The notes under the pieces: model-generated
The model's database searches: none
The model's input: the letters and a program-made list of their open reading frames with translations, nothing else
What the model was told of the DNA's origin: nothing
Part shown: in pieces, positions 1 through 34,600 of the stretch
Numbering within the stretch: the stretch's first letter is position 1
How the letters are laid out: each line of letters begins with the position of its first letter
Made by a program: the position numbers and the translations under genes
Virus record (IMG/VR): IMGVR_UViG_3300048927_000167
Span: 1-34,600 of that record
Source: a virus
Reading direction: 5' to 3' (one strand)
DNA length: 34,600 nt

Positions 1-87
1 TTTTCAAATGTTTATCAGATTCAGCGTGATAACCGACCCCAGGAAAGTGAGTTATTGGCTTATGGCAGATTTAAGGCAGGAAGTTAG
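1..87 (+). CDS. Possible 3' end of a host gene (partial)
   Basis: Frame 1 is open from the window edge to a TAG at 85-87 and encodes 28 residues beginning FSNVYQIQRD and ending GRFKAGS. I do not recognise the family. A second frame (starting at base 2) is also open and ends at a TAA at 101-103 inside the att repeat, with last residues SDQQA, so the sequence alone does not decide which is real. Either would be chromosomal DNA just outside the left attachment site. Confidence is low because so little is visible. Confidence 0.35.
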   Translation, partial: FSNVYQIQRDNRPQESELLAYGRFKAGS

Positions 88-94
88 TGACCAG

Positions 95-127
95 CAGGCA
101 TAAAAAAAGCCGCTAATCAGCGGCTTT
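95..127. repeat. attL: attL core, 33-bp direct repeat
   Basis: This 33-bp stretch recurs without mismatch at 34490-34522. The two copies bracket ogr on one side and int on the other, as expected for prophage ends. The core contains the self-complementary arms AAAGCCGCT and AGCGGCTTT, so the insertion point lies in a terminator-like hairpin. On the left the tract after the stem is interrupted by GAAATT, whereas at attR it continues as a T run. Confidence 0.9.
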
Positions 128-175
128 GAAATTAACAATTAATTCATTGTTATTAAATGGATTTAATAACCAAAA

Positions 176-193
176 CGTCCACATGTTGACCAC
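176..193. promoter_or_regulatory. Integrase arm-type site, left arm
   Basis: CGTCCACA followed two bases later by TTGACCAC matches a composite at 34393-34410, with 16 of 18 bases identical. CGTCCACA also occurs twice more next to attR. The reverse complement TGTGGACG resembles the TGTGGACA-type arm sequence I recall for P2 Int. The site lies about 50 bp inside the prophage from the core. Function as an Int arm site is inferred from position, repetition and this resemblance. Confidence 0.65.
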
Positions 194-204
194 GCGCTAA
201 AACT

Positions 205-226
205 AAGCCCCGCAATGCGGGGCTTT
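205..226 (-). terminator. Terminator of the D-ogr transcript
   Basis: AAGCCCCGC-AAT-GCGGGGCTT forms a perfect GC-rich hairpin just beyond the ogr stop codon. Read on the minus strand it is followed by TAGTTTTAG, a short interrupted U-rich tail. On the plus strand it is followed by TCTTT. It probably ends late leftward transcription before attL. Confidence 0.7.
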
Positions 227-228
227 CT

Positions 229-477
229 TTACAGGCAGAGATTTAACTGATCCCGGCCATAATGCGACGCCGGAAATGCGTCCTGCGGGATGAATCCAGC
301 CGGCAGCGGCGGCTCACCGCCCCGTTTGGTGACTTTTCTTTCAACGGTGTTTAGCGTGGTAAATGACTCGCTACACTCAAGATTCTGACACTGATGATAC
401 TGCCGTATTGTCATTTCACTGAGGCGGCGGCTGGTACGGGTGCGGGCAGTAGCACCGCAAAACGGGCATGTAAACAC
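229..477 (-). CDS. ogr: Late gene transcription activator Ogr/Delta
   Basis: An 82-residue zinc-binding activator of P2-type late promoters, which contacts RNA polymerase at sites about 55 bp upstream of transcription starts. The protein has the Ogr/Delta pattern C-x2-C-x22-C-x4-C (Cys4, Cys7, Cys30, Cys35) and the family stretch YHQCQN. I chose the GTG at 477, giving MFTCPFC, because it matches the family N-terminus and has GAGGAG eight bases upstream; no ATG in this frame lies close. It follows D on the same strand and sits next to attL, the usual P2 position. Its presumed targets here are the TTGT-N12-AGAC boxes at 1705-1724 and 17947-17966. Confidence 0.93.
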   Translation of the reverse strand: MFTCPFCGATARTRTSRRLSEMTIRQYHQCQNLECSESFTTLNTVERKVTKRGGEPPLPAGFIPQDAFPASHYGRDQLNLCL

Positions 478-514
478 AATGATGGCTCCTCGCGGAGTTG
501 AACTCGCCGATATT

Positions 515-1642
515 TTAACCCGTTTCGGCAATCCATTCTGGCATTTTTGCCTCAAATTCCAGTCGCGTTGTGAACCCATTATCATCAATAGCGTGCTCTG
601 CGCGCGCAATTACCCAGTCCTGATCATTGATATCTGATTTAAACCCCTCGACCGTTGAATGCATGCCCGGATACAGATCAGCCCGCCCACGCGCCAGCGT
701 GATGCTGAATTGCGCGGCACCCCGCTGCAACTGCTGCCATTTGGCCGCAGCTGCCCTGCGCGCTGCGGTTTCGTTGTGGAATGTTTTACGCATGACATAA
801 ACGTTGCCCTCTGCGCCCTCGATGTAGTCACCCTCCCGGCTACTGCTCTTAGGTTTGGCCGCCGCTTTGCGCTTGGTCACTTTGACTTTGCGTTTTTTTC
901 CGTAATCCAGATCGAGCCAGTACGCCTGCACGCCCGTGTAGGCGTCTCGATCGGCAATCCTGAAACTGTGCCGATCGCCACTGCTGCGGGTGATTGTCAG
1001 CGACGGGAGTGCCTGACCCGACGCTGTCAGACCGCCACCCGGCAGGATGAACAGCAGGCAGCCATTTTTAATGGTCGCTATAGCGCCGAGCATGTCAGCC
1101 ATGCGTGTCAGAAACGACATATCAGACTCGTCTGTCTGATCCGCGTGGTCGATTTCGACGCTCATCAGCAGTTCACTGATCATCGGTTTCAGGTCATACC
1201 GAAGGGCGATGGCCGACACTACACGCTCAACCGTGACGTCATGCCAGGACGTCTCACGTTTTACGTTGAACTCCTCCCGGAAATCAGCCGCGCGAGCTGT
1301 GATCCCGACGACGTCGGGTGGTCCCTCGTGGGAAACCTCATCAACGGTGTAGAGGCCTTTGTATGTCAAATCCTCACCCAGCCAGCCAATCGCCACGGCC
1401 AGCTGCGCGCCGCGCGGCGGTAACTCAACCAGCCCGTCAGAATCATCAATGGTTAGCGTCAGCTGGTCGGCCTCAAATCCACGGTTGTCAGTCAGCGACA
1501 GCGAGATCAGGCGGTCGCGCAATTCCGTCAGGTTTTTACCACCCAGCCGGATGGTGAAATCCGGGATTTTGACCGCGTCCCGCAACGCATCAGCATAGCT
1601 GTTAACCGCCAGATTGATCGTGCTCGCCACTGTGCCAGACAT
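515..1642 (-). CDS. D: Tail protein gpD (late control D family)
   Basis: A 375-residue baseplate hub/tail protein of the P2 gpD family, structurally the counterpart of Mu gp44 and T4 gp27, linking tail tube and spike. Recognisable features are the N-terminal IPDFTIRLGGKNLT segment and the C-terminal region with the NGFTTRLEFEA segment near the end. The reading frame is open upstream to 1816, but the ATG at 1642 is preferred because AAGGGGGGG precedes it and MSGTVAST starts the conserved part. The basic stretch KKRKVKVTKRKAAAKPKSS sits mid-protein. In P2, D follows U in one operon. Here D faces away from FI and appears to be driven by its own copy of the late box at 1705-1724. Confidence 0.93.
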   Translation of the reverse strand: MSGTVASTINLAVNSYADALRDAVKIPDFTIRLGGKNLTELRDRLISLSLTDNRGFEADQLTLTIDDSDGLVELPPRGAQLAVAIGWLGEDLTYKGLYTVDEVSHEGPPDVVGITARAADFREEFNVKRETSWHDVTVERVVSAIALRYDLKPMISELLMSVEIDHADQTDESDMSFLTRMADMLGAIATIKNGCLLFILPGGGLTASGQALPSLTITRSSGDRHSFRIADRDAYTGVQAYWLDLDYGKKRKVKVTKRKAAAKPKSSSREGDYIEGAEGNVYVMRKTFHNETAARRAAAAKWQQLQRGAAQFSITLARGRADLYPGMHSTVEGFKSDINDQDWVIARAEHAIDDNGFTTRLEFEAKMPEWIAETG

Positions 1643-1704
1643 ACCCCCCCCTTGTGTTTTCCGCATGGTTTCACGCGCGGGCGCGCGGGTGATATGCGTT
1701 TTTG

Positions 1705-1724
1705 TTGTCAGCGAACGGCCAGAC
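1705..1724. promoter_or_regulatory. Ogr box between divergent D and FI
   Basis: TTGT-N12-AGAC matches the spacing of the P2-type late activator site (TTGT-N12-ACAA as I recall it). The surrounding bases TTTTGTTGTC, GAAC and GCCAGACCC are shared in the same order and spacing with the O/P box at 17947-17966. Its centre is about 72 bp from the D start and 82 bp from the FI start. An activator site at -55 would therefore place a start site about 18-26 bases before either gene. A GATGAT at 1759-1764 is a weak -10 candidate for FI. Confidence 0.7.
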
Positions 1725-1795
1725 CCGCAACCACGTGCAGCGGTGCGGCGCGGGCGGGATGATGATGGCGAACTCAAAACATAATGGTGGCAGGC

Positions 1796-2977
1796 ATGGT
1801 TGATACACGTTTTCATGGCGCCCGCGTTAAAGAAAACAAGGATTTAGAAACAGCAATTAACGACATTGATTCGAGTGTTATCGGGATTATTGCTGTCGCT
1901 GATGATGCAGACGCGGATCTATTTCCGCTGGATACCCCTGTTTTACTGACGCGCGTAAGGAGCGCGCTCGGCAGGGCCGGCAAAACGGGCACCCTTTATA
2001 AGTCACTAAAAGCGATCTCAGACCAGTGCAGCCCGCGCGTCATCGTGGTGCGCGTGGCTGCAGCAGCAGAGGATGGCTCTGGCGCAGATCAGGATCAGTT
2101 AATTATGGGCGGCACGGCAGCGGACGGCAGCTATCTGGGCATGTATGCGCTGCTGACTGCCGAACAGAAAACCGGTTACCGGCCTCGCATACTCGCAGTG
2201 CCAGAGCTGGAGACAGGCGCAGTTATTTCGATGCTTTGCGTTATTGCAGAAAAGCTGCGCGCGTTCGTTTATTCAGGTTGCGGGGATAGCAAAACGCTCT
2301 CAGAAGCGTCTATGTTCCGCGACGCTTTCTCCAGCCGTGAACTGATGCTTATCTGGCCGAATTTCATTGCCTACAATCCGCTCAGCGGCAAAAACGAAGA
2401 GTTTCCCGCTGCGGCCTATGCCTGCGGTCTGCGGGCGCTGATTGACAACAATCAGGGCTGGCACAAATCCCTGTCCAACGTGGCAGTAAAAAACGTGCTG
2501 GGAATTTCTCGCGATGTTTCCTGGTCGCTGCAGGATGAAGATAGCGACGCCAATACGCTGAACAACATGGAAATCACGACGCTGATTAAACGCAACGGTT
2601 TCCGGTTCTGGGGCAACCGCTCCACTGACACCGAAACGTATACGTTTGAGGTGTTTACGCGCACCGCGCAGATCCTCGCCGACTCGATCGCAGAGGCGCA
2701 GTTCACAACGGTTGACAGTCCGCTGACGCCGGCAAACGTCAAAGACGTGCTCAGCGGGATTCGGGGCAAACTCAACGCCCTAGTTACTGCCGGGCGCCTG
2801 ATTGGTGCTGATTGCTGGTATGACACAGCGGACAACCCGACTACCGGATTGCGAGCCGGGCAGTTGCGCGTGCGTTACAGCTACAGCCCCGTGCCACCGC
2901 TGGAGGATCTGACGCTCTATCAGACGTTTACGGACCAGTATTACGAATCCGCATTTTCATCGCTCGGGGGTGCATAA
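1796..2977 (+). CDS. FI: Tail sheath protein gpFI
   Basis: A 393-residue contractile tail sheath subunit of the P2 FI family. Landmarks are SSVIGIIAVADDADAD near the N-terminus, FPLDTPVLL, GWHKSLSNVAV, FRFWGNRS, and the C-terminal YSPVPPLEDLTLYQ segment, all typical of P2-like sheaths. An upstream ATG at 1784 adds four residues; I prefer 1796 because MVDTRFHG resembles the family N-terminus and GGTGG lies just upstream. The stop abuts the FII start, so the two are co-transcribed. Length agrees with P2 FI (about 396). The gene runs on the strand opposite to D, ogr and the tail fibre genes, unlike the P2 order as I recall it. Confidence 0.95.
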   Translation: MVDTRFHGARVKENKDLETAINDIDSSVIGIIAVADDADADLFPLDTPVLLTRVRSALGRAGKTGTLYKSLKAISDQCSPRVIVVRVAAAAEDGSGADQDQLIMGGTAADGSYLGMYALLTAEQKTGYRPRILAVPELETGAVISMLCVIAEKLRAFVYSGCGDSKTLSEASMFRDAFSSRELMLIWPNFIAYNPLSGKNEEFPAAAYACGLRALIDNNQGWHKSLSNVAVKNVLGISRDVSWSLQDEDSDANTLNNMEITTLIKRNGFRFWGNRSTDTETYTFEVFTRTAQILADSIAEAQFTTVDSPLTPANVKDVLSGIRGKLNALVTAGRLIGADCWYDTADNPTTGLRAGQLRVRYSYSPVPPLEDLTLYQTFTDQYYESAFSSLGGA

Positions 2978-3493
2978 ATGGCCGTTCCTCACAAACTCCG
3001 CCTGTTTAGCTGTTTTGTTAACGGTGATAACTACATCGGCAAAGTCACCTCATTCACACGCCCCAAACTCAGCCGCAAAACAGAAGATTTCCAGGGTGGC
3101 GGCATGCTGGGATCTGTAGCTGTTGATCTCGGGCTGGACGCTGGTGCGCTGGATTCCTCAGTGGAATTTGGCGGCCTGATTAAAAAGCTGTTCCTGGAAT
3201 ACGGTGCAACCATTGACGGCACGCGCCTGCGTTTCGCGGGTGAGTATTTCACGGACGGTGACAGCCAGCTGGTCGAGGTTGAGCTGCGCGGGCGGTTCAC
3301 TGAGATGGATGGCGGCGAGTCCAAACAGGGTGAGGACACGACAGAAACGTACACGTTTAAATCAACGTATTACAAAATGTCGATTGATGATCAGCCTGTT
3401 ACCGAGATTGATTTGCTGAATTTTATCTACAAAGTGGACGGCAAAAACATGATCCCGGACCGCATCACATCCGCCCTGGGCATGGGCACCTGA
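2978..3493 (+). CDS. FII: Tail tube protein gpFII
   Basis: A 171-residue major tail tube protein of the P2 FII family; it forms the inner tube through which DNA passes. Typical stretches are AVPHKLRLFSCFVNGDNYIG at the start, FTRPKLSRKTEDFQGGGM, and the C-terminal KVDGKNMIPDRI. Translation starts directly after the FI stop codon, with GGGGGTG inside the end of FI as ribosome site. It is followed after about 40 bases by E. Length matches P2 FII (about 172). Confidence 0.95.
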   Translation: MAVPHKLRLFSCFVNGDNYIGKVTSFTRPKLSRKTEDFQGGGMLGSVAVDLGLDAGALDSSVEFGGLIKKLFLEYGATIDGTRLRFAGEYFTDGDSQLVEVELRGRFTEMDGGESKQGEDTTETYTFKSTYYKMSIDDQPVTEIDLLNFIYKVDGKNMIPDRITSALGMGT

Positions 3494-3536
3494 TTACCAC
3501 CTGACAGGGCGGCGTGGGCCGCTCGGAGTTATAGCA

Positions 3537-3848
3537 ATGACCAAAGCAAGCGTTACATTGTCACAGCCTATTAAACGCAGTGACAGCGAAATCAAAACCA
3601 TCACTATTACTGACGCCGTGGACCAGGCTGGCTCTCTGCGCGGCCTTAAACTGGTGGCGCTGGCAAACATGGAATACGACGCAGTTTCAGTGCTCCTGAC
3701 GCGCGTTACCTCTCCTGCTCTGAAACTGACCGAGATCAGCAATCTGTGCATGTACGATTTTATGCAATTTACTGAGGCGCTTATCCCTTTTTTGAATCCG
3801 GCGGAGCCTGGGGAACAGAGCGCAGCGGAGACGGTAGCGACGTCATAA
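3537..3848 (+). CDS. E: Tail assembly chaperone gpE
   Basis: A 103-residue protein of the P2 gpE family, the shorter of two tail assembly chaperones made from this locus. It contains the family-like TEISNLCMYDFMQFTEALIPFLN. Such chaperones bind the tape measure protein before tube polymerisation. A TTTTTTG heptamer at 3788-3794 lies in the phase T TTT TTG, which allows the -1 frameshift giving E+E'. GGAGTT lies about eight bases before the ATG. Confidence 0.92.
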   Translation: MTKASVTLSQPIKRSDSEIKTITITDAVDQAGSLRGLKLVALANMEYDAVSVLLTRVTSPALKLTEISNLCMYDFMQFTEALIPFLNPAEPGEQSAAETVATS

Positions 3849-4003
3849 TTCCGGCATTCAATCAGATTGACGATCTCGTTGCTGATATTGCCGTCGTGTT
3901 TAACTGGCCGCCCGGCGAGGTTTTCGCGATGACCATCAGTGAGGTGATTGCGTGGCGCGAGCGGGCTGCCGTCCGCTCAGGTGCCACAGATGAAAACTCT
4001 TGA
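3537..4003 (+). CDS. E': E+E' frameshift product, tail assembly chaperone
   Basis: A -1 shift on T TTT TTG (3788-3794) takes E from its own frame into an overlapping frame that runs to TGA at 4001-4003, giving about 155 residues. The extension reads FESGGAWGTERSGDGSD, then contains VFNWPPGEVFAMTISEVIAWRERA, which strongly resembles the P2 E' segment with FNWPP followed by M-S/T-L/I-S/T-E. Conserved sequence in a frame with no start codon of its own supports real frameshifting, as established for P2 E/E' and lambda G/GT. The T start codon at 3990 lies within its last codons. Confidence 0.85.
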
Positions 4004-6902
4004 TATCCGCGTCGCGTTTGGCGCAATCGACCGATTTACCCGCCCTGTTAATGCCGCCCGCAAAAGCGCGAGCGGCCTAACCGAATCCCTCAAAAATACG
4101 CAGGCGGCTGCCTCGAAACTCAATGCGCAGGCGGACACATTCAACCGCCTGCGCAACAGCATTAATAAAACCTCGCAGCAGATTGATAAAACCCGCCGCA
4201 GCCTCAGTGGGCTGAATCAGGCGCAGCGTGATGGCACGGTTTTAACCGATGCACAACGCGAGCGCATGAGCGCACTGGCGGCAAAACTCGATCGCCTCAG
4301 CGCCGCACGCACCCGCGAAACGCAAAAACTGCGGACAGTATCGGATGCCCTGCGACAGCATGGCATCAACCTCGCTGGCGGCAACAGAACGATCGAAAGT
4401 GCTATCAGGCGCACCGAACAATATAACCAGATACTCGAACGTGAACGGCGTCAGCTGGCTGCCGTTACGCAGGCGCGCGCGCGTTATGACAGGCTGCAGA
4501 CGCTGTCAGGCAAATTGCGCGGTGCTGGCACCATGGCAATGGCCGGTGGCGCGGCTGCCGGTTATGCCGCCGGGCGGTTTCTCGCGCCGGCTGTAGGTTT
4601 TGGGGCTGAAATGTCGCGCGTACAGGCGCTGACGCGTCTCGATAAAAATGATGATCAGCTCAGCGCGCTCCGCCAGCAGGCTAAAAAATTAGGTGCTGAA
4701 ACCGCATTCACTACCACTGACGCCGCCAGCGGGCAGGCGTTTCTCGCAATGGCCGGGTTTACACCGCAGGCAATCCGCGCCGCGCTGCCGGGCGTGCTTA
4801 ATATGGCGCTGGCCGGCGGGATGGAGTTGGGCGAGAGTGCAGATATTGGCTCTAACGTTCTCTCGCAGTTTTCACTGCCTGCGGGCCAGATGGACCGCGT
4901 GAGCGACGTGCTGACGGCGGCATTTACCCGCACCAATACCGATTTACGCCAGCTCGGTGAAACGATGGTTTACGCCGGGCCGGTCATGTCAAAACTGGGT
5001 ATCGACGTCGAAAAAGCAGCAGCGATGGCGGGCATTCTCGCGAACAACGGCATGCGCGGCAGCATGGCCGGTACAGCGATGCGCGCCAGCCTGTCCCGCC
5101 TCGCATCACCGACCAAAAAAGCAAAAGCGGCGCTGGATGAGCTGGGCGTTTCTGTCGCGGACGCGTCAGGCAAAATGCGCCCGGTTGAGTTCATCCTGCT
5201 GGATCTGTTTAACGCGACTAAAAAATATGGCGAAACGGATCAGGTTTCGTTTTTCAAAGACATTGCCGGTGAAGAGGCATTTGTTGGGCTGCAAAGTCTG
5301 GCTCAGGGTGCCGGCAGCGGTGCGCTGCAGAAACTGATTGCAGAGCTGGGCAACGCCAAAGGCGAAGCCAACAAAGCCGCAAAGGTGATGGCTGACAACC
5401 TGAGTGGCGACCTCAAAGAACTGGACAGCGCGTGGGAAGGTTTGCGCATTGCTGTTGAAGAGACCGCTGACGGCGCGCTGCGGAAACTCTCGCAGGGGTT
5501 AACAGGCATTCTGAATGGCGTCACGGGGTGGGCGAATGCTAATCCGCAACTGACAAAAACGCTGCTGTTACTCACTGCCGGCATCATCGGGACAACGGTG
5601 GCTGTTGGCGGCCTGTCGCTGACGCTGGGCATTCTGGCTGGCCCGTTCGCAAAATTACAGCTCGGCTTGTCCATGCTGACAATGCGCGCATCCGGCGCGT
5701 CAAAAATCCTGGGCATATTCAATGGACCACTGGCACGGATCAGCGGCTGGGGCCGCGTATTCAGTACGGTGCTCGGCTCTGTTTCCGTCGGACTGCGCAG
5801 CATGACGACATTACTGCCAGCCATGCGTGCCGGTCTGCTGGGTGCATTTATGGCACCTGGTGCCGCGATAGGTTCGCTGATTCGTGGCATCGGCATGTTC
5901 GCGCTGCGCCTGTCCGGACTGCCAATGCTCTGGAGTGCTATCACAACCGGAGTCTCAATCCTCGGCGGTGCGCTTTCATTGCTGCTGAGTCCGATTGGTT
6001 TGCTGGCCGGGGCATTTGTGCTGGCTGGCGTCATGATCTGGAAATACTGGGAACCTATTAAGGCGTTTTTTAGCGGGTTCCTCAGTGGGCTTGTAAGCAG
6101 TATGGCGCCCGCGTTCGCGCCGTTTGTAACGCTGTTTGGTCAGATAGCAGACGGGATCGGCAGGGTGTGGAACTGGTTCACCCGGCTACTCAGTCCTGTG
6201 CAGACCTCGCAAACCAGCCTGGACAAATGCGCCGGTGCCGGGAGGCGTTTTGGTGAGGTGCTGGGCAGCGCACTGGCAACGCTCATGACGCCATTAACCT
6301 GGCTCGCGGATGCTGTGTCGTCTCTGCTGGAAAAACTCGGCATGGTGCCTGACGCGATTAATACCGCGAGTTCTCAGATGGATGCACTACTGAGTAAGGC
6401 AAATAACCTGCGGAACACCCTGCCCATGCAGGCCGCAACCGTGGTGCCAGATGCTAAACCCGCGCCGGCAATGTCGGGCACCATGCGGCGACTGAGCGCG
6501 ATCGAGGACAACACCAAACAGACTGCCGCAAATACCAAAAAAATCGGCCCGGGCGACATTGTGTTTAAAAACCTGCCGCCAGCTCTGGCCGTGCGCGGCC
6601 AGTGGCAGGAGTCGCGCATTGCACGATCGGCGGCTGGCTCGCCGCTGTCGATGCGACCGGCCGCGCCGGTAGTTTCATCGCCCGTCAGGCTGCCCGCATT
6701 GCCATCCCCTGCCGCTGCGGCCACATCAGCGCGGCAGGCAGCAGCGGTGCCCGCGGGCGCCCTGCCTCCTGTCGTTATAAACCTGCATGGCGTTGATCGT
6801 CAGGATGCGCAGGAGCTGGCAAAAATCGTTACACAGGCTGTCAGTGCGGAACTGGACAGGCGCGCACGGCGCGCACGTGGCAGTTATACAGATCGGGAAT
6901 GA
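3990..6902 (+). CDS. T: Tail tape measure protein gpT
   Basis: A 970-residue tape measure protein, which sets tail length and probably passes into the host membrane on injection. The N-terminal 150 residues are a charged, coiled-coil-like region rich in Ala, Arg and Gln. Around residues 185-215 a Gly/Ala-rich hydrophobic segment begins (AGTMAMAGGAAAGYAAGR), followed by the conserved phage tape measure domain (GAETAFTTTDAASGQAFLAMAGF). Several hydrophobic stretches follow between about residues 520 and 700. I chose ATG 3990 (MKTLDIRV) over the TTG at 3948 because it fits the family start and has AGGTG upstream. It is longer than P2 T (about 815). Confidence 0.94.
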   Translation: MKTLDIRVAFGAIDRFTRPVNAARKSASGLTESLKNTQAAASKLNAQADTFNRLRNSINKTSQQIDKTRRSLSGLNQAQRDGTVLTDAQRERMSALAAKLDRLSAARTRETQKLRTVSDALRQHGINLAGGNRTIESAIRRTEQYNQILERERRQLAAVTQARARYDRLQTLSGKLRGAGTMAMAGGAAAGYAAGRFLAPAVGFGAEMSRVQALTRLDKNDDQLSALRQQAKKLGAETAFTTTDAASGQAFLAMAGFTPQAIRAALPGVLNMALAGGMELGESADIGSNVLSQFSLPAGQMDRVSDVLTAAFTRTNTDLRQLGETMVYAGPVMSKLGIDVEKAAAMAGILANNGMRGSMAGTAMRASLSRLASPTKKAKAALDELGVSVADASGKMRPVEFILLDLFNATKKYGETDQVSFFKDIAGEEAFVGLQSLAQGAGSGALQKLIAELGNAKGEANKAAKVMADNLSGDLKELDSAWEGLRIAVEETADGALRKLSQGLTGILNGVTGWANANPQLTKTLLLLTAGIIGTTVAVGGLSLTLGILAGPFAKLQLGLSMLTMRASGASKILGIFNGPLARISGWGRVFSTVLGSVSVGLRSMTTLLPAMRAGLLGAFMAPGAAIGSLIRGIGMFALRLSGLPMLWSAITTGVSILGGALSLLLSPIGLLAGAFVLAGVMIWKYWEPIKAFFSGFLSGLVSSMAPAFAPFVTLFGQIADGIGRVWNWFTRLLSPVQTSQTSLDKCAGAGRRFGEVLGSALATLMTPLTWLADAVSSLLEKLGMVPDAINTASSQMDALLSKANNLRNTLPMQAATVVPDAKPAPAMSGTMRRLSAIEDNTKQTAANTKKIGPGDIVFKNLPPALAVRGQWQESRIARSAAGSPLSMRPAAPVVSSPVRLPALPSPAAAATSARQAAAVPAGALPPVVINLHGVDRQDAQELAKIVTQAVSAELDRRARRARGSYTDRE

Positions 6903-6912
6903 GGATTTAACT

Positions 6913-7404
6913 ATGATGATGGTTTACGGGCTGTTTGTTTTTGCACTCGATACACTGCCCTATCAGCAATTACAGCAATCACGCAGCTGGCGTTACGCCA
7001 AAAACGATCGCGTAGGGCGTTCTGCAAAATGGCAATACGTTGGCTCGGGTGACAATCAGATCACCCTCACAGGGACGCTGTACCCTGAAATTACGGGCGG
7101 CAACCTCTCGCTCGGCGCCGTGGCGACCATGGCGTACGCCGGATTGCCCTGGCCGCTGATCGATGGTATCGGTACTATTTACGGTATGTACGTGCTGACA
7201 AATCTGGGTGAGACGCGGCAGGAGTTCGATCAGTACGGCAACGCTAAAAAAATTGAGTTCTCAATCACGCTGCAGCGCGTTGATGAGGATGTGCGGGAAA
7301 AAATGCAGAGTGCATCAGCGTCGGATTTGCTGGACACACTGAAAAGCGGCGCCACGACTGCATTTAACAAAGCGTCGTCCGTTGCGGGCACTTTATTGTC
7401 ATAG
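6913..7404 (+). CDS. U: Tail protein gpU
   Basis: A 163-residue P2 gpU family baseplate/tail protein, a LysM-like or gp53-type tail component acting with gpX and gpD. The conserved start MMMVYGLFVFALDTLPYQ and the segments SWRYAKNDRVGR, PEITGG and IDGIGTIYGMYV match P2 U closely. ATG 6913 is preferred to the long upstream extension because MMMV is the family start and GAGGATTTAACT supplies a ribosome site. It ends the plus-strand tail block; a strong terminator follows. In P2, D comes next on the same strand; here D lies at the other end of the block. Confidence 0.94.
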   Translation: MMMVYGLFVFALDTLPYQQLQQSRSWRYAKNDRVGRSAKWQYVGSGDNQITLTGTLYPEITGGNLSLGAVATMAYAGLPWPLIDGIGTIYGMYVLTNLGETRQEFDQYGNAKKIEFSITLQRVDEDVREKMQSASASDLLDTLKSGATTAFNKASSVAGTLLS

Positions 7405-7428
7405 CGTCTGGCTCTCTGCGCAAACAGA

Positions 7429-7452
7429 AACGGGGCCAATGCCCCGTTTTTT
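7429..7452. terminator. Bidirectional terminator between U and G
   Basis: AACGGGGC-CAAT-GCCCCGTT followed by TTTT forms a strong stem with a U tract on the plus strand. The minus strand has a shorter A/T-containing tail. It separates the convergent tail block FI-U from the tail fibre operon that ends with G. Confidence 0.85.
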
Positions 7453-7454
7453 CA

Positions 7455-7889
7455 TTACTCAGGCATAGCAGGCCATTCAACTGCATCAAATGCTGCCTCA
7501 CTGTCTACGGCGCTCAGATCCAGGGCTTTCAGCGCTCTGATATATGCCATCCAGATCATCAGCGCCGATTTTTCATCATCACTGATCACGCCCAGCTGCA
7601 GCTCTGTCCGCCAGTCTGCTGTCGTTTCATTTGCAGTTGCGATATGGGTTTTTCGCTGCTGTTCCGCACGCTCCTGCCAGTCGATTACCGGATCAGTCAG
7701 AATCGGCTGGCCGTCTGAATCTGCGGTAATAATGCGTCCTGCGGATTGTTCCTGCAGCAGATTCTCATAATCTACCGCTGAAACTGCAATTGCATCATCA
7801 GGCCAGCCATTAGCAGACGCTTCATAAAGTTCTCTGAAATCGACGTGATAAAAACCGTTATTTGCGGCACTGTAATAAATATCGCTCAT
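7455..7889 (-). CDS. G: Tail fibre assembly protein gpG
   Basis: A 144-residue tail fibre assembly chaperone. The N-terminal YYSAANNGFYHVDF and the DPVIDWQERAEQQRKTHIATAN segment followed by D-W-R-T-E-L-Q-L-G-x-I are the usual signatures of the phage tail fibre assembly family. It follows H by only seven bases on the same strand, the standard fibre-chaperone pair. GGTGAG lies about seven bases before the ATG. It probably helps trimerise the gpH fibre. Confidence 0.92.
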   Translation of the reverse strand: MSDIYYSAANNGFYHVDFRELYEASANGWPDDAIAVSAVDYENLLQEQSAGRIITADSDGQPILTDPVIDWQERAEQQRKTHIATANETTADWRTELQLGVISDDEKSALMIWMAYIRALKALDLSAVDSEAAFDAVEWPAMPE

Positions 7890-7896
7890 ATATTTC

Positions 7897-9348
7897 TCAC
7901 CACCCTATCGCCTCCCAGTACGACCCGCCCGTGTCCTGTCCACAGGTAAACCCGGATTGCGTCACATTCCCCGCGGTCGCAAAGTTGTCCGCAAATTTAC
8001 CGCCCCCTCCATTAACAACGGTTACCTGGACGTTGGCGCAGGCATTCGGAAATGTGATTGGGAAATTTACCTGAAAAAAACCGGTAGTCGCGCCAGCGTT
8101 CAAATATCCCCATTGCCTGATGCGGCCCGTGGTGCTGTCTTTTTCCCAGCCCCCGCCCAGATTAGCGGTGTTTTTTAGCTGGAAATTTGGCAGCACCCAT
8201 CCGCTATTATTGTTATTGATTGAGGCAGTTATTTGATTATTTAGCGCGACGTTCAGCGCATTAATCTGCGCCAGAACCCATTGATTGAGGTAGCCATTCC
8301 ACACGGGACCGTAAAGATTGCCGTCAGGCGCAATAAACCCCTGACCTGCATAAACCGAACTGGGCGCGCGGATAGTCCCATCATTGCGAAACTGAAATGA
8401 TCGAACGCTACGCCATCCATCAACCAGGATCTCTGCATACGCATAGTTGCTGATAACCTCTACCAGACGGAAACAGGCTGACCCCCCGTCTTTGAAATCC
8501 ATATCACCGCCCCGGCCTCTCATGGCGGCGCGGATCATAGGGGTGTAAAGCGCCTCCCCGGCGTTTCCGTCTTTGAGGCCGGACATAACAGTCACGCTAG
8601 CGTCATCGGCCAGGTTTCCCCCGGTCATAGGGTAAGCCCCGGTTTGCGCAGCAGAGGGTGGATTTTGCGTAGTAAAAAATTCACCTACATCCGTGTTATC
8701 AACAGTTCCATATAATTTTCCTGCAGCATCATTCCAGTCAACATAGATGCGATGATTGCCGGACGAATGTTTACCGCCGTTAGCCTGCACAGCCTGCCAG
8801 TTTCCAACGAGTTCCAGACCCAGATTTTTCAGCGCCTCAGCCAAATCACTCAGATCTGCCAGATTTTTTTGCCGCTGCAGATAACGTGCGTCGCCGGTTT
8901 CCTGCGTGATGATGGCGATATACGGATCAACCTGAATACTCACGTTCTCTGCATGCGTGAGCGCCATCACCAGCGTAAGGGTGATCTCTTTAAGTACTGC
9001 AGCACCCTCATCAGGGATGTAGGTTTCCGGGTAAATGCCATAGGCGATTAGTGTGCCTGATGCGCTGACTAGCCCGACCTCGCGCAGCGTTTTGCCTGGG
9101 TATGTTGCGCAGGGAATAACTACCCGCCCGCTTATCATGCCCTCATCAGTTTCAGCGCCTGAAAACGCCTCTGAGCCAAATTGCCCGGCCAGCTGCGTGA
9201 CCTCAGCGAGTTCTGCCGGCGTGGCGGGTAATGCCGTTCCGCCACCATCGCCGAGTGCTACCTGCACGATCGCAACTGTTTCGCCGGCCTGATATGCGGT
9301 TTCAATTTCTGCCGCGCCGGCAGTGGTCAGAACCAGCCCATAACTCAT
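7897..9348 (-). CDS. H: Tail fibre protein gpH
   Basis: A 483-residue tail fibre, the host-recognising part of the phage. Residues 1 to about 160 form the P2 gpH-type attachment domain (MSYGLVLTTAGAAEIETAY, IPCATYPGKTLREVGLV). The middle holds the collar-like segment with GNLYGPVWNGYLNQWV. The last 85 residues (KNTANLGGGWEKDSTTGRIRQ and onward, with QVNFPITFPNAC) resemble the short gp53-like receptor-binding tip found on many enterobacterial tail fibres. It is shorter than P2 H (about 669). No invertible C-terminal segment or invertase gene is visible. Confidence 0.92.
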   Translation of the reverse strand: MSYGLVLTTAGAAEIETAYQAGETVAIVQVALGDGGGTALPATPAELAEVTQLAGQFGSEAFSGAETDEGMISGRVVIPCATYPGKTLREVGLVSASGTLIAYGIYPETYIPDEGAAVLKEITLTLVMALTHAENVSIQVDPYIAIITQETGDARYLQRQKNLADLSDLAEALKNLGLELVGNWQAVQANGGKHSSGNHRIYVDWNDAAGKLYGTVDNTDVGEFFTTQNPPSAAQTGAYPMTGGNLADDASVTVMSGLKDGNAGEALYTPMIRAAMRGRGGDMDFKDGGSACFRLVEVISNYAYAEILVDGWRSVRSFQFRNDGTIRAPSSVYAGQGFIAPDGNLYGPVWNGYLNQWVLAQINALNVALNNQITASINNNNSGWVLPNFQLKNTANLGGGWEKDSTTGRIRQWGYLNAGATTGFFQVNFPITFPNACANVQVTVVNGGGGKFADNFATAGNVTQSGFTCGQDTGGSYWEAIGW

Positions 9349-9372
9349 AAAAAAATATTCTCCTCAGCGGCG

Positions 9373-9927
9373 TTATATTATGCGGGTAATCAGTGACTCG
9401 GATGCGTACATATAACCCGCACCAAACACACGCCCCTCACTGCGGCCAAATATGTGAACAGAAAACCAGGATCTCAGGTTTTTAGCGCGCAAAATCGCAG
9501 CGGTGAGATCCTGATATGACAGAGAGGACGTTGGCACATCCCTCTGATCTATATGCAGCCTGAAAGTGTATGGCTCGCCCATTGGTGCCTGATTAAACCA
9601 CTCGACAATCTCAACCCCGAAAGGGCTATCAACAAGGGCGCGCCTGACTGCTGCAATCGTGCCCCGGTGCCGGTGGACATAGGCAGCGCGTTTAATCGCG
9701 TCACGCCGCTGCTGCTCAGTCCAGTCAGAGTTCCACGTGTCTACCTGGTACTCCCACGCCAGCCAGGGCAGCAGCGCTACAGGGCACAAATCAGGGTTTT
9801 TCACCCAGCGGATCAGATTGACAGGCAGTCGCGCCAGAACCTGAGCGCTGGCGCGCTCTATTGCCAGCTCAACAGCGGTGGCGTTGGGCGGTAAAACTGA
9901 TGCAACTGGCTCGCTATTCACCACCAA
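9373..9927 (-). CDS. I: Baseplate/tail protein gpI
   Basis: A 184-residue P2 gpI family baseplate protein, likely connecting baseplate wedge and tail fibre. The family core is visible in LLPWLAWEYQVDTWNSDWTEQQRR and the HRHRGTIAAVRRAL stretch. It overlaps the end of J by 14 bases, so the two are translationally coupled. It precedes H in the same order as in P2. Length matches P2 I (about 176). Confidence 0.93.
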   Translation of the reverse strand: MVVNSEPVASVLPPNATAVELAIERASAQVLARLPVNLIRWVKNPDLCPVALLPWLAWEYQVDTWNSDWTEQQRRDAIKRAAYVHRHRGTIAAVRRALVDSPFGVEIVEWFNQAPMGEPYTFRLHIDQRDVPTSSLSYQDLTAAILRAKNLRSWFSVHIFGRSEGRVFGAGYMYASESLITRII

Positions 9928-10822
9928 TCACCACCCTGTTTAATGTCACTGCTGCGCATTTTGGTGCCTGCCCCATAGCGGCAACCACATCAGCAGCCGG
10001 CGCAGCACGGTCAACCGTAATCACACCCGCCTGATGCAGCGCGCCGTCAATACCGGATCGAGCTGCGGTTGAACCAATGAGATGGACAGAATCGGTGTAG
10101 GCCATCAGCGCATCAGATGCGTTTGCAATCACAATATCGCCGTCCAGGCCATACGGGATGTGGATATCTGCCACGACTTCATAGCTGACAATCTCAGCTG
10201 AGCGGACGCTGACGTAATCGGTTAGCGGTCGTACCTCATCATCGTTTACGGCAGCTGCTACCGTGTCGAGTAACGCCTGCGAGGCAGTCCCATCACCCGA
10301 ACGTGACAACACATATAAAAAAATATGGCCGGGCTGGCCGTGCGTTTCCGGGCCGTAGGCTCTGGCGTCGAGCACGTCAGGATCGGCACTCAGCGCAAAA
10401 TAGCGATACGCATTACCTGGTCCTGTCGTACTGAGGCGCGACCATGACAGCAGAGCGCGCCCGCGCAATACATCGTCACTCTCATAGGTGGGATCTTCAT
10501 TTTCTGATTCCGGGATGGTCACGCGCCGTTCCGTATCCAGCCAGGCGGCAACCTGATCCAGATCGTTGCCTCTGGCGCTCGACAGCATCACGCCGCGCAC
10601 GGCCTCATTAATGCGCTGTGCATAGTGAATGCTGCGATAAGCGTATGCCTGAGCCAGCGCCGCCATGGGTTCAGAATCAAGCGCCAGCGCCGTCGAGACG
10701 GCTTTCTGCTGGCCCTCCGGGAATGCCGCCACAATCAGCGCAACCACGGCGGCCAGCTCCGCCTCAAAATCTGGCAGTTCGATGGCATCCGGTTGCGTCA
10801 GCTGCGATAAATCAATCGACAC
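9914..10822 (-). CDS. J: Baseplate assembly protein gpJ
   Basis: A 302-residue baseplate wedge protein of the P2 gpJ / Mu gp47 family. It begins with SIDLSQLTQPDAIELPDFEA, and contains ARGNDLDQVAAWLDTERR and PETHGQPGHIFLYVLSRSGDG, all typical. It follows W after nine bases and overlaps I. Length agrees with P2 J (302). It takes part with W and V in building the baseplate. Confidence 0.94.
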   Translation of the reverse strand: MSIDLSQLTQPDAIELPDFEAELAAVVALIVAAFPEGQQKAVSTALALDSEPMAALAQAYAYRSIHYAQRINEAVRGVMLSSARGNDLDQVAAWLDTERRVTIPESENEDPTYESDDVLRGRALLSWSRLSTTGPGNAYRYFALSADPDVLDARAYGPETHGQPGHIFLYVLSRSGDGTASQALLDTVAAAVNDDEVRPLTDYVSVRSAEIVSYEVVADIHIPYGLDGDIVIANASDALMAYTDSVHLIGSTAARSGIDGALHQAGVITVDRAAPAADVVAAMGQAPKCAAVTLNRVVIGGE

Positions 10823-10831
10823 GTTGCCCCC

Positions 10832-11179
10832 TCATTTCAGGTTCATAGTTGTGCTGATCTCAGTCAGCGCTTCGTTTAACGTGGCGGCCAGTTCTGCCGA
10901 CGCTGCGCCCGACTCTGAATACTGCACGTTAACCATCGTCAGCGTGATGCGCGGCTCCCACTGCGCGATCGCGATCGCTGTCGCGCTCATCAGCTGCATG
11001 CGTGTCACCGCATTTTTCGGACCATCCACAAGATCGGGAACGGCAGAGCCAAAATTTCTGCGCATCACCCGTGACCCGACCGGCGTCGTGAGAATTTTGC
11101 GGACACACTGCCAGATTTGATCTCTGTCACTTACTGAGCCGGTGCCGTCCGGGTTCATTCCGATATAACTGGACGTCAT
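10832..11179 (-). CDS. W: Baseplate wedge protein gpW (gp25-like)
   Basis: A 115-residue gp25-like baseplate wedge protein. The segments IRKILTTP-type (here VRKILTTPVGSRVMRRNFGS), PDLVDGPKN and AIAQWEPRI are the family hallmarks. The ATG at 11179 is preferred to 11197 because GGAGG lies seven bases upstream and it overlaps the V stop codon as ATGA. Length equals that of P2 W (about 115). Confidence 0.94.
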   Translation of the reverse strand: MTSSYIGMNPDGTGSVSDRDQIWQCVRKILTTPVGSRVMRRNFGSAVPDLVDGPKNAVTRMQLMSATAIAIAQWEPRITLTMVNVQYSESGAASAELAATLNEALTEISTTMNLK

Positions 11180-11754
11180 TTGATGCCCTCCGTCCATTCA
11201 CTGCCGCGTTTTATGCCGCCGTGATCATGATCATCAACCTGCACGCCGTTAGAGGTGAATTTGCCGCGGTGCGTAAAATCCCCGTTCAGCGTTCCGCCCT
11301 CAGTGATGTTGAGCGTTCGCGCCATCAGCTGATCCGTGCACTCAACCAGCGGCGTCTCCAGCCTGACCGATACTGATGCGGCGATAGTCGCCGTTTTAAT
11401 ACCGCTGGCATTCAGCGCGCCCGTTTCCGCGTTGTAACTGAATTGCGCGCCGTCTGGTGCGGCTATGCATATCTCGCTGAGGTTGTCAGAGGGCGCCTTA
11501 AATTCAGCGTTGTTTATGCTGCACAGGATCACGGTGGCCTCAGTGGTGCCGCCAGGGCACCCGAGCAACACCTGCTCACCGACTGCGGGTGGTGTCCAGA
11601 TCCTGAATGCTCCGGCGCGGCCGGTTGACCATCGCAACCAGCCCGTTTCGAGATCCCCGGTATTAACGCGAACGCGTGGCGGTTTATTCCTGATTTGCGT
11701 AATAGTGCCCACGCGCAGCAGGTTGCCCAGCAGCCGGTTTAACTCCGCACTCAT
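11176..11754 (-). CDS. V: Tail spike / baseplate hub tip protein gpV
   Basis: A 192-residue membrane-piercing spike. The N-terminal half is the OB-fold (GTITQIRNKPPRVRVNTG, LGCPGG), the C-terminal half the triple beta-helix needle. The tail end contains VDDHDHGG, the H-x-H motif that in P2 gpV holds an iron ion at the needle tip. A GTG at 11787 would add 11 residues; ATG 11754 (MSAELNRLL) is better because GGTAGGG precedes it and it starts the conserved part. It begins the V-W-J-I-H-G block; I could not find an Ogr box in front of it. Confidence 0.93.
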   Translation of the reverse strand: MSAELNRLLGNLLRVGTITQIRNKPPRVRVNTGDLETGWLRWSTGRAGAFRIWTPPAVGEQVLLGCPGGTTEATVILCSINNAEFKAPSDNLSEICIAAPDGAQFSYNAETGALNASGIKTATIAASVSVRLETPLVECTDQLMARTLNITEGGTLNGDFTHRGKFTSNGVQVDDHDHGGIKRGSEWTEGIK

Positions 11755-11833
11755 TTCCCTACCGCCGTTACTGACTGCCAGTCGCACAATCTGCTGGCAG
11801 CACCAGTCATGATTGATTTGTATGTTGTAATCA

Positions 11834-12466
11834 TTATTGCCGTCCGCTCAGGCTGCTGATCACGGCCTCGGTGATCAGTGCCTCATCTGCCTGCGTAAAC
11901 CCGAGCAGCCTGCGTGCGGGGTAACTCACCACAACGCCCGGCCTCGCCTCGTCGCGCTGGCCATACTGGTGAATGCGCGCGATGCGCCCTGCGATACCGT
12001 CATAGCCCACGGTTGTGCCTGATGCGTCGGCGCTCATTTTCAGATAACGCAGAGTGCGTAACTTGCGGAACATAGGTTCAGGTCGCTTTTCCGTCCGCGT
12101 TGCGCGCCGGGTGTTGATTTCAATCCAGCGCTCAATGTCATCACGGTAAAACGTGCGGATTGCGCCCCGGTCCTCATCAAACCCCGTAATCGTTTTGCCG
12201 TGCAGGCCAATACCGTGACGCCAGTTTTTCAGGTGGCGTGTTTCGCCGTTCCATTCAAAAACCAATCCCTGCTGCGTACGCAGGACGCGGCGACGTCGTT
12301 TAGTAAACGGGCTACCGTCGGGGTTACGTTGTGACCTGATGCGCCGCTGCTGACTGGCACGCAATGATTTACCGATACTGCGTGCCGTACGAGTGCGGCA
12401 CGCAGCGCTGGCACCCTGCAGGATTTGCGCAAAAATCTCATCGAGCTGACGAAATTGATCCGTCAT
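11834..12466 (-). CDS. S: Tail completion protein gpS
   Basis: A 210-residue gpS family protein (virion morphogenesis/tail completion), needed to finish the tail at its head-proximal end. It contains the family stretch RSIGKSLRASQQRRIRSQRNPDG and the basic RRRRVLRTQQG, plus YPARRLLGFT close to the C-terminus. P2 S is about 150 residues; this one is longer, mainly by the middle segment around the ETRHLKNWRHGIG stretch. The start overlaps the end of R by 29 bases. Confidence 0.9.
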   Translation of the reverse strand: MTDQFRQLDEIFAQILQGASAACRTRTARSIGKSLRASQQRRIRSQRNPDGSPFTKRRRRVLRTQQGLVFEWNGETRHLKNWRHGIGLHGKTITGFDEDRGAIRTFYRDDIERWIEINTRRATRTEKRPEPMFRKLRTLRYLKMSADASGTTVGYDGIAGRIARIHQYGQRDEARPGVVVSYPARRLLGFTQADEALITEAVISSLSGRQ

Positions 12467-12923
12467 AGTCGATCACTCCCGGCGTGTTATCGAAAACCTC
12501 GCCCCATCCGCCGCCAGTATTAATGCGCGGGCGCGGTTCTGGCAGGTGTTCAGCAATCGTGGCACCAGTCTCATCCCGCGAAACTCTGACGCGCTGGCGC
12601 ACTGGCATCTCAAACAGCAGATCGGCTGTGCTGTCGCTATTAATCAGCGTGGTAAATTTCAGCTCGCGGTTTTTCTCGGGATTCAGCAGCAGTGATGGCT
12701 CGTTAAACCAGAGCCAGGCCATGATCGGCAGCGTGAAATCATCCAGACTGCCCGGATAATTCATGACGAACACAACCAGCGAGTAGCGGTAGACAAACGT
12801 CGATGTTTCGCCGGTAGTTTCTACGCCACCCTCCTCCACAAACACCGTAAACGCCTCTGGGTTTGCCTGGCACCAGGTGTTCGCCTGCGTCAGCGCAGCG
12901 CGCAGTGAATCAATTTTCAGCAT
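12438..12923 (-). CDS. R: Tail completion protein gpR
   Basis: A 161-residue P2 gpR family tail completion protein. The start MLKIDSLRAALTQAN and the segments TFVYRYSLVVFVMNYPG and LPIMAWLWFNEPSLL match P2 R. ATG 12923 is preferred to the upstream 13001 because it corresponds to the family start. The start overlaps the lysC stop by 14 bases and the stop overlaps S, so lysis and tail completion genes are translated as a coupled run. Confidence 0.92.
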   Translation of the reverse strand: MLKIDSLRAALTQANTWCQANPEAFTVFVEEGGVETTGETSTFVYRYSLVVFVMNYPGSLDDFTLPIMAWLWFNEPSLLLNPEKNRELKFTTLINSDSTADLLFEMPVRQRVRVSRDETGATIAEHLPEPRPRINTGGGWGEVFDNTPGVIDYDGSISSAR

Positions 12924-13215
12924 GTTCCGCCCCACGTTGCGCCCGATGCGCATCCAGTTTTTTGATCGCCCGTTTATCTGCGTTGCAGGACTCCAGCGCA
13001 TCGATCATTTCATCGCCCCACGTTGCGAGATGGCCCCACTGCGGCACCAGAGGCATCTGCGGTGCGGGTGTAGGTTGCGTCAGACTGTCCGGCACTGGTG
13101 AGTGCATCAGCTGCGGCTGAGGCGGCGGCGACGTGCTCCCGCAGCCTGTCAGCAACGGCATCAGGCACAGCAGCGTTTGCACAGGGATCGCCCAGCATAG
13201 TTTTCTGCATTTCAT
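12910..13215 (-). CDS. lysC: o-spanin LysC (Rz1-like lipoprotein)
   Basis: A 101-residue outer-membrane spanin, encoded almost entirely inside lysB in another frame. A signal peptide (KCRKLCWAIPVQTLLCLMPLL) ends in the lipobox LLTGC, with Cys about residue 25 as the lipid-modified residue. A Pro-rich stretch follows (SPPPQPQ, PVPDSLTQPTPAPQMP), typical of Rz1-type proteins. With LysB it fuses inner and outer membranes at lysis. The embedded layout is the known P2 lysB/lysC arrangement. Confidence 0.9.
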   Translation of the reverse strand: MKCRKLCWAIPVQTLLCLMPLLTGCGSTSPPPQPQLMHSPVPDSLTQPTPAPQMPLVPQWGHLATWGDEMIDALESCNADKRAIKKLDAHRAQRGAEHAEN

Positions 13216-13453
13216 CGCGTCGTTTTTCTCCCTGGGCCTGTCGTTGTTTATCTGCAGCACGCACCTCGGCCAGAACACCGCGTGCCTCAGCGGCCAGCTG
13301 CCGCAGCTCGTTAATGACTGATTTACTCTGTTTAATGTTCTCAGCCAGCGCATCCCGGCGGGCCTCGTTGGCGCCCTGCTGATGTACCACCGCAAACAGA
13401 GCCAGAACCGCCAGAATCAGACCGGCAGCCAGCACGCTGGCTAATATTTTCAC
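13010..13453 (-). CDS. lysB: i-spanin LysB (Rz-like)
   Basis: A 147-residue inner-membrane spanin. One N-terminal transmembrane helix (residues about 4-23, ILASVLAAGLILAVLALFAV) is followed by a charged, coiled-coil-like periplasmic region (ENIKQSKSVINELRQLAAEA, RAADKQRQAQGEKRRDEMQ). The lysC reading frame is nested inside it. It follows the endolysin gene, completing a holin-endolysin-spanin set. Confidence 0.9.
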   Translation of the reverse strand: MKILASVLAAGLILAVLALFAVVHQQGANEARRDALAENIKQSKSVINELRQLAAEARGVLAEVRAADKQRQAQGEKRRDEMQKTMLGDPCANAAVPDAVADRLREHVAAASAAADALTSAGQSDATYTRTADASGAAVGPSRNVGR

Positions 13454-13482
13454 GGTTTTTCCTCGCTCAGACCTGACTCACA

Positions 13483-13998
13483 TCAGGCTCTGAAATCGGT
13501 GCGCCGGTTAACTAGTCCCGGCAGTTTCCTGCCGCCGCTGTTAACAAAATCTGTCACGCGCTCGCATACACCCGTCCAGTTATGCGCCTGTGCATTGCGC
13601 CAGATTGTCGTTTTCTGTTTGCTGCCCTGTTTGTTGGTAAACCACATCAGACCCGAGCAGCCCACGTTAAACGCCGCGTCGGTTGTTGCCTCAAATACCC
13701 GCTGTGGCATATGCGCGCCCTCGAAATTGAGGTTGACGCATTTTTCAGCACGCTGCATATCGCTGACCCAGCGCTGCGCAACCTCCTCGTTCGTGTACTG
13801 GCGCGCCTCCACGTTACCGGTTGAGCCGAGGCCGACAGTTGAAACGCCTGCGGCGCAGTAATAGGGCGTCAGATAGCAGCCCTCCCATTTGGCAATTTTT
13901 AACTGCGCCTCCTCCGACGTCCGCAGCGCCCCGGGTGCCAGAGTGATCCCCAAGGCAACCACGGCAGCAATGGCGCATTTTTTAATGATCTGTTTCAT
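13483..13998 (-). CDS. SAR-type endolysin (glycoside hydrolase 24 lysozyme)
   Basis: A 171-residue lysozyme that cuts peptidoglycan. The N-terminus MKQIIKKCAIAAVVALGITL is a weakly hydrophobic Ala/Gly-rich signal-anchor-release segment. The catalytic pattern is E-x8-C-x5-T (Glu39, Cys48, Thr54), the variant of the T4 lysozyme E-x8-D-x5-T triad known in SAR endolysins. Cys8 in the anchor may pair with another cysteine before release. It occupies the P2 K position but is unrelated to P2 gpK, so the lysis cassette has been exchanged. ATG 13998 has GGAGGGGG upstream and overlaps the holin gene. Confidence 0.92.
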   Translation of the reverse strand: MKQIIKKCAIAAVVALGITLAPGALRTSEEAQLKIAKWEGCYLTPYYCAAGVSTVGLGSTGNVEARQYTNEEVAQRWVSDMQRAEKCVNLNFEGAHMPQRVFEATTDAAFNVGCSGLMWFTNKQGSKQKTTIWRNAQAHNWTGVCERVTDFVNSGGRKLPGLVNRRTDFRA

Positions 13999-14272
13999 CG
14001 TCGCCCCCTCCTGCCAGTCGCAGTGCATTTCTCTCAGCGTCACTGAGTGCTCCCTGCGAGCGCTGCAGAATCTGTGCTATCAGCTCGTTTCGCTGAGTCT
14101 CCGCCTGTTCAATACGGCGGCGGTGGACCCATGCGCGCCATGCGGTGATCGCGCCAATCAGAAATCCCCCGATCGCGACTTTTTCACTGACGGTGGTGAC
14201 GCCAATACTCGTCACTACCATGGACGCGATATAGGTCAGCCCATCGTTTACGCGCTGCACACTCAGTCCCAT
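13982..14272 (-). CDS. Y: Holin
   Basis: A 96-residue small membrane protein with two predicted helices (about residues 12-28 and 31-47, around SEKVAIGGFLIGAITAWRAW) and a charged, soluble tail (RRRIEQAETQRNELIA). Position between X and the endolysin and the overlap with both identify it as the holin. It is not obviously similar to P2 gpY. It should form or trigger membrane lesions that also depolarise the membrane and release the SAR endolysin. Its start overlaps the X stop by ten bases. Confidence 0.85.
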   Translation of the reverse strand: MGLSVQRVNDGLTYIASMVVTSIGVTTVSEKVAIGGFLIGAITAWRAWVHRRRIEQAETQRNELIAQILQRSQGALSDAERNALRLAGGGDDETDH

Positions 14273-14460
14273 AGCTGCACCGTTTGCGTGCTGGCCGGGC
14301 TGCTCTGTTCCGGCATCTCAACCTGCTGCCCGGCAGTTAAAAACATCTGATCGGCAAGACCCGGATTGGCCTCCAGTACGCTGACCAGACCGGCGGTGCT
14401 GCCGTAATGCCGGTAACACAACTCATCAATGGTGTCACCGGCCTGCGCAGTTACATTCAT
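14263..14460 (-). CDS. X: Tail protein gpX (LysM-like)
   Basis: A 65-residue LysM-like tail protein of the P2 gpX family. AGDTIDELCYRHYGSTAGLV and LEANPGLAD are the hallmarks, and the C-terminus TVQLWD matches P2 X (ending in NLWE). The ATG at 14460 overlaps the L stop by one base (TGATG-type coupling) and removes an unlikely 23-residue extension. It acts with U and D at the distal tail. Confidence 0.94.
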   Translation of the reverse strand: MNVTAQAGDTIDELCYRHYGSTAGLVSVLEANPGLADQMFLTAGQQVEMPEQSSPASTQTVQLWD

Positions 14461-14954
14461 CAGAACAGCTCCGCAAAAACGCGTGGGCGTTTCTGAATAT
14501 CTGCGATGCACCAACGCGCATCCCGCCACAGGTCATCGATCTGCTGGTCCAGCGCATCCGTTGATTTCTCGCCTTTGGCCGTCGTGGTGACGTCGCGGTA
14601 ACCCTCCAAGACTGAGGTTCGGGCCAGTGCATACACTGCGCGCCGGTACTGGTAAAGCCTGACACTCTCACCGTTCAGCTGTCTGGCTGGTACGGCTGCC
14701 AGTGTTGAGTACCCCGCCTGCTGCTGCGTGCCCTGCCATTCCTCCAGCTGCTCAGTGACGTGCGCCACCGCCTCACTGGCCGCGTGTTTGAGTCGCGTTG
14801 TGGTGATATCACCGGCTATGCGTGCAGCGAGGCGCAGATCGGACAGTGCGATCGCCGGCCAAAAATCTCCTGCCGTGACCGTCTCGCCTTTGTCGTCAAC
14901 GTCCGTAACGTCATCAGCAGAGGGCACAATCTGACGCTGAGCTATAAAACTCAT
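14460..14954 (-). CDS. L: Head completion/stabilisation protein gpL
   Basis: A 164-residue P2 gpL family protein that closes the filled head after packaging. Typical stretches are GDFWPAIALSDLRLAARI, VRLYQYRRAVYALA and DALDQQIDDLWRDARWCIADI. ATG 14954 is chosen over the frame-open start at 15020 because GGAG lies eight bases upstream and the family begins here. The gene precedes X and follows M by about 100 bases. Length agrees with P2 L (about 169). Confidence 0.93.
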   Translation of the reverse strand: MSFIAQRQIVPSADDVTDVDDKGETVTAGDFWPAIALSDLRLAARIAGDITTTRLKHAASEAVAHVTEQLEEWQGTQQQAGYSTLAAVPARQLNGESVRLYQYRRAVYALARTSVLEGYRDVTTTAKGEKSTDALDQQIDDLWRDARWCIADIQKRPRVFAELF

Positions 14955-15056
14955 CGTGGAGGCTCCAAAATAAAACAGGCGGTGGGCGCCCAGCGAAATG
15001 ACCAGGAGCGGACAGATCACAGGGCGCGCCGCCTGCCAGCACGGGGCTGAAGTCGT

Positions 15057-15911
15057 TTAACTGGTTTTAGCTTTCGCTTTTGCGGTAGATGCTGCTTTTG
15101 CCTTTGAGGTTGATGCGCGTTTTTTAGCTGCTGGCGCGTTTGTCTTTTGCTTCTCGACATTATCCGCGCTGGCATCGGCTGTTTTAGTGCCCGCATCCTC
15201 CGCCGGCCCTGCGTTTTCAATGGTTCCCGTTTCAGGCAGTTTCGCGAGTTTGCGGGACAGTGCATCAATCTCGCGTTTGACGCCCGAGCCTGCATTCAGG
15301 CTCATGGCTTCGCGCAGCAGGTTTAATGCCTGCCCCTGCGTTTCCGCATCCAGAGAGGCTCGACGCACCAGACCGCGGGCTTTGCAGAGTTTGGCGCGGA
15401 CCTCGTCCGGCATATCAGCCTCAGCGACAATGTCGGCCAGCTCGTCGAGCGGAGCAATGCAGGCCGACAAATCGGCGTCTTTGTCCGTTTTAGCCAGCGT
15501 CAGCACCGGGTTGCAGATCTCATCTGCCAGAAACGTCGCGGCGTTGCGTTTGAAATCGTCATGCATCGCCATATCGTGCCTGACGACATAACGGCCAATG
15601 CGCAGGGCCAGCGTGTAATCAGCGCAGTCAACAGCCCATACCATCAGGCGGGTTATCACCTCATCCTGTCGCCCGCTGTCCGCCTCCAGCGTTCCATCGA
15701 TCCAGCCCTCATAATCGGGCAACATCACACGTTTCATTTCCGCTTTAGCCTGATCGGACTTCACGCGGCTGAGCTGCGTCATGTGCATGCGCATCTGATG
15801 CAGAACCTGCTCATGCGCGGTGCGGACAACAGAGTTGACCGCTTCGGCCTGCGCCTCACCACGTCGCTGTGCCATCACCTGCTGAAAATGTTTTTGTGCC
15901 GGGGTTAGCAT
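15057..15911 (-). CDS. M: Terminase small subunit gpM
   Basis: A 284-residue terminase endonuclease subunit, which with gpP recognises and cuts cos. The family start LTPAQKHFQQVMAQR, MLPDYEGWIDG and VWAVDCADYTLALRIGRYVV are recognisable. The last 60 or so residues form a low-complexity tail rich in Ala, Lys, Thr and Ser (ending KAKAASTAKAKAKTS), making the protein longer than P2 M (about 247). ATG 15911 has GAGGA six bases upstream and is preferred to 15917. Confidence 0.92.
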   Translation of the reverse strand: MLTPAQKHFQQVMAQRRGEAQAEAVNSVVRTAHEQVLHQMRMHMTQLSRVKSDQAKAEMKRVMLPDYEGWIDGTLEADSGRQDEVITRLMVWAVDCADYTLALRIGRYVVRHDMAMHDDFKRNAATFLADEICNPVLTLAKTDKDADLSACIAPLDELADIVAEADMPDEVRAKLCKARGLVRRASLDAETQGQALNLLREAMSLNAGSGVKREIDALSRKLAKLPETGTIENAGPAEDAGTKTADASADNVEKQKTNAPAAKKRASTSKAKAASTAKAKAKTS

Positions 15912-15962
15912 GATCATTCCTCTCAGCTGCGAGCAACATGGCGCGCAGCTGCTTACTGGCTG

Positions 15963-17000
15963 TTATTCAGCGAATTTAACGCCGTCGATTAGCGCCACCT
16001 TGCCGTAGTCCTCAACAACGAAATCGTCATTGCTCGACTGATACGTTGCAATGCGGTTGTAGTGCGGCTCCTCCTGGATGTGGCGGCGCATCCCGCCGCG
16101 CTGGTAGTACACCGACAGGTTTTTGAACGAGGTGATAAGCACCACATCATCTGGAATGTACGGCGCCAGAAACGTCGGCAGGCCGCCCACTTTTTCTGCG
16201 CTGACGATGAGCTGGCCCGCAATGCCCTCAGAGTTAGGATTGGTCTGACTCAGTGCGTTCAGGCGCGGGAAATTGATGGACGTCATAAGGTCTGACGGCA
16301 TAATTACCACCAGATCCGGGGCGCGGCGGTGCCATGGCTCCAGCAGGCTGTTTTTGACGTCATAAACCAGCGCATCCAGGCTGCCATAGTTGCCACGGGC
16401 AACAATTTTATTGTCTTCATCACGCGAGGTAAGCGTTGCGCCGCTCATGATGCGGTGGCTGGCTTCATCACGGATTTTCTGGAGCCAGCCGGCCCCGCAG
16501 TCCTGCAGCAGGGGGTATTTTGTAACATCAGACGCTTCAGAATAGCTTTCGCCGTTCCAGCCAATCATCATGCGATCGAGCGCAATCTGGCGCGCATTTG
16601 CCGCGCTGACCAGCGACTGAAAAGCCGGATCAAATGCCCACGCATCGAGCTGCTCATACGACAGCATCGTGTCGTAGTTCGTTTTGCGGCAGCGATAGTT
16701 TTGCGGCTCCTTGCCGTGGTTATCGCGTGGGTTGCGGCGCACAGATCCATCACTGGTATTGTTTGTGCTGGCAATCGGCCCTTTACTGCCGATCTGAATT
16801 TTCTGCCCTTCCTGTTTATTCACAGGAAAAACGTTGATCCGCTTCATAAACTCGTCGCTCTCCATAGAGGCGGCTTCGAGTTTCTGCTGCACAGACGGCG
16901 CGACATTAAACGTTTTGCTGATGTCATCACGATGGACGCCGTTCAGCTGTGCCTGTCGGGCGAGATACTGGTTAAATAGGACTCGGGTTTCGTTTTCCAT
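15963..17000 (-). CDS. N: Major capsid protein gpN
   Basis: A 345-residue HK97-fold major capsid protein of the P2 N family. The N-terminus ENETRVLFNQYLARQAQLNG, the segment DRMMIGWNGESYSE, and PDLVVIMPSDLMTS are typical. In P2 the first 31 residues are removed by the gpO protease; the corresponding site would be near residue 30 here, around TFNVAPSVQQ. It follows O and precedes M in the P2 order. Length agrees with P2 N (357). Confidence 0.95.
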   Translation of the reverse strand: MENETRVLFNQYLARQAQLNGVHRDDISKTFNVAPSVQQKLEAASMESDEFMKRINVFPVNKQEGQKIQIGSKGPIASTNNTSDGSVRRNPRDNHGKEPQNYRCRKTNYDTMLSYEQLDAWAFDPAFQSLVSAANARQIALDRMMIGWNGESYSEASDVTKYPLLQDCGAGWLQKIRDEASHRIMSGATLTSRDEDNKIVARGNYGSLDALVYDVKNSLLEPWHRRAPDLVVIMPSDLMTSINFPRLNALSQTNPNSEGIAGQLIVSAEKVGGLPTFLAPYIPDDVVLITSFKNLSVYYQRGGMRRHIQEEPHYNRIATYQSSNDDFVVEDYGKVALIDGVKFAE

Positions 17001-17032
17001 TTTATATCCTGCTGATCTGTTTTCAGGGCCGA

Positions 17033-17875
17033 TCAGTAATCGGCGAGACTGGCTGAGCCGTTGCCACCGGTTGAGGCGGGCCGCTGATTAAAATTGCTGT
17101 CCTGCTGCTGAAGCTGCGAGCGCAGTACGTTCAGGTCGTTGGTCAGTTTCGTGATCGCCTGTTTGTCGCTGCTGCGCTCCTGCTGCAGATTGCTGAACTG
17201 GTCCAGCAGATCCGCATGGGCCTGCGCTACGTGCTCAACCGCGCCGCGAATCTGGCTGAATTCCTGGCTATCAGTGCGGCGGGATTTTCCGATCATTTCC
17301 ATGACACGGGAAAACCACTGTTTGCCCTCATCAGCCTGCTGCTGATTCAACTGCACTAGCTCCGCCTCCATCGCCTCAGTGAACATCGCAGACTCACCAG
17401 ACTGGTTAGCAAACGTCATCACTGCAGCTCGCTGCTGAGCCGTAAATTTCAGACGTTCCGTGCCCAGGCTGGCGGGCGTATCGGTCATTGCCAGACCGCC
17501 GAGGTAGGCACCACCCGTGGCGGGAAACTGCGGGATAATTTCAACGCTGGAATAGATTTTTTTGCCGTCCGCTGCGAGCTGCGTCATTCGATCAGTGGGT
17601 TCGATCTCCGCATACAGCGCAGCACGGCCAGATAACGCTCCCTCAGTAATATCCTCCGCGCTCAGGGCAACAACATCGCCCATTGCACTGAAATCACTGC
17701 CGGGGAACGGCGACAGGTAGTGCTCAATATTGACGCGCGCCCCGTAGAGCGTCGGGTTGTAGCTCTGCGCCATCTGGAAAACCTGATCGCGGGTTATTTC
17801 GCGCCCGTCAACTGTTACGCCTGACACTGCGATGCGAAATTTTTTGCGCGCTGGTTTTTTGGTTCCGTCTGCCAT
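17033..17875 (-). CDS. O: Capsid scaffold and protease gpO
   Basis: A 280-residue protein combining a serine protease (N-terminal) and a scaffold (C-terminal). P2 gpO uses Asp19, His48 and Ser107. The matching positions here are the Asp in VTVDGREI, the His in VNIEHYL and a Ser in KKIYSSVEI. From about residue 170 onward the protein is helical and Gln-rich (QQEAD-like, ending with LNVLRSQLQQQDSNFNQ), consistent with scaffolding. It is the first gene of the head operon and diverges from P. Confidence 0.93.
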   Translation of the reverse strand: MADGTKKPARKKFRIAVSGVTVDGREITRDQVFQMAQSYNPTLYGARVNIEHYLSPFPGSDFSAMGDVVALSAEDITEGALSGRAALYAEIEPTDRMTQLAADGKKIYSSVEIIPQFPATGGAYLGGLAMTDTPASLGTERLKFTAQQRAAVMTFANQSGESAMFTEAMEAELVQLNQQQADEGKQWFSRVMEMIGKSRRTDSQEFSQIRGAVEHVAQAHADLLDQFSNLQQERSSDKQAITKLTNDLNVLRSQLQQQDSNFNQRPASTGGNGSASLADY

Positions 17876-17946
17876 GTTTTCACCTGTTGTCGGTCATTTC
17901 GTAAACATGATTACAGAGTGGCCAGCCCAGCCTCAACGCGGTTTTG

Positions 17947-17966
17947 TTGTCGCAGAACAGCCAGAC
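17947..17966. promoter_or_regulatory. Ogr box between divergent O and P
   Basis: TTGT-N12-AGAC with flanks TTTTGTTGTC, GAAC and GCCAGACCC, the same arrangement as at 1705-1724. The centre is about 73 bp upstream of P and 82 bp upstream of O. For P, a GATACT at 17998-18003 is a fitting -10 and the box would sit close to -55. One box of this near-symmetric kind could serve both directions. Confidence 0.7.
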
Positions 17967-18029
17967 CCAAAAGCGCGCGATGCGGTTTCGCGCGCGGGAT
18001 ACTCTGCCCGCAGTTAAACCGGAGGGCAG

Positions 18030-19760
18030 ATGATTCAGGATGCATTTGTGCGGCTTCGAGCCAAACAGCTCTACTGGCAGGGATACCCTCCAGCTGAGAT
18101 TGCGCGGCTGATGGGTATCAGTCAGAACACGATTTACTCATGGAAAAATCGCGACGTATGGGACGAAACGACGCCGATCCAGCGCGTCACACAGTCGATG
18201 GATGCACGCCTCTGCCAGCTGACCAATAAAGACAAAAAAAGTGGCGGTGATTTCAAAGAGATCGACCTGCTGACACGGCAGCTGAAAAAACTGGATACAG
18301 GCCAGGGCAGCGTCGTGACGGGTAAAACGCAGAAAAAACGCAAACAGAAAAACCATTTTACCGATGCGCAGATTGATGCGCTGCGCACGCGCATTACTGA
18401 CTCACTTGCATGGCATCAGCGCGGCTGGTACGAGCAGCAGGATCAGCGTAACCGCATGATCCTGAAATCCCGCCAGATTGGTGCCACTTGGTATTTTGCC
18501 CGCGAGGCGCTGCTGCGCGCACTGCGCACCGACGTCAAACATGAGTACCAGCGCAATCAGATATTCCTGTCAGCATCGCGCCGGCAGGCGCATCAGTTTC
18601 GCGGGTTTATTCAGCGCATCGCCGAGGAGGTGGATGTAGAGCTGAAGGGCGGCGACAAAATTGTGCTATCAAACGGCGCGGAACTGCATTTCCTCGGCAC
18701 GTCGGCAGCAACGGCGCAGTCGTATACCGGAAACCTGTTTTTTGATGAATTTTTCTGGGTGGGCAATTTTGCTAACCTGCGCAAAGTTGCCGGCGCCATG
18801 GCGACCCTTAAGGGGCTGACTCGCACCTATTTTTCCACGCCATCGAGTGAAACGCACGAGGCGTACCCGTTCTGGACAGGCCAGCGCTGGAATGAAAAGC
18901 GCGCGAAATCACAGCGTCAGGAGTTCGATACATCCTGGAAAACGCTAAAGAGCGGCCTGCTCTGCCCGGATAAAACCTGGCGTCAGATCGTCACGATTCA
19001 GGACGCAGTTGAACACGGCTGGGAATATACCGACGTTGACGAAATCCGCGACGAAAACAGCCCGGATGAGTTCCAGAATCTCTACATGTGCGAGTTCGTT
19101 AAAGACGGCGAAAGCGCATTCATCCTCAACCAGCTGTTTGCCTGCAGCGTGGATGGTTACGACGAATGGCCGGACTGGAAACCATTCGCCGCCCGGCCCG
19201 CAGGTGACCGCGAGGTCTGGCTGGGATATGACGCGAACGGCAGCAGCGGCAACGGCGACAGCGGTGCGCTGGTCGCCGTTCTGCCGCCGCAGGTGCCCGG
19301 CGGGCGGTTTCGTACCATTGAGACTAAACAGCTGCGCGGCATGGAGTACGAGGAACAAGCCAGAGAGATCGAGCTGTTTACCATGAAATATAACGTTAAA
19401 CACATCGCCATTGATGGCACTGGTGTCGGCGATGCGGTCTGGCAGATCGTTAAAAACTTTTTCCCTCTGGCGGTCTGCTATCAGATGAACGTCACATCAA
19501 AACGCGCCCTGGTCCTGAAAATGCTACAGCTCATTCGTGCTGGCCGCTGGGAATACGATCGCAGCGAGCAGGCACTGGTGAGGGCGTTCAACGCTATCCG
19601 GCGCATTAAAACACCAGGCGGCATCATGACCTATGACGCTGACCGCGCGCGCGGCATCAGCCATGGCGATCTCGCGTGGGCGAATATGCTCGCGATCATT
19701 AATGAGCCGATTGGCCGCGAGAATGGCGGCGGCGGTGGCGGTTTTGCAATGGAGTGGTAA
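18030..19760 (+). CDS. P: Terminase large subunit gpP
   Basis: A 576-residue DNA-packaging motor. Residues about 20-40 form a helix-turn-helix (YPPAEIARLMGISQNTIYSW). The ATPase has the P2-type Walker A variant SRQIGATW (147-154) and Walker B LFFDE (236-240). The C-terminal nuclease carries acidic residues in WLGYDANG and HIAIDGTGVGDAV. Length agrees with P2 P (590). A GGAGGGCAG precedes the ATG. It works with M to cut at cos and pump DNA through portal Q. Confidence 0.95.
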   Translation: MIQDAFVRLRAKQLYWQGYPPAEIARLMGISQNTIYSWKNRDVWDETTPIQRVTQSMDARLCQLTNKDKKSGGDFKEIDLLTRQLKKLDTGQGSVVTGKTQKKRKQKNHFTDAQIDALRTRITDSLAWHQRGWYEQQDQRNRMILKSRQIGATWYFAREALLRALRTDVKHEYQRNQIFLSASRRQAHQFRGFIQRIAEEVDVELKGGDKIVLSNGAELHFLGTSAATAQSYTGNLFFDEFFWVGNFANLRKVAGAMATLKGLTRTYFSTPSSETHEAYPFWTGQRWNEKRAKSQRQEFDTSWKTLKSGLLCPDKTWRQIVTIQDAVEHGWEYTDVDEIRDENSPDEFQNLYMCEFVKDGESAFILNQLFACSVDGYDEWPDWKPFAARPAGDREVWLGYDANGSSGNGDSGALVAVLPPQVPGGRFRTIETKQLRGMEYEEQAREIELFTMKYNVKHIAIDGTGVGDAVWQIVKNFFPLAVCYQMNVTSKRALVLKMLQLIRAGRWEYDRSEQALVRAFNAIRRIKTPGGIMTYDADRARGISHGDLAWANMLAIINEPIGRENGGGGGGFAMEW

Positions 19761-20813
19761 GTGAAAAAGAAAAAATTCAGCGGTGGAGCTGCCACTGCGC
19801 AAAATCAGGATCAGATAGCTGATGCACTGAAAAACGATGTAAAAATGTCGGCATTCACGTTTGATGGCCCCTACCCGGTCAGCAGCTCCCGCGACCTGCT
19901 CGATAACATGTATTGCGCTGATAATGGCCGATATTTTGAAACGCCTGTAAGTTTTTACGGGCTGGCGCGGTCTATGGGCCTTTCACCGTGGCATGAGTCT
20001 GCGTTGTATTTTAAACGCAACGTTTTAACCGGCTGTTTCATCCCGCATAAATTGCTCTCGCGTCAGGCGTTCTCTGCATTTGCGCTCGACTGGTTTGTAT
20101 TTGGCAATGGCTATCTCGAAATGCGCGGGAACCGTTTGGGCGGCCAAATGGGATTCCGGCACTCGCTGGCTAAATACACCCGGCGCGGCAGTGACCTGGA
20201 CAACTACTGGTTTGTTGAGCAGTGGCAGGCAGAGCACCAGTTTACCCCCGGCAGCGTTTGCCATGTGCTCAACCCCGATATTCATCAGGAGGTTTACGGG
20301 CTGCCGGAATACATGTCGGCCCTGCTCGCCGCCGCGCTCTCTCATGCTGCTGACTCATTCCGTAAACTCTATTACGACAACGGCTCGCACGCGGGCTGCA
20401 TCGTCTACGTAGGCGCAGGCCAGATCGATGAGAAAAGCATGGAGGCTGTAAAAAATACATTGACCGGCGCACGCGGGCGCGGGGCGTTCAAAAACCTGCT
20501 GCTGCACGCACCCGGCGGCGGCAAAGATGGTGTCCAGATTTTGCCGTTCAGCCAGATCACAGCGAAAGATGAGTTTGTGAATATCAAAGGGGTTTCCCGC
20601 GACGATATGCTGGCTGCTCACCGCGTACCACCGCAACTGATGGGCGCCATGCCGGACGGTAATGGATCATTCGGCGACATTGAAAAAGCAGCGCGGGTTT
20701 ATGCCATCAACGAACTGACCCCGACAATGGAGGCGCTGAAACATGTCAATGAATGGCTCGGCGAGGAGGTGATCCGGTTCAATTCCTATGCCCTGCTCGA
20801 CCAGACGAAATAG
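19761..20813 (+). CDS. Q: Portal protein gpQ
   Basis: A 350-residue portal protein of the P2 Q family. Typical stretches are FTFDGPYPVSSSRDLLDNM, WHESALYFKRNVLTG, FGNGYLEMRGNRLG and DMLAAHRVPPQLMG. It starts at a GTG that directly follows the P stop, within GGTAAGTG. Length agrees with P2 Q (344). It lies next to cos, as in P2. Confidence 0.95.
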   Translation: MKKKKFSGGAATAQNQDQIADALKNDVKMSAFTFDGPYPVSSSRDLLDNMYCADNGRYFETPVSFYGLARSMGLSPWHESALYFKRNVLTGCFIPHKLLSRQAFSAFALDWFVFGNGYLEMRGNRLGGQMGFRHSLAKYTRRGSDLDNYWFVEQWQAEHQFTPGSVCHVLNPDIHQEVYGLPEYMSALLAAALSHAADSFRKLYYDNGSHAGCIVYVGAGQIDEKSMEAVKNTLTGARGRGAFKNLLLHAPGGGKDGVQILPFSQITAKDEFVNIKGVSRDDMLAAHRVPPQLMGAMPDGNGSFGDIEKAARVYAINELTPTMEALKHVNEWLGEEVIRFNSYALLDQTK

Positions 20814-20821
20814 AATGATGC

Positions 20822-20840
20822 GCCGGTCAGCCTGACCGGC
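20822..20840 (+). terminator. Hairpin after portal gene
   Basis: GCCGGTCAG-C-CTGACCGGC is a perfect nine-base inverted repeat eight bases after the Q stop. No T run follows (CATCC), so it would be a weak terminator or an mRNA-stabilising hairpin rather than a classical intrinsic terminator. Confidence 0.5.
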
Positions 20841-21026
20841 CATCCTCCAGCCATTCCGCGACAACATCTAATCAAACACCATTAAATCGCCTCAGCGCCA
20901 CGCTGCTCGCGTCAAAATTCTGACGCCGACGGATACCGGCACCACCCCGAAAACCCCGCACGATTGACCAAATCGCTCCCAAAACCCCGATCTGAGCTTA
21001 CCCCCCCCCTACGCCCCCCTTTGCGC

Positions 21027-21045
21027 GGGCTTTCCCCCCCGCACC
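21027..21045. other. cos: cos-like packaging site
   Basis: GGGCTTTCCCCCCCGCACC, read on the opposite strand, begins GGTGCGGGG and ends GAAAGCCC. It agrees at 15 of 19 positions with the P2 cohesive end GGCGAGGCGGGGAAAGCAC as I recall it. It lies about 210 bases beyond Q, which is the P2 position of cos, within an unusual C-rich, gene-free stretch. If correct, the linear virion genome begins here with Q and ends here with the OLD gene. Confidence 0.7.
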
Positions 21046-21560
21046 TGCGCGCAGCAAACGCTTCATTTTTTGTGCAACAGATAACCTTCTTCTACCAAGA
21101 TATGGCAAGAGCTGAGCGGGAGAAAATCTTTTAAAATAAATGTGCAATTTTGTGCTGTTCCTTGCTTAAACGGAACCCAACTTAAGACCAATGTTAAGGC
21201 CAGCTTCCAGCCTTACGTTGAAGAGATAAATATCCACATTATGCAAATTAAAGGATTTATATACTATGGAAGAAATCAGTAACATTAACTAATGCTTAAA
21301 ATGCGTTGCTTGGCCAAATGAAAAAGCAAATACAAAAGCAATGCTAACCTCTAATGACAATATGAAAAGTCATATTGCTGCCTTTATAATTCCAACTAAC
21401 CCATCTAGTTGTTTATTAATGTAAAATAAATTGTCAACAGCTAAGCCCCCAAAACCACCTACCAAAAATGACACTATTCACATAAAGATTTCTTAGGTTA
21501 TCTGAGGTAGCATGTGGCGAGGAGTCACTCACGCATAATCGAAAATGGATAGATTTTATT
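21046..21560. other. AT-rich spacer between cos and the OLD gene
   Basis: This stretch is strongly AT-rich, unlike the C-rich sequence before it, and contains no intact gene that I can support. It includes small imperfect inverted repeats (GTTCC/GGAAC at 21157-21176, TAAGGC/GCCTTA at 21195-21215) and the minus-strand gene remnant listed separately. It presumably carries the promoter of the OLD gene, which I cannot place. Confidence 0.5.
21289..21474 (-). pseudogene. Remnant of a small two-helix membrane protein
   Basis: From a GTG at 21474 the minus strand encodes 34 residues (MSFLVGGFGGLAVD..., ending VGIIKAAI), then TGA at 21370-21372, then in the same frame 26 more residues (LFILSLEVSIAFVFAFSFGQ...) to a TAG. 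Read through as Trp, the TGA would lie in a continuous hydrophobic helix. Two hydrophobic segments split by one stop codon suggest a decayed small membrane protein diverging from the OLD gene. The GTG start has no clear ribosome site. I do not recognise a family, and chance cannot be excluded in AT-rich DNA. Confidence 0.35.
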
Positions 21561-23411
21561 ATGAAAATTGCACAGCTAAAACTTACTAACTTCCGTAGTT
21601 ACAGAGATATAACAGTGGATTTTTCTGACGATTTCAACGTTGTTATTGGCAGGAACGATATAGGGAAATCCACGATACTTGAGGCTTTAGAAATTTTTTT
21701 CAACAATGAAATAATTAAAGTCGATATAAATGACTGTAATGTTTATTGTGAAGAAAAAAAGATGTCTATTCAAGTTTCCTTTATCCCAGACAAGCACTCT
21801 TATACAATTGATACAATACCTACAAATTTTAAAGATGAGTTTCTTTTAGACGACAAAGAATGGATTACCATAAAGAAATCATGGGACTGCTCTAAAGAGA
21901 AATTAAGCGCTGCATGTCTTAAAACAACAATGATATCTTATTATCCAATAAATTTCTCTACACCTCTGGTTAACCTTAAAATAACGGAATTAAGAAAAAT
22001 TTTAACTGATGATTATTCATCAGTACTCAATGTAGAAACCGTTAAGAAAAATACTAGCTCGCAAATTAGACAAGCTATCTACAATGCCACAGAAAATCTA
22101 ACTTTAGGCGTTACTGAGATAGATATAGACAAAGAAGATGGAAAGAAAATATGGGGTGCACTGCAAAGTGACTTGCCCTTATTTTTCTTATTCCAGTCCG
22201 ACAGAGAAAATAAAGACTCTGATAAAGAAGTTCAAAGCCCCTTAAGGACAATAACAAAGACGGCGATTGCCGAACTTGAAGATGAACTTGAGCGAGTTAA
22301 AGAAAAAATCGTAGCCAAAGCAATTCAAATTGGCAATGATACCATTGAAAAACTAAAAGAAATGAGTCCGGAAATTGCAAATGAACTCACCCCAGAAATG
22401 TCGAACAAGGCATGGGATACACTGTTTTCTTTCTCATTCAATTGCGATGATGGAATTCCCGTCAATAAAAGAGGAAGTGGCGTAAGACGGCTTATATTAT
22501 TAAATTATTTTCGTGCGGAAGCCGAAAGAAAAACTTTAGGTAACCGTAATGTTATCTATGCCATTGAGGAGCCAGAAACCTCACAACATCCTGAGTGGCA
22601 AGTTAAATTATTTCAAGCTCTTATGGACCTGCCCCAAAACCATAAAACTCAAGTTATTGTTACAACGCATAGCCCCTCTCTAGCTAGTCTGGCACCTATA
22701 GATAAGATTATATTTATCACAAAAGAAAACGGTTCAGTTTCTATTGAATGCAAGGAATCTGTCGATCTTGAAAAAGTTGTAACTACATTAGGTGTGCTTC
22801 CAGACATTCCAGCAGAAGTTAATAACCCCACACTAAAAGTTATATTATGCTTAGAAGGGCCAACAGACGTTGAATTTTTCGATAATGTAAGTACGGTGTT
22901 TGGAATTAATATTAATAATGACCCACGAATAATGTCAATATCATTAGGTGGCGGGACACTCAGGCACTGGGTTAATAAAAACTACTTGCGTAAATTAAAT
23001 CTCCCGGAAATACATATTTATGATAGAGATGTTAGTAAATATGCAGAAACCGTTCAAGAGGTTAACCTTAGAGCGAACTGCTGGGCTGCACAAACTTCAA
23101 TGTGGGAATTGGAAAATTATATTCATCCTAGCCTTTACTCCAGAGTCTATGCAACTCAAAACCCTTTCATTGACCTCACCTTAGACTGGAAAACATCGTG
23201 GTCCGATCGGGATATACCAACAGAACTATCAACATTCTTAAAAGCAGAAAAGCAGAATGGGAACCATTCAATTATGAATGAGGGTGCAAAAGCTATTAAG
23301 AATGTTTTTTCAAATAGCCTCTCAATACATATGAGTGAAGAGTTATTTAGAGACTTGAACGCATATGATGAAGTTAACGGTTGGTTTCAAAAGATTAAAT
23401 CACATTTTTAA
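21561..23411 (+). CDS. old: OLD-family ATPase/TOPRIM endonuclease
   Basis: A 616-residue overcoming-lysogenisation-defect nuclease, class 1 layout. N-terminal ABC-type ATPase: Walker A GRNDIGKST (30-38), signature-like RGSGVRRL (304-311), Walker B VIYAIEEPE (331-338), H-loop TTHSPS (His370). C-terminal TOPRIM: LEGPTDVEFF (Glu432, Asp436), IYDRD (Asp488, Asp490) and WELENY (515-520). All expected catalytic motifs seem present. P2 Old (586 residues) excludes lambda and kills recBC hosts; this protein lies in the same cos-proximal position and direction. No UvrD-like partner (GajB) follows, so it is not Gabija, and ATPase and TOPRIM are fused, unlike PARIS. Codon use is AT-rich compared with the phage. 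An anti-phage role is inferred. Confidence 0.92.
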   Translation: MKIAQLKLTNFRSYRDITVDFSDDFNVVIGRNDIGKSTILEALEIFFNNEIIKVDINDCNVYCEEKKMSIQVSFIPDKHSYTIDTIPTNFKDEFLLDDKEWITIKKSWDCSKEKLSAACLKTTMISYYPINFSTPLVNLKITELRKILTDDYSSVLNVETVKKNTSSQIRQAIYNATENLTLGVTEIDIDKEDGKKIWGALQSDLPLFFLFQSDRENKDSDKEVQSPLRTITKTAIAELEDELERVKEKIVAKAIQIGNDTIEKLKEMSPEIANELTPEMSNKAWDTLFSFSFNCDDGIPVNKRGSGVRRLILLNYFRAEAERKTLGNRNVIYAIEEPETSQHPEWQVKLFQALMDLPQNHKTQVIVTTHSPSLASLAPIDKIIFITKENGSVSIECKESVDLEKVVTTLGVLPDIPAEVNNPTLKVILCLEGPTDVEFFDNVSTVFGININNDPRIMSISLGGGTLRHWVNKNYLRKLNLPEIHIYDRDVSKYAETVQEVNLRANCWAAQTSMWELENYIHPSLYSRVYATQNPFIDLTLDWKTSWSDRDIPTELSTFLKAEKQNGNHSIMNEGAKAIKNVFSNSLSIHMSEELFRDLNAYDEVNGWFQKIKSHF

Positions 23412-23763
23412 AACTTACTCTTAGATGCTTTCATTCGAAAAAGCATTGGCGCACGCCACTTAATTAAATTAAATAAAAAGAGCTAACTAACTTAGCTCTT
23501 TTTACATTAAAATAAATTAAAAATCTGCCATTTTATTTATAAAGCAATGATTTATAAAGCTTTTATGTTAACAAATTATGTCGCCATTGGTTGAAAAAGT
23601 AAAATATCCATAAGTTAATTAGGCAATATTTTTCATTATATTAAATAACACGGCTAATTCAAAAAAAATATTTTCAGAGCAAACATGTATGATCCATTAC
23701 CTGAAGTTGGACTAGGATTTTAATTAACCTTAACTTTAATAATCAAAAAAATGGGTGTTATAA
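23412..23763. other. AT-rich intergenic spacer between OLD and KAP genes
   Basis: About 350 bases without a gene that I can support. It starts with a terminator (23476-23503) and then has very AT-rich DNA leading to the KAP gene start. The terminator indicates that the two accessory genes are separate transcription units. No promoter hexamers can be called with confidence. Confidence 0.5.
23476..23503 (+). terminator. Terminator after the OLD gene
   Basis: AAAAGAGCTA-ACTAACT-TAGCTCTTTTT forms a stem with a U tract on the plus strand and A-rich flank that would also serve the minus strand. It follows the OLD stop by about 65 bases. Confidence 0.85.
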
Positions 23764-25116
23764 ATGAGACTTACTGCATCTACAAACGATTTTTCAAAAG
23801 GTTTTAGCAATGAAGATGATATATTTGGAAGGAAAAAACTCTATCTGCAAATTATGAGAGTGCTAACAAATGCTGTGGATAAAAGCCTAGTGTTAGCCCT
23901 TGATGATAAATGGGGAAACGGCAAAACATCTTTTGTTAAAATGATGGAGTCAGAAATAAGAATAAATCACTCTAGAGATGCAGAGGTGATCTATTTTGAT
24001 GCTTTCAAGAGTGATTATCAGTCAGATCCATTTATAGCTTTAACCGCTAGCATATATGAAATGACGGAAAAAGATAATCAGCTAAAAAACTTAGGAGGTG
24101 AACTCCTAACAATTGGGAAAAAGCTAGGTGCTTCATTTATTATTAATGGATCAAAATTAGCTATTGGTGCCGTTACGGGGGGTTTAGTTTCTGGCACAAT
24201 GCTTGAAAAAACAGGTGATGCGATAAGCGAGTCCATAACATCTCCTCTTGAAAAATATATAGAAGAAAAAATAAAAAACAGCAAAGAAGAAACGTCAGCA
24301 ATAGAGAATTTTGGTGAAAAACTTACTGAAATACACGAGAAAAGTAAAAAGAAAATAATATTCATAATCGACGAACTTGATCGAGCACGCCCCGACTTTT
24401 CGTTGGATTTATTAGAAAAGATAAAACATATTTTCTCGGTAGAAGGTGTAATTTTTTTGCTTGTGGTTAATAGAGAACAGTTTGAAAAAAGCATAGAAAG
24501 CAGATATGGAAATATAAACTCAAAACTATACCTTAATAAATTTGTTCACTATTGGTTTACTTTACCCAAAGATAGTATCTTTTCAAGATCTAGCCAAGCT
24601 GGGATTAGCCAACCAACTATTAAGAAATACTTACACTCAATTGATGAAACCAATAGTTTTCATGGCAGAGGGGGAGTGATTATTAATATACTGTCTGGGC
24701 TATTAGAAACAAATAACTGCTCGCTAAGGGAAGCGGAGAGATGCTATTCAGTTATAAACATCATTGACCCGTCCATAACAAAAATTTATGCTACTGATTC
24801 TTATAAAGCTGCTACTGCACTTATTGCTTTTCTTAAGGTCCACAATTCAAAATTACTAACAGAAATAATATTTAAAAAACATGATGCTGATACAGTGATG
24901 AAGTCCTTAAATTTATTGGAAACTCCTTTGCTAGGTCATGCAGAGTTTTATTTGGTCAGATCCGTGTTGGACTACCACTATTCTACAGAAAGCCAACTTG
25001 ACGAACATCGCCAAAAAGGTAGTAAATATCGAGACATTGAAGGCATATTTGGCATAAAGGTGGACATAATGAACATTGTTTATTCGTCTGTAGAAGGATT
25101 TGAGGTTAATCTATAA
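23764..25116 (+). CDS. KAP-family P-loop NTPase
   Basis: A 450-residue KAP-type NTPase. Walker A is DKWGNGKTSF (Lys54, Thr55), followed by FDAFKSDYQSDPFIAL, which matches the KAP strand-2 region. Walker B is IIFIIDELDRARPD (Asp203, Glu204), close to the family DDLDRC. VVNREQFEKSI follows as sensor. An insert between Walker A and B holds a Gly/Ala-rich hydrophobic segment (residues about 121-146), in the place where many KAP proteins have membrane helices. The C-terminal 180 residues are unrecognised. GGGTG lies about seven bases before the ATG. KAP NTPases include the phage-exclusion protein PifA of plasmid F. The gene is AT-rich, in the P2 tin/old hotspot, and convergent with A. Function is inferred. 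Confidence 0.85.
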   Translation: MRLTASTNDFSKGFSNEDDIFGRKKLYLQIMRVLTNAVDKSLVLALDDKWGNGKTSFVKMMESEIRINHSRDAEVIYFDAFKSDYQSDPFIALTASIYEMTEKDNQLKNLGGELLTIGKKLGASFIINGSKLAIGAVTGGLVSGTMLEKTGDAISESITSPLEKYIEEKIKNSKEETSAIENFGEKLTEIHEKSKKKIIFIIDELDRARPDFSLDLLEKIKHIFSVEGVIFLLVVNREQFEKSIESRYGNINSKLYLNKFVHYWFTLPKDSIFSRSSQAGISQPTIKKYLHSIDETNSFHGRGGVIINILSGLLETNNCSLREAERCYSVINIIDPSITKIYATDSYKAATALIAFLKVHNSKLLTEIIFKKHDADTVMKSLNLLETPLLGHAEFYLVRSVLDYHYSTESQLDEHRQKGSKYRDIEGIFGIKVDIMNIVYSSVEGFEVNL

Positions 25117-25142
25117 TTAGCTAGCATAATATTGTCGTTATG

Positions 25143-25172
25143 ATGTGCAGTTTTTCAAACTGCACATTTTTC
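25143..25172. terminator. Terminator between KAP gene and A
   Basis: ATGTGCAGTTT-TTC-AAACTGCACAT followed by TTTTCT forms a strong stem. The minus strand also has A/T flanks. It lies three bases beyond the A stop codon, so it ends both the accessory transcript and the long early operon. Confidence 0.85.
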
Positions 25173-25174
25173 TC

Positions 25175-27628
25175 TTATAGCCACTCATCCAGCATCTCAT
25201 CACTGGCGCATTGGTAACAACCGGCGCCCGATGATGGATTTGCAGCAGTCAACTCGGAGCCGCAGCCGCACCAGCGGCGAACCTGCCTGATCTCCAACTC
25301 ATTGCCGTTCCGCAAAAGCGCCTCGCGATTATCATCGAGCCGGATGCGTGCGCCCGTAATCAGGGCCGGAGCGAGATCTGGCGTGTAGGCCATGCCCTGT
25401 GTAGCGCACAGGGTAATCACCGCAGCGGCTAAATCATCTGAAATTGGAGGGACGACCGGCGGCGCTGCTGGTAGATTTTGAGATTTTTTCTCATCCTGGC
25501 AGCTGCTGCGCATGACTCTGAGCGCGGCGCGGCGTTCCCGCGGTGTTAATGACGCTGGATCACGCAACTTTTCGGCGGGCAACTCTGTCGATAACTCTCG
25601 GGGATTGGTGTTTTTTTGGTCGCCCGTAGAGTTATTGACAGAACTCCAAGGGGCGGCGGGGCCGCCCTGAGTATCAAAAGATCCAGAACCAAAGGCGGTG
25701 CCGGATTTTGCTGGCTGCTTTTTGCGGATCGTCCAGGTTTTCAGGCGCGTGCATTGCCGCGATTCCTCGCCGATGTGCGGCGACCAGACGCCCGTGATTT
25801 TGCGCGTTGTCTCGCCGTAGGCGTTTGGCTCCTCGCTGTCCTCATAGGCAACGCGGACGGCATAGCGCTCGCGTGGAATAAGCACCCCGCCCTGTTTCTG
25901 GATATAGGTAGCAAAACAGCCCACGTCAGCAGCCGCCGCAATGGCATCCATAACCGGATCAGGCAGCAGTGATGCGCCGCGTTTGTATGTTCCAGCTTTG
26001 ATCATGATGCTGGTCAGCTGATTACTGAGTTTGCGCAGCTCACGGTAAACCGTGACCGGCGGCTGACCTACTGGCTGAAACTGGCGGATGCGATGCTGTG
26101 ATGCCCAGGCCATAGCGAGACGGGCCGTTTCGCGCAGCGGGCGGCCGGTTTCTTTGTCTGTTTCGCCGTCCAGCGCATAGCCGTCGATGTTTTTACTAAT
26201 ATATTTAGCCACATAGGCGGTCGCGCTGCCTTTTTTCGGGTCCATTTTTTTCGCTTTAAACCGCGCCGCTGTGTTTTTCCCCAGTTCCGCACGATCTTCG
26301 CGCGTGAAATAGTCGCGCAGGATCTCGAGTGCGGGTTTTACCTGGTCAGGCGGCAGGAAAATCAGAACATGCCAGTGCGGTGTGCTGTCGTGATGCGGTT
26401 CTGCGACGCGGAACCCGTAGGGGCGAAGATCGCTGCGTTTCAGTTTGGCGGTTGCCCTGCCCCAAACCCTGCACAGGTATTTTTGGGCAACTGACGGCGT
26501 TGCCCCATCCCATTTGGGGTTTGCGTGCCCGCTGTGGTTGTTGCTGTGATATCTGGAGGGGCAGGTAATTGTCAGGAATAGCCCGACGTCGCCGCGTGAC
26601 ATTGCCACCTGCTCGACACCCATCATGCGGGCCATCAACTCATGCCGGCGGATTGCTGGATTGCTCACGCTCGCCAGCGCCATCGCCTCTAATGAGGCAA
26701 CGTTTCCCTCGTCATCCTCCAGCTCATGACTGGCAATAAATTGCCGGTTTTTGCGGCGCTGCTCCTGCCATGCGGATAACGAGTCCTGACTGACGTAGGG
26801 ATTGCGGCGTTTGTGTATCTGACCGATCGCTCGCAACTGGCACTCGCGCCAGTCGTTACGCAACCGCCAGATCTGTCGCCCCCACCAATCAGCACTCATC
26901 AGCCTGCCCAGCGCGGACAAGCACAACAATTTATCAAACCGCTTGTTGAGCGATCGCCAAAACGGCGGGCGAATGCGCAGCGCCCTGACCTCGCGGCCCA
27001 GGTGCCGGTAGAGCCACAGTAGATCGTCGTCGCCGATCTCCTCCAATTGCGTGTTTAAAGCGCGGCACTCAGTGAAAAACATTTCACTAATCTGCGCGGC
27101 CAGAGCATTGCCCCATGTCAAAACCTGCCGGCGCGTCTGCTCTGCGAGATGTGACCAGCGCCGAGACCAGTACGCGCCCAGCTCGTTCGAGCTGCTGCGG
27201 ACTGCATGCGCCTGCCTCACTCGCTCCAGGCGCTGGACAGATTTCAGGATAGTGTTGCTGATAAACGCGTCGCGCTGTTCAGCTGGCTGGCGCTGACCAA
27301 TCCAGTCAATTTGATTGAGTAACGGCTGCCTCAGATACACCGGCAGCGTATTGAGGTGCGATTGAATGCCGCTGGCAGAGAGGTGCCACTCACTGCACGC
27401 TGTTTGCCATGCGTCACGCTCTTTGAGCGCCGCGCTACGCGCCAGGGCATTTACTGCAGCCTGCTGCCGTTCGTGGAACTCCTCAGCGGATATTGGGGAT
27501 TCCCCGCCGTGCGGATTGATTGCCGGGCGTGGTTTAATCCATGGGAAAAAACCGGGCGGCTGAGGTGTCGCGCCGGTAAATGGTGGTGGAGGTGATGGTG
27601 CGAAACGTCCGCGTTGCTCTCTACTCAT
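25175..27628 (-). CDS. A: Replication initiation endonuclease gpA
   Basis: An 817-residue HUH endonuclease that nicks its own gene and starts rolling-circle replication. The HUH motif is TPHWHVLIF (His418, His420). The catalytic pair is in TAYVAKYISKN (Tyr472 and Tyr476, spacing as P2 Tyr450/Tyr454). A C-terminal Cys cluster (RRWCGCGSE ... CYQCASD) looks like a zinc ribbon. The N-terminus is Pro-rich. It is longer than P2 A (761). The start overlaps the upstream methyltransferase stop by eight bases. The ori-like site lies at 25635-25655 within the gene, as in P2. Confidence 0.94.
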   Translation of the reverse strand: MSREQRGRFAPSPPPPFTGATPQPPGFFPWIKPRPAINPHGGESPISAEEFHERQQAAVNALARSAALKERDAWQTACSEWHLSASGIQSHLNTLPVYLRQPLLNQIDWIGQRQPAEQRDAFISNTILKSVQRLERVRQAHAVRSSSNELGAYWSRRWSHLAEQTRRQVLTWGNALAAQISEMFFTECRALNTQLEEIGDDDLLWLYRHLGREVRALRIRPPFWRSLNKRFDKLLCLSALGRLMSADWWGRQIWRLRNDWRECQLRAIGQIHKRRNPYVSQDSLSAWQEQRRKNRQFIASHELEDDEGNVASLEAMALASVSNPAIRRHELMARMMGVEQVAMSRGDVGLFLTITCPSRYHSNNHSGHANPKWDGATPSVAQKYLCRVWGRATAKLKRSDLRPYGFRVAEPHHDSTPHWHVLIFLPPDQVKPALEILRDYFTREDRAELGKNTAARFKAKKMDPKKGSATAYVAKYISKNIDGYALDGETDKETGRPLRETARLAMAWASQHRIRQFQPVGQPPVTVYRELRKLSNQLTSIMIKAGTYKRGASLLPDPVMDAIAAAADVGCFATYIQKQGGVLIPRERYAVRVAYEDSEEPNAYGETTRKITGVWSPHIGEESRQCTRLKTWTIRKKQPAKSGTAFGSGSFDTQGGPAAPWSSVNNSTGDQKNTNPRELSTELPAEKLRDPASLTPRERRAALRVMRSSCQDEKKSQNLPAAPPVVPPISDDLAAAVITLCATQGMAYTPDLAPALITGARIRLDDNREALLRNGNELEIRQVRRWCGCGSELTAANPSSGAGCYQCASDEMLDEWL
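25581..25655. other. ori: Replication origin (ori) inside gene A
   Basis: At 25635-25655 the minus strand carries CCTTGGAGTTCTGTCAA preceded by CGCC. It agrees at 18 of 21 positions with the P2 nicking region (CGCGCCTCGG-AGTCCTGTCAA, from memory). Part of it belongs to an 18-base inverted repeat: 25581-25598 and 25628-25645 are complementary at 16 of 18 positions, with a 29-base loop. The location inside A, toward its 3' end, fits P2 and 186. Nicking by gpA is inferred. Confidence 0.7.
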
Positions 27629-28472
27629 GCTTTACCGGCATGCGCTCACTAATGACAGGACTCAGCCAGATGCACTCCTGCCTCGTCTTGGTGCCCTTGC
27701 CTGCACTAATCCGTGAACTTTTAGTTTTCATCTGCCAGCCAGTCAGGAGATCCCTGTAGATTTCGCAGTCGTAGCCGCTAATCACTACCGCGCCACGCAT
27801 TAACGTTGCTGTTGCCAGCAACTCAACGTGATCGTCGTCGGTCATTTCGTGGTTATACTGACGGCGGCCAGCTGCGCGGGTTTCGCTGACATACGGCGGA
27901 TCGATATAGTGCAGGGTGTCGTCGCCATCATGGGCGCGCATTACCTCAAGCGCGTTTTTGTTTTCGATGATCACTCCCTGCAGCCGCTCACTGATTGCAG
28001 CCAGGTTTGCGGGAAATCTCGTCCACAGATGGGCGGCGGTGGCATACAGGCGTTTGCTATCACAGCGGAAACCAGAATGACTATCGAGTGCGGATGCAGA
28101 ACCAAAACCCATGCACGCCCTAACCACCATGCGGCGGGCGCGCTCAATGGGATCGGTTGCTGGCTGTTTCGCTAAATTGAACTCCTCGCGCGCATAGGCC
28201 GTCAGGCTGCATGCATCCTGCAAGCGCCGGCACATATCAGCATCACGCAACACACGAAACAGGTTTACAACCTCGCCGTCGAGATCGTTATAAACCTCTG
28301 CATAACTGCGCGGTTTCTGAATCAGTACGCCCGCCGCTCCTCCAAATGGTTCGACGTAACAGCGGTGATCGGGAAAATGACTGATGATCCAGGGCGCGAG
28401 CCGGAATTTTCCGCCGTGATAACGCATGACAGGATGCCGAATCTTTGGCTGCGTCATTGCAAGACTCTCCAT
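27621..28472 (-). CDS. Dam-type DNA adenine methyltransferase (second of pair)
   Basis: A 283-residue D12-class N6-adenine methyltransferase. Motifs in order: RYHGGKFRLAPWI (motif X), EPFGGAAGVLIQKPR (SAM-binding motif I), ENKNALEVM, and the catalytic HYIDPPYV. Probably methylates an adenine site in phage DNA. I chose the ATG at 28472, which overlaps the upstream stop as TGATG and has GAGGAGG upstream; an internal ATG at about residue 6 (MTQPKIRHP) is a reasonable alternative. It sits between another methyltransferase and A, with overlaps on both sides. The target site cannot be read from sequence. Confidence 0.88.
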   Translation of the reverse strand: MESLAMTQPKIRHPVMRYHGGKFRLAPWIISHFPDHRCYVEPFGGAAGVLIQKPRSYAEVYNDLDGEVVNLFRVLRDADMCRRLQDACSLTAYAREEFNLAKQPATDPIERARRMVVRACMGFGSASALDSHSGFRCDSKRLYATAAHLWTRFPANLAAISERLQGVIIENKNALEVMRAHDGDDTLHYIDPPYVSETRAAGRRQYNHEMTDDDHVELLATATLMRGAVVISGYDCEIYRDLLTGWQMKTKSSRISAGKGTKTRQECIWLSPVISERMPVKHE

Positions 28473-29431
28473 CACAGTGCCTCCTCTAAATCGTCAAATG
28501 CACCTGACTCACACATCGCCGCATACGTCGCATCACCGCAGCACGGACCGCAATCCGGGCACATGCCACCGCCTGCACTGTTGCAGCCCTCGCAGATTTT
28601 CAGGCAACCGATCACCTCGTTGGCCTCAGTGCGGGTTTGCGCGCCCACTGAGCGTCGTGCGGTGATTTCATGCATGCGGAACGGGGAATAAATGCGGCGG
28701 GTTTCGGGTGTGTCGCTGCCGGAAAATACCGACGTTGCGCCATGCTCGTTGAATGCATGAACCAGCGTTTTCACCAGGGTTTCGTGTTGATCTGCTCCAA
28801 ATCCGGCAGTGTGATAACTGGCAAAATTCGCGGTGTCGCTGGCGGGCAGGTATGGCGGATCACAGTAGAAAATCGCGCTCTGTTTGGCATGGGTGATGAT
28901 GGTTGTGCGGAAATCAGCACACATAAAAATTGTGCGCGTGTCCCGCGCTTTTTCAGCAAACAGGCGGATCTCACGTTCCGGGAAATACGGCGCTTTATAG
29001 CGACCATAGGGCACGTTGAATTTGCCCTGCTGGTTGTACCGCATCATGCCGTTATAGCCGTGCCGGTTGAGATAGAGAAAACGCAGCGCCTGCGTAAAAT
29101 CCCACGTTGAAAGCGCCCACGCAGCCGGGCGTGGATCATTGAACATGCTGCGGGTTGAGTAATACGTTTCCTCATTGTTGCCATCGCGGAACAGAGCTGA
29201 TCGCGCTGTGCTGATAAAATTCTCTGTGTCACTGGCAATCACGCGATAAAAATTAATCAGATGCGGGTTGATATCGCCGAGCACATAACGCCTGTAATCC
29301 GTATTCATAAACACGGACGCCCCGCCCACAAACGGCTCAATCAGGCAGTCGCCTTTTGGCAGATGAGGCAGCAATTTCGGCATGACGCGTGATTTACCGC
29401 CCGGCCATTTCAGAGGCAGTGTTGTTGTCAT
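28472..29431 (-). CDS. dam: Dam-type methyltransferase with Cys-rich tail
   Basis: A 319-residue D12-class adenine methyltransferase. Motifs: LKWPGGKSRVMPKLL (motif X), EPFVGGASVFMN (motif I), YLNRHGYNGMMRYN, and IFYCDPPYLP (catalytic DPPY). LNRHGYNG with F-N-V-P-Y-G-x-Y is characteristic of Dam enzymes, so GATC is the likely target. The last 50 residues add a cysteine cluster (ICEGC ... MCPDCGPCCGD) that looks like a small zinc-binding module, which standard Dam lacks. The start overlaps the upstream gene by four bases (ATGA). Confidence 0.88.
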   Translation of the reverse strand: MTTTLPLKWPGGKSRVMPKLLPHLPKGDCLIEPFVGGASVFMNTDYRRYVLGDINPHLINFYRVIASDTENFISTARSALFRDGNNEETYYSTRSMFNDPRPAAWALSTWDFTQALRFLYLNRHGYNGMMRYNQQGKFNVPYGRYKAPYFPEREIRLFAEKARDTRTIFMCADFRTTIITHAKQSAIFYCDPPYLPASDTANFASYHTAGFGADQHETLVKTLVHAFNEHGATSVFSGSDTPETRRIYSPFRMHEITARRSVGAQTRTEANEVIGCLKICEGCNSAGGGMCPDCGPCCGDATYAAMCESGAFDDLEEAL

Positions 29432-29655
29432 TGGATGGATTCCCCGTTGTAGGTTTCATGCGTCATGAGCTGCCAGTGCTGGCCGCCGTTTTTGCTGAGC
29501 AGCCGCCAGCGAATGCCAACCCGGATCACCAGATAGCCGTGCGGTTTTATGCGGGTAAAATTGTGCTCGCCGCGCTCGTACTGGCGGAGCAGGCGCAATG
29601 CACGCGCCTGAACCCGCAGCGCGACACGTTTGCAGGTCATCGTGACGGGCATCAT
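29428..29655 (-). CDS. Small basic early protein, unknown
   Basis: A 75-residue Arg-rich protein (MMPVTMTCKRVALRVQARAL...). No family recognised. It overlaps the preceding gene's stop and the dam start by four bases each, so it is very likely translated as part of the early operon. The pattern KPHGYLVIRVGIRWRLLSKNGGQHWQLMTH suggests a small beta-rich fold, and the charge would allow nucleic-acid binding; both are guesses from composition. Confidence 0.7.
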   Translation of the reverse strand: MMPVTMTCKRVALRVQARALRLLRQYERGEHNFTRIKPHGYLVIRVGIRWRLLSKNGGQHWQLMTHETYNGESIQ

Positions 29656-30278
29656 GAGCGCTCCATAATGGCGAGGTGATCAGGCACTGAACGGAGATAT
29701 GCCGCGTTCATGGCCGACAGTGCGCGCCAGGCAGATGTGATCAATTGAGATTGATGCAGGGCATCATTGAGCAGGTTTTGTGATGTTCTGTCGCATATAG
29801 TGATGCAACCGCCATGGACTACAACCGGGATAAATTCGATCAGCGTGCTGACGTGATGCGCGTGTGCGTATTGCCAGGCCGGCGCAATACCAGCGGCGGC
29901 CATTGCGCTATAAATGATCGGGGCGTCGATATCGAGGTTTTTAAACCACACGGGGCAACTACCAAACTCACCCTGACGCAGAACAAACAGGTTTACTTTT
30001 GTCAGCGCCTCGCGCAGCTCCAGAGAAACATCAGACAGCAACTCTGAGCGCGATTCAGCTGACTGGCGCAACCAATATTTAAACGCGCTGGCATCAATGG
30101 TTCCGCCCTCGCGCTGACTACTCTCAATATCAACAGAGCAGTACATTTGGTCTGCTATAGCACCCGTCTCCGGGTTAAATGCCACCGCTGCAATTGCGGC
30201 AATTGCGGCAATTGCGGCGCTAGGGCGCGCATCCAATGCCGTTACCCGGATCATGATGTGATTACGCTGATTAATCAT
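29652..30278 (-). CDS. Degraded 3'-5' exonuclease-like protein
   Basis: A 208-residue protein resembling the Rv2179c-like/exonuclease VIII-type 3'-5' exonucleases of phages: RPSAAI, FNPETGAIADQMYCSVDIESS, GGTIDASAFKYWLRQS, and VWFKNLDIDAPIIYSAMAAAGI line up with the family. The first catalytic motif, normally D-x-E at the start (IDLET-type), reads IRVTA here, so the metal-binding Asp and Glu are absent. The Asp of the second motif is retained in LDIDAP. A run AAIAAIAAIAA is encoded by a 9-bp tandem repeat. ATG 30278 has AGGA seven bases upstream. Probably a structural or regulatory relic rather than an active nuclease. Confidence 0.7.
   Translation of the reverse strand: MINQRNHIMIRVTALDARPSAAIAAIAAIAAVAFNPETGAIADQMYCSVDIESSQREGGTIDASAFKYWLRQSAESRSELLSDVSLELREALTKVNLFVLRQGEFGSCPVWFKNLDIDAPIIYSAMAAAGIAPAWQYAHAHHVSTLIEFIPVVVHGGCITICDRTSQNLLNDALHQSQLITSAWRALSAMNAAYLRSVPDHLAIMERS
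30191..30217. repeat. 9-bp tandem repeat, three copies
   Basis: CAATTGCGG is repeated three times without mismatch inside the exonuclease-like gene, giving an Ala-Ala-Ile repeat. Being a multiple of three, copy-number change by slippage would keep the frame. The protein appears about three residues longer here than the family pattern, equal to one repeat unit. Confidence 0.9.
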
Positions 30279-30358
30279 TTTGCTGTCCTATGCTGTTTTA
30301 TGGGCGAGCGTGGTCCGGCGGGTTTACGCCTGGCATTGCTCGGGTTTTATTTCAGGTT

Positions 30359-30727
30359 TTAGTGACTGGTATCAGAATTTAATCGCGCAATGTCGCCGGG
30401 CCTGTAACGGGCGGGAACTGTGCGCGCCAGATATCGAATGGATTCCATCCCACGCGCGACTGTTCGGCGCTGCGGCAATGTCAGATCCTGCCAGGCAGCA
30501 AAAATGTCTTTGCCTTCCAGTTTCTGCATGGAGTGATCTGTGCATTCCTCGGCTATGGCATTGCCGAGCACAAAAACCGCTTTTCGCTGTGGTGCATTTA
30601 ATGCCGCATAGCGCTCTGCTGTCTCGTTCCGGCAAGCTGCTGCCTCCAGCTGCTCACGCATTTTGCAGAGCCAGCGCTGATGCGCCTCAATCTGCAGCGG
30701 TGTTTTTTGTTCGTTGATAGTATTCAT
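30359..30727 (-). CDS. Early-operon protein of unknown function
   Basis: A 122-residue, mostly helical and charged protein (MNTINEQKTPLQIEAHQ..., LNAPQRKAVFVLGNAIAEE, LTLPQRRTVARGMESIRYL). Two similar L-x-x-P-Q-R-[KR] segments may indicate an internal duplication. AGG lies about seven bases before the ATG. It is on the minus strand with the early genes. No function is assigned; it occupies the region where P2 has orf80-83. Confidence 0.65.
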   Translation of the reverse strand: MNTINEQKTPLQIEAHQRWLCKMREQLEAAACRNETAERYAALNAPQRKAVFVLGNAIAEECTDHSMQKLEGKDIFAAWQDLTLPQRRTVARGMESIRYLARTVPARYRPGDIARLNSDTSH

Positions 30728-30769
30728 ATTGCTGCCTGCTATTTCTGCAATTACTGACAGATACGATTA

Positions 30770-31003
30770 TTAAAACGTTGTCGTATTTACCGGCACAGGC
30801 TCGGGTATAATTCCGCGCCTGCAATCAGCAATCATCGCGCTGAGTTTATTTTCGGTCTCGATATCGCCGGAATATTTCGCAGTAAACTGCAATGCAATAA
30901 ACGCCAACCCCAAACTCAGCGTGTCGTTTTTCCCAGTATTTTCAGCTTCAAAATAATATTGCTGCAGAATGCCGTTGATTAATTCGATGTAAGGCTTTTT
31001 CAT
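30770..31003 (-). CDS. Small early protein, unknown
   Basis: A 77-residue acidic, helical protein (MKKPYIELINGILQQYYFEA..., LGLAFIALQFTAKYSG, ENKLSAMIADCRRGI). GGGGATTAGGGA precedes the ATG. Size and position resemble the small DUF2732-type proteins of P2-like phages, but I cannot establish homology by eye. It follows the 36-residue membrane peptide after 17 bases. Confidence 0.6.
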   Translation of the reverse strand: MKKPYIELINGILQQYYFEAENTGKNDTLSLGLAFIALQFTAKYSGDIETENKLSAMIADCRRGIIPEPVPVNTTTF

Positions 31004-31020
31004 TCCCTAATCCCCGTTAA

Positions 31021-31131
31021 TTATTTAATCAGCCCACATAGCAACGCCATGCCGTATGCAATCCCGCCAACCGCCATGAGCGTCAGCAAGGCCAGCACAA
31101 ACAAACTGAGTAAAAAAAGCACTTCAACCAT
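31021..31131 (-). CDS. 36-residue single-helix membrane peptide
   Basis: ATG at 31131 encodes 36 residues dominated by one hydrophobic helix (VEVLFLLSLFVLALLTLMAV, then GGIAYGMALLCGLIK). The start overlaps the end of the upstream 69-residue gene by eight bases, suggesting translational coupling in the early operon. No family recognised. Candidates include a small membrane stress or exclusion peptide; none is supported by a motif. Confidence 0.55.
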   Translation of the reverse strand: MVEVLFLLSLFVLALLTLMAVGGIAYGMALLCGLIK

Positions 31132-31333
31132 GTGCCGCCTCTTCCCGTTCTGCGTGCAGATGGTCAATAAACCTCACCGCCTCAGCCTCTGCGAATTCAC
31201 AACCGAAATATGCACCGCCCCGCGAAACGCCGTATAGGTTGAGAGGGCGATGTGCAGTTCGTGGGGATTTAGTGATTGTGAAGCCGCGATATATAGCGGC
31301 GTTTTTACTGACTCTGATAATTGATTCGAGCAT
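31124..31333 (-). CDS. Small early protein, unknown
   Basis: A 69-residue protein (MLESIIRVSKNAAIYRGFTI...). The core YRGFTITKSPRT followed by LYGVSRGGAYFGCEFAEAEAVRFID has the layout of small single-domain phage proteins, with alternating strands and a final helix. The ribosome site is weak (GAAAATCT before ATG), and the start is uncertain. It is the first minus-strand gene after the plus-strand cassette. Confidence 0.5.
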   Translation of the reverse strand: MLESIIRVSKNAAIYRGFTITKSPRTAHRPLNLYGVSRGGAYFGCEFAEAEAVRFIDHLHAEREEAAHG

Positions 31334-31368
31334 AGATTTTCAAATCGCTCCCATTTGGCCGCAAAAAT

Positions 31369-31393
31369 GCCGGGTTTTTTACCCATGCCCGGC
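31369..31393. repeat. Hairpin GCCGGG/CCCGGC
   Basis: GCCGGG and CCCGGC at 31369-31374 and 31388-31393 form a stem around a loop containing TTTTTTACCC. It lies between the divergent 69-residue gene and the plus-strand cassette. It may end upstream transcription or be part of the cassette's control region. Confidence 0.45.
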
Positions 31394-31401
31394 GCATGGT
31401 T

Positions 31402-31463
31402 TTGTGGTAATTTCGTTATGCCCCAGTGTTCTTGCAGGAACGGGCATAACCACTACACCACAA
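31402..31463 (+). promoter_or_regulatory. Nested inverted repeats in the leader of the 2-TM cassette
   Basis: Three nested arms are perfect complements: TTGTGGT/ACCACAA (31402-31408 and 31457-31463), GTTATGCCC/GGGCATAAC (31415-31423 and 31442-31450) and GTTC/GAAC (31428-31431 and 31438-31441). The outer arm ends next to the AAGGAG ribosome site of the 27-residue gene. The structure could be an operator, an RNA hairpin controlling translation, or an attenuator. No T run follows, so a terminator is unlikely. Confidence 0.6.
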
Positions 31464-31476
31464 GGAGTAAAAAAAC

Positions 31477-31560
31477 ATGTCTGATACAGATAAATTTCAT
31501 GTACCTAGAAAGCCGCTCCCTACTCCCGAGAAGGGACAAGGCGATGATGACGAGGATTAA
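31477..31560 (+). CDS. 27-residue acidic peptide
   Basis: An ATG with AAGGAG at ideal distance encodes 27 residues: MSDTDKFHVPRKPLPTPEKG then QGDDDED. It is hydrophilic, Pro-containing and ends in an acidic tail. It precedes the 2-TM gene by six bases on the same strand. It may be a partner or antidote of the membrane protein, or a leader peptide whose translation opens the downstream ribosome site. Family unknown. Confidence 0.6.
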   Translation: MSDTDKFHVPRKPLPTPEKGQGDDDED

Positions 31561-31566
31561 AAAATC

Positions 31567-32052
31567 ATGGTTAATCAGCCCCAGCCAACTGACACCGATA
31601 CGAAATATCAATTGACGTTTCGAGCTTGGAATAGTTACTGGCTTAAGTGTATCGCCGAAAGGTTCAATCGACGGCTTGATACTATATTCAATGCCATGAC
31701 TCTGATTTTTGGCGCTTCCATTTTTGCGGGCAGTGATTGGGGTTGGTTCTTTGGCGGAGCTATCGCTGTTTTCAGTGGATGCCGCATTGCATGGAACTTT
31801 AGTCAAAGGGCTGAAGCTGCAAAACAACAAGCCCGACGCTATAGCATTCTTCTGGATGAAATTGACCAACTCAGTGCTGATGAAATTTCTGCCCGTCTCT
31901 CCATAATTGAAGAGTTTGACAGTATCATTATGGAGTGCATGGATAATCCGGCTCGAAATAAGGCCTGCATTGCTATGGGAAATAACCATCGTGAATCTCT
32001 CCAAATCACTGAGAAGTTAATGGCAGCACTAACTGTCGGCATTCCACGCTGA
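31567..32052 (+). CDS. 2-TM membrane protein, SLATT-like
   Basis: A 161-residue protein with an amphipathic N-terminal helix (YQLTFRAWNSYWLKCIAERF), two membrane helices (about 38-54 and 58-78) joined by a short SDWG turn, and a long cytoplasmic helical region (FSQRAEAAKQQARRYSILLD...). This layout resembles SLATT-type two-TM effectors found beside nucleotide-signalling defence systems; the resemblance is architectural, not proven homology. It runs against the early operon, convergent with cox, with its own terminator, as expected of a cargo gene expressed in the lysogen. GAGGA lies ten bases before the ATG, in the end of the 27-residue gene. Confidence 0.7.
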   Translation: MVNQPQPTDTDTKYQLTFRAWNSYWLKCIAERFNRRLDTIFNAMTLIFGASIFAGSDWGWFFGGAIAVFSGCRIAWNFSQRAEAAKQQARRYSILLDEIDQLSADEISARLSIIEEFDSIIMECMDNPARNKACIAMGNNHRESLQITEKLMAALTVGIPR

Positions 32053-32108
32053 GCATGAGCTGTTAACTTTAATTAAATTGCAACGAGTCCATCTTTAAAA
32101 TATTTATG

Positions 32109-32140
32109 ACGGAATCTGTACTACGGGGTTCCGTTTTTCT
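32109..32140 (+). terminator. Terminator of the 2-TM cassette
   Basis: ACGGAA and TTCCGT bracket a loop containing TCTGTACTACGGGG and are followed by TTTTCTT. On the minus strand the stem is followed by CATAAAT, with no U run, so leftward transcription from cox into the early operon could pass. Confidence 0.75.
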
Positions 32141-32152
32141 TATTTATTTTCA

Positions 32153-32419
32153 TTAAACCGCTACCCCCAACCATTTCAGCCAGCCGTCGCGGATCTCTTT
32201 CGGGCGGCTTTCATATGCGATTTTCAGACCATTATTCCAGGCAGGCAGATAAACCCACTTTTCGCTACGTGCTGATGGATTTAAGGGATCGGTCATTTCA
32301 ATGATTGGAAGTTTTCCCTTTTCAATCATTCCCTTAACCGCTTCTTGTGATTTTCCAATTAGACGCGCGAACTCAGGATATGGCACGGCATCCGTTAGTT
32401 TTAGTAATTGCATATCCAT
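32153..32419 (-). CDS. cox: Cox regulatory/excision protein
   Basis: An 88-residue P2 Cox family protein: directs excision with Int and represses the lysogenic promoter. TDAVPYPEFARLIGKS, MIEKGKLPIIEMTDPLNPS and the stretch WVYLPAWNNGLKIAYESRP plus KEIRDGWLKWLG match P2 Cox nearly throughout. The N-terminal half is a winged helix-turn-helix. AGGAGGAG lies about eight bases before the ATG, a strong ribosome site. First gene of the lytic early transcript; divergent from C. Confidence 0.97.
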   Translation of the reverse strand: MDMQLLKLTDAVPYPEFARLIGKSQEAVKGMIEKGKLPIIEMTDPLNPSARSEKWVYLPAWNNGLKIAYESRPKEIRDGWLKWLGVAV

Positions 32420-32440
32420 CTGATAGACTCCTCCTCTTAC

Positions 32441-32482
32441 TGAGTTGCTTAGAGGCGCTTACAGTTGCTTATAGTTACCTTA
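32441..32482. promoter_or_regulatory. Lysis-lysogeny switch: four 10-bp repeats
   Basis: AGTTGCTTA at 32443-32451 and 32463-32471 are identical; AGGCGCTTA at 32453-32461 and AGTTACCTTA at 32473-32482 are related. The spacing is about one helical turn each. They lie between cox and C, where P2 has direct-repeat operators for C and Cox boxes. A possible C promoter is TTACAG (32459-32464) with TATAAG (32481-32486), 16 bases apart, overlapping the repeats. Confidence 0.6.
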
Positions 32483-32525
32483 TAAGACCTGTAATTAACC
32501 TCATGAGAAAGAGGATAGACCATAT

Positions 32526-32831
32526 ATGGTCGATAGATCAATGACTGTTGCTGAAAAAATCATGTGCATCAGAGAAGAGGAAATGCTCAATAAACGGCAA
32601 GCCTCTGAAATCATGGGAATACCTTATTCAACCCTCCTTAAATATGAAACTGGTAAGGCAATGCCATCCTCAGACGTACTCATGCGCATACTTCAGCTGC
32701 CTCAATTCACAAAGTACGCCCTGTGGGTAATGACTGATCTAACAGCACCTGAAGCAGGGCAAGTTGCTCCAAGCGATTATGTTTTGCGCAAAGTCAGCAA
32801 AGCAGAAAATGACGGAAAAAAGACCGGTTAA
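32526..32831 (+). CDS. C: Immunity repressor C
   Basis: A 101-residue P2 C family repressor that keeps the prophage silent. EKIMCIREEEMLNKRQASEIMGIPY with STLLKYETGKAMPSSDV forms the helix-turn-helix, and ILQLPQFTKYALWVMTDL followed by TAPEAGQVAPS is the dimerisation part, matching P2 C closely. The ATG at 32526 has GAGGA ten bases upstream; the internal ATG at residue 6 (MTVAEKIM) aligns better with the P2 start but lacks a ribosome site. A short ACCC/GGGT hairpin follows the gene at about 32862. Confidence 0.95.
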   Translation: MVDRSMTVAEKIMCIREEEMLNKRQASEIMGIPYSTLLKYETGKAMPSSDVLMRILQLPQFTKYALWVMTDLTAPEAGQVAPSDYVLRKVSKAENDGKKTG

Positions 32832-32968
32832 AAATGCAATGGAAATAGCTAACCCTTTCGGGGTAATTGGTTAAATACCAACCTCACCTGCCTTATCATT
32901 ATGACGTTATTTTACAATGGCTTAACGCCATTAACACAATAAGTCAACAGTGAAAATGAGGCAGAGCA

Positions 32969-33229
32969 ATGTTTAATCAGTTTTGTAAGCGTTTGAGAGT
33001 TGTCCTGGAACTTGAGCAAATCGGTCGTGGTGATCTGAGGAGATTGTTAGGGGATGAGTATTGCGATTTGAATGGTGATTATCCGATTCCGGCGGATATA
33101 ACTATGCGGCTATTCAAACACCCACGACTGCAAAAATATGCCATGCACATTATGACAAATCAGATCGCACCTCTTGCCGGCCAGATATCGCCGGATCTCG
33201 CACACTGTGGGCAAACCGTAACAACCTGA
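32969..33229 (+). CDS. Second C-like protein with disrupted HTH
   Basis: An 86-residue paralogue of the C repressor. KHPRLQKYAMHIMTNQIAPL and AGQISPDLAHCGQTVTT match the P2 C C-terminal part, even more closely than the real repressor does (P2: MTNQIAPESGQIAPALAHFGQNETT). The N-terminal region aligns only loosely, and about four residues are missing between the expected HTH and the C-terminal part (CDLNGDYPIPADI), so the recognition helix is probably lost. An inverted repeat AATGGC/GCCATT (32916-32932) lies upstream. It may form mixed dimers with C; that is inference. Confidence 0.8.
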   Translation: MFNQFCKRLRVVLELEQIGRGDLRRLLGDEYCDLNGDYPIPADITMRLFKHPRLQKYAMHIMTNQIAPLAGQISPDLAHCGQTVTT

Positions 33230-33363
33230 TAGCACTGAGGCCAGAATGCTGGCAATCACTGCATGATCTCTATCTGGAGGAATTGAGGGAGGTAAAAAAC
33301 CAGTTACCTGAAAACAGTTTTATTGATGCAAATAACCAAACCATCCTGGAGAAAATGCTATGA
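33230..33363 (+). pseudogene. Open frame without start before int
   Basis: A frame with no stop and no ATG runs through this gap: ALRPECWQSLHDLYLEELRE then VKNQLPENSFIDANNQTILE and KML, ending in TGA at 33361-33363, which overlaps the int start (ATGA). Composition looks protein-like. It is in the -1 frame relative to the end of the C-like gene, so a -1 slip there would append it. It could be a decayed gene, a frameshift extension, or a chance open stretch. Confidence 0.3.
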
Positions 33364-34406
33364 GCATTAAAAAACTCAGTGATGGTCGATATGAAGTGGA
33401 CATCAGGCCCGACGGTCGCAACGGAAAGCGCATCCGCCGGAGATTCAATAAACGGCATGAGGCAGCTGCATTTGAGCGTCATGCGATTAGCAATCACAAC
33501 GATAAACCCTGGCTCGACAAACCCTCTGACGCCCGCCCTTTGAAAGATTTGATCGAATTATGGTGGAAACTCATTGGTAAATCGGGTGATTACGGGCTGA
33601 CGCAAAAACGCACGCTGTTACGTGTTTGTGAGGTTATGCGTAACCCGGCGGCATGCCAGATTGATTCAGTCAGGATCACTGAATTTAAGGCGTTGCGAAT
33701 GGCGAGCGGCTCAAAGGCCAGCACGATTAATCGTGAGATTTCTGCCCTGGGTGGGCTGTTCTCTGCGCTAATCAGTTCGGGGCTGTTTAAAGATCCTCAC
33801 CCCATAAGAGGGGTTAGGAAACTTAAAGAACAAAATCCGCAAATGTCCTATCTGTCACCTGTTGAAATAGCTTTGCTATTAGCGGCGCTGGAAGGTGATA
33901 ACAGGCGGGCCGCGCTGCTCTGCCTCAGTACCGGGGCGCGCTGGAGTGAGGCGGCCAGAGTCAATCGTGAGCAGGTGACGCTCAACCGCGTGACCTACCT
34001 GAAAACCAAAAACAATAAGCCGCGAAGCGTTCCGATCTCCGAGGAGGTGTTCTCTGAAATAGTCCGGGTTGAAACAGGTCTGCTGTTCCCGGAGGTGGAT
34101 TACCTCCAGTTCAGGAAAACGCTACGCGAGGTGAAACCAGATTTGCCAGCCGGGCAGTCTACTCATGTTATGCGCCATACGTTCGCCACGCATTTCATGA
34201 TTAACGGGGGCAATATACTGACGCTGCAACGCATCCTCGGGCACTCGAACCTGACGCAGACGCTGAGGTATGCGCATTTCGCTCCTGATTACCTGATAGA
34301 TGCGGTGCATTTTAATCCGCTCAAAGGCGGTATATCAGTGCCCGCCGGGACGTCCACATTGCGTCCACAGACGGATAATTTAGGCGTTTTACCGTCCACA
34401 GATTGA
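33360..34406 (+). CDS. int: Tyrosine integrase
   Basis: A 348-residue P2 Int family site-specific recombinase. The arm-binding N-terminus is IKKLSDGRYEVDIRPDGRNG with K-R-I-R-R-R following. Catalytic residues are Arg194 (TGARWSEA), Lys215 (YLKTK), His269 and Arg272 (THVMRHTFATHFM), His295 (GHSNLTQ) and Tyr304 (RYAHF). Close to P2 Int throughout. The 3' end of the gene contains arm-type repeats. It ends about 85 bases before attR. It looks intact, so the prophage can probably excise with Cox. Confidence 0.97.
   Translation: MSIKKLSDGRYEVDIRPDGRNGKRIRRRFNKRHEAAAFERHAISNHNDKPWLDKPSDARPLKDLIELWWKLIGKSGDYGLTQKRTLLRVCEVMRNPAACQIDSVRITEFKALRMASGSKASTINREISALGGLFSALISSGLFKDPHPIRGVRKLKEQNPQMSYLSPVEIALLLAALEGDNRRAALLCLSTGARWSEAARVNREQVTLNRVTYLKTKNNKPRSVPISEEVFSEIVRVETGLLFPEVDYLQFRKTLREVKPDLPAGQSTHVMRHTFATHFMINGGNILTLQRILGHSNLTQTLRYAHFAPDYLIDAVHFNPLKGGISVPAGTSTLRPQTDNLGVLPSTD
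34351..34369. promoter_or_regulatory. Two integrase arm-type repeats inside int
   Basis: CGTCCACA occurs at 34351-34358 and 34362-34369, eleven bases apart, within the 3' end of int. The sequence is shared with the sites at 34393 and at 176. Spacing of one helical turn suits binding of two Int subunits. Confidence 0.6.
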
Positions 34407-34410
34407 CCAC
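34393..34410. promoter_or_regulatory. Integrase arm-type site, right arm
   Basis: CGTCCACA then TTGACCAC two bases later; the composite matches 176-193 at 16 of 18 bases and overlaps the int stop codon. It lies about 80 bases from the attR core, compared with about 50 for the left arm. Confidence 0.65.
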
Positions 34411-34489
34411 ATTCAGATGCGTTGTAATTGCTCTGAATGACCTGAAATGCAGGCGGGCCGGGGGATGCGGCCCGGACCGCCTGATATGA

Positions 34490-34522
34490 CAGGCATAAAA
34501 AAAGCCGCTAATCAGCGGCTTT
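34490..34522. repeat. attR: attR core, 33-bp direct repeat
   Basis: Identical to 95-127. Here the hairpin AAAGCCGCT/AGCGGCTTT is followed by further T residues, forming a complete intrinsic terminator. The TGA of a minus-strand host frame lies within the core (34512-34514), so the core spans the end of a host gene and its terminator. Confidence 0.9.
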
Positions 34523-34600
34523 TTTTGCAGAGATCATCAATCTCTTCGGGTTCAGGTTCCGGCACGGCGGTGCAGTTGCTGGTGTCGCGTTTCTTCAGTT
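34512..34600 (-). CDS. 3' end of a host gene (partial)
   Basis: The minus strand is open from the window edge to TGA at 34512-34514 and encodes LKKRDTSNCTAVPEPEPEEI then DDLCKKSR. The last codons fall inside the att core, so phage integration leaves this gene's end intact. I do not recognise the protein. The acidic Pro-rich C-terminus is all that is visible. Confidence 0.45.
   Translation of the reverse strand, partial: LKKRDTSNCTAVPEPEPEEIDDLCKKSR

Follow-up and report, generated by a model that had tools for sequence, protein, structure and literature searches.

The two AT-rich genes that lie between cos and the replication gene A of the P2-like prophage analyzed here, the first encoding an OLD-family ATPase/TOPRIM protein and the second a KAP-type NTPase, are probably cargo of the P2 cos-A hotspot, consisting of two independent single-gene anti-phage modules that were separately acquired. 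The layout of the block, which is that of P2 old-tin, the exchange of the cargo in the closest relatives of the prophage, the occurrence of the KAP gene without the OLD gene elsewhere, and the confinement of nucleotide similarity in the OLD gene to its open reading frame together argue for independent modules. We infer the anti-phage role of both proteins from their families, their location and the neighbors of their relatives. Counting against this explanation are the candidate status of the class that the KAP protein matches in PADLOC, the presence of some non-defense genes at the site (PMC9122126), a TOPRIM half of the OLD protein that on its own falls under HMM thresholds, and a promoter scan in which nothing upstream of the KAP gene rose above chance.

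The cos-A Cargo Block and Its Exchange Among Related Prophages

The window, i.e., the whole stretch of 34,600 bases that was analyzed, is a P2-like prophage from a virus record and carries integrase, repressor-type HTH, gpA, terminase, portal, tail-fiber and lysozyme genes. The best matches of its terminase among deposited phages are only ~75% identical, and a megablast search of complete E. coli genomes with the block returned no match. The features of the hotspot are collected in Table 1; by Pfam, the neighbors of the two cargo genes are P2-type terminase, portal and gpA. The preliminary description had placed two AT-rich genes at the P2 tin/old site, in a locus starting at position 21046 just past cos, and both statements hold: the best match to P2 cos ends one base before that position, the G+C fraction changes from ~0.56 to 0.31-0.38 across ~21100 to ~25150, and the layout is that of old-tin.

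Table 1. Positions and supporting evidence of the features in and around the cos-A cargo block.
Feature	Position	Strand	Evidence
Portal gene (P2 Q), left neighbor of cos	19761..20813	+	Phage_portal E 6e-14
cos site, left border of the hotspot	21027..21045	-	15/19 match to P2 cos, best in the window on either strand
Exchangeable cargo block	21078..25172		breakpoints against L010; ~35% G+C vs ~56% in the flanks
OLD-family ABC-ATPase/TOPRIM nuclease (predicted), 616 aa, stand-alone type	21561..23411	+	AAA_15 E 5.5e-74; family profile; conserved residues; predicted fold
Bidirectional terminator-like hairpin between the OLD and KAP genes	23474..23504		-13.8 kcal/mol, z -6.6
KAP-family P-loop NTPase, 450 aa, soluble, PDC-S20-like	23764..25116	+	KAP_NTPase, PADLOC PDC-S20, phrog_8614
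Terminator-like hairpin 3' of the KAP gene	25142..25168	+	-14.5 kcal/mol, z -5.3
P2 gpA-type replication initiator, right border of the hotspot	25175..27628	-	Phage_GPA E 1e-102

The nearest relative, L010, is 97.5% identical to the window on the left flank and 93% on the right flank; its similarity at the nucleotide level ends at 21077 and returns at 25173, and that of a further relative (L011) ends at 21091 and returns at 25179. A conserved block of ~21000-21077 around cos is common to these two loci and to L012, L013 and L018. At the same site L010 carries genes for proteins of 740 and 379 aa and L011 genes for proteins of 172 and 314 aa, and the borders of similarity to both indicate that the entire block was replaced in the closest relatives. 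Among the loci surveyed, which were anchored on the portal or the KAP gene, cargo proteins of at least 180 aa formed 51 clusters, with many PADLOC model matches among the surveyed cargo proteins.

The region from portal Q/cos to gene A thus carries variable cargo here as in the P2 cos-A defense hotspot, and the site is the published P2 old/tin defense hotspot, alike in layout and orientation. Rousset et al. (2022) described the cos-A site as an E. coli hotspot with 1,650 arrangements in 18,150 occurrences, and two or more systems are often found together at P2-like hotspots (PMC9122126); four of the systems of Vassallo et al. (2022) came from the same hotspot (PMC9519451). The block is new cargo in an already known hotspot, and it adds two candidate defense genes to a site that had earlier yielded working systems. 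The cargo could also be of the non-defense, lysogenic-conversion kind, with a role in, e.g., host fitness or the maintenance of the prophage, a reading that we consider unlikely. Rousset et al. reported partition genes and other non-defense functions at the hotspot as well (PMC9122126), and in another study one archaeal OLD protein is reported to have a cell-cycle role (PMC12796447); however, the OLD and KAP families come from defense-rich groups, and the OLD relatives cluster with restriction genes.

Gene Layout and Transcription Signals

Both cargo ORFs are intact and antiparallel to gpA, on which they converge in the manner of P2 old and tin, in agreement with the orientation opposite to the replication gene that had first been reported. 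Separate terminators had been proposed for the two genes as well, and a terminator-like hairpin does follow each of them. The first, a perfect inverted repeat with a 13 bp stem, a 5 nt loop and A5/T5 flanks, lies in the 352 bp gap between the OLD and KAP genes, and the second has a 12 bp stem and a T-rich tail. A scan for sigma-70 promoters gave 17 sites, vs. 15.7 in shuffled sequences, with none above chance for the KAP gene. Both genes are presumably expressed in the lysogen.

The First Cargo Gene and the OLD Family

The initial assignment of the first gene to a complete OLD-family ATPase/TOPRIM protein was upheld by a Pfam match, a profile of 57 sequences, invariant residues and the predicted fold. 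The Pfam match, to AAA_15, represents the N-terminal part. When the last 241 residues, the TOPRIM half, were searched alone, no Pfam or PADLOC model matched; the isolated TOPRIM part likewise gave no match in a sequence search of the PDB, and the OLD-like_TOPRIM HMM did not match the window OLD protein itself. Because the TOPRIM half had no HMM match on its own, relatives were collected and a family profile was used instead. The relatives comprised plasmid-borne homologues, 80 bacterial and archaeal genome loci (35-71% identical) and 17 viral loci, the closest being from Gilliamella (71% identical). The resulting profile matched Thermus OLD (6p74) with an E-value of 1.9e-22 and GajA with 4e-17, in alignments spanning the ATPase into the TOPRIM. 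Furthermore, OLD-like_TOPRIM matched 11 of the 57 relatives, and profile-profile comparison of the OLD family with OLD-like TOPRIM gave a probability of 96.1%.

Examination of the alignment showed that the Walker A, signature, Walker B and H-loop residues of the ATPase (K36, S306/G307, E336/E337 and H370, respectively) are invariant in the 57 relatives. Toward the C-terminus, E432, D436, D488, D490 and E518 are kept in 57/57 and E516 in 55/57, with T512 and K580 also invariant (57/57), so that the pattern of the OLD-family C-terminal TOPRIM is present: a glutamate and DxD for metal A, and an aspartate four residues on and S/T-x-E for metal B. In Thermus OLD, metal A is bound by E377, D431 and D433 and metal B by D381, S478 and E480 (PMC7049728). 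The conserved acidic residues appear to fit these positions, as judged by motif and spacing and not by superposition, except that a glutamate, and neither S nor T, occupies the position of TsOLD S478. K580 lies in the C-terminal helical part and is similar to K562 of class 2 BpOLD (PMC7049728). The full-length folds closest to an AlphaFold model (pLDDT 84, pTM 0.59) were those of GajA, the best match, and 6p74, at modest global TM-scores of 0.35-0.42. The family profile, the invariant residues and the predicted fold together identify the C-terminal half as a TOPRIM domain.

In the defense-database search that had been suggested for both proteins, the KAP protein matched the PADLOC candidate PDC-S20, and the best PADLOC model for the OLD protein was AriA. 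This top match raised the possibility of a fused PARIS, in which AriA would be linked to an AriB/DUF4435 TOPRIM with tRNA cleavage activity upon sensing of anti-restriction proteins. Relatives of the first gene do occur near restriction genes, and profile-profile comparison gave a weak match to DUF4435 (58.7% probability over 91 columns, from a small test set). However, the AriA model has the same length and match behavior as the generic Pfam AAA_15; the fused AriAB model was significant in two short ATPase stretches only, with one additional insignificant piece, and found matches in 14 of 14 control genomes; and DUF4435 matched neither the window nor any of the 57 relatives, in contrast to OLD-like TOPRIM. 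The DUF4435 and AriAB tests speak against this reading, which we hold to be very improbable. Given these tests and the match to OLD-like TOPRIM, we assign the first gene to the OLD family rather than to PARIS, as a single-gene member whose C-terminus is class 2-like.

As in class 1 OLD systems, the gene stands alone, with neither a partner helicase nor a retron; its neighbors in the window are cos and the KAP gene. Elsewhere, OLD relatives often had other defense genes beside them, and these neighbors included N6/N4 methylases (7), nSTAND3 (4) and Shedu (2, all raw counts) in addition to HpaII-type, type I and other restriction genes, and LlaMI and Dcm were found near Psychrobacter relatives. 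The downstream partners of ten relatives were methylases, restriction proteins, nSTAND3 and HD-CE. These neighborhoods support a role in defense, and for some OLD branches, not for the window, they hint at an involvement of restriction. They also bear on whether the gene might be an orphan Gabija, i.e., a GajA that has lost its GajB helicase, which the fold match of the model to GajA and the invariant, BpOLD-like lysine of the helical part would favor. A UvrD-type helicase was found among none of the ten downstream partners tested (0/10), and the family occurs mostly solo or with partners other than GajB, so that nothing points to a GajB loss here and we hold this origin to be quite unlikely. 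A 2023 review left open whether a single OLD protein suffices for broad defense (PMC10568477), and a stand-alone OLD protein in which all catalytic positions are kept bears on that question.

The Second Cargo Gene and the KAP Family

The second gene had been described as a KAP-type NTPase, which was confirmed by a match to Pfam KAP_NTPase with an E-value of 9e-40 and 137 bits, vs. a cut-off of 20. In PADLOC the protein matched PDC-S20 (E 1.6e-72), PifA (1.3e-17) and QatA (2.5e-13), and among phage protein families phrog_8614 (E 2.7e-117); the searchable literature contained no mention of the name PDC-S20. The Walker A region (GNGKT) and the Walker B region (IIDELDRA) do not vary among 8 aligned sequences. 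No transmembrane-grade segment was present, the top 19-residue hydropathy being 1.48 at residues 217-235, within the P-loop domain. The structure predicted from these 8 sequences is of medium confidence (pLDDT 68), and its weak Foldseek matches (TM ~0.3) to RdrA of RADAR and to ORC/Cdc6 are a sign of an AAA+/STAND-like fold only. A weak REase_II match (E 0.003) was seen at the C-terminus.

KAP relatives recur at the cos-A site on several P2 backbones, whose portals show 29%, 52%, 56% and 72% identity to the window portal; upstream DNA common to the window KAP gene and other KAP loci was not found. The repeated presence of a PDC-S20-like KAP gene at this site on different backbones makes the KAP gene, and not the pair, the better target for testing.

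Co-occurrence of the OLD and KAP Genes

The preliminary description had considered OLD and KAP as a possible pair and proposed counting how often they co-occur; the count was no higher than chance, and no other locus carried both. Seventeen viral loci with KAP relatives were available, ~10 of them at the cos-A site or beside gpA, and this OLD gene was present in none (0/17). A KAP gene was likewise found at 0 of 95 loci of OLD relatives, with fetched flanks of up to 7 kb on each side and some contigs shorter. Across 395 Enterobacterales genomes, KAP occurred in 15, OLD in 7 and both in 0, with 0.27 expected; given so small an expectation the genome test alone is low in power, and the neighborhood data carry the argument. 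Additionally, DNA similarity to the Gilliamella OLD gene runs from 17 bp before the ATG to 6 bp after the stop, i.e., it covers the ORF only. Taken together, the null result for co-occurrence, the ORF-only similarity and the bidirectional hairpin in the gap suggest two modules.

A single two-component system, with KAP as sensor or regulator and OLD as nuclease, would be in keeping with the two genes being adjacent and codirectional, with L010 and L011 differing from the window over the whole of the block, and with the pairing of OLD-type ATPases elsewhere, with GajB or, beside OLD relatives, with nSTAND3 and methylases. It is nevertheless highly unlikely: no second case emerged from the loci and genomes above, the gap of several hundred bases holds a terminator-like hairpin, and KAP recurs at the cos-A site without OLD. 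As each family was widely sampled and no other locus has both, we reject the pairing as a system on co-occurrence. We attach a similarly slight probability to the proposal that OLD proteins of this lineage, ~600 aa long, carrying a C-terminal lysine like that of Gabija and occurring alone or beside exchangeable partners (methylases or nSTAND3, for example), form an OLD defense nuclease class of their own, with KAP as the partner here in a new two-gene system.

Proposed Mode of Action

For the two independent modules, we infer defense, trigger and target as follows. By analogy with P2 Old and Gabija, the SMC/Rad50-like ABC ATPase domain of the OLD protein may sense the state of infection, with DNA ends from which RecBCD is excluded as the possible trigger; according to one study, attack by P2 Old and Gabija is licensed by RecBCD loss or its exclusion from DNA ends (PMC12407980). 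The ATPase would then license the two-metal TOPRIM nuclease, leading to cutting of nucleic acid, presumably within a dimer or higher assembly in which the nuclease is ATP-gated. The KAP protein, as a soluble P-loop NTPase, would probably act as an NTP-driven sensor or switch toward abortive infection, by analogy with PifA, QatA and Tmn, PifA serving as the model for such a switch (PMC8594841).

Comparison with Known Systems

The block resembles P2 old-tin in site, in order from cos and in orientation, with an OLD protein beside cos followed by a second exclusion gene. It differs in that the window OLD protein belongs to a distant lineage, the identity of only 28% over 99 aa having led us to reject orthology to P2 Old, in that KAP takes the place of the unrelated Tin, and in that old and tin share one mRNA in P2 whereas a terminator-like hairpin separates the genes in the window. 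With the class 1 OLD of Thermus scotoductus (6P74) the window protein has in common the ABC ATPase plus TOPRIM architecture, its stand-alone nature and the predicted metal A/B positions, but identity in fold alignments is 15-16% and the C-terminal helical part of the window protein is longer and contains the invariant lysine. Gabija GajA, a class 2 OLD, is the best full-length fold match, and the two have in common a C-terminal lysine of the type with a catalytic role in class 2; unlike GajA, the window protein lacks an adjoining GajB helicase, and the next gene encodes KAP.

A KAP P-loop NTPase is common to PDC-S20, PifA, QatA, Tmn and the window KAP protein. PDC-S20 is a PADLOC candidate only, and the PifA and QatA models are longer than the window protein (593-720 positions). 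Tmn has two transmembrane segments (PMC11846954), whereas none is predicted in the window KAP protein, which sets it apart from Tmn. PARIS (AriAB), known from P4 satellites, likewise combines an AAA_15-type ATPase with a TOPRIM nuclease, but the TOPRIM of the window is not detectably DUF4435. Finally, IbfA and HEC-04, compared by description only, are also single-gene ATPase-TOPRIM proteins with reported phage interference (PMC12111858), IbfA having 518 aa vs. 616 aa for the window OLD protein.

Partners and Settings of the OLD and KAP Relatives

Genes for N6/N4 DNA methylases or nSTAND3 NTPases repeatedly adjoin relatives of the window OLD nuclease gene on their downstream side (related loci L107, L114, L115, L123, L125, L113, L148, and L186), with gaps of 4-30 bp to the methylase and of at most about 50 bp to the nSTAND3 NTPase; these look like recurrent two-gene arrangements. 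One of these loci, L186, belongs to a phage that has a P2-type gpA in the vicinity.

The cos-A site of several distinct P2-like backbones repeatedly holds a PDC-S20-like KAP NTPase (L004-L009, L039, L247, L248, L250, and L194), mostly as the first large gene past the portal gene and cos. A KAP relative in Salmonella houtenae (L265, 5968-7290) adjoins primase-helicase genes and possibly lies within a satellite-like element.

Additional genes of the window
Feature	Position	Strand	Setting
D12-class adenine DNA methyltransferase genes, two in tandem	27621-29431	-	Immediately upstream of gpA, replication operon
Rv2179c-like 3'-5' exoribonuclease domain gene	29652-30278	-	Early operon

Other hotspot cargo (L055, L064, and L083) comprises a 457-524 aa AAA ATPase-like protein and a neighboring 237-241 aa protein, and these may be pairs of the PARIS (AriA ATPase plus AriB nuclease) type.

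Follow-up and report, generated by a model that had tools for sequence, protein, structure and literature searches.

We read the KAP-family P-loop NTPase gene described here as cargo of a P2-like phage: an anti-phage (exclusion) gene that stands alone, placed in the cos-proximal hotspot between the portal gene Q and the replication gene A (the Q-A slot). We put the probability of this reading at roughly 0.62. The window, meaning the whole stretch of DNA that was analysed, is a complete 34,600-base IMG/VR virus record. A defence role is likely, as the preliminary description proposed when it called the product a stand-alone KAP exclusion protein, because the gene lies in the Q-A locus, its relatives are found on mobile elements, the protein belongs with the PDC-S20 candidate family, and relatives have defence-like companions. 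The locus alone is no proof of defence, since passages of PMC9122126 describe non-defence cargo in the Q-A slot as well, namely partition genes and a toxin. Several anti-phage defences use KAP NTPases (PifA, QatA, Tmn), and a 450-residue, single-gene, apparently soluble member with a delimited fast-changing C-terminal domain and a conserved insert would be among the simplest in which to find the trigger, the oligomer and the effector. Natural variants of the protein in P2-like phages also allow its putative sensor domain to be compared.

The KAP gene and its locus

Pfam KAP_NTPase (PF07693) matches residues 24-334 with 137.2 bits against a cut-off of 20 (E 9e-40), which bears out the identification as a KAP NTPase. 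The profile of the PADLOC candidate PDC-S20 matches near full length (residues 17-424, E 1.6e-72), and phrog_8614, whose function is unassigned, is matched at E 2.7e-117. The PADLOC QatA profile matches over the NTPase core only (E 2.5e-13), and a sequence search of the PDB gave no match below E 0.02.

We aligned 14 members of the family, the other 13 being 41-63% identical to the 450-aa protein. The catalytic residues named in the preliminary description, Lys54 of Walker A and Asp203/Glu204 of Walker B, are invariant in 14/14, and so are F78, D79 and the motif SLREAERC (320-327). It had called Walker A clear, which is right for the lysine, but the first Gly of the canonical motif (GxxxxGK) is taken by Asp48, itself invariant in 14/14. 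Over the whole gene, four of six pairs gave usable dN/dS values (0.01/0.16 and 0.08/0.83, plus two close to saturation, 0.12/1.61 and 0.14/2.34); the other two pairs were saturated. The open reading frame is a real, maintained gene, and its protein is under purifying selection.

Table 1. Features of the cargo island, its borders and the KAP protein (positions in the window)
Feature	Position	Strand	Basis or remark
Portal protein (P2 Q), bordering the hotspot on the left	19761..20813	+	
GC-rich block, putative cos region	21006..21052	+	inference
OLD/GajA/AriA-kind AAA_15 ATPase, 616 aa, second cargo gene	21561..23411	+	
Strong hairpin after the OLD-like gene, U-rich 3' side	23474..23504	+	z -5.6, 0/200 shuffles
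KAP-family P-loop NTPase, 450 aa	23764..25116	+	ATG start, ORF list, profile matches
Walker A region, residues 47-56	23902..23931	+	DDKWGNGKTS, Asp replacing the first Gly
Insert, residues 119-170	24118..24273	+	Gly/Ala-rich and weakly hydrophobic; modelled with low confidence; K131 invariant
Walker B region, residues 197-207	24352..24384	+	D203, E204
Helical lid, residues 269-334	24568..24765	+	holds invariant SLREAERC (320-327)
Family-specific all-helical C-terminal domain, residues 335-450	24766..25113	+	fastest-changing
Terminator-like hairpin separating KAP from the convergent gene A	25142..25168	+	z -5.55, 0/200 shuffles
Replication protein gpA, bordering the hotspot on the right	25175..27628	-	

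The phage also codes for an integrase and tail genes, with a terminase-like ORF upstream of the portal gene. The KAP gene falls within the interval from portal Q to gpA, whose cargo differs between related phages. GC content drops to 0.32-0.37 across the cargo island against about 0.55 around it, and the KAP gene itself stands at 0.34 against 0.54 and 0.58 in the border genes. The GC-rich block recurs upstream of the cargo, in the same place and partly alike in sequence, in one viral relative (L016) and in an E. coli locus (L033). P2 keeps tin/old in the same slot between portal and gpA, but these are different genes. According to passages of PMC9122126, the cos-proximal Q-A slot is a hotspot of anti-phage defence, and eight further Q-A systems were cloned, of which three were active; part of PMC9519451 reports 21 systems selected by function and puts four of them in the stretch from endonuclease to portal. 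A word search of the main texts of PMC9122126 and PMC9519451 found no KAP protein among the cargo, though this one may well be included in the supplementary system lists of PMC9122126.

The KAP gene is probably its own transcription unit, separate from the OLD-like gene, because strong hairpins follow both. The consensus scan calls the hairpin after the OLD-like gene terminator-like on the minus strand only, and the plus strand from the OLD stop to the KAP start holds no sigma-70-like site at the scan threshold.

Relatives and their neighbours

A scan of viral sequences with a seven-sequence alignment found 15 loci, which include all six found with the single sequence. Independent relatives are fewer than 15, because the KAP proteins of L017 and L019 are identical, as are those of L013 and of a bacterial genome locus, L046. 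When the borders were checked by tblastn with several portal and gpA queries, 13 of the 15 proved to lie in a Q-A locus. Both borders were found in 11 of these (decayed in L015) and one border in two loci at a contig end (gpA in L012, portal in L018). The two relatives outside Q-A are L020, where another ORF interrupts the KAP gene, and L021, where the gene lies next to a DNA methyltransferase fusion of cytosine and adenine type (8403-10829). The low GC content recurs in 11/11 loci measured, at 0.31-0.36 for KAP against 0.49-0.58 in both border genes.

The KAP gene is a stand-alone cassette with no fixed partner gene, because the OLD gene of our phage has no match in any of the scanned loci of its relatives. 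In four viral loci (L005, L008, L010, L011) KAP is the sole ORF of at least 90 aa between the borders, barring one of 106-108 aa right after the portal gene. It is likewise the sole annotated gene between the border genes in the E. coli locus L033, and a relative with 31% identity in Paraburkholderia (L031) also lies in Q-A.

Where there are companions, they differ. An AIPR/AbiU-like abortive-infection gene adjoins KAP in the Q-A locus L016 (8545-10233). L017/L019 also have an AIPR/AbiU-like gene beside KAP (8568-10280, minus strand), assigned by position and N-terminus only. The contig end L012 (97-3808) carries a Fic gene, KAP, and then a gene pair of GmrSD_N (PD-T4-2/NsnA-like) and HEPN; a HEPN partner for the GmrSD_N gene is possibly uncommon. 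The companion in L003 is a PDC-M45B-like DUF488 gene. Over 7451-11984 of that locus, an ORF resembling a C-terminal remnant of gpA stands beside KAP, followed by the DUF488 gene, a gene with a DuOB domain and a second, full gpA, an arrangement that looks like the trace of a border exchange that added cargo. Pfam and PADLOC gave no convincing family for the companions in L013 and L014, and the 430-aa hotspot ORF in L014 (5294-6586, minus strand) has no match in either. In a plasmid-borne phage (L034, 7390-9822) the neighbour of KAP is a methyltransferase of the Dam family, and rdgC follows two genes later.

In bacterial genomes the gene is patchy. Among 392 genomes from one bacterial family, seven hold a relative (E 1e-30 or better), and six of the seven relatives adjoin phage or conjugation genes. 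L046 has the P2-like Q-A setting; L047, L048 and L050 each adjoin an antiterminator-Q-like gene; L049 adjoins a phage integrase with a repressor nearby; and L051, whose KAP relative has an internal stop, has TraG and TraU genes nearby. The seventh, L022 (genome G001), has only tRNA-Thr and, by eye, a transposase-like fragment nearby. A scan of the genome collection gave 11 loci, mostly distant ones; context was assigned for three of them, namely L022, the Paraburkholderia locus in Q-A, and L028, which is apparently the same record as L047. Megablast of the KAP DNA against E. coli gave no match; blastn found it in one of 5426 genomes at 25% query coverage, in the Q-A locus of a P2-like prophage (L033), in a comparison made at the DNA level and blind to diverged copies. 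The preliminary description had named a housekeeping function, or homologues mainly outside mobile elements, as what would speak against exclusion. The neighbours just listed are mostly those of mobile elements, and the patchy distribution gives a housekeeping gene no support; this check did not refute exclusion.

Domain structure

Modelled in full, the protein reaches a mean pLDDT of 72.6. RdrA chains make up all nine rows at E 0.001 or better in a Foldseek search of the PDB, and these ring ATPases also take the top seven rows in VIA-align (Z 14.9-17.7), for example 8hr8_A (Z 17.7, rmsd 7.8) and 8fnt_A (Z 15.6, 201 aligned, rmsd 3.3). Below them come BrxC (Z 13.6), ORC/Cdc6 (Z 13.5 and lower) and, further down, TnsC. 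The single match at E 0.001 or better in a viral structure library is a Megaviridae KAP protein. The core is thus predicted to have a ring-ATPase-like fold, with RdrA, whose ring in the RADAR defence is heptameric, as the nearest solved one.

Conservation is uneven along the chain. Mean pairwise identity among the 14 members is 0.61 for residues 1-118, 0.52 for the insert (119-170), 0.74 for 171-268, 0.48 for the lid (269-334) and 0.30 for residues 335-450. Judged from the alignment, residues 335-450 are under weaker constraint, or change faster, than the other parts, and they may be the sensor. The insert is conserved somewhat above the lid and clearly above the C-terminus, and therefore it probably has some function. 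Residues 124-167 fall under pLDDT 50 in the whole-protein model.

The preliminary description had the C-terminal 180 residues matching nothing. Up to residue 334 this part belongs to the KAP domain, as its lid, but the remaining stretch of about 115 residues (335-450) is indeed specific to the family. Structure prediction and a fold search, which had been suggested for this part, gave a confident all-helical model of residues 268-450 (pLDDT 82.4, pTM 0.83) with no clear solved-fold match. Foldseek returned nothing among PDB chains at E 0.001 or better, and a second comparison, with 113 chains only, gave no clear match, the best Z of 5.9 lying in the range of chance arrangements (Z under 8).

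Known systems and possible modes of action

The closest likeness is to PDC-S20, a KAP protein of about 450-460 aa whose profile aligns from 17-415 of 464 with residues 17-424 here. PDC-S20 is a PADLOC candidate whose model names no mechanism, and our literature search found no published test of it, nor a phage test of the 450-aa protein or its family.

PifA is the single exclusion protein of plasmid F, and its outcome is abortive infection. As a precedent it stands in part: the homology offered in the preliminary description is real, but it is remote and confined to the NTPase core (18% identity over 33-273, BLASTP E 2e-7 in a single comparison). The PADLOC PifA profile aligns over 14-259 of its 720 positions with residues 16-273 only (E 1.3e-17, 61.7 bits, against 963 bits for PifA of F), and the long C-terminus of the 741-aa PifA has no alignment to our protein.

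QatA shares the KAP core too, but the NCBIfam QatA score here is 49.7 bits against an equivalog cut-off of 600, and QatA belongs to a four-gene qatABCD operon, whereas KAP here is flanked by the OLD-like gene and gpA. Passages of PMC13279940 describe QatA as a heptamer or octamer that binds ss and dsDNA. They also report that the P. aeruginosa qatABCD can do without QatA against some phages; a KAP NTPase is thus not necessarily an effector. Tmn is another KAP NTPase of defence, set apart here by its description in part of PMC11846954, where its mechanism is called unexplored; its two transmembrane domains find no support in hydropathy scans of our protein. RdrA of RADAR, about 800 aa, works with RdrB; the neighbours of our 450-aa protein are the OLD-like gene and gpA. 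The likeness to RdrA is known from the core of a predicted monomer, and RdrA gave no sequence match to the KAP protein in the PDB search. A role for prophage KAP genes in phage exclusion has been proposed in print before. Passages of PMC3995785 report KAP proteins of the Campylobacter prophages CJIE1/CJIE4, detected by proteomics, for which superinfection immunity was proposed in 2014; these too are prophage cargo, but of different phages, likened to ours by description.

If the protein is an exclusion protein, the lysogen would produce it in an inactive, soluble state. The fast-changing helical C-terminal domain (335-450) would recognise a product or an effect of the infecting phage, and the AAA+-like core would then assemble with ATP into a ring, as RdrA does, and so switch on the effector step. 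The invader would then be blocked or the cell killed. For the effector step we tentatively prefer that the insert (119-170) harms the cell or its membrane, giving abortive infection with a PifA-like outcome, though at less than even odds. We are more doubtful of a fuller version, in which the PDC-S20 KAP protein would be a compact single-protein ring-ATPase alarm, with 335-450 as sensor, 24-334 as motor and the insert as an effector, released once the ring forms, whose attack on the membrane or some other target would need no transmembrane helix.

The preliminary description took the Gly/Ala-rich segment at about 121-146 for a membrane insert. The segment is there (9/26 G/A, though 359/5000 shuffles held an equally rich 26-mer), and KAP proteins can carry inserts at this position, but its hydrophobicity is ordinary. 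The best 19-mer of the insert has a Kyte-Doolittle mean of 1.29, equalled in 1765/2000 shuffles of the protein (0.89-1.47 across the 14 aligned members), against 2.34 and 2.58 for two controls with membrane segments, a TraG-N protein and a holin-like protein. PifA itself reaches no more than 1.27 anywhere. K131, inside the stretch, is invariant in 14/14. No transmembrane helix is supported, since the hydropathy is shuffle-like and a lysine is invariant, and we reject a transmembrane insert. A KAP protein embedded in the membrane by helices inserted in the NTPase domain is therefore very unlikely here, despite the description of Tmn as having that kind of architecture (two transmembrane domains, in part of PMC11846954). 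A soluble ring might instead act on DNA, loading on the invading genome and then blocking replication or recruiting a host nuclease while the cell survives. The BrxC, ORC/Cdc6 and TnsC rows that follow RdrA point this way, as does the DNA binding of QatA in the passages of PMC13279940, and residues 270-357 of the model weakly resemble the lid of the clamp loader (7stb_E; Z 5.8, rmsd 2.2 over 62 aligned residues). Against it, Pfam shows no nuclease or DNA-binding domain, and C-terminal Z values under 8 are in the chance range; we consider it less likely than not, only a little behind damage to the cell.

The gene could also serve the lysogen in another way, through maintenance, host conversion or regulation of the P2-like phage itself, and the partition and toxin genes that passages of PMC9122126 place in the slot are in its favour. 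But the carriers are unrelated (P2-like phages, prophages of the antiterminator-Q type, a conjugative element), and the defence-candidate family and the defence-like companions of relatives favour a general function over a P2-specific one, so we judge this improbable. Least probable of all is that KAP and the neighbouring OLD-like ATPase together make up a two-gene system. The two genes share a strand and have similar base composition, but 352 bp and a strong hairpin separate them, and none of the 36 further loci that were scanned, among them every one of the 15 viral relatives, has a match to the OLD-like protein; on that count we reject the pairing.

We return to the exclusion reading for the KAP gene, and regard the OLD-like ATPase as likely a second defence gene in the same hotspot; its best PADLOC rows are AriA (E 2.3e-62), GajA (5.3e-32) and Old (1.6e-25). 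Its C-terminal stretch is TOPRIM-like by eye, and a viral scan with it gave only one relative, at 40% identity. Beyond the island, two adjacent D12-class adenine methyltransferase genes lie beside gpA (27621-29431, minus strand), and upstream of them is a gene for a protein with an Rv2179c-like 3'-5' exoribonuclease domain (29652-30278, minus strand).
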